Shown here piece by piece: positions 1 to 29,771 of a stretch of 29,771 nt of DNA (the first letter of the stretch is position 1; each line of letters starts with the position of its first letter). The stretch is from a virus. Made by a program: the position numbers and the translations under genes. The notes below the pieces were generated by a model, which saw only the letters and a program-made list of their open reading frames with translations, did no database searches and had not been told where the DNA came from. Location: positions 1 to 29,771 of the IMG/VR virus record IMGVR_UViG_3300044991_000089; one strand, written 5' to 3'.

Positions 1-21
1 CCCAATCGTGCGCAATGTAAT

Positions 22-52
22 TTGACGGATGGGGGGTAATACATTACCATCC
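22..52 (+). promoter_or_regulatory. Inverted repeat and possible promoter upstream of terS
   Basis: TTGACG (22-27) is followed after 17 bases by TACCAT (45-50), a loose sigma70-like pair. The same stretch holds an imperfect inverted repeat: GGAT-GG-TAAT on the left (27-40, with extra G bases) against ATTA-CC-ATCC (43-52). The -10 candidate lies only 7 bases from the terS ATG, so a transcript from it would be nearly leaderless, and no good Shine-Dalgarno precedes that ATG. The hairpin could instead belong to a gene or site cut off at the left edge. This is inference from pattern only. Confidence 0.25.
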
Positions 53-57
53 GCGGC

Positions 58-528
58 ATGAACAAAAAACCACCCGAACTCCATTTGGTTGACGGAACTA
101 CTCCGCGTAAAGGGATGCCCACCGCGTTGCCCGACAATTTAAAGAAAAGAATCCCCCGCGCCGAGTGGGTGGACAACCCCGACGCATGGGACAAAAATAA
201 ATTTATAGAAGAAACCGCAGAATTTTTGTATAACGTTTACGGCATTGGCAACGACCAAGACAAACACACGCTTGCAATGCTTGCCGACCACATTGACGTT
301 TACGTGAAATGTTCTGAAGCAATTAAAAAGGGCGGGATTATTTCCAAATTTAATGGCGGTTCAACTGTGGGACCGAATCCATATTTGTCGGTGCGTAATA
401 AAACAATGACGCTCATAATCCAAATTATGAATGAACTAGGGTTAACCCCACGCAGTCGTTTGTCATCCGGAAAAGCCGAAAGCGACAGCCCCGTGGCTCA
501 ATTCCTTAAAGGTCCTTTTGCCAAATGA
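58..528 (+). CDS. terS: Terminase small subunit, P27-type
   Basis: A 156-residue protein that fits the P27 family of small terminases, the DNA-recognition subunit of the packaging motor. The C-terminal half carries the family pattern NPYLSVRNKT followed by a helix and LGLTPRSRLSS (about residues 110-135), where P27 proteins typically read NP...N....L.....LGLTP.SR. The N-terminal part is rich in Lys and Pro. The stop overlaps the start of the large terminase by ATGA (525-528), the usual coupled arrangement. No strong ribosome binding site precedes the ATG, and an upstream start outside the window cannot be excluded. Confidence 0.88.
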   Translation: MNKKPPELHLVDGTTPRKGMPTALPDNLKKRIPRAEWVDNPDAWDKNKFIEETAEFLYNVYGIGNDQDKHTLAMLADHIDVYVKCSEAIKKGGIISKFNGGSTVGPNPYLSVRNKTMTLIIQIMNELGLTPRSRLSSGKAESDSPVAQFLKGPFAK

Positions 529-2195
529 ATTACCAAGATGGCGTTGCTTATGCGCACGCAGTATCCAAAGGCGAGGTCAACGTTTGCAACGATGTACGCC
601 TTGCGTGTCAGCGATTTATCAACCAATTGGAAAACAAAGAATGGGAATGGTTATTTGACAGCCGCGCACCCGACCATGTATTGCAGTTTGCGGCAACGTT
701 GCGTCACACCAAAGGACCACAAGCGGGAGATTCCGTAGTATTAGAACCTTTCCAAATTTTGCTAATTTGTGCCATTTACGGGTTCAGAAGCAAAAAAGAT
801 ATTTCCAAGCGCATGGTCACGGATGTGATTTTGTTCATTCCAAGAAAGGCTGGAAAATCGACGCTAACGGCAGTTTTAACGCTGTATGAACTTTTATTTG
901 GCGAAGCGGGTCCCGAAGTGTTCACTCTTGCCACAAATCGGGAACAAGCGACCATTGTGTTTGATGCCGCAAAAGGGTTTATTGAATCCATGCCACGCGA
1001 ATTGGCAGATTTATTTAACCCCAGTAAATACACAATTGGCAAAAAAGGCGATACGCAATCAATGTTTAAAGCGTTGAGCCGCGACACAAAAAAATCAGGA
1101 GACGGAAAGAATCCATCCACAGTTGTTGTTGACGAAGCCGCCCAAATTACCGACCGAAACGCCATTGAGGTATTACACTCGGGTATGGTGGCTAGACAAA
1201 ATCCACTCAGGGTGTATATTACAACCGCCTCGTTCACGAAGGACACCAAGTTTTATGAGGACTTGTCCATGTATCAATCGATGCTTCGTGGCGAGGCGAC
1301 TGATAACCCCCGATGGTTTGGATTGATGTACGGGCTTGATTTAGGCGATGATTGGCGCGACCCCGTTAATTGGGCAAAGGCAAACCCAATGCATGGCATA
1401 TCCGTGTTTGAAGACGCAATTGCCGCACGCGCAGAAGAAGCCAAACACAAACCAGCCGCATTAAATGAATTTTTGTGTAAAACACTAAACGTGTGGGTAT
1501 CGGCAAATGCCGCTTGGGTGGACAGGCAACATTGGGATGACACCAAATGTATTATTGTTGAACCACGCAAAGACCCCGAAGCGGTGTTTATTGGGTTTGA
1601 CTTGGCGGCTACGCGAGATTTAAATGCCGTGTGTACGTTAAAGCGTTTTGGCGAATTGGATTACGAAGCCGAATGGCAATTCTTTTTGCCGGAAGATTCG
1701 CTTACATTTATTCCAAAACATTATTTGGATATTTTCCAAGTTGCAATTTCCACGGGCATTTTAAAATTAACCGAAGGTAACGTAATGGATGACCGCGAAA
1801 TCAGCGAATACATCATCAATCAACAATGCCAAAAATACAATGTCAAAGAAGTTGGGTATGACGCTTACAACGCCGCCAGTTTGGTTGCACGTTTGCACGA
1901 TGCCGGCATACCAGTTAAAAAAGTTGGGCAAGGCATGGCTGTGTTAAACAACCCAAGCAAATACATTGAGAAATTAATTCTCAACAAACAAATTAAACAC
2001 GACGGAAATCCGTTTGTTGGTTGGCAATTAGGCAATTGCGAGTGCTACACGGATATAAATGGTAACATTAAGGTACGCAAGAACGAAGCAGACAAATCCG
2101 CAAAGGTTGATGGAATCATATCTATGATTATTGCGGCACATTGTTCATTGGATAACCCGTATGTAAGCGATAGTTTTGGATTTCGTTCGTTTTAA
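525..2195 (+). CDS. terL: Terminase large subunit (ATPase/nuclease)
   Basis: A 556-residue packaging motor protein of the Terminase_1 (HK97/P27-associated) type. The ATPase half has a Walker A-like loop PRKAGKST at about residues 106-113 and a Walker B strand VVVDEA at about 200-205. A coupling-type motif, YITTAS, follows near residue 231. The nuclease half begins with the acidic strand FIGFDLA near residues 355-361, and ends with KVDGIISMI near 527-535, whose Asp fits the last metal ligand of the RNase H-like fold. Length is normal for the family. It starts within the terS stop codon (ATGA) and is followed by the portal gene after 30 bases, the standard packaging-head order. Confidence 0.96.
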   Translation: MNYQDGVAYAHAVSKGEVNVCNDVRLACQRFINQLENKEWEWLFDSRAPDHVLQFAATLRHTKGPQAGDSVVLEPFQILLICAIYGFRSKKDISKRMVTDVILFIPRKAGKSTLTAVLTLYELLFGEAGPEVFTLATNREQATIVFDAAKGFIESMPRELADLFNPSKYTIGKKGDTQSMFKALSRDTKKSGDGKNPSTVVVDEAAQITDRNAIEVLHSGMVARQNPLRVYITTASFTKDTKFYEDLSMYQSMLRGEATDNPRWFGLMYGLDLGDDWRDPVNWAKANPMHGISVFEDAIAARAEEAKHKPAALNEFLCKTLNVWVSANAAWVDRQHWDDTKCIIVEPRKDPEAVFIGFDLAATRDLNAVCTLKRFGELDYEAEWQFFLPEDSLTFIPKHYLDIFQVAISTGILKLTEGNVMDDREISEYIINQQCQKYNVKEVGYDAYNAASLVARLHDAGIPVKKVGQGMAVLNNPSKYIEKLILNKQIKHDGNPFVGWQLGNCECYTDINGNIKVRKNEADKSAKVDGIISMIIAAHCSLDNPYVSDSFGFRSF

Positions 2196-2225
2196 TGTAG
2201 GATTGCCAAAATTTAGGAGAAAAAC

Positions 2226-3620
2226 ATGGGTATTTTCGACATTTTCGCTAAGAAAAAACAAAATTTAAACGAATCTAATACCGTTCTTGGCCAGTTACAA
2301 CTGGGTAACCAAGTAATAATGGGGCAGAATCGCCAACAGCCCACCCAACAATTACTGTATGTAACAACGTCTAGCACGACAACTGCGGGTCGTGTATTGG
2401 ATATGTCAGCGTTAACGCGCAATTCCACTGTGATGGGATGCGTTGGCGTAAAGGCTCGGGCATTGTCTCAATGCGGTATTTCCATCATGGCAAAGAACAA
2501 AGATGGCGCATTAGTCGATGCTTTGCTTGACCCTAGCATTGGTGCACGCGATAAAAGCAAAGCGCAACAAGTTTTAAACCTATTACAAAATCCAAACAAT
2601 TTCCAAAGCGCATACGAATTTTGGTATCAATGGATGATGTGGCAAGACCTTGCCGGTGAATGTTTTACGTTGTGGTGGCGTAAAGACCAAAAAGATTCGA
2701 TACAAACTCCAATTGAGATGTATAACATCGATGCAACATTGGTAACAGTCAAGTTGAATCCGGGAAATTACCCATCCTACGTTCTGAGTTCGCCATCATA
2801 CGGATTTAGCAAAGACACGCCTTTGGATTCGCATCAAATCATGCACATTAAAGAAGCGGCATGGCAAGGTTCGTCAGGTTTTAACAAAGGCATTTTGGCT
2901 ACGGAATTAATTGCGCTTGACCAAGACATTGATATTTACGCCAATTTTATTATGCAAAACGGAGCAAAACCCTCCGGAATATTTAAAACTGACCAAGTAA
3001 TTCCTGATGCTAAATATAAGGAAATTGCCTCGCGTATTAAGGAAACTTGGAATCAAATGACCGGCAGTCGTGGCGCAGACCCATCAAAAGCGGGTCAAGG
3101 TATGTTGCTTGACCAAGGCATGACGTACGAAAGCATTGAAATGCTTAATTTACAAGACGCGGATGCGGCTAAGTTAAAAGAGCAAACAATGAAACGCATT
3201 TGCGGTGTGTTTGGCGTGCCACCAGCAATGATTGGAATTGCCGACCAAAAATATAATAATACGCAAACAATGTTGGATGAGTTTTATAAAACCGTGATGT
3301 ATCCGACGGTAATTAGCGTTGAACAAAAGTTAAAACAGCATTTGTTTAAAGGCTATCCAAATTTGTGCGTACGCTTTGACACCAAAGATTTTTTAAAGGG
3401 CGCACCGCTTGACCAAATGAATTTTGTGACAGCGGCGGTTAAATCAGGCATCATGACACCCAATGAAGCGCGAGAATATTTAAATATGCCTATTATTGAT
3501 GGCGGCGATGTACTACAATCGAGTGGCTCACCAGATAAGCCTATTGCGGGGACATCGCCACAAGATACAGGCGGTGGTGGCGGTAATCAAACGCGCAAAA
3601 TGAATATTGGTACAACATGA
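2226..3620 (+). CDS. Portal protein, HK97 family
   Basis: A 464-residue portal protein forming the dodecameric ring at the capsid vertex through which DNA passes. Family features seen: the opening with a Ser/Thr-rich stretch then ALTRNSTVMGCVGVKARALSQ, where HK97-type portals have their V..CV...A..IA helix; the middle LIALDQDIDIYANFIMQNGAKPSG (usually A..YA..FF.NGA.P.G); and FGVPPAMIG (usually FGVP...LG) near residue 335. The C-terminus is a flexible Gly/Ser/Gln-rich tail, also typical. The Shine-Dalgarno TAGGAGA lies about 6 bases before the ATG. The stop overlaps by ATGA with a short reading frame of doubtful status (3617-3865). Confidence 0.95.
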   Translation: MGIFDIFAKKKQNLNESNTVLGQLQLGNQVIMGQNRQQPTQQLLYVTTSSTTTAGRVLDMSALTRNSTVMGCVGVKARALSQCGISIMAKNKDGALVDALLDPSIGARDKSKAQQVLNLLQNPNNFQSAYEFWYQWMMWQDLAGECFTLWWRKDQKDSIQTPIEMYNIDATLVTVKLNPGNYPSYVLSSPSYGFSKDTPLDSHQIMHIKEAAWQGSSGFNKGILATELIALDQDIDIYANFIMQNGAKPSGIFKTDQVIPDAKYKEIASRIKETWNQMTGSRGADPSKAGQGMLLDQGMTYESIEMLNLQDADAAKLKEQTMKRICGVFGVPPAMIGIADQKYNNTQTMLDEFYKTVMYPTVISVEQKLKQHLFKGYPNLCVRFDTKDFLKGAPLDQMNFVTAAVKSGIMTPNEAREYLNMPIIDGGDVLQSSGSPDKPIAGTSPQDTGGGGGNQTRKMNIGTT

Positions 3621-3865
3621 TTGCAAAAAAACTTGCAATTTTGGCTTCACAAATTAAAACGAGTGGTGTTACACTCGGCACAATAGAGAAGCCCCACAAG
3701 ATAAGAGACGACAATCAATCTATCCACAATGGGGTGATAAATGAAGAATTACACGCTAATTTGCGAAGCGCAAGTCCAACTAGCGACAAGCGCAAACGAG
3801 GCAGAAAATCCATCCGGAATGATGGAAGCCCGAGTGACAACTTGGGGAGCACGCGAGGGTGCTGA
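3617..3865 (+). CDS. Doubtful small ORF overlapping the protease start
   Basis: An 82-residue frame starts in an ATGA overlap with the portal stop and runs 125 bases into the protease gene in another frame. The first 41 residues cover the only gap (3621-3740) between portal and protease. The product has no domain I recognise: the N-terminus could form a short helix, and the later part is Lys/Arg/Ser-rich (DKRKRGRKSIRNDGS) because it shadows the protease frame. It may be real, or the gap may only be a leader for the protease. I list it because of the coupled start. Confidence 0.22.
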   Translation: MIAKKLAILASQIKTSGVTLGTIEKPHKIRDDNQSIHNGVINEELHANLRSASPTSDKRKRGRKSIRNDGSPSDNLGSTRGC

Positions 3866-4529
3866 CGGTCGCAAGTTTAATTATCAGCCCGAAGGCTTTA
3901 TGGATTGGGCTGAAGCGTTTAATTCCGGCGACAAACCATTACCAATGTTTCTTAATCACAATGACCTTGGTATGCCAATGGGTCAATGGGATTCATTTGA
4001 GTTTGACGACAAAGGTATGACTGCAAAAGGTCGTTTGTACACAAACACTGTTGGCGGTAACGACCTATACCAAATTTTAAAAGAATCTCCCAAGATGTTT
4101 GGCGGTGTATCCGTTGGCGCATACGCTGACGAGGCACAAATGGTTGACGCGGCTGGAAACCCTGTTGAAGATGACGATGAAGAATCTTATTTTCAAATTA
4201 CCAAAGGCGGTTTGCGCGAAGTGTCCGTGGTGATGTACCCAAACAATCCCAATGCGGAAATTAACAAATTGGAGATATTCAGCCCCGAGGGTGCGCTGAA
4301 TATCCGAACAGTCGAAAAGACCTTGCGTGAGGCGGGTCTGACTCGTAAGGATGCGACCACCGCATCTTTGGTATTCAAGAAAGCAATGGAACAGCGTGAG
4401 GCAGTTCAGAAGCCAATTGAATCTCTACCAACTCAGGGTGAGCCTGATGCGGTGGTAAACGAAGCCGACGCATTGCTTGCCGCTTTTGAAGCGCGTGAGT
4501 TGGTGAAGGCACTTGAAAAACGTATCTAA
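3741..4529 (+). CDS. Prohead protease, HK97-type (peptidase S78/U35)
   Basis: A 262-residue maturation protease that would cut the N-terminal scaffold domain from the capsid protein inside the prohead. The herpesvirus/HK97 protease pattern is visible: a His in LPMFLNHND (His73), a nucleophile Ser in GGVSVGA (Ser124), and the diagnostic LREVSVVMYPNNP at residues 158-170 (usually L.EVSLV..PANP). The tail after residue 180 is helical and charged. A GGGGTGAT ribosome site lies just before the ATG. It sits between portal and capsid genes, and its obvious substrate is the long N-terminus of the first capsid protein. Confidence 0.93.
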   Translation: MKNYTLICEAQVQLATSANEAENPSGMMEARVTTWGAREGADGRKFNYQPEGFMDWAEAFNSGDKPLPMFLNHNDLGMPMGQWDSFEFDDKGMTAKGRLYTNTVGGNDLYQILKESPKMFGGVSVGAYADEAQMVDAAGNPVEDDDEESYFQITKGGLREVSVVMYPNNPNAEINKLEIFSPEGALNIRTVEKTLREAGLTRKDATTASLVFKKAMEQREAVQKPIESLPTQGEPDAVVNEADALLAAFEARELVKALEKRI

Positions 4530-4540
4530 AGGAAATTATT

Positions 4541-5890
4541 ATGTCTATGGATAAAGTACTGGAAAAAGTTGACGCGATTGCCGTGTCAAACGAATCCAAA
4601 ATCGAAGCGGTGAAAGCCGAAGTTGCAACCACTGTGGAATCCGCAAAAGCCGAGTTGACTGAAAAGTTTGCCGCTTTGGAAGCCAAAGTTTCTGCTATTC
4701 AAATCCCTGAGTACATTCGTACACCACACAAAACTGTTCGCGGTGACGTTAATCGTCGCGTGCGTGAGCAATTGGCTTCCTTTACAAAAGGTAACAGCCG
4801 TGTTCAAACAGAATTAAAAATGTGGGAATCCGATGACCAATATCAAGCGTACATGACTGAGGCATCAACCCTCACAGGTTCCGGTGCTGGCATTGGTGGT
4901 CGTACAGCGTATGACCCCGTGTTTCACAAACTGCGTTTGATTAACCCAATGCGCGGCGTGTCACGTAATGTTTCTACTGATGGTTCATCCTACCAGTTTA
5001 GAGCAAAAACGGGCAACGCGGGTGCGGCTTGGGGATATACAATCCAAAACAACGGTGCGGCTACAACTGAAGCCACATCTATTTGGCAATTGAATATGCA
5101 AGACATCAACGTTCAGTTCCCTATCCGTACTGCGGCTTTGGATGACATTGATGGTTTAGAAGCCAACGTCGTTGACGACATGCTCCAAGAATTTTCGGAG
5201 CAAGAAGGCTTGTCAATGATAAAAAACAACGACCAAGCCGGTTCAACCACCACAGCATACGGTGCGACGAATGGTTTGCGAGGTTTAAATCAGTACGGCG
5301 GTGCTAATGCTTCATACGCGGGCGGCACTATCAGTACAGCATCGTATGGTACAAGCGGAACTGCATCAACCAATGGTTTGCACAACATTGCAACATACGA
5401 CCAAGTAACCACAAACGGTGGCACTGCTTCCAATAATGTGACATACGGTGATTTAATTACATTCATTCACTCATTGCCACAGCAATATTGGTCAACTGGT
5501 AATTGTTTTGTTATTAACCCATTGATGCTTGCTGGCATCCGTGGTTTGGTTGATGACAACGGCACACCAGTGTTTGAACGTATGTCTCCGCTAATCTATG
5601 ATGGCATTGTTGGCAAATTACTCGGCTTTGATGTGGTGACTAACTCCTACTTAAATAGCCCTGTGTCTGTTGGCGGTGGTGGTTCTACATCGTTGTACCC
5701 AATGTACTTCGGTGATTGGAATCGCGGTCATACAATCGTAGACAGGTTAAACATGGTTCTACGTCGCTACGAACAAACGGCTCCCGGATTTATCACATTT
5801 TTTGGAGAAAAAAGATTAGCCACCAGCGTGGTCGATCCTTTTAGTATTATTCGTTATCGTTCAACTGCTACTGGTTACGACGTATCGTAA
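4541..5890 (+). CDS. Major capsid protein 1, HK97 fold, with N-terminal delta domain
   Basis: A 449-residue HK97-fold major capsid protein. Residues 1-55 are a heptad-like, Ala/Glu/Lys-rich coiled coil, the typical scaffold (delta) domain. The predicted mature domain starts near residue 100-106 at TEASTLTGSGAGIGGRT, matching the usual length of the cleaved part in HK97-like proteins. The body has family landmarks: QFRAKTGNA, FSEQEGLSMIKNNDQ, NGLRGL (E-loop/A-domain region) and the C-terminal APGFITFFGEKRLATSVVDPFS. AGGAAA lies before the start. A terminator-like hairpin follows immediately, and then a second capsid gene closely similar over the mature domain. Confidence 0.95.
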   Translation: MSMDKVLEKVDAIAVSNESKIEAVKAEVATTVESAKAELTEKFAALEAKVSAIQIPEYIRTPHKTVRGDVNRRVREQLASFTKGNSRVQTELKMWESDDQYQAYMTEASTLTGSGAGIGGRTAYDPVFHKLRLINPMRGVSRNVSTDGSSYQFRAKTGNAGAAWGYTIQNNGAATTEATSIWQLNMQDINVQFPIRTAALDDIDGLEANVVDDMLQEFSEQEGLSMIKNNDQAGSTTTAYGATNGLRGLNQYGGANASYAGGTISTASYGTSGTASTNGLHNIATYDQVTTNGGTASNNVTYGDLITFIHSLPQQYWSTGNCFVINPLMLAGIRGLVDDNGTPVFERMSPLIYDGIVGKLLGFDVVTNSYLNSPVSVGGGGSTSLYPMYFGDWNRGHTIVDRLNMVLRRYEQTAPGFITFFGEKRLATSVVDPFSIIRYRSTATGYDVS

Positions 5891-5896
5891 GACTGA

Positions 5897-5930
5897 AGGG
5901 GAGGGGTAAAACTCTCCCCTCTTTTAATCT
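5897..5930 (+). terminator. Terminator-like hairpin between the two capsid genes
   Basis: AGGGGAG (5897-5903) can pair with CTCCCCT (5914-5920) around a 10-base loop. An alternative register pairs GAGGGG (5901-5906) with CCCCTC (5916-5921). The stem is followed by CTTTTAATCTTT. This has the form of a modest intrinsic terminator. It begins only 7 bases after the stop of the first capsid gene and ends before the ribosome site (AAGGAA) of the second. I infer that it reduces transcription into the second capsid gene or stabilises the 3' end of upstream mRNA; leakage would be needed for everything downstream unless a promoter follows. Confidence 0.6.
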
Positions 5931-5946
5931 TTAAGGAATTATCAAA

Positions 5947-6966
5947 ATGAGTGCAAACCAAAGAATTTTAGACGGCATCAAAAAAGCAATTAACGAAGGC
6001 GGTAAAGTCACCATTGATTTGCGTGAAGCCTCGACAATTACTGGTTCGGGTCTGGACATTGGTGGTCGCACTTATTTTGATGATGCTTTTACGGCATTGC
6101 GTCTTGCAAACCCTTTCCGCATGGGTTCACGCAACATTAAAACCGAGGATAGTTCGGCTGTGCAATTTGTTGCCAAAACCGGTAACGCAACAAGCGCAAA
6201 TCCATGGGACCCTAATGCAACGCCTGACACGGGTTCACCAAACACCGCTACGTCGTTTTGGGTAATGCCCACACGCATTATTGCCGCAACTTTGCCCGTT
6301 CGTATTGCCGCTATGGATGATATTAACGGCTTGCAAGATGCGTTGTTGACAGACCTTGCGTTGGAATTCTCCCAACAAGAAGGCGCGTCAATCGCTACAA
6401 ACAATGACCAAGCGGGTTCAACAACAACGACAACAGGCGCGACTTATGGTTTGCGTGGTTTAAGTTCATACACAAGCGGTGCAACAGCCGCGTTTGGTTC
6501 AAGCGGTACTGCAATTACAAATGGCATACACACGTTGGCAACTGTATCTCTTGGCGGTGTTGCTGTAACGTACAACAAAATTGTTGACATTGCAAATGCA
6601 TTGCCAGCGCAATATTGGTCATTGCCAACTACGGCGTGGCACATGACACCAACAATGATTCAAACATTGCGTCAATTAAAAGATACGCAGGGTTTACCAT
6701 TGTTTTTGGAATTAGGCGAAGCGGGAGAAGGCGGCGCAGTCGGTTCTATCTTTGGATGGCCTGTTATTCCTAATTCTTTTCTAAATGCAACGTTCCCAAT
6801 TTATTTGGCTAATTGGGATAGATTCCTAACCATTGCTGATATTGAAGAAATTGACATTCAAATATACGAACAATCGGCTCCCGGATTTTTGACGATGTAC
6901 GCGGAAAAACGGGTTGCTACAACTGTACGTGACCCGTTTGCCGGTGTTCGTGCAAGCGCGGCTTAA
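5947..6966 (+). CDS. Second HK97-fold capsid protein, paralogue without delta domain
   Basis: A 339-residue paralogue of the preceding capsid protein. After about 25 residues it enters REASTITGSG..IGGRT, aligned with residue 106 onward of capsid protein 1. It keeps the same landmarks in order: ANPFRMGSRN, VQFVAKTGNA, FSQQEGASIATNNDQAGS, YGLRGL, LPAQYWS and SAPGFLTMYAEKRVATTVRDPF. Identity in the first 55 aligned residues is about 60 percent by hand count. The coiled-coil scaffold domain is absent, so the product resembles an already matured capsid subunit. It also lacks the longer GGTIST/VSVGGGGS-like insertions of the first protein. Possible roles are a vertex protein, a minor shell subunit or an alternative capsid; the sequence does not decide. 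Confidence 0.93.
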   Translation: MSANQRILDGIKKAINEGGKVTIDLREASTITGSGLDIGGRTYFDDAFTALRLANPFRMGSRNIKTEDSSAVQFVAKTGNATSANPWDPNATPDTGSPNTATSFWVMPTRIIAATLPVRIAAMDDINGLQDALLTDLALEFSQQEGASIATNNDQAGSTTTTTGATYGLRGLSSYTSGATAAFGSSGTAITNGIHTLATVSLGGVAVTYNKIVDIANALPAQYWSLPTTAWHMTPTMIQTLRQLKDTQGLPLFLELGEAGEGGAVGSIFGWPVIPNSFLNATFPIYLANWDRFLTIADIEEIDIQIYEQSAPGFLTMYAEKRVATTVRDPFAGVRASAA

Positions 6967-6977
6967 AGGGGCTCAAT

Positions 6978-7640
6978 ATGCCCGTTGAGAACCAAACACT
7001 TGCGCCGTTTTTTTCCAATCAACGGAATCCGTATAACTACGCCAAATTTGAGCAAGTTGACCGCGACGTAGCAACGCCGTGGCTAACGCTTGAAGAAATC
7101 ACGCAACAATTAAATTTGTTTGATGATGAAAGTCAAGACACATATTTAAAGTCGCTTGAACTTGCTACGCGCATGGCGATTGAGGATTTTATTGGCGCGG
7201 CTATTTATCAAACTACGTACAAAGTTTATTACCCTAATTTTGGGCTGTATAACACTGCGGTGTTTTTGGATTTACCGGAAGTGGCGGTTTCGGCTTATAA
7301 CTCGGTAGGCGTGTCGATTGATGCTGTTGAATTTTATTCAACGTCTAATACTGTGCCAATATTGATTGCTTCAACCAATTATTCTTACGACCCAACGGGT
7401 AACAGGGTAATACTTAACACAATTCCTAATACATTAAACCAAACTGTAGCGAATCCAATCGTTGTAACGTACACGCAAAATTCTGCGTTTATTTCAACGT
7501 ACCCAGTGATTAAACAAGCGGCTTTAATGTTGTTAACCCACTTGTATAACAATCGTTCTAATACAACAGAATCAATGTTGCGTGAAGTACCCTTTGGCGT
7601 TGCCGCATTGCTTCGCCCGTACAAACCTTTGGTGATGTGA
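6978..7640 (+). CDS. Head-tail connector, phiE125 gp8 / gp6-like family
   Basis: A 220-residue protein placed directly after the capsid genes, where the gp6-like connector ring is expected. It has the family pattern: an N-terminal helix-loop with TLEEITQQLNLFDDESQDTYL, then LELATRMAIEDFIGAAIYQTTYKVYY (usually A...E..TG..L..Q.W.....) and a later beta-rich segment ending in helices with QAALMLLTHLYNNRS (usually A...L...LY.NRE). This ring would dock under the portal. AGGGG precedes the ATG. It is followed after 1 base by the next connector gene. Confidence 0.82.
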   Translation: MPVENQTLAPFFSNQRNPYNYAKFEQVDRDVATPWLTLEEITQQLNLFDDESQDTYLKSLELATRMAIEDFIGAAIYQTTYKVYYPNFGLYNTAVFLDLPEVAVSAYNSVGVSIDAVEFYSTSNTVPILIASTNYSYDPTGNRVILNTIPNTLNQTVANPIVVTYTQNSAFISTYPVIKQAALMLLTHLYNNRSNTTESMLREVPFGVAALLRPYKPLVM

Positions 7641-7641
7641 C

Positions 7642-7986
7642 ATGGGTATTGCTCGCTTTGAAAACATCCGAGTAAATCAATTAACCTTTGGCGCAAGTTC
7701 CTTTGGTGAGCAATCTACGACTATTACAAAATGGTTTGATACGCGGGCGCGAGTTGCTTCGGTATCCAATAGCGTTCGTATTTCAGAAAAATATCGAGTT
7801 TATGCCGACATTGTAGAGTTCACAGTAAATTACACGCCAAACACTCGCACCATTGTGAACAGCCAAAATTTGTATTCAATTGCTTGGAAAAGTGTTAATT
7901 GGCGAATTGACAGCGTACGTGAATCGGATGACCGCATGACTGTTAGATTGCTTTGTGTACGTAACGACCCAGTGGTGGCAGTATGA
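7642..7986 (+). CDS. Head-tail joining / head closure protein
   Basis: A 114-residue, mostly beta-strand protein in the position of the head-closure (Phage_H_T_join, SPP1 gp16-like) gene. The C-terminal pattern, YSIAWKSVNWRIDSVRESDDRMTVRLLCVR, fits the small beta-barrel of this family, which usually ends ..Y.V..V...DE....I.L.C.R. It probably closes the portal channel after packaging and receives the tail. The stop overlaps the next start by ATGA (7983-7986). Assignment rests on position, size and fold pattern rather than catalytic residues. Confidence 0.7.
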   Translation: MGIARFENIRVNQLTFGASSFGEQSTTITKWFDTRARVASVSNSVRISEKYRVYADIVEFTVNYTPNTRTIVNSQNLYSIAWKSVNWRIDSVRESDDRMTVRLLCVRNDPVVAV

Positions 7987-8405
7987 CAGCGCAAACAAAT
8001 GTTGTTCATTACGGCAAAGCGATTCAATATCAATTAAACAGCATTGTTACGCCTGTACCCGTATATGCCGCGTTTAACCGCAATTTTGCGACACAGCCTA
8101 AGTTTATTACATGGATGCTCAGGAACGTGCACCAAGACGTGTATACCGGCTCGTATCAATCGGTTAAAGGCATTGACCGCCCCGTGTTTCAGATAAGTAT
8201 CTTTACGCAAGTGATTGAAGATGGTTTTACAATTTCCAATCAGGTACTACAATCGCTACACGGCTATAGCGGTATGTTAGGAAATCCGGCTGACGGGGGT
8301 TTTAATATTTCCAAAGCCGATTGCCAATGGCTGTACAACAGTTACGACAATGAGAATAAATTGGCTGAAATCTTTATTGATTGCACAATAGATATCCCAA
8401 CATAA
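7983..8405 (+). CDS. Tail completion / tail terminator protein (DUF3168-like)
   Basis: A 140-residue protein between the closure protein and the tail tube. Its layout (N-terminal helix with VPVYAAFNRNF, then DRPVFQISIFTQVIEDGFTISNQVLQSLHGYSGML) resembles DUF3168 tail-terminator proteins, which read R.Q.D.....Y.A...A..V...L.G..G. This family caps the tail tube and joins it to the head. The C-terminus IFIDCTIDI is a beta strand typical of the fold. The start is in an ATGA overlap with the preceding gene, consistent with coupled production of low-copy ring proteins. Confidence 0.68.
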   Translation: MTAQTNVVHYGKAIQYQLNSIVTPVPVYAAFNRNFATQPKFITWMLRNVHQDVYTGSYQSVKGIDRPVFQISIFTQVIEDGFTISNQVLQSLHGYSGMLGNPADGGFNISKADCQWLYNSYDNENKLAEIFIDCTIDIPT

Positions 8406-8441
8406 GACACGATTTTTTCAACTCTTTAAAGGAAACTCAAA

Positions 8442-8936
8442 ATGGCTTTACCAACAAAAATTTTGCCCGGATTTAGTGCAACACTATACGCACAGCCGGG
8501 CGCAACACCAACCGCATTAACATCTGCGGCATTGTCAACTTATGCTACCGTTTCTGCTTTGGCAGTTGTCGGTAACTTAGTGCCGGTGGAGGCAATCCCC
8601 GCATTTGGTCAAGATGATGCTGTTGCGTCATTTGGAGTTGCGGGTTCACGCCAATCGGACAAAATTCCTGTGCAATCTGCACCGACAAGTATGAGCATTA
8701 CAGCCGCTTGGAATCCTAGCGACACAGTTTTGTTATTGCTTCGTGGTGATGCTTACAACGGCACGATTGACCGCACGTTTGTTATCTCCGCTACTGATGG
8801 CACTGGCATTGTAATTTATGCGTTTAATGGTCGCGTAAGCCAATGGACTATTGACTCGGCTCCCGGAGCCGAAGCGAAAGTTAATTTTACAATTCATCCC
8901 CGTGGTAATTTATACGGCTGGTCTGCCAGCGCTTAA
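8442..8936 (+). CDS. Major tail tube protein
   Basis: A 164-residue beta-rich protein preceded by a good ribosome site (AAAGGAAA) after a 36-base gap, as expected for an abundant product. It begins MALPTKILPGFSATLY, has a strand-loop-strand core (VPVEAIPAFGQDDAVASF) and ends in EAKVNFTIHPRGNLYGWSAS, a pattern seen in siphovirus tail tube proteins where a final strand closes the ring. Position between tail terminator and tail chaperones supports the call. No direct motif proves it. Confidence 0.72.
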   Translation: MALPTKILPGFSATLYAQPGATPTALTSAALSTYATVSALAVVGNLVPVEAIPAFGQDDAVASFGVAGSRQSDKIPVQSAPTSMSITAAWNPSDTVLLLLRGDAYNGTIDRTFVISATDGTGIVIYAFNGRVSQWTIDSAPGAEAKVNFTIHPRGNLYGWSASA

Positions 8937-8937
8937 T

Positions 8938-9135
8938 ATGACCACTGATGACGCAGTAACATTGCTGACAAGTACCTACTTGCCCTTTGACCTTGTGGTC
9001 AGGGGCATGGAGTTAGACCCTAAAGAAGTAGCGGATGCTTTGGCAAATGCTACAGCAGGGTCTGAACAACAAACTGCATTACAGTTTTTGGCATCATACT
9101 TTCCGTATGCACCAACCAAAAAAATAAAAGAATAA
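8938..9135 (+). CDS. Small protein in the tail module, unknown
   Basis: A 65-residue acidic, mainly helical protein. The frame is open further upstream, but the ATG at 8938 lies 1 base after the stop of the tail tube gene and avoids overlap, so I take it as the start; translation would depend on reinitiation because no clear ribosome site is present. The sequence has DLVVRGMELDPKEVADALANA followed by a helix and ends KKIKE. I do not recognise a family. It might be a tail assembly factor made in coupling with the tube. Confidence 0.6.
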   Translation: MTTDDAVTLLTSTYLPFDLVVRGMELDPKEVADALANATAGSEQQTALQFLASYFPYAPTKKIKE

Positions 9136-9138
9136 AAC

Positions 9139-9363
9139 ATGACTACGACAATAAAAGACAGTAACGATTTGTTGAGTTTCCTAGTAAGCCAAGCCGAATC
9201 TCGCAAGGATTGGTTTGGCTTTTCTCAACAACGCATGACAGCGGTAACGCTTGCGCATCAAATTGCACAACATCATGCGGACAAAATGACACCCGATGAA
9301 GTTGTAGATTACGCACTGCAAGTCAATCACCTTATATTTCATAAAATTATTAAGGCGGGTTAA
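9139..9363 (+). CDS. Small helical protein in the tail module, unknown
   Basis: A 74-residue protein predicted to be almost all helix, with SRKDWFGFSQQRMTAVTLAHQIAQHHADKMTPDEVVDYALQVN as its core. It starts 3 bases after the preceding stop and ends 3 bases before the HK97-gp10-like gene, so it belongs to the same transcript. No domain recognised. It has no membrane segment or signal peptide. Confidence 0.6.
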   Translation: MTTTIKDSNDLLSFLVSQAESRKDWFGFSQQRMTAVTLAHQIAQHHADKMTPDEVVDYALQVNHLIFHKIIKAG

Positions 9364-9366
9364 ACC

Positions 9367-9933
9367 ATGCAAGCATCTTTCAAAATCGTTGGATTGAAGG
9401 ATGTGCTTGCCGCGTTTGATGATTTGGCAGAGCAAATTGGTGATAAAAAAGCCACCAGTAAAATTTTAGTGCCCGCAGTCCGTGAGGCAATGAAACCCGT
9501 ATTAACTGAAGCCGTTGCTCGTGCGCCGGTTAATACAGGTGGTCTAAGGTTATCCTTACAAATTGAGGCAAGACGCCCTTTACGTCGTGATAGACGGTCT
9601 AAATACATAACCGAAACGGATACAGTCATTGCGGCAGTGACAACGGCATCGGGTAAAAAACTAGCCGAAATGAGTGAAGGCAAAGGCTTATTAAAAGCCA
9701 AAAAACGACTTTCCACAATGGAGGGCGATGCTCACGTAGGCGCGTATCGCGCAAACAAATTTACAGGTATTAAAAGCGATGCTCGGGCAATAGCGCAAGA
9801 ATTTGGTTCTGCACAAAACCCAGCGCATCCTTATTTACGAACATCAATGGAAAGCCAAGCCCCACAAACCGCCAAAAGGCTTGGTGAAATTATCGGTAGG
9901 CGGATAACACAATACAAGGCAAAACAGAAATGA
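9367..9933 (+). CDS. HK97 gp10-like neck/tail protein
   Basis: A 188-residue protein with the HK97-gp10 family layout: an opening FKIVGLKDVLAAFDDLAEQIG (usually I.G...L...L..L), then LVPAVREAMKPVLTEAVARAPVNTGGLRLSL, whose APV.TG.L..S is the family signature, and a C-terminal FGSAQNPAHPYLRTSME, matching the usual E.G....PA.P.LRPA. This protein acts at the head-tail neck or in tail completion. It lies after the tail tube gene, whereas in most HK97-type genomes it lies before it. The stop overlaps the next start by ATGA. Confidence 0.9.
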   Translation: MQASFKIVGLKDVLAAFDDLAEQIGDKKATSKILVPAVREAMKPVLTEAVARAPVNTGGLRLSLQIEARRPLRRDRRSKYITETDTVIAAVTTASGKKLAEMSEGKGLLKAKKRLSTMEGDAHVGAYRANKFTGIKSDARAIAQEFGSAQNPAHPYLRTSMESQAPQTAKRLGEIIGRRITQYKAKQK

Positions 9934-10412
9934 CAAAATTTTCCAGTGCGTTTGGCGACAAATATCAAGCCAACAGAAAGAATCTTTTAATTCGTTCCTT
10001 TGAATTAGGTGGTCATACATTTAAAGTTCGTATTCCATTGGTTGCAGAATCAGAAGAAATTTACAAAAAAGTATCTGAGCCGGATGATAAAACGGTAGAA
10101 AAAATTTACGTTGAAATTACCGAGTCTTTAAGAAAATTTGAAACAACGCAAACCGAAGATTTTAAATTTACCGATAACGACATATTGGTGGAAGGCCGTT
10201 CGATGCGTGAAGCGTCAAAAAACAAGGCTATTACAGAAGCGCGTATTACCGAATTTTTTAAATTGCTTGTGCCCGAACTTGAAGGTGCAAGCCTAGAAGA
10301 TTTAACTTATGCCGATATACAAGATGAATTTCCAATCTCGGTACAAATGCAGATTGTAGAAAAGATTGGCGAAGTTATTAGCCCAACATATAAGGAAGCG
10401 CGGGGAAACTGA
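9930..10412 (+). CDS. Tail assembly chaperone, upstream frame (gpG-like)
   Basis: A 160-residue soluble protein just before the tape measure, the position of the lambda gpG-type chaperone that coats the tape measure during tail assembly. The C-terminal half reads ITEFFKLLVPELEGASLEDLTYADIQDEFPISVQMQIVEKIGEVISPTYKEARGN; the pattern L.YADI..EFP.S.Q...V..I...I.P.Y...R.N is common in such proteins. The last sense codons overlap a GGGAAAC slippery heptamer immediately before the stop (TGA, 10410-10412), so a fraction of ribosomes would read on into the next frame. Confidence 0.85.
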   Translation: MTKFSSAFGDKYQANRKNLLIRSFELGGHTFKVRIPLVAESEEIYKKVSEPDDKTVEKIYVEITESLRKFETTQTEDFKFTDNDILVEGRSMREASKNKAITEARITEFFKLLVPELEGASLEDLTYADIQDEFPISVQMQIVEKIGEVISPTYKEARGN

Positions 10413-10460
10413 TTGGCTCGTTGAAAAGTCAATGTCAAGCGGCAATGATTTTCAACGGGC
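10403..10460 (+). promoter_or_regulatory. Programmed -1 ribosomal frameshift site with stem-loop
   Basis: GGGAAAC (10403-10409) lies in the zero frame as G GGA AAC, a canonical X XXY YYZ slippery heptamer, directly before the TGA stop. After a 6-base spacer, 10416-10427 (GCTCGTTGAAAA) can pair with 10449-10460 (TTTTCAACGGGC) in a 12-bp stem with one G-U pair and a 21-base loop. The -1 frame is open from the heptamer to 10774. All parts of the classic lambda G-GT mechanism are present. Efficiency cannot be read from the sequence. Confidence 0.9.
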
Positions 10461-10774
10461 ACACCTTAGACACAATACAAGACATTGATGATGTAACCAT
10501 GGCAAACATCCAAACGATGTATGCCGATGGGTTGGTTGGAAATTATGGCGTGCTAACGCAAATAGCGACTCTGACAAACGGGGTGTTTAACTATATGCGA
10601 CCGGCAAATTCACCGCCGTATAAACTAGCCAACATCCTTGGTAATGCGTATGATTACATCTATCCACCGTTGCCTGAGGGCAGTAAACAAGCGGCTGTCA
10701 ACGATAGCCTTTTAATGTTTATGACACAGGCACAGGGGTTTGATAAAAAATTGTTTGAGGTAAAACATGGCTAA
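10409..10774 (+). CDS. Tail assembly chaperone extension (gpT-like), made by -1 frameshift
   Basis: This is the 121-residue extension read after -1 slippage at 10403-10409, giving a fusion of about 281 residues with the upstream chaperone. In the fused frame the reading continues LIGSLKSQCQAAMIFNGHTLD with no stop until 10774. A start at TTG 10421 would be the only independent option and has no ribosome site, so frameshift expression is more likely. The T part of such chaperones contacts the tape measure or tube. It overlaps the tape measure gene by 8 bases. The ending has KLANILGNAYDYIYPPLPEGSK, not otherwise recognised. Confidence 0.85.
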   Translation: MIGSLKSQCQAAMIFNGHTLDTIQDIDDVTMANIQTMYADGLVGNYGVLTQIATLTNGVFNYMRPANSPPYKLANILGNAYDYIYPPLPEGSKQAAVNDSLLMFMTQAQGFDKKLFEVKHG

Positions 10775-12776
10775 TATGATTGCCCGCCTTGGCGTTGTTC
10801 TAGGTTTAGATTCTGCGGAGTTCAGCCGAGGATTAGATTCGGCTGGCAAAAAACTTGAACAGTTTAGCCAATCAGCAGAAAAATTTGGCAAGATAGGTGC
10901 AACCGCATTATTAGCCGCAAGTGTTGCCGCCGTTAAATATGCGGATGAATTAGCCGACGTAGCCGAAGCCAATGAAGTTGCAATTGGTACTGTATTACAG
11001 TTATCCAATGCGCTTGCCAATTCGGGTGGTAAAGCAGACAACGCGGGCAAGATGCTATCGGCGTTTGCTAAATTTATTGACGAAGCGGCTGGCGGTTCTG
11101 ATAAAGCGCAAAAAACAGCAATTGCGTTGGGAATCAGTTTAAAAGATTTAGGCAAACTTTCCCAAGAAGAACTGTTAAACAAATTAGTTGCCAATTTAGG
11201 AAAAATTGAAGACCCGATTACGCGTAGTGCTAAATCAATGGAGGTTTTTTCCAAAGCCGCCAAGGGCGTTGACATGGTTGGTTTTGCTCAAAAAATGGGC
11301 GAAGTTAATCCAATTATTGCAGAACAAGAAAAAGCAATTAAAGCCGCCGCTGACACTTACGATTTGTTAGCACAAACATCCCGCAATGTAATGGTTACAT
11401 TGGCTACGCAACTGGGTCCTGTTTTAAAAGCAAGTATTGATTACATCAAAGATTTAGCCGGTGAAACAAATATTCTTGGTCCTATATTTAAAACTGTTTT
11501 CCAAACAATAGCAATATCAATTGCGGAAGTGGCATTTGTTTTAGGCGGTTTGCTTAGACAAATGCAATTAACAATAACAATTTTCAAAAGTGTTATCCCA
11601 TCTTATGATGACAAAGATTTTGAAAATGTATTTGGCAAAAAGGAAATTGCCGACATTGTTGCTCGGCAAGACCTTGATAGGTTTATAAATAAAGTAATGG
11701 GTGTCAGTGAATATGGAAATTCAATTGACGCGTTATCAAAGAAAACTGCTGTAACAAAACCCGCTGGTGGTGGTCGTTCAGTTGCCGAATCTAAAGAAGC
11801 AGAAGCGGCAAGAAAAAGACAAATGCAATTGTATGCTCAAGGTGCGGCTAATGCGCAAAAGGCGGCAGAAGAAGATGCCAAGGCACGCGCTGAATTTTTT
11901 AGTATGTACGAAAAAGGAAATGGTGCAGTTGCAGAACGTCAGCGTTTAATGAACATTGCGCTTGATAATGAAAAAGAGATGATGCAATTGGATATGAAAG
12001 CATCAACAATGCGTCAAGAAGATTTTATTCTTGAACGTGAGCAAATGCAGATTAGACAACAACTTGCGGCAAATTTAGAAGAATTGGATGCACGCAGGGA
12101 TTTAACTACAACAGCCCGAGCAGAAGCGGAAGCCCGTGAAGTTGCATTGGCAGAAAAATCTTTAGCAATTTCCCGTGAAAAATACCAATTGACATTAAAC
12201 CTAAGACAAGGTTCGTACGAGGAAGGTTTTACCAAACAAGCGATGCGGTTCTTGCGTGATATGCCAACAGAATTAGAACAAGGTGCAAAAGCGTTTGATT
12301 CATTAATGGGCAATATGGAATCGGCTATTGATAGGTTTGTACGAACTGGCAAACTTGGATTTAAAGACCTTGCCAAAAGCATTATCCAAGACATGATTGC
12401 CATGCAAATGAAAGCGGCGGCATCTAATTTTCTCAGTTCGCTGTTTGGGTCAATGTTTGGTATGCGTGCAAACCCGTATCAACCAGCGGCAATGACGGGC
12501 GTTCCCGGATATGCTGATGGTGGTTCTCCTGCGGTTGGTCAAGCAAGCATCGTGGGTGAACGTGGACCCGAATTGTTTGTGCCACGGACAGCGGGAAATA
12601 TTATTCCAAACCATGCGTTAAGCGGTATGGGCGGCACAACAATGGTGACAAACAATTACATTAATGCAATTGATACCAAATCGTTTGAGGACAGATTGCT
12701 GTCAAGCCCTAATGCGGTATGGGCGGCAAATCAATACGCAGGGAAATCATTGGCAGTGAATCGAGGTCGAGCATGA
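10767..12776 (+). CDS. Tape measure protein
   Basis: A 669-residue, Ala-rich, largely helical protein with the tape measure layout. It begins MANMIARLGVVLGLDSAEFSRGLDSAGKKLEQ (the usual I.v.l..d...f...l..a...l), has a hydrophobic stretch at about 241-275 that could span a membrane during DNA entry, a long coiled coil at about 340-470 rich in Glu, Gln and Lys, and a C-terminal YADGGSPAVGQASIVGERGPELFVP that matches the well-known G.P..VGE.GPE.FVP motif. By the usual rule of about 0.15 nm per residue, the tail would be near 100 nm. It overlaps the chaperone extension and the next gene. Confidence 0.95.
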   Translation: MANMIARLGVVLGLDSAEFSRGLDSAGKKLEQFSQSAEKFGKIGATALLAASVAAVKYADELADVAEANEVAIGTVLQLSNALANSGGKADNAGKMLSAFAKFIDEAAGGSDKAQKTAIALGISLKDLGKLSQEELLNKLVANLGKIEDPITRSAKSMEVFSKAAKGVDMVGFAQKMGEVNPIIAEQEKAIKAAADTYDLLAQTSRNVMVTLATQLGPVLKASIDYIKDLAGETNILGPIFKTVFQTIAISIAEVAFVLGGLLRQMQLTITIFKSVIPSYDDKDFENVFGKKEIADIVARQDLDRFINKVMGVSEYGNSIDALSKKTAVTKPAGGGRSVAESKEAEAARKRQMQLYAQGAANAQKAAEEDAKARAEFFSMYEKGNGAVAERQRLMNIALDNEKEMMQLDMKASTMRQEDFILEREQMQIRQQLAANLEELDARRDLTTTARAEAEAREVALAEKSLAISREKYQLTLNLRQGSYEEGFTKQAMRFLRDMPTELEQGAKAFDSLMGNMESAIDRFVRTGKLGFKDLAKSIIQDMIAMQMKAAASNFLSSLFGSMFGMRANPYQPAAMTGVPGYADGGSPAVGQASIVGERGPELFVPRTAGNIIPNHALSGMGGTTMVTNNYINAIDTKSFEDRLLSSPNAVWAANQYAGKSLAVNRGRA

Positions 12777-13369
12777 GTTTTCAAACCATTTTTGAGATAC
12801 AGCAATCCATGACGGTGAACAATCGTCGCGTGGTTGGTCAACAAGTAGCGCGGTCGGGCTATATTACTGTGGCGCAATATTTAACGGCTGTGCCTTGGGT
12901 GTTTACGATTCAACCTCATGCGTATTTGTACTATCCACAAGTGCGTGCAATCATTCAAGCGATTGACAATAAAGATAGGCAGTTATCCGAAACCATTGTG
13001 ATGACCAGTTCCAATTTGTCTTGGTTTACGTCAATGCAAGGAACGGCTACGGCGGCAACGCTTAACGGCGCACCAGCGGCTAATACACAAACTCTTGCGT
13101 TAACGTCTAACGGCACGTTTAAGGCCGGTGATTTTATTATGATTAGTGGATACACGTACAAGATAACGGCTGATTCTGCCGGTTCATCCGTAAATATTCA
13201 CCGACCTTTGATTGGTTCGCCATCATCAGGCACAACTGTTTTTATTGGCAATCAATGCACGTTTACAGTTGTTGCTGAGGCGTGTCCGACATATACTTTA
13301 AACCCAATGACCAACGGCGCATTTGTGCAATGGGATGCGCCATTTGTTTTTAGAGAGTACATCACATGA
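12773..13369 (+). CDS. Tail tip protein after tape measure (distal tail / GTA gp12-like position)
   Basis: A 198-residue protein. An upstream in-frame start exists, but the ATG at 12773 forms an ATGA overlap with the tape measure stop and has GAGG nearby, so I prefer it. It is beta-rich (MSFQTIFEIQQSMTVNNRR; a central domain with FKAGDFIMISGYTYKIT; end NGAFVQWDAPFVFREYIT). Position as first gene after the tape measure matches distal tail proteins such as lambda gpM or GTA gp12 (DUF2460). FKAGDFIMISGYTYKIT resembles a short beta-barrel segment seen in several tip proteins. Family membership is inferred from position. Confidence 0.65.
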   Translation: MSFQTIFEIQQSMTVNNRRVVGQQVARSGYITVAQYLTAVPWVFTIQPHAYLYYPQVRAIIQAIDNKDRQLSETIVMTSSNLSWFTSMQGTATAATLNGAPAANTQTLALTSNGTFKAGDFIMISGYTYKITADSAGSSVNIHRPLIGSPSSGTTVFIGNQCTFTVVAEACPTYTLNPMTNGAFVQWDAPFVFREYIT

Positions 13370-14034
13370 CAACCATTAACGCCGTTACAGGCTCGCAAAT
13401 TAACCATGCGGAATTTGTAAAATTAACTGTTGGCGTTGCCGGTACTGTTTACACATTTTGCAATGCCGCCGCCCCAATTACTGTGGGTGGCAATACGTTT
13501 TCAAACCTTGGCGCACTTTTAAACGTTGGCGATGTTCAACGCGATATTAAAGCCACATCAGACGACATGACGATTGCTCTGACGGGAATTTTGCCTGCAA
13601 ACATTGCGGTCATTTTGTCGGGCGACATCAAGGGTTCACTGGTCGAAGTGTGGCGTGGTTTCTTTGATTCCAACAATCAAATTATTACAACGCCAACAAC
13701 CCAGTTTTTTAAACGCTACCAAGGTATTATTAACAGCGTAGCAATTACCGAAGATTTCAATACAGAGATGCGCACACGGGTGGCAACTTGTTCCATATCG
13801 TGTTCGTCAATGCGACGCATTTTGGAAAACAGATTGTCAGGCGTGCGAACAAACAAAAGTAATTGGCAATTTATTTACGGCGTAAATGAAACGTCAATGA
13901 ACCGCGTTTCGGAAATATCAAATACTTATTTTGATTTTGGCAAACCACCGATGACGCAAACACAATCAAGTGAAACAACCGTAACCATGGATGGCGGCGG
14001 GGATAGCGGTGGGGATGGTGGTGGGGATGGTTAA
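13366..14034 (+). CDS. Tail tip protein, DUF2163-like / GTA gp13-like position, Gly-Asp tail
   Basis: A 222-residue protein, second after the tape measure. It is beta-rich in the N-terminal half (FVKLTVGVAGTVYTFCNAAAPITVGGNTFSN; DMTIALTGILPAN) in the manner of hub proteins that insert into the tail tip. Later it has RRILENRLSGVRTNKSNWQ followed by TSMNRVSEISNTYFDFGKP, a pattern found in other phage tip proteins at this position. The C-terminus is a run of Gly and Asp (about 15 residues) encoded by a GGTGGGGAT-type repeat. It overlaps the previous gene by ATGA. I assign role by position, with moderate confidence. Confidence 0.62.
   Translation: MTTINAVTGSQINHAEFVKLTVGVAGTVYTFCNAAAPITVGGNTFSNLGALLNVGDVQRDIKATSDDMTIALTGILPANIAVILSGDIKGSLVEVWRGFFDSNNQIITTPTTQFFKRYQGIINSVAITEDFNTEMRTRVATCSISCSSMRRILENRLSGVRTNKSNWQFIYGVNETSMNRVSEISNTYFDFGKPPMTQTQSSETTVTMDGGGDSGGDGGGDG
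13988..14031 (+). repeat. Short GC-rich tandem repeat coding for a Gly-Asp tail
   Basis: The DNA here is built from imperfect 9-base units of the type GGTGGGGAT, giving a C-terminal stretch of Gly with Asp every third or fourth residue. It is the most G-rich stretch nearby and would be prone to slippage in copy number. An acidic, flexible end could bind metal ions or act as a linker; neither is shown. Confidence 0.7.
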
Positions 14035-14037
14035 AAA

Positions 14038-14484
14038 ATGATAAGACACGCAACAAAATATGACATACCAAGATTGCTTGAAATTGTGGAAGCCTATGCT
14101 TATGAAAACCCTATTAAAAAACTTGGTGATTCTTGTAACCATTTTCCTCGGTATGTTGAGCAACTTTTGTTTGAAATTATTAGCGGTCGTGGTTTTATTT
14201 ACATCGATTCCAATTTACGCGGTGCAATTGTTGCTTATAAAACTGCAAACATTTGGTCGCCCAAAATAAAAGAATTAAACGAATTGCTTTGGTGGGTTGA
14301 ACCCGAGCATAGAAATGGGACAGTTGGTGGTAGATTGTGGAAAGCGTTTGATGAACGTGCGCAAGCGATGTTAAAAGCGGGCGATGTGGATTTTGTTTGC
14401 ACATCAATCTCGGCACAAGGTCCTTTGATTGATTACACGCGACGAGGGTATAAACCACTTGGCGCAACTTTCGTTAGGGAATAA
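14038..14484 (+). CDS. GNAT-family N-acetyltransferase in the tail operon
   Basis: A 148-residue GNAT fold protein. It opens MIRHATKYDIPRLLEIVEAY (the beta1-alpha1 pattern I.R.A...D...L), has the motif A strand and acetyl-CoA loop LLWWVEPEHRNGTVGGRLWKAF at about 83-104 (the R-N-G-x-x-G-G loop corresponds to Q/R-x-x-G-x-G/A), and ends in TRRGYKPLGATFVRE, the usual ..GF..... of motif B. It is preceded by GGTTAAAAA and followed after 2 bases by the J-like tip gene. The substrate is unknown: a tail or host protein amine, or a small molecule. In related tails this gene slot often holds an NlpC/P60 peptidase. Confidence 0.85.
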   Translation: MIRHATKYDIPRLLEIVEAYAYENPIKKLGDSCNHFPRYVEQLLFEIISGRGFIYIDSNLRGAIVAYKTANIWSPKIKELNELLWWVEPEHRNGTVGGRLWKAFDERAQAMLKAGDVDFVCTSISAQGPLIDYTRRGYKPLGATFVRE

Positions 14485-14486
14485 AA

Positions 14487-17400
14487 ATGGTAGCGACACT
14501 TATTGCGGCGGGCGCACAATATTTAGCAACAGCAACAGGCATGACACTTGCTTATGCTACGTTTGCCGTTAATTTTGCTGTATCGCTAATTGTTACCCGC
14601 ATTTTTGCTGACAATCCCGAATCGCAACAAGACATGGGTGTGCGTCAGCAAGTGCCGCCTAGTTCGGTTAACGCAATACCTATTGTGTACGGTGATGCCT
14701 ATATGGGCGGCACGTTTGTAGATGCGGTGCTAACAACTGACCAAAAAACAATGTATTACGTTTTGGCAATCTCTAGCATAAGCGAAGCAAACGCAACGCT
14801 AGGAACTGCGGCTGGTGTGTTCAATTACGACACCACAAAAATGTATTACGGCGACCGCTTGATTACATTTGATGGTAGCGATTTAACTAAAGTAATTAGT
14901 TTGACGGATGAGGCGGGTAACGTTGACACAAAAATTAGCGGCAATTTGTACATCAGTTTGTATAAATCATCCAATGCAGGGGTAATTACATCGGCAAACG
15001 GCGCATCGGCTCCGAGTACCGTAATGGGCGGTTCAGACATTGCTGTTGGGCAAAGATGGCCTGCGACTAATAGGCAGATGAATAACTTGGGTTTTGCCAT
15101 TGTCAAATTGGTTTACAACCGAGATGCTGACACCACACAATTACAGCCTATTACATTTAGCGTAAGCCATTATCCAAATGGAGCAAGCGTTGCAAAACCG
15201 GGAGATGTGTGGCTTGATTACGTTACAAACAAATCTTATGGTGGTGCAATTGGTTGGTTGCCTGATGGTTCTTTTACTGCAAGCAATGTTGACACAGCAA
15301 GTGCAACTGCGCTTAATGTTTATTCGGATGCCACAATTACTTACACACCCGCCGGTGGTGGTTCACCGGTTACACAAGCGCGATACAGAATCAATGGCGT
15401 ATTAGACGCGGGTCAAACAGTGCTGTCTAACTTAGACCGCATCATGTCGGCTTGCGATTCTTGGATGACCTATAACGCGGCACTTGGTCAATGGTCTGTC
15501 GTAATGAACAAGGCAGAATCTACAGCATACGCGTTTACGGATAATAATATTATTGGCGACATTCGCGTTAGTGCGACAGATATTACATCGTCAATAAATC
15601 AAGTTGAGGCTCGCTTTCCGTTTAAATCCAATCGTGACCAAGCGTCATTTGTCAACATACAAACGCCTGTTGGGTTGCTGTACCCTAATGAGCCAGTTAA
15701 CAAATATTCCATTACATACGATTTAGTAAACGATTCGGTACAAGCGCAATACCTTGCCAATCGTTTGTTAGAACAAGCCCGCGAGGATTTGCTTGTTTCA
15801 TTTAATACATCGTATTACGGCATTCAAGTGGATGCGGGTAATGTTATTAGCGTCACCAATGCCGATTACGGATGGAACGCTAAATTATTCCGAGTAATGA
15901 AAGTAAACGAAGCATCGTTGCCTGACGGGTCATTAGGTGCGCGACTTGAAATTGTTGAATACAACGCACAAGTTTATGATGACTTTGACATTACGCAATT
16001 TACACCCGCACCCAATAGCGGGTTGGCATCACCTATTTATTTTTCGCCTTTGTCCGCGCCAACTGTTGTGGGATATCCATCAGCAGTAGTTCCAAATTTT
16101 AGCGTCACAGTTTTTATACCAACAACGGGTCGCGTAACATTTACCAATTTGTTTTTTACAACAAGTCCAACGCCAGTTTCTAGTGATTGGCAATTGTTAA
16201 CAAGCGCATCAACCGCTAACAATCAACCAATTACAAACAACACTAATTACACATACACAAATTTAACGCTTGATACGGGTACGTATTATTTTGCTTATTT
16301 AGTTGGCAACGATATAACCACATCGACTCTCAGCCCAATCAGCGCATCGTTTGTTTGGACTCCTGTAGCGGGCGCGGGTGCGGCGGGTCCTTTTGTTGAC
16401 ATATCTGGGTTAACAGTATTTTCACGGTCAAGCGGTGGCACTGTTACGCCATCTACGGCTACGCTTACGGCTGTTACACAAAACGTTACATCGCCAACAT
16501 ACGCATGGACAATTACAGACGCAACGCCTACAACTGGTTCTGCTTCGACAATTACAATTACGCCCGATTCCGGCGTATCAAATGTTACCGCGTCTTTGGT
16601 TGTTAATGGAAGTAATTTAACAAGTGCAATTACAAGAAGCATCACAATGGCGGTTGTTGATGATGGCAGTAGCGGAAGTACGGGTCCTCGTAATGCACAA
16701 GTATATTTTTTCTACAATACGGGGCAATCAACCGCGCCAACCGCACCAACAACATCCGAAGTTGAGTATAACTTTTCAACGCAAACCGCAACCACAACTG
16801 CAAGCGGATGGGCTACAACATTTAGCCCAAGCGCGGTTTCAACAACATCTGCTAACAATAAATATTGGGCGGTTCTTGTTGTGTTTCAAGAAAACACTTT
16901 TGGCGGCTCATACAGCGAAACCATTAGTACGGTATTTACTTGGCAAAATTTAAATGGTTTGGTTACTTTTACCAACCTTGCAAATTCTGTTGGGTCAGGC
17001 GGCACAACCACTACGTTTATTGATGGCGGTGCAATTACCGCAAACAGTTTGACGGTTGACAAAATTACATCAGGAACAACTAGCACATTAAACGGAGGTG
17101 TTTTCCAACTTGGTAATGCGGGCGTAGTTCTTAATGGGTTTACAGGCGTTGGTGGTTTTGAATCTACTACAAATGGTCGATTTGGTTTAATGGTGTTCCA
17201 AGAAACCCCGTCAGTAAATACGGCGGCGGCATTGGGTGCAGTTACTTATTCAAGTGGTGCGTCAGCAATTGCGGCGTTCGCAACTTATGATTTAAATTAC
17301 AACTCTTTTTATACCGCTTTTTCTCTTGGAACAAATACATTTGCGGGCAATGGTCGATATAACCGAAGCATTGGAACAGTTGGAAATATTGCATTAGTTC

Positions 17401-18170
17401 CATTTAATTCAACTACGTTAAACGGACAGGACAACGCGGGTTATTTTGCGTATTACGGTGCTACGGCATCCGCAAGAATTGCAGAAGCATTTATTGCAAA
17501 TACTACAACTTCATCAGGTTATGTTGGTAGAAGATACGACACAACTGGCGTAACGCTACTTAATGAAATATTTTTGAACAATGGTAGTTATTCTGCTGAA
17601 TCAACATTAGGTTCATTTTATTCTGCGGGCGGGTACTTGCCGTTTACTGGCGTTCACGATGGCTTAATTGAAACAACCGAAACCCCGATTGTTGGTGACA
17701 TTGTTGTTGATTACCAAGTTGAAGCGGTGTTAGATGTATCAAACATTGTTATGCTTTACAAAAAAAGTTCAACGGCAAATCAAAAAGGTGTAATTGGCGT
17801 TTGCATTGAAGTTTTTGATGTGCCGCCAAGTGATTGGGATGAATACCAAAATACAGGCGAAGTTGACCCCGCTACAGGAACACCCGTACCAAACCCCCCG
17901 CCGGTTTATAACCCAATGTATTATCCCATCCCTGCGGGGCAAAAAGTAATTCATATAAATGCTTTGGGTGAAGGGCTGATAAATGTATGTGGAGAAGGCG
18001 GTGACATTGAAATTGGCGATTTAATTGTTACAAGTTCCATTGCTGGCAAAGGTATGAAACAAGCGGATGATTTTGTTCGTTCTATTACAGTTGCAAAATC
18101 CCGTCAGGCAATAACTTTTTCTAGCCCAACTGACATACAGCAGATTGCTTGTATTTATTTGGGAGGTTAG
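14487..18170 (+). CDS. Central tail tip protein (J-like hub and host-specificity protein)
   Basis: A 1227-residue protein at the end of the tip operon. Residues 1-45 hold two hydrophobic segments (ATGMTLAYATFAVNFAVSLIV), as in other J-like hubs. The next 500 residues follow the J plan: VNAIPIVYGDAYMGGTFVDAV, SACDSWMTYNAALGQWSVVMNK, then TDNNIIGDIRVSATDITSSINQVEARF. From about 530 there are beta-sandwich (Fn3/Ig-like) domains, Thr/Ser rich. Near 860 lies FIDGGAITANSLTVDKITSGT, a common J linker, before a receptor-facing part. The last 120 residues read HINALGEGLINVCGEGGDIEIGDLIVTSS...GKGMKQADD...TVAKS, a module I have seen in other phage structural proteins. Confidence 0.9.
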   Translation: MVATLIAAGAQYLATATGMTLAYATFAVNFAVSLIVTRIFADNPESQQDMGVRQQVPPSSVNAIPIVYGDAYMGGTFVDAVLTTDQKTMYYVLAISSISEANATLGTAAGVFNYDTTKMYYGDRLITFDGSDLTKVISLTDEAGNVDTKISGNLYISLYKSSNAGVITSANGASAPSTVMGGSDIAVGQRWPATNRQMNNLGFAIVKLVYNRDADTTQLQPITFSVSHYPNGASVAKPGDVWLDYVTNKSYGGAIGWLPDGSFTASNVDTASATALNVYSDATITYTPAGGGSPVTQARYRINGVLDAGQTVLSNLDRIMSACDSWMTYNAALGQWSVVMNKAESTAYAFTDNNIIGDIRVSATDITSSINQVEARFPFKSNRDQASFVNIQTPVGLLYPNEPVNKYSITYDLVNDSVQAQYLANRLLEQAREDLLVSFNTSYYGIQVDAGNVISVTNADYGWNAKLFRVMKVNEASLPDGSLGARLEIVEYNAQVYDDFDITQFTPAPNSGLASPIYFSPLSAPTVVGYPSAVVPNFSVTVFIPTTGRVTFTNLFFTTSPTPVSSDWQLLTSASTANNQPITNNTNYTYTNLTLDTGTYYFAYLVGNDITTSTLSPISASFVWTPVAGAGAAGPFVDISGLTVFSRSSGGTVTPSTATLTAVTQNVTSPTYAWTITDATPTTGSASTITITPDSGVSNVTASLVVNGSNLTSAITRSITMAVVDDGSSGSTGPRNAQVYFFYNTGQSTAPTAPTTSEVEYNFSTQTATTTASGWATTFSPSAVSTTSANNKYWAVLVVFQENTFGGSYSETISTVFTWQNLNGLVTFTNLANSVGSGGTTTTFIDGGAITANSLTVDKITSGTTSTLNGGVFQLGNAGVVLNGFTGVGGFESTTNGRFGLMVFQETPSVNTAAALGAVTYSSGASAIAAFATYDLNYNSFYTAFSLGTNTFAGNGRYNRSIGTVGNIALVPFNSTTLNGQDNAGYFAYYGATASARIAEAFIANTTTSSGYVGRRYDTTGVTLLNEIFLNNGSYSAESTLGSFYSAGGYLPFTGVHDGLIETTETPIVGDIVVDYQVEAVLDVSNIVMLYKKSSTANQKGVIGVCIEVFDVPPSDWDEYQNTGEVDPATGTPVPNPPPVYNPMYYPIPAGQKVIHINALGEGLINVCGEGGDIEIGDLIVTSSIAGKGMKQADDFVRSITVAKSRQAITFSSPTDIQQIACIYLGG

Positions 18171-18197
18171 AATATACAAAAGACAAGACACATTCCC

Positions 18198-18211
18198 CCG
18201 CGAGTACGCGG
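18198..18211 (+). other. Short GC hairpin between the J-like gene and the next gene
   Basis: CCGCG (18198-18202) and CGCGG (18207-18211) form a 5-bp stem with an AGTA loop. No T-run follows, so it is not a standard intrinsic terminator. It sits 30 bases before the ribosome site of the next gene and might be an mRNA processing or stability element. Confidence 0.35.
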
Positions 18212-18241
18212 ATGTTCCACCTATGTATAGGGAACGCAACA

Positions 18242-18727
18242 ATGGCGCTCTTTTCCAAAAATGTCATAACGCAAGTTAGCGGCTTTGACAACCCACTGAT
18301 TACTGGCGAGTTGGTTTATAACCAACGATGGTATTGGAATCTGACGATTCTTGATGTTGCCGGCGAACCCGTAAATTTGACCACTGCAACTATTACGGCG
18401 GACATTGCTCGTAGGCAGATTTCAAACCTAGTGGATACCCGTAATGGGTTATCGTTTGACGTTGCCAATTACGCAACAGTTCCTACACCTATCAACTTAA
18501 CGATTGCCAACAAGGTTAATGCCGCCGGTTCATTTACTCTGGTTATTGACGATACGGCTTGGGGTTTGATTAACTCTGACCCACAGTTAAAAATTGACGA
18601 ACAAAACCCTGTATGTTTCACAGGAAAAATTAAACTTGCATTTGCCGCCGCTTCCCCAACGCCCGCCGAAGATGACATCATTTTCTTGATGTTCTTGGTT
18701 CGTTCGGATGGTGTGACTGTTCTTTAA
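18242..18727 (+). CDS. Tail-associated beta-rich protein, unknown (possible fibre adaptor)
   Basis: A 161-residue protein. The frame is open from 18149, inside the J-like gene, but the ATG at 18242 has AGGGAAC at a normal distance, so I use it. The sequence is strand-rich: ELVYNQRWYWNLTILDVAGEPVNLTTATITADIARRQ resembles the N-terminal domain of baseplate-upper-type proteins, where a short peptide W.l.i.D..G.p.dlt.a.v....r appears. It lies between the tip protein and the large fibre, so it may link the fibre to the tip. No catalytic residues seen. Confidence 0.7.
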   Translation: MALFSKNVITQVSGFDNPLITGELVYNQRWYWNLTILDVAGEPVNLTTATITADIARRQISNLVDTRNGLSFDVANYATVPTPINLTIANKVNAAGSFTLVIDDTAWGLINSDPQLKIDEQNPVCFTGKIKLAFAAASPTPAEDDIIFLMFLVRSDGVTVL

Positions 18728-18737
18728 GGGGTAAAAA

Positions 18738-21700
18738 ATGGCTATACAAAAAGTTGTCGTTGTTGACGGAAACAACCTTATTGTTCGTATTGACCGCGGT
18801 GTCGCGGGTCGTAGCGTAACGGATGTTGATATTGTCGAAAGTAGTGGTTCAATATATCTTGTATTTACGTTTTCTGATGGCACAACGGAAACAGTAGGAC
18901 CCGTTGGAACGATTGCGTATGTAGGACAGTCACCGATTGTTGTTAACGCTTCCACAATTAGTTTGTCAACAGTTCCCGTTAACTTAGGCGGTACAGGGCA
19001 AGTTACAGCCAATGCAGGGTTTAACGCCCTAGCCCCATCGCAAACCGGCAATACAGGCAAGTACCTTAAAACCGATGGCACTACGACCGCTTGGGATTTG
19101 CTCGACATTTCTACCGCTGACATCACCGGCACGCTACCCATTGTTAACGGCGGCACGGGTCAAACTACTGCCAACACCGGTTTAAATGCTTTGTTGCCAG
19201 TGCAAACAGGGCAAGCAAATAAGTATTTGCAAACCGATGGCACTAATACATCTTGGGATGCAATCAGTTTGTCAACTGCGGACATAACTGGCGTATTGCC
19301 CGTTGTCAATGGCGGTACGGGTGTTACCACTTCAACCGGTACAGGCTCAACAGTTTTATCAACATCGCCCACGTTAGTAACCCCTGCATTGGGTACGCCC
19401 TCTAGCGGCGTTTTAACCAACGCTACGGGCTTGCCAATTGCCACGGGTGTAAGCGGTTTAGGTGCGGGCGTTTCTACGTTCTTAACAACCCCTAGTTCTG
19501 CTAACTTAGCGGCTACGGTTACAGACGAAACAGGCACAGGCGCATTAGTTTTTGCAACTAGCCCTACTTTGGTTACGCCAATCTTAGGTACGCCCACTTC
19601 AGGAACGCTTACAAACGCAACAGGCTTGCCCGTAAGCACCGGAATTAGCGGGTTGGGTACTGGTGTAGCAACTTTTCTTGAAACGCCTACAAGCGCCAAT
19701 TTAGCCGCTACTGTTACCGATGAAACCGGTACGGGTGCGTTGGTATTTGCGACAAGCCCCACGTTAGTTACGCCCGCTTTGGGTACGCCCGCATCAGGCG
19801 TTATGACCAACGTCACAGGAACAGCCGCCGGACTTACCGCGGGCAACGTCACCACTAATGCCAACCTAACCGGCATGGTGACATCTATAGGCAATGCAAC
19901 CACGGTTGTAACAAACGCCAATTTAACTGGCGGCGTTACATCGGTCGGCAATGCTACAACCGTTGTGACCAATGCTAACTTGACAGGCGCGGTAACGTCC
20001 CTTGGCAATGCGACATCGCTTGGCAGTTTCACATCGGCAGACCTTGCCACGGCATTGACGGATGAAACCGGCACAGGCTCGGCAGTTTTTGCCAATTCAC
20101 CAACGCTTGTTACACCGGCACTTGGCACGCCATCGGCTTTGGTCGGTACAAACATTACGGGTACGGCATCGGGTTTGACTGCCGGCAATGTTACGACAAA
20201 CGCCAATTTAACTGGCATGGTCACATCGGTTGGTAACGCAACAACCGTTGTTACAAACGCCAATTTAACGGGTGATGTAACTTCTATTGGCAATGCGACT
20301 ACGTTGGCTACTGTTGCCACGGCAGGGGTTACGGGGTCTAGCACAGCCATTCCCGTAGTGACTATTAACGCCAAGGGATTAACAACTAGCATTACGACAG
20401 CCGCGGTCATCGCACCTGCAGGAACTTTAACTGGCTCAACATTGGCATCGGGTGTTACGGGTTCGTCATTGACAAGCCTTGGCACAATTGGCAATTTGTC
20501 AGTTACGGCAGGAACGATTGCGACAACGCCATCAGCCGCTACGGATATTGCCAATAAAGATTACGTTGATACTGTTGCGCAAGGTCTTGACCCTAAAGCC
20601 TCATGCGTTGCCGCCACAACTATTGACATTACGTTGTCAGCACCGCAAACCATTGACGGAATTGCTTTAATTGCGGGCGACCGATGTTTGGTAAAAAATC
20701 AAACAGCACAAGCAGACAACGGCATTTATGTTGTAGCCGCTGGCGCATGGACACGTTCAAGCGACATGAACGCTTGGGCAGAAGTATCAGGCGCGTTTAC
20801 CTTTATTGAGCAAGGCACGACACAAGCCGACACCGGATGGGTTTGCACATCCAATGCGGGCGGTACGTTAGGCACTACGCCAATTACGTTTGTTCAATTT
20901 GCGGGCGTTGGTTCTTACACTGCGGGTACAGGGCTAACTTTAACCGGCACACAATTTAGCCTTACAACGCCCGTTACCGTGGCTTTGGGCGGCACTAACT
21001 CAACAAGCGCGGGCATAGGCTCATTTAACAATATCACGGGTTATACGGCATCCGGCGCGACAGGCACAACGTCAACCAACTTAGTGTTTAGTACATCGCC
21101 AACTTTAGTTACGCCTATTCTTGGTACGCCGCAATCGGCAACGCTGACCAACGCAACCGATTTGCCAATTAGTACAGGCGTTAGCGGCTTGGGTACAGGC
21201 GTTGCGACATTCCTAGCCACGCCATCAAGTGTTAATTTACTTGCCGCTGTTACAGATGAAACTGGTACGGGTTCTTTGGTATTCGCTAACTCGCCTACTT
21301 TAGTTACCCCTGCATTAGGAACACCGTCTGCGTTGGTTGGCACAAACATTACAGGCACAGCGGCAAACTTTAATATTAATGGAACTGTTGGCGCAACTAC
21401 GCCATCAACAGTTACAGGCACAACAATAACGGCAAGCACAAGTTTTGTTGGAACTAATTTTGATGCCGCTGGTTCTGGCGGTGGTGCTTTAAGAAATAAC
21501 ACGGGTGCAAATTGCTTGCAATGGGGCGCGGGCGGTGGTGTTAACTTGACGCTTGATGGCGCATTTAACATGAACCCCGCTAATGCAACTATTTCTATTG
21601 CACCAACAGGCACAGGCACTTTAACAATAAACCCTGCTACCGCGGGAACAATTAACAACATGGCTATTGGCGGTACAACGCCTAGGGCGGGTGCATTTAC

Positions 21701-23897
21701 TACTTTAACCGCATCTACCGCAATTGGCATTGCATCGGGCGGTACAGGGCAAACATCGGCTAATGCGGCGTTTAATGCTTTAGCACCAAGCCAAACAGGT
21801 AATAGCGGCAAGTATCTAACAACCGATGGTACGGATACATCTTGGGCATCAAACCCATTGGGTACAGTAACTAGCGTTGCGGCAAGTGTTCCATCATTCT
21901 TGTCTATTGCGGGTTCACCTATTACGACAAGCGGCACATTGGCAATTAGTTTGTCGGGTACTGCATTGCCTACAACATCAGGCGGTACGGGGCTTACATC
22001 GTTTACCGCTAATGGCGTTGCGTATGCAAGTTCATCAAGTGCATTGGCTACTGGCTCTGCGCTTACTTTTGATGGGACTAATCTGTCGTTGATTGGTGTT
22101 TCTACAAGTCCTATTATTGCAAATATCCAAAATACAAACACTAATACTAGTGCTGGTGGAAGGTATCAATTTAGTTATGGTGGAATTGCGGTTGGTTGGA
22201 TTGCAAATCAGTTTGATGGTGCTGATTTTGATAACAAATACGTTGCCTCAAAGCATCATATTTTTTATACAGGCAATACATCACCAACAGAAGCCCTGCG
22301 CCTCACATCCTCAAGCCTTTATACGGCTAGTGGAATCAATGTTGCTATTGGTGCAAATTCGGCAGGTAGTAAATTAGATGTTGTCAGGTCAGCGACAACT
22401 ACTACTGCTTTTGATGAACCAGTAATGCGGGCAATCAATAATGGTACTGCTACGCTGAACCAACGTGTTGACATTGCATTGCGTTTTCAAGATGGAACTT
22501 ATAACGGCATTGGTGGAATTTCAATGCTTAGAGAATCTGCTACTGCCCGTAGTGGTGCATTGGTATTTTCTCCAATAGCAAGCGATGGTAATGCTTTAGC
22601 CGCAATGCGCCTCGACAGCGCAGGCAATCTAGGCTTGCGAGTTACTCCGAGTGCTTGGAGTGGATTTACTGCGCTTCAAGTAACTTCTGGTTTTGCGGCA
22701 TGGTCATCTGGTGTGGCAAATGCTCGTATTAACGCCAACACTTACTACAATGCTGGTTATAGGTACATTGGCACTGGCACTGCAACTATGTACGAGCAAG
22801 ACGGCTATCACGCTTGGTATACTGCCGCATCTGGTTTAGCAGGAGACCTTATCACTTGGACTCAGACGATGACTCTAAATGCAAGTGGGCAACTGCTTTT
22901 AGGTGCTACTACTGGTTCAGGATTTAAGACGCGGATTCAAGATGATAGTTTGCAAGTTAGATTACAAGCGTCAACAAACACCAATCAAGGTTTAACGCTT
23001 GGATATACTTATTCAGGCGGTTACGGGCAAATCAATTGTGATGAGGCGGGAGTAAACCAAAAAGATTTATGGTACACCGCACTTACCCATCAGTTTGGAA
23101 GAAACACATCATCGTCTTATGTAACGATAGATGCTAGTGGGAATATGGGTGTTTCTGCGGGTATGTTATTTGTTAGCAGACCAACTGGTAATACACAATT
23201 CACTTCAGGTATCGGCATAAATGCAAGTAACACTACGGGTGAAGGCATTGAGTTTCTAACTACTGCATCAACAGGCACTAGGCTGTTGGCTTACGACAGA
23301 AATGTGGCGGCATTTAGAAGGCTTGACCTAGCAGGAAATGAAATCCATCTTAGCCCAAACAATTCTACTAGCGTTATTGTTAATGGCTTTGGTCTTGGTG
23401 TTGGTGCATCAACACCATCATCAGGCACAGGTATCACATTCCCCGCAACTCAATCAGCATCATCAAACGCTAATACGCTAGATGATTATGAGGAGGGGAG
23501 TTGGACACCTGAATTAGTTGGTAGCGGGACTACTGGAACACCTGTAGCAGGCTTAGGTTATTACACTAAAGTTGGAAATCTAGTAACCATTTTTTATGCA
23601 TTTGAAGGTGTTGCTTCACCTTCTGGTGCAACAGATATTCTATTTATTAGAAATATGCCATTTCAATTAAATTTAGCGAGTAGTGCTTACAATTATGGTA
23701 ATCCCGGTCTTATTTACACAAATGGTGGAACATCACTTCCAAATATGTGGTTTGGGCATAGGATAAATGACGCTACTGGCTTACAGTTTTATTTTACATA
23801 CTATGCTAATGTAAATACTGCTCCGTCCAATTTTCTTGTTTCAAATTTGGGCGGTTCTGGTAATTATCTTCGTGGATATTTTTCATATCAATTTTAA
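18738..23897 (+). CDS. Large repetitive tail fibre / receptor-binding protein
   Basis: A 1719-residue fibre. Residues 1-70 are a compact N-terminal attachment domain (VVVVDGNNLIVRIDRG...TFSDGTTETVGPVG). Residues about 75-600 and 780-930 are Thr/Gly/Ala-rich repeats: NGGTGQTTAN...NKYLQTDGT...W units, SPTLVTPALGTPSSG...LTNATGLP units of 65 residues, and TNANLTGMVTSIGNATTVV units of 19 residues. Near 607-735 is a separate domain with ADNGIYVVAAGAWTRSSDMN and ADTGWVCTSN, a module common in phage fibres. From about 1120 the sequence changes to non-repeated, more Asn/Tyr-rich beta structure. The end (about 1580-1719) opens DDYEEGSWTPEL, a frequent C-terminal fibre domain. No S74 chaperone seen. Confidence 0.92.
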   Translation: MAIQKVVVVDGNNLIVRIDRGVAGRSVTDVDIVESSGSIYLVFTFSDGTTETVGPVGTIAYVGQSPIVVNASTISLSTVPVNLGGTGQVTANAGFNALAPSQTGNTGKYLKTDGTTTAWDLLDISTADITGTLPIVNGGTGQTTANTGLNALLPVQTGQANKYLQTDGTNTSWDAISLSTADITGVLPVVNGGTGVTTSTGTGSTVLSTSPTLVTPALGTPSSGVLTNATGLPIATGVSGLGAGVSTFLTTPSSANLAATVTDETGTGALVFATSPTLVTPILGTPTSGTLTNATGLPVSTGISGLGTGVATFLETPTSANLAATVTDETGTGALVFATSPTLVTPALGTPASGVMTNVTGTAAGLTAGNVTTNANLTGMVTSIGNATTVVTNANLTGGVTSVGNATTVVTNANLTGAVTSLGNATSLGSFTSADLATALTDETGTGSAVFANSPTLVTPALGTPSALVGTNITGTASGLTAGNVTTNANLTGMVTSVGNATTVVTNANLTGDVTSIGNATTLATVATAGVTGSSTAIPVVTINAKGLTTSITTAAVIAPAGTLTGSTLASGVTGSSLTSLGTIGNLSVTAGTIATTPSAATDIANKDYVDTVAQGLDPKASCVAATTIDITLSAPQTIDGIALIAGDRCLVKNQTAQADNGIYVVAAGAWTRSSDMNAWAEVSGAFTFIEQGTTQADTGWVCTSNAGGTLGTTPITFVQFAGVGSYTAGTGLTLTGTQFSLTTPVTVALGGTNSTSAGIGSFNNITGYTASGATGTTSTNLVFSTSPTLVTPILGTPQSATLTNATDLPISTGVSGLGTGVATFLATPSSVNLLAAVTDETGTGSLVFANSPTLVTPALGTPSALVGTNITGTAANFNINGTVGATTPSTVTGTTITASTSFVGTNFDAAGSGGGALRNNTGANCLQWGAGGGVNLTLDGAFNMNPANATISIAPTGTGTLTINPATAGTINNMAIGGTTPRAGAFTTLTASTAIGIASGGTGQTSANAAFNALAPSQTGNSGKYLTTDGTDTSWASNPLGTVTSVAASVPSFLSIAGSPITTSGTLAISLSGTALPTTSGGTGLTSFTANGVAYASSSSALATGSALTFDGTNLSLIGVSTSPIIANIQNTNTNTSAGGRYQFSYGGIAVGWIANQFDGADFDNKYVASKHHIFYTGNTSPTEALRLTSSSLYTASGINVAIGANSAGSKLDVVRSATTTTAFDEPVMRAINNGTATLNQRVDIALRFQDGTYNGIGGISMLRESATARSGALVFSPIASDGNALAAMRLDSAGNLGLRVTPSAWSGFTALQVTSGFAAWSSGVANARINANTYYNAGYRYIGTGTATMYEQDGYHAWYTAASGLAGDLITWTQTMTLNASGQLLLGATTGSGFKTRIQDDSLQVRLQASTNTNQGLTLGYTYSGGYGQINCDEAGVNQKDLWYTALTHQFGRNTSSSYVTIDASGNMGVSAGMLFVSRPTGNTQFTSGIGINASNTTGEGIEFLTTASTGTRLLAYDRNVAAFRRLDLAGNEIHLSPNNSTSVIVNGFGLGVGASTPSSGTGITFPATQSASSNANTLDDYEEGSWTPELVGSGTTGTPVAGLGYYTKVGNLVTIFYAFEGVASPSGATDILFIRNMPFQLNLASSAYNYGNPGLIYTNGGTSLPNMWFGHRINDATGLQFYFTYYANVNTAPSNFLVSNLGGSGNYLRGYFSYQF
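19365..21485 (+). repeat. 65-residue and 19-residue repeats in the fibre gene
   Basis: Six copies of SPTLVTP(A/I)LGTP begin at 19365, 19560, 19755, 20097, 21096 and 21291. Three of the intervals are exactly 195 bases (65 codons). A second unit, TNANLTGxVTSxGNAT, starts at 19854, 19911 and 19968, then again at 20196 and 20253, always 57 bases (19 codons) apart. The protein repeats are much better conserved than the DNA, since many third codon positions differ. The repeats also create long open frames on the minus strand that are not genes. Confidence 0.88.
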
Positions 23898-23909
23898 AAA
23901 GTTCATTAG

Positions 23910-23927
23910 CCTGATTGGATTATCAGG
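23910..23927 (+). other. Hairpin between fibre gene and next small gene
   Basis: CCTGAT (23910-23915) pairs with ATCAGG (23922-23927) around a 6-base loop; a flanking G-T wobble could extend it. It is not followed by a T-run, so a terminator role is uncertain. The next gene's ribosome site (AAAGGAAA) begins 14 bases further on. Confidence 0.4.
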
Positions 23928-23953
23928 TCGGACACAACTGAAAGGAAATTTAA

Positions 23954-24211
23954 ATGTCTTTAACAAAGCAAGTGGTCATTGACCAAATTACCGTAGTTGA
24001 AAACGGCACAGTTCTGTATCGTGAAGCAACTCGAATTATGGAAGACGGCAAAGAACTAAGTAAAACCTACCATCGTTCAAGCCTCACACCCGCACAAGAC
24101 CTAACTGGAGTTCCCGCTAATGTCGTTGCAATCTGCAATGCGGCTTGGACACCTGAAATTATTACGGCTTATCAAGCCCAAATAGCGGCACAACAAACAC
24201 AAGGGGTATAA
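23954..24211 (+). CDS. Small protein downstream of the fibre, unknown
   Basis: An 85-residue protein with a strong ribosome site (GAAAGGAAATTTAAATG). The first half reads VVIDQITVVENGTVLYREATRIMEDGKELSKTYHRSSLTPAQD, a pattern of short strands; the second half is helical (VPANVVAICNAAWTPEIITAYQAQIAAQQ). Proteins with this start (DQITVVENG...R..T.I.EDG.E...) are commonly found just after fibre genes in uncultured phages; the function is unknown. It may be a virion accessory or a fibre-assembly protein. Confidence 0.8.
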   Translation: MSLTKQVVIDQITVVENGTVLYREATRIMEDGKELSKTYHRSSLTPAQDLTGVPANVVAICNAAWTPEIITAYQAQIAAQQTQGV

Positions 24212-24213
24212 AC

Positions 24214-24567
24214 ATGACTGCTACAACAACTTGGGTAATTGAATGGATGCAATGCAAACCAACTGAAGGAACACTTACAGATGTAGTTGTTACCGCGGGA
24301 TGGCGTTGCAATGGCACTCAAACAAGCGATTTAGGCGTTACACCCGTAACCTATAACGCAACCATTTATTCAACTTGCTCATTCCCATTACCTGATGGCA
24401 CATTTACGCCATACGCTGATTTGACGCAAGAACAGGTGTTAGGTTGGTGCTATGCCAATGGCGTTGATAAAACCGCTACAGAAGCGGCTATACAAGCCAA
24501 CATTGACAACCAAATTAACCCGCCAATTATTCAGCCGCCTTTGCCTTGGGCAAATCCTTTGGCATAA
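24214..24567 (+). CDS. Conserved small protein after the fibre, unknown (DUF7936-like pattern)
   Basis: A 117-residue protein with AAGGGG before its ATG, 2 bases after the previous stop. It begins MTATTTWVIEWMQCKPTEGTLTDVVVTAGWRCNG, has PLPDGTFTPYADLTQEQVLGWCYANG in the middle, and ends Pro-rich (NPPIIQPPLPWANPLA). The layout WxxxxMxxxPxxxxxxdVVxxaxWxc...F.py..LTeeqV..WV is known from uncharacterised phage proteins; I think it is the DUF7936 family but could not check. Likely a structural accessory or chaperone. Confidence 0.78.
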   Translation: MTATTTWVIEWMQCKPTEGTLTDVVVTAGWRCNGTQTSDLGVTPVTYNATIYSTCSFPLPDGTFTPYADLTQEQVLGWCYANGVDKTATEAAIQANIDNQINPPIIQPPLPWANPLA

Positions 24568-24581
24568 TATTTATGGGTAAA

Positions 24582-24608
24582 CCGCTAACCCTAATAGCGG
24601 CATCTTTT
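24582..24608 (+). terminator. Weak terminator-like hairpin before the lysis cassette
   Basis: CCGCTA (24582-24587) pairs with TAGCGG (24595-24600) with a 7-base loop, followed by CATCTTTT. The stem is short and the T-run begins 3 bases after it, so termination would be partial at most. It separates the structural genes from the lysis genes and could lower their transcription. Confidence 0.4.
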
Positions 24609-24619
24609 AGGAAACAAAA

Positions 24620-24778
24620 ATGCAAGACATTACACTAACTTTGACTGCTGAAGAAACAAATGCAATTTTGCAAGTGTTAGGCGATTTGCCTACAAAAACG
24701 GGTGCTTGGAACTTGGTTGTAAAAATCAAAAAACAAGCCGATGACCAAATGAAAGCACCGGAAGATGTCGTCCAATGA
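24620..24778 (+). CDS. Small protein, 52 residues, unknown
   Basis: An ATG at 24620 with TAGGAAAC upstream opens a 52-residue frame: MQDITLTLTAEETNAILQVLGDLP, then TKTGAWNLVVKIKKQADDQM. It has a strand followed by a helix and a second strand-like segment, no membrane segment, and is short enough to be missed by length-filtered gene finders. Similar short proteins (ITLTL...E.N.IL..LG.LP...) are common near the lysis genes of uncultured phages. Its end overlaps the next frame by 14 bases. Confidence 0.72.
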   Translation: MQDITLTLTAEETNAILQVLGDLPTKTGAWNLVVKIKKQADDQMKAPEDVVQ

Positions 24779-24941
24779 TGTTGAATCAAGATTAGATAGC
24801 CATGAAGCCATTTGCACATTGCGTTATGAAATGCTTTGTGCAAGGCTTAAACGGCTAGAAGGCATATTGATTAAGGCTTGCGGGGCTATGCTTGTCGGCA
24901 TGGCGGGTGTCGTGTATTCATCACTTGCGCATTTGAGATGA
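24765..24941 (+). CDS. Small membrane protein, XhlA-like layout (possible holin accessory)
   Basis: A 58-residue frame starting inside the previous gene: MSSNDVESRLDSHEAICTLRYEMLCARLKRLEGIL, then a hydrophobic segment LIKACGAMLVGMAGVVYSSLAHL. A soluble charged helix that could form a coiled coil followed by one C-terminal transmembrane segment is the XhlA (haemolysin) layout seen in lysis cassettes. It ends 1 base before the start of the next gene. The start is the first ATG available; the next Met would remove the helix. Function is inferred from topology and place. Confidence 0.65.
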   Translation: MSSNDVESRLDSHEAICTLRYEMLCARLKRLEGILIKACGAMLVGMAGVVYSSLAHLR

Positions 24942-24942
24942 G

Positions 24943-25230
24943 ATGCGTTGGTTGCTCCTGTTATTGCTGTTGGCACTGGTGCGAGCCGTAGCCAAAAATG
25001 GCTGTCACGTGCGTGAGTTTTATGGCATAGGTTATACGATACACAATCCATCTGAACGACATCAACAGATGATTGCGTGGTTAAAAAATAATAAACAACA
25101 ATGTGGTTCTGCGGATTATGTAATCATTTGGAATAATTTGGCAGAATGGGCGGGCACAGCGGATTCAGCGGAAACAAGGGCGTTAATTATCCACGGGTAT
25201 CAAGAGGCACTGAAGCGTGAAAAAAAATGA
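24943..25230 (+). CDS. Exported small protein with signal peptide, unknown
   Basis: A 95-residue protein with a strong signal sequence: MRW then seven Leu, ALVRAVA, with likely cleavage after AVA (about residue 17). The mature part holds two Cys (CHVREFYGIGY; NNKQQCGSADY) that could form a disulphide in the periplasm, and a helical end. There is no lipobox at the cleavage site, so it does not look like an o-spanin. The site within the lysis cassette and ATGA overlap with the next gene suggest a role in lysis or in blocking superinfection; neither is proven. Confidence 0.75.
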   Translation: MRWLLLLLLLALVRAVAKNGCHVREFYGIGYTIHNPSERHQQMIAWLKNNKQQCGSADYVIIWNNLAEWAGTADSAETRALIIHGYQEALKREKK

Positions 25231-25463
25231 TTACGTTAGACAAATGGTATCCGTACATTATTGAGCGACAAGGCGTGCAGACAATTGCGTTTAATGCGGC
25301 TGTAAAAAAAGTACAAGAAGAATACGCGCTTGCTGTTGAGGCAAATAAAAAAGAACGTGTGTCAAATGATTTTGTTGTTGATTTATATAATAAAAACGCA
25401 CGACAAAATACGATTGAACTTGAAATGTTTGAAAACCGCAGACGTTTCCAAATCTTTGTATGA
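25227..25463 (+). CDS. Small helical protein in lysis cassette, unknown
   Basis: A 78-residue protein coupled by ATGA to the exported protein. It reads MITLDKWYPYIIERQGVQTIAFNAAVKKVQEEYALAVEANKKERVSNDFVVDLYNKN, largely helical and charged, with no membrane segment. Its position and size could suit an anti-holin-like partner or a small regulatory protein, but no family is recognised. Confidence 0.68.
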   Translation: MITLDKWYPYIIERQGVQTIAFNAAVKKVQEEYALAVEANKKERVSNDFVVDLYNKNARQNTIELEMFENRRRFQIFV

Positions 25464-25481
25464 CATGGCCTAAAATATATT

Positions 25482-25787
25482 ATGCAAAACACCAAAGACA
25501 AATTGGTTTACACAGTGACAATTTGCGTAACCCTGACCCTGTGTTTCTCCGTGTTAAGCATGGTGGTCGCCTTTATGTTGGGGCTATGGGCAAAAGAGGT
25601 GGACAATGCGGAAATTTTCAAAATGATTTCACCAGCGTTCAGCACCCTAATTGGCGGGATGATTGGGTTCCTGAGTGGTATCAAACTGAACCAAGACGAT
25701 TCTGAGAAACCAAAGGAGAACAAAGATGATGGGATTAGATGCACTCTTGCAAGTGGGCGGGAAACTAATAGACAAACTGATACCTGA
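25482..25787 (+). CDS. Small two-TM membrane protein, holin-like
   Basis: A 101-residue frame with hydrophobic segments at about 8-36 (LVYTVTICVTLTLCFSVLSMVVAFMLGLW) and 48-65 (ISPAFSTLIGGMIGFLSGIKL), then a polar tail. Two membrane spans with a short turn are typical of class II holins or pinholins. It starts 18 bases after the previous stop without a clear ribosome site, and its last 62 bases overlap the 3TM-type holin in another frame. Another frame (25460-25705) overlaps it and is probably spurious. Confidence 0.7.
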   Translation: MQNTKDKLVYTVTICVTLTLCFSVLSMVVAFMLGLWAKEVDNAEIFKMISPAFSTLIGGMIGFLSGIKLNQDDSEKPKENKDDGIRCTLASGRETNRQTDT

Positions 25788-26133
25788 CCCCGAGGCTAAA
25801 GCCAAAGCGCAGTTTGAACTGCAAAAAATGGTACAAGACGGTGAGTTGGCTCGCATGGCTAACGAAACCAAACTGTTTGAAGTTGAGCAAGAAAACGTCA
25901 CCAGACGCGTTGAAGCGGATATGGCTAGTGACAGTTGGCTGTCCAAAAATATACGCCCTATGACGCTTATATTCCTATTGGTTGCCTATTCCGGCTTTGC
26001 TACCGCCTCAATTTTTGATTTTGAAACCCGTGGCGCATACGTTGAGTTGCTTGGGCAATGGGGTATGTTGGTTATGTCGTTTTACTTTGGAGGCAGAACG
26101 ATGGAAAAAATTGCAGACAGGGTTAAAAAATGA
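25726..26133 (+). CDS. Holin, 3TMs family (DUF3154)
   Basis: A 135-residue protein fitting the phage holin 3TMs family. It starts MMGLDALLQVGGKLIDKLIPDPEAKAKAQFELQKM, the family's opening (GG.lid.lipDp.akA.a..el..l), continues with a long helix (VEQENVTRRVEADMASDSWLSKNIRP), and has hydrophobic segments at about 82-101 (MTLIFLLVAYSGFATASIF) and about 107-125 (ELLGQWGMLVMSFYFGGRTM). The holin forms membrane holes that release the endolysin. AAAGGAG precedes the start, and the stop overlaps the endolysin start by ATGA. Confidence 0.9.
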   Translation: MMGLDALLQVGGKLIDKLIPDPEAKAKAQFELQKMVQDGELARMANETKLFEVEQENVTRRVEADMASDSWLSKNIRPMTLIFLLVAYSGFATASIFDFETRGAYVELLGQWGMLVMSFYFGGRTMEKIADRVKK

Positions 26134-26555
26134 CACCACATTTTACGCTTGCGGAATTAACGCACACCGACCACCGCGAACTGGAGAACATTCCAAATGA
26201 AACCGAACTGGCAAACATTCAAAGATTGGCTGAATTCCTTGAAAACCTCAAGACCCTACTTGGCGGTAAGCCAATTATGGTTAACAGTGCTTTCCGCAGT
26301 AAAGCGGTTAACGACGCGGTAGGCAGTAAAGACACGTCACAGCATCGCATAGGTTGTGCGGCTGATTTGCGCGTGCCTAGCATGACCCCTGACGCGGTGG
26401 TGCGTGCCATTATTGCATCCGATTTGCCGTATGACCAAGTGATTCGGGAATTTGACCGATGGACACACGTCAGTATTCCAAATGAACCCGCCCGCGCACC
26501 GCGTAAACAAGCGTTAATCATTGACAAACAAGGAACTAGATTGTTTGTTGCTTAA
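26130..26555 (+). CDS. Endolysin, M15-type zinc peptidase
   Basis: A 141-residue peptidase M15 (VanY-like) domain that would cut peptidoglycan cross-links or stem peptides. Visible motifs: VNSAFRS at about 51-57 (substrate-binding S.YRS), QHRIGCAADLR at 71-81 with zinc ligands His72 and Asp79, and DRWTHVSIP at 109-117 with the third zinc ligand His113 and an acidic Glu107 nearby. There is no signal peptide, so release would depend on the holin. Length is normal for single-domain M15 endolysins. It is the last gene on the plus strand; its 3' end overlaps the convergent nuclease gene. Confidence 0.93.
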   Translation: MTPHFTLAELTHTDHRELENIPNETELANIQRLAEFLENLKTLLGGKPIMVNSAFRSKAVNDAVGSKDTSQHRIGCAADLRVPSMTPDAVVRAIIASDLPYDQVIREFDRWTHVSIPNEPARAPRKQALIIDKQGTRLFVA

Positions 26556-26801
26556 TTCAAGCAATTTGTGTTCGCTAATGCCGTAGTGTTTTTCAAAGCC
26601 TTTGTGCCCAAGCCCATGGACACCCGTGTTACCGCGATGATGTTCTGTGCATAAACCAATGACAGGGGCATTGTCACGTTTACCGCCAAATCTGCGGATG
26701 TGATGGATTTCACACGGCGTTTGTCCAAGGTCAAGGTATCTGCATAATATGCACCCGAGTGATGCGACTTGCTCATAGTGTTTCTTTGTAATATTTTTCA
26801 T
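26514..26801 (-). CDS. Ref-like HNH nuclease (RecA-dependent nuclease family)
   Basis: A 95-residue protein of HNH type. It shows two Cys at C17 and C20 (GCILC), a third Cys and His-His (CEIHHIRRFGGKRDN, about 30-44), then VIGLCTEHHRGNTGVHGLGHKGFEKHYG (about 47-74). The series IHHIR..GGKRDN..VI.LC..HH.G..GVHG.G.K.FE..YG is the signature of Ref (P1-type RecA-dependent nuclease) proteins. It would cut single-stranded DNA at RecA-directed sites or serve in phage recombination. The first ATG in frame (26801) is chosen over an upstream TTG. Its end overlaps the endolysin gene by 42 bases. Confidence 0.85.
   Translation of the reverse strand: MKNITKKHYEQVASLGCILCRYLDLGQTPCEIHHIRRFGGKRDNAPVIGLCTEHHRGNTGVHGLGHKGFEKHYGISEHKLLELSNKQSSSLFVND
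26548..26564 (+). terminator. Weak hairpin at the end of the late operon
   Basis: TTGCTT (26548-26553) and AAGCAA (26559-26564) form a 6-bp A/T-rich stem with loop AATTC spanning the endolysin stop codon, followed by TTTGTGTTC. This is the only candidate terminator at the convergence point, and it is weak; because the site is inside the coding part of the minus-strand gene, it could act on both transcripts. Confidence 0.3.
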
Positions 26802-27288
26802 CAAATGACTTTAAAGCAGATTGTGGAACCGAATAAAACTCACCACGACCGACACTTGTTAGATTTTCAGGTCGCAAAAACTTGTCTCGCGCAATTACGC
26901 CGACAATCCGAACGTGAGATGCGCGAATTTCAGTTAAAACAAAAAAGTCGCATGGCTTTTCGACAGACCAAATCACAGCGTTAAGATTCCCGCCCGCAGT
27001 GTATGTACTTTTTACATCTATGGTTCTGCCATCAGATAGCGTTAAGTCTGCACCAAATTTTCTAAAATCACAATTCAAATCAAAATTTAGGTTTAAAACT
27101 TTAGCCACTGCATACTCAGTAATTACCCCATCAACGGACATTTGCAATCCATTTTGTGTAGGGTCTTGTTTGCGTTCAGTGCCTTGTTTACTTGTAATTT
27201 CATGTCGTTTACGACCAATGAACCAGCAAATCTCTAGTTCAGTAACAGTAGGGTAAAAATTTAAATACCGCTTATTGTGGTCGTTCAT
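26773..27288 (-). CDS. Probable PD-(D/E)XK nuclease-like protein
   Basis: A 171-residue protein with a pattern that fits a PD-(D/E)XK core: a helix with Glu58 (VDGVITEYAVAKVL), then FGADLTLSDGRTIDVKSTYTAGG, in which Asp81, Asp91 and Lys93 would be the metal and catalytic residues, followed by NAVIWSVEKPCDFFVLTEI (strand-turn-strand). A small phage nuclease or Holliday junction/DNA-processing enzyme is the likely role. Start ATG at 27288 with AAGGAAAAG upstream; overlaps the preceding gene by ATGA and the next by about 29 bases. Family level call only. Confidence 0.7.
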   Translation of the reverse strand: MNDHNKRYLNFYPTVTELEICWFIGRKRHEITSKQGTERKQDPTQNGLQMSVDGVITEYAVAKVLNLNFDLNCDFRKFGADLTLSDGRTIDVKSTYTAGGNLNAVIWSVEKPCDFFVLTEIRASHVRIVGVIARDKFLRPENLTSVGRGEFYSVPQSALKSFDEKYYKETL

Positions 27289-27539
27289 TTTTTCTTTTCC
27301 TTAACCCACACGCAGTCAAAACAAACCTTCATCATCCAACGCACAAACCAATTAGGTTCATCCCCTTTTCTTGGGATGTACTTCATCCCGTAATTTGTTT
27401 CAGGTTTATTGCCAAACATATAGCAAGCCCAATCAGAAAATTCAGGCACATAAAATTTATATTCACCCTCTGCTCTGTAAAATTTACTTCTGTCTTTGTC
27501 ATCAAAGTGAATTGTTTCGACAGTTGGTTGTTCAGTCAT
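27285..27539 (-). CDS. Small protein in minus-strand cluster, unknown
   Basis: An 84-residue frame from the ATG at 27539 (a longer in-frame start exists upstream, but it lies inside the next gene). It has FYRAEGEYKFYVPEFSDWACYMFGNKP then YIPRKGDEPNWFVRWMMKVCFDCVWVKEKKK. The end has two Cys spaced three apart (CFDC), but with too few ligands to call a zinc site. No family recognised. It is coupled by ATGA to the PD-(D/E)XK-like gene. Confidence 0.65.
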   Translation of the reverse strand: MTEQPTVETIHFDDKDRSKFYRAEGEYKFYVPEFSDWACYMFGNKPETNYGMKYIPRKGDEPNWFVRWMMKVCFDCVWVKEKKK

Positions 27540-27642
27540 GCTTGTCAAAACCTTTCTCAATGTGTTTTTGCGCAGACACATCAGACCAGTACATCAAGCC
27601 GATGCAAACAATCCATAGCAAAAGACAAATAATTTCAGTCAT
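27532..27642 (-). CDS. Very small membrane protein, 36 residues
   Basis: An ATG at 27642 with AAGGGGAA upstream opens MTEIICLLLWIVCIGLMYWSDVSAQKHIEKGFDKHD, one transmembrane segment (about 4-19) and a short charged tail. It starts 8 bases inside the previous gene's end and its stop overlaps the following ATG. A longer frame extends upstream but it shadows the neighbouring gene, so the short form is preferred. Function unknown; single-span phage peptides of this type can inhibit host membrane proteins, which is only a thought here. Confidence 0.6.
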   Translation of the reverse strand: MTEIICLLLWIVCIGLMYWSDVSAQKHIEKGFDKHD

Positions 27643-27835
27643 TGCTTCCCCTTGCTCGGATAGCGGTAGCGCAATGGTCACAACCAAGTGCATCCAATTG
27701 CTTTGCACACGCCTCACGCTCGGCAGAAGCGACAAGGGTGGCAAAGCGTTCAATGACAGGATGGAACACAAACTCAGCCATGTCTTCGGCTTTTCCCGCT
27801 TCTCGTGCCATGCAAATAATGTCTTCTCTGTTCAT
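27635..27835 (-). CDS. Small phage protein, unknown
   Basis: A 66-residue protein: MNREDIICMAREAGKAEDMAEFVFHPVIERFATLVASAEREACAKQLDALGCDHCATAIRARG. This layout (MNREDIIRMAREAG......LERFA.LV.AAEREACA......AA.IR.RG) is widespread in phages of Proteobacteria, near replication and recombination genes, without known function. It is coupled by ATGA to the next upstream gene. Confidence 0.85.
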   Translation of the reverse strand: MNREDIICMAREAGKAEDMAEFVFHPVIERFATLVASAEREACAKQLDALGCDHCATAIRARGSND

Positions 27836-28167
27836 GACGTTGCTCTCCCTTCTGCTCTTGCTGATGCCTCTAAACTACGCCACACTTCAATTTTGGCTTC
27901 TGCCGCAATCATTAGCCAACGCAACCGTTCGCACTTGGATACGGCTTGTTCAAGTCCACGCAAATGCAATTTGTAATCAGGGTGTGAATACGCAAAGGTT
28001 TCTTTTGCAGACTCTGTTTTTTCGCTACTAGAGGCCATTAGAGACGCTTTAATTGTTTTCCGATACTCAGTCATGTAAATTACATTTGCTTTCGCCTGCG
28101 CGTATTCTGATGCGTTGTCGCGTATGAAATCCAGTGCCTTAAACGGGCTGATGTCTTGTTCTGTCAT
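27832..28167 (-). CDS. Conserved phage protein near replication genes, helical
   Basis: A 111-residue protein from the ATG at 28167, which has AGGAAAC at normal distance. The frame is open further upstream but that part has no conserved look. The protein is helical: FKALDFIRDNASEYAQAKANVIYMTEYRKTIKASLMASSSEKTESAKETFAYSHPDYKLHLRGLEQAVSKCERLRWLMIAAEAKIEVWRSLEASARAE. The end pattern (LR.AV...E.LRW....A.A.IEVWRS.EA..R) is common in phage proteins of unknown function from Proteobacteria. ATGA overlap with the next gene. Confidence 0.85.
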   Translation of the reverse strand: MTEQDISPFKALDFIRDNASEYAQAKANVIYMTEYRKTIKASLMASSSEKTESAKETFAYSHPDYKLHLRGLEQAVSKCERLRWLMIAAEAKIEVWRSLEASARAEGRATS

Positions 28168-28345
28168 GATTCGTTTCCTGTTGTTGAATGATTGCGATGT
28201 AATACTGTTTTGGCATGGGTGCTTTTTTGTCCAACAAATTTCGGAACCATTCAGCCCCGCCAAGTTGATTAAAAATAATCCATTGCCTGTCTGACATTCG
28301 TATTTGTCTGCCAATAAGTTTTTCGGGTGGTTTGGGTCTTGGCAT
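28139..28345 (-). CDS. Small phage protein, possible DNA-binding
   Basis: A 68-residue basic protein: MPRPKPPEKLIGRQIRMSDRQWIIFNQLGGAEWFRNLLDKKAPMPKQYY. The core RQIRMSD.QW..F..LGG..W.R.LL resembles short phage proteins with a ribbon-helix-helix type fold (strand, then two helices), which often act as DNA-binding regulators. Start is 1 base from the upstream stop, ribosome site weak, and the end overlaps the next gene by 29 bases. Confidence 0.75.
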   Translation of the reverse strand: MPRPKPPEKLIGRQIRMSDRQWIIFNQLGGAEWFRNLLDKKAPMPKQYYIAIIQQQETNHDRTRHQPV

Positions 28346-28561
28346 TTACAACTCTTGAACTGTGACGCGATATTGTTTGCCAAACATATCCAATACATCA
28401 ATCGTTTTTGTGGTGGAACAAAATTCTCCAAATTCGCCGAGGTCAAATTGCACCATGCCAACTTGGTCAATCAAACATTCGGTGTCTCTGTTTATCAATG
28501 TTTGATGTATTAGATTGGCTATGTAATCGCAATACGCCAGTTTTAATGTTTTGCTCATCAT
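28346..28561 (-). CDS. Small protein in replication cluster, unknown
   Basis: A 71-residue protein with AAAAAGGAAATC before ATGATG (either Met could start). It reads MSKTLKLAYCDYIANLIHQTLINRDTECLIDQVGMVQFDLGEFGEFCSTTKTIDVLDMFGKQYRVTVQEL: a helical first half and a strand-rich second half. It starts inside the stop of the replication gene (ATGA) and ends next to the following ATG. No family recognised. Confidence 0.75.
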   Translation of the reverse strand: MMSKTLKLAYCDYIANLIHQTLINRDTECLIDQVGMVQFDLGEFGEFCSTTKTIDVLDMFGKQYRVTVQEL

Positions 28562-29316
28562 GATTTCCTTTTTAAAGATGCCAGCATTTCACGCTCGGCT
28601 TGCGTTGGGGGTCGGGTTGTTTTCTCATCTGCTTTAATCTTTTCAAGCGCAGGGTCAGGCTCATTGTTCATCGGCACTGTGAGCCTTGCAACGTCGTACA
28701 AATTTGGTTTCGCCGCTTTGCTGTTGCGCACCCAATTGCGCCATGTTGCCGACCAATCAAGTTTCACGCCCTTTTGTCCGGCTTGTGCAATCCAATAATC
28801 TTTAAATTGTTCGGCAACTTGCCTGATGTTTAAATCGGGTCGTTCCGTTTGTGCCCATTCACCCAATGATTTTGTCAAAACCCAATCTTGAGCGAGGCGT
28901 GTGCCGCGCTGTGACTTATTAATTGTTTTATGGTTTATGTTTGTTGTTTCTTGTTTAAGGTTATTTTGGGTTTGGTTTGGGTTAGCGGTGGGTTTCGTTT
29001 GGGTTTTCTTTGGTCTGCCACCCTTGCTACCATTGGCTTTTTGCTTTGCCATGTATTCGTGATAACTGCCAATTTCAAGGTCTGCACGATGATTTTTGTA
29101 CCCATCGGCAGTTAATTCAAAAAATTCATTTAATACGTTTTGAACAACATCCGTATCCAAACGTAACCTACGGGAAACCCACGGGATATCGGTAGGTATT
29201 GGCTTTTCTGAATCGTAATAAAAATCAAGCAAACGTCGATATGCTAAATCTTCCAATGGCAAAAGATGAATGGTGTTTTTGATGTAATCACCAACATTAA
29301 ATTGATAGTAGTGCAT
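28558..29316 (-). CDS. Replication protein, DUF1376 plus C-terminal helicase-loader-like domain
   Basis: A 252-residue protein from ATG 29316 (GGAGAG upstream); an earlier start adds only a few unconserved residues. Residues 1-95 are a DUF1376 domain (HYYQFNVGDYIKNTIHLLPLEDLAYRRLLDFYYDSEKPI...RLDTDVVQNVLNEFF), as in the YdaU-type prophage replication proteins. A Gln/Thr/Asn-rich linker (about 96-137) follows, then a region with LNIRQVAEQFKDYWIAQAGQKGVKLDWSATWRNWVRN (about 172-208), a pattern shared by phage replication/helicase-loading proteins. It should start phage DNA replication by placing host helicase at the origin. Confidence 0.88.
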   Translation of the reverse strand: MHYYQFNVGDYIKNTIHLLPLEDLAYRRLLDFYYDSEKPIPTDIPWVSRRLRLDTDVVQNVLNEFFELTADGYKNHRADLEIGSYHEYMAKQKANGSKGGRPKKTQTKPTANPNQTQNNLKQETTNINHKTINKSQRGTRLAQDWVLTKSLGEWAQTERPDLNIRQVAEQFKDYWIAQAGQKGVKLDWSATWRNWVRNSKAAKPNLYDVARLTVPMNNEPDPALEKIKADEKTTRPPTQAEREMLASLKRKS

Positions 29317-29412
29317 TGCACTCTCCGCAAATCTCCCAAAAAGAAACAACGGCAGACGGGGAGTACGCTTTTCGACATGGGGATCAATCCATGCCTAGCC
29401 GTGTTTCACACA

Positions 29413-29441
29413 ACTATAAACGGAAATGTATTACGGCACAA
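29413..29441 (-). promoter_or_regulatory. Possible weak promoter upstream of the replication gene
   Basis: On the minus strand, TTGTGC (29436-29441) lies 17 bases before TATAGT (29413-29418). The -10 is close to consensus and spacing is right, but the -35 is poor. The 114-base gap 29317-29430 is the only sizeable gap in the minus-strand cluster and would suit a promoter for the replication operon. No longer coding frame with a ribosome site is seen in this gap. Confidence 0.25.
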
Positions 29442-29771
29442 GTGTTTGAATAATTATTTTTGCCGCGCCCCATTTGATAACGTTTTTTCTTTCAACGTGT
29501 AACACATCAATTTGTCCATCATCGTCAAACACGCCACATTGACACAATGCGTCAAGCGTCGATTTGACCACGTTGTCAATGTCACGTATGCGTTTATCGG
29601 GCGGGTACAACTCAATTGTTATGTGAAGTCTTTTGTTTGCAAAACCATCATGACCATTACGCGTAAATTCTGCATTAACAGCCGTTTTAAACAACGTTGC
29701 GCGTGACGTAAGAAAACGCCTTGACCCTTTAAAACCCCAATACGTATTGACGCTTGGTGGAAACGGGATGG
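29431..29771 (-). CDS. rusA: RusA family crossover junction endodeoxyribonuclease (5' end beyond window)
   Basis: A Holliday junction resolvase whose 5' end runs off the right edge; the frame stays open to base 29771. At the edge the protein reads IPFPPSVNTYWGFKGSRRFLTSRA, the RusA N-terminal signature (P.PPS.N.YW......R..L), so the short TTG-started frame from 29694 is not the real start. The C-terminal half has RIRDIDNVVKSTLDALCQCGVFDDDGQID, with the DxDN...K..LDAL....V..DD..I catalytic pattern. It would resolve recombination or replication branches before packaging. Confidence 0.93.
   Translation of the reverse strand, partial: IPFPPSVNTYWGFKGSRRFLTSRATLFKTAVNAEFTRNGHDGFANKRLHITIELYPPDKRIRDIDNVVKSTLDALCQCGVFDDDGQIDVLHVERKNVIKWGAAKIIIQTLVP

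Follow-up and report, generated by a model that had tools for sequence, protein, structure and literature searches.

Among the closest described systems, the tail tips of RcGTA and of roseophage R4C carry a small NlpC/P60 peptidase (g14 and 015, respectively) at the same place, which in R4C lies between the hub and the megatron/J protein. According to the parts of the RcGTA study used here, particles lacking g14 are empty heads without tails, g14 degrades peptidoglycan, and the tail channel contains an unassigned density sized like one g14 monomer, which the authors cannot assign with certainty (PMC7296036). The corresponding parts of the R4C study place the peptidase beside the end of the tape measure (PMC10276861). 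Both models, as presented in these parts, infer that the slot peptidase occupies the tail channel close to the C-terminus of the tape measure and departs during entry (PMC7296036, PMC10276861).

GNATs of virion modules have been discussed for the cobaviruses: in the part of the article used here, the cobavirus GNAT pc40 is likened to its proposed counterpart T7 gp13, for which a role in virion morphogenesis has been suggested (PMC6775973). T7 gp13 (PF11090, PHROG 308) is small, adjoins the tail and internal virion genes and is described in Pfam as a probable scaffold protein. A literature search of titles and abstract openings, covering few subscription journals, returned no GNAT or HlyC enzyme described in the tail-tip slot, i.e., the position between hub and J.

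The slot gene and its operon

The DNA analysed here (the window) is a virus record of 29,771 bases with terminase, portal, capsid, tape measure and tail module (Table 1). A preliminary description of the window had reported a GNAT acetyltransferase in the tail-tip operon, at the place where a peptidase is usual, and both the gene and its place are borne out. The open reading frame starts with ATG 3 nt past the stop of the hub gene and ends 2 nt ahead of the start of J. It is uninterrupted in 81/81 sequences (the window and 80 close relatives, which are the best 80 of 221 viral-contig relatives of the window GNAT, with best segments at least 86% identical), and the median pairwise dN/dS across 64 distinct sequences is 0.080. 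A chance or artefactual open reading frame is ruled out by this openness together with the strong purifying selection.

Table 1. Positions of the tail-tip genes, slot-protein residues and lysis genes in the window, and of HlyC-type slot genes in three other phages.
Feature	Position	Strand	Basis
Tape measure protein, 669 aa	10767..12776	+	PF09718 E 1e-12
gp12-position tail protein, 216 aa	12719..13369	+	position and similarity to P19250A and L267 counterparts
Hub-like protein (GTA gp13 / DUF2163 position), 222 aa	13366..14034	+	PF09931 E 8.5e-5 (sub-cut-off), PHROG 2048
GNAT-fold tail-tip slot protein, 148 aa	14038..14484	+	PHROG 1249, predicted fold, GNAT- and J-seeded loci
Glu82 codon, start of fourth strand; candidate general base	14281..14283	+	kept in window and P19250A clades
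GNAT motif A / CoA pyrophosphate loop, residues 92-100 RNGTVGGRL	14311..14337	+	alignment; in the model, between strand 78-87 and helix 95-113
J / megatron-like tail-tip protein, 1227 aa	14487..18170	+	PF13550 E 1.9e-4 (sub-cut-off)
GTA-type holin	25726..26133	+	context
M15 peptidase endolysin	26130..26555	+	context, adjoins GTA-type holin
HlyC-type acyltransferase before J, HTVC111P	L087:4534-4941		PF02794 E 2.1e-12
HlyC-type acyltransferase before J, HTVC026P	L091:3429-3842		
HlyC-type acyltransferase before J, HTVC112P	L265:3004-3390		

By Pfam, the identity of the protein is weak, with 15.3 bits for PF00583 (E 0.025; gathering cut-off 20.7) and 15.2 bits for PF13508 (cut-off 27), and a search of NCBIfam returned no match. 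It is clear from PHROG 1249 'acetyltransferase', which matches residues 1-110 with E 2.3e-9, and from the predicted fold: at E <=0.001 the AlphaFold model (pLDDT 84.8, pTM 0.81) had 187 matches in the PDB, of which the ones listed are GNAT enzymes, with 3mgd as the best (Z 14.4, rmsd 3.0, 134 residues aligned). Based on this profile and the model, the slot protein is a small single-domain protein of predicted GNAT fold. No substrate class could be named from the structural matches, as the scores of 50 PDB rows, which include polyamine, aminoglycoside, ribosomal-alanine and Nat enzymes, span no more than 2 Z units.

PHROG 1249 also matches the slot proteins of Kolga (E 7e-12), DSL-LC06 and contig L267 and, weakly, that of Methylophilaceae phage P19250A (1.1e-4). 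It likewise matches the GNAT of the cobavirus Lentibacter phage ICBM2 (E 6e-27), which is 25.6% identical to the window protein; ICBM2 is a podophage without a hub-J tip, and its gene belongs to the virion module, where it is flanked by a tail gene and the gene of internal virion protein B. A distant relative in Nostoc phage NMeng1 (29.5% identity, E 3e-5) lies between RNA polymerase and collar genes, not at the tail tip. The slot protein matched neither the NlpC/P60 profiles (TIGR02219, PF00877) nor the T7 gp13 profiles (PF11090, PHROG 308), which detected R4C 015 and T7 gp13 themselves, nor the HlyC profile PF02794, and profile comparison of the GNAT and HlyC slot proteins likewise detected no sequence relation.

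The operon order of tape measure, gp12-like, gp13-like, GNAT and J-like genes given in the preliminary description was confirmed, with the gp12 and gp13 labels resting on order and weak matches. The hub matches a PHROG 2048 tail protein (E 7e-20) and has no PF09356, the C-terminal domain present in the R4C hub; the gp12-position protein has no Pfam match, and hhalign comparisons of the hub and gp12-like sets with R4C were not significant. The N-terminal part of J is 39% identical over 514 residues to the 'host specificity protein J' of P19250A. By the domains of the GTA operon, R4C has PF09931, PF13550, PF09356 and PF13547, the last being the TIM barrel of its megatron, whereas in the window the first two were found below cut-off and the last two were absent, the window J giving no TIM-barrel match. 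The equivalence to the GTA slot thus rests on gene order and weak profile matches, and we regard the operon as arranged like a GTA tip ('works like') and do not file it as a member.

At the corresponding position between hub and J, R4C holds the peptidase 015, which matches PF00877 and TIGR02219. The occupants are similar in size (window GNAT 148 aa, R4C 015 203 aa, and RcGTA g14 150 aa in the part of the source used) and unrelated in fold and chemistry, and the window protein has no peptidase family match. The absence of an NlpC/P60 domain nearby, also noted in the preliminary description, extends to all records compared: PF00877 was found in 0/22 (the window and 21 related records) vs 10/14 control genomes. 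This model also fails to detect the NlpC-like DUF6950 genes in CRP-831 and CRP-6, and divergent forms could escape it in the same way.

Elsewhere in the window, the M15 endolysin is the sole peptidoglycan hydrolase among the 30 open reading frames scanned, a set that excludes a 1719-aa fibre-like protein. This fibre-like protein (window 18738-23897) is highly repetitive and Ser/Thr/Gly-rich, with several near-copies of a motif around TSPTLVTPALGTP. The M15_3 endolysin model matches just 6/17 related records, some of which may be fragments, and relatives may have exchanged one lysis enzyme for another. The C-terminal end of the hub is rich in Gly and Asp (window 13975-14031), and a DNA-level search of phage records with the hub region gave no match.

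Position of the GNAT and other occupants of the slot

The gene order of the window recurs in the lake phage P19250A, an isolate, whose gene 0018, annotated as hypothetical, is a direct homologue in the same slot. Among the loci seeded with GNATs of the window clade (best 80 of 221), J lies directly downstream in 80/80, and hub and J flank the GNAT in 78/80, the hub side of the other two being off the contig; in the P19250A clade, both neighbours flank the gene in 31/33 loci, and two are cut on one side by contig ends. Loci seeded with a GNAT or an HlyC-type gene have their slot type by construction, and only J-seeded sets test it freely. Such sets were made from the J proteins of the window, Kolga and CRP-831, the P19250A and HlyC groups being seeded by slot gene only. 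With the window J as seed (best 80 of 553 loci, reaching down to 70% identity to the reference set), a GNAT stands upstream of J in 77/77 classed loci, three of the 80 having too little upstream DNA to be classed. This result, which bears out the same gene order in related phages, strengthens the fixed position of the GNAT; many contigs are common to the 113 GNAT-seeded and the 77 J-seeded loci, the classing used reference sets partly drawn from the same loci, and the E-values of the locus scans apply to candidate stretches only.

A profile of the slot family, which detects close relatives only, found exactly one copy, at the slot, in 17/17 records (12 of the window clade and 5 of the P19250A clade), where the IMG/VR records behind the counts may be fragments. 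A GNAT scattered elsewhere while a peptidase sits in the slot, named beforehand as the pattern that would speak against the preliminary description, was not seen in these 17 records. A second, sub-threshold PF00583 match away from the slot occurs in a 375-aa open reading frame of the records behind L013 and L017 (G001:9043-9282, G002:707-970).

Different proteins occupy the same position in other phages. Across the 104 loci seeded with the J proteins of pelagiphage Kolga (24/24 relatives kept) and roseophage CRP-831 (best 80 of 88), of which 11 lacked 400 bases of upstream sequence and were left unclassed, a GNAT precedes J in 20/20 classed Kolga loci and a DUF6950 protein in 73/73 classed CRP-831 loci. 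The DUF6950 protein looks NlpC-like because R4C 015 matches the NlpC/P60 model and also that of DUF6950, the latter below cut-off; a profile comparison of the DUF6950 set with R4C 015 covered just 25 columns around the Cys (probability 10). The slot proteins of the CRP-831 group (L158-L237) have this Cys in 24/24 aligned sequences and no conserved His downstream, in an alignment to R4C that is uncertain in the half after the Cys. Judging from these residues, they may be catalytically incomplete and inactive as peptidases.

A third type of occupant is an HlyC-like (RTX toxin) acyltransferase (PF02794), found in the slot of HTVC111P, HTVC026P and HTVC112P. The slot position was confirmed by both neighbours in 28/32 HlyC-seeded loci; three were cut by contig ends, and one had no recognisable neighbours. 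The HlyC-type set matches ApxC 4whn (E 2.2e-4), a member of the HlyC family whose fold we take to be GNAT-like; the profiles of the window-P19250A, Kolga and DUF6950 sets gave nothing under E 0.1 against PDB sequences. The region expected to contain the catalytic His of ApxC/HlyC, ahead of the part that can be aligned to ApxC, has no invariant His in the phage set. Members of the HlyC-type family also occur off the slot, in HTVC103P, where the gene lies close to early and replication genes, and in HTVC115P.

HTVC202P, unlike its closest relatives, has no annotated gene between hub and J (L092:3219-3785), and a search for HlyC-type genes at E up to 0.01 returned nothing for it. It is nested among the HlyC-slot phages on the J tree; with no slot gene between hub and J, it indicates that at least one lineage can do without a slot protein.

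On the J tree, the window, P19250A and Kolga GNAT-slot phages form one group (100/99.9; 93/82 with L123 included), the DUF6950-slot phages form a separate group (100/100), and the HlyC-slot phages carry a J group different from that of the GNAT-slot phages. Of 226 J sequences, 55 and later 54 rows selected at 80% identity entered the tree, L123 being left out because its J matched no reference and had a branch of 7.4. The slot type tracks the J lineage, with six labels and five changes, the minimum possible, on a tree that carries a warning of long branches meeting and that was sampled by seed and thus shows clustering, not rates. DSL-LC06 has a clear slot GNAT (PF00583 2.2e-9), and the grouping of its J with the J proteins of other GNAT-slot phages received an AU p of 0.07; it remains a single case because viral-contig scans seeded with its GNAT and its J gave nothing usable.

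The CoA loop and its probable loss in sister clades

The consensus of GNAT motif A is Q/R-x-x-G-x-G/A. In the window protein, the loop R92-N-G-T95-V-G97 retains the Arg and the second Gly, and the first Gly of the consensus is replaced by Thr. Across the close relatives, R92, N93, T95, G97, G98, R99 and L100 are found in 81/81 sequences, G94 in 79/81 and V96 in 72/81, and the wider J-seeded set keeps the pattern R-[N/D/G]-G-[T/S]-[V/I/L]-G-G-R-L in 77/77. The GNATs of ICBM2, which has an R-N-G loop like that of the window, and of NMeng1 likewise have no Gly at the position of the first consensus Gly. The 'intact acetyl-CoA loop' of the preliminary description therefore needs qualification: it is strongly conserved in the window clade, and the first consensus Gly is absent (Thr95).

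The P19250A clade, including gene 0018 of the isolate, lacks four residues relative to the window, where strand 4 ends and in the loop; this deletion removes the CoA loop, whereas the gene, its predicted fold and its position are all kept. PF00583 detects the slot gene in 12/12 window-clade records (all below cut-off) vs 0/5 records of the P19250A clade. For the loop-less protein of L125, a member of this clade, a GNAT fold is predicted (pLDDT 83.9; Z 13.7 to 1qsm) from an alignment that included three window-clade rows, which possibly helped the prediction. In the Kolga clade, whose slot proteins are homologous to those of the window family by hhalign (probability 95.6, E 1.2e-8), the loop has no Gly in 13/13 aligned sequences. 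Glu82, the candidate general base, is kept even in the P19250A clade, where the loop is lost.

The J protein of L267 groups with the P19250A side (99/99), yet its GNAT keeps an intact-looking loop, RNTTIG. The deletion is most simply derived because L267 retains the loop on the P19250A side, and loop loss would then be the derived state in the P19250A clade; this direction follows from parsimony only, as the counts on the tree cannot separate gain from loss. The loop-less L156 possibly branches ahead of L267 (support 89/74), and given this placement the deletion may have happened twice. L267 itself, a contig of 38.9 kb, was binned with an archaeal Nitrosotalea MAG; its tail operon is of the P19250A type, and the contig probably belongs to a bacteriophage and was misbinned.

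Substitution rates point the same way as the loop. Median dN/dS values of the window clade are 0.080 (slot gene), 0.094 (hub) and 0.111 (J N-terminus), against 0.275, 0.160 and 0.256, respectively, for the P19250A clade. The slot gene thus lies above the hub where the loop is absent and below it where the loop is present, in a descriptive comparison of medians with overlapping 5-95% ranges and non-independent pairs.

Role of the slot protein

The reading we prefer, to which we give slightly less than an even chance, is that the GNAT scaffold of the slot protein serves in tail-tip assembly or as a part of the lumen. A small GNAT-fold protein made together with the hub and J/megatron would serve the building of the tail tip, most likely by binding to the tip or within it, in between J and the C-terminus of the tape measure, and it would either stay there as a small internal protein or act as an assembly chaperone. 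By analogy, such a role would parallel the part seemingly played by the peptidase g14 in RcGTA, and the proposed correspondence of cobavirus pc40 to T7 gp13 is a second precedent. Judging from its loop, the protein of the window clade probably still binds acetyl-CoA, and a partner may be acetylated; the conserved job of the slot would nevertheless be assembly or occupancy, not acetyl transfer, because the sisters keep a loop-less protein and other lineages use different proteins.

The interpretation offered in the preliminary description is supported in part. Occupancy of the slot, the fixed place and the single copy all stand, whereas the idea that the protein matters chiefly as an enzyme does not fit the sister clade, in which the slot still holds the gene, with the same predicted fold, after loss of the CoA loop. 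Among the readings it proposed, replacement of a lost function comes closest, if this is taken to mean the assembly function of the slot protein.

Several observations count against the assembly reading. The tight loop conservation and the lowest dN/dS in the window clade fit a working enzyme, as does the retention of Glu82 in loop-less proteins. The slot protein of RcGTA is itself an enzyme, given the peptidoglycan degradation by g14 reported in the part of that study used here, and the gap in HTVC202P argues against strict essentiality of any slot protein. Nor was sequence similarity detected between the slot GNATs and T7 gp13.

The main rival, which we judge unlikely while taking it seriously, is a working acetyl- or acyltransferase that modifies a tail-tip protein (J or a neighbour such as the hub or tape measure) at assembly, the loop-less lineages using another acyl donor or having lost the activity. 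The invariance of R92, G97, G98, R99 and L100 in the close relatives and in the J-seeded loci, and the lowest median dN/dS among the three genes of the window clade, are what such an enzyme would leave behind. The HlyC family acylates RTX toxins ahead of their membrane insertion, and the HlyC-type genes in the same slot, with their match to ApxC, count in favour of this rival. The loop, however, was lost in the P19250A clade and is degenerate in the Kolga clade while the gene was retained, the phage HlyC-like set has no invariant His upstream of the ApxC-alignable stretch, and no modified tail protein is known.

Improbable in our estimate is a protein carried in the tip and ejected first, which acts on the host envelope or cytoplasm, e.g., by acetylating cell-wall sugars, LPS or a host protein, in place of peptidoglycan cleavage. 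Such a route would resemble that inferred for the slot peptidases of RcGTA and R4C in the parts of those studies cited above, and no tail-tip hydrolase was found among the 30 window open reading frames scanned, the 1719-aa fibre not being one of them; there is, however, no sign of virion packaging, and the loss of the CoA loop in the sisters argues against an entry enzyme that is needed. A moron, present in the tail operon by happenstance and serving as an accessory gene to tune host metabolism, as suggested for the GNATs of roseophages CRP-4 and CRP-5 in the part of the publication used (PMC6918029) and as the NMeng1 relative away from the tail tip might indicate, is very improbable, given the one copy per record, the one place in the GNAT-seeded and J-seeded loci as far as the contigs reach, the tight operon spacing and the one supported group formed by the J proteins of the GNAT-slot phages (DSL-LC06 apart); the scattered presence or position that it predicts among close relatives was not seen in the window and P19250A clades.

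Beyond the GNAT itself, we tentatively propose, as a possibility we hold with some doubt, that the slot before J is fold-agnostic. At least two unrelated enzyme folds (the NlpC/P60-like DUF6950 protein and the GNAT), together with the HlyC-type protein, would have been recruited as the same small tail-lumen or tip-assembly part, and in the P19250A GNAT, the Kolga GNAT and the CRP DUF6950 protein the catalytic site would have decayed in a gene that kept its place. The 'tail peptidase' of GTA-like tips would then be an assembly part first and an enzyme second.

The slot gene of GTA-like tips is taken to encode a tail enzyme that cuts the cell wall, yet RcGTA without it, in the part of the study used here, fails to form tails. 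A GNAT in this slot, together with its loop-less sisters, separates the assembly role from enzymatic activity, and the question of assembly versus enzyme becomes testable in phages that have an isolate, such as P19250A. The finding also argues against a metabolic-auxiliary reading of virion-module GNATs of the kind suggested for CRP-4 and CRP-5. If the HlyC-type occupants prove active, acylation at the tail tip would be a new idea for membrane entry. The slot position may need a small tail-building protein more than it needs one particular enzyme.
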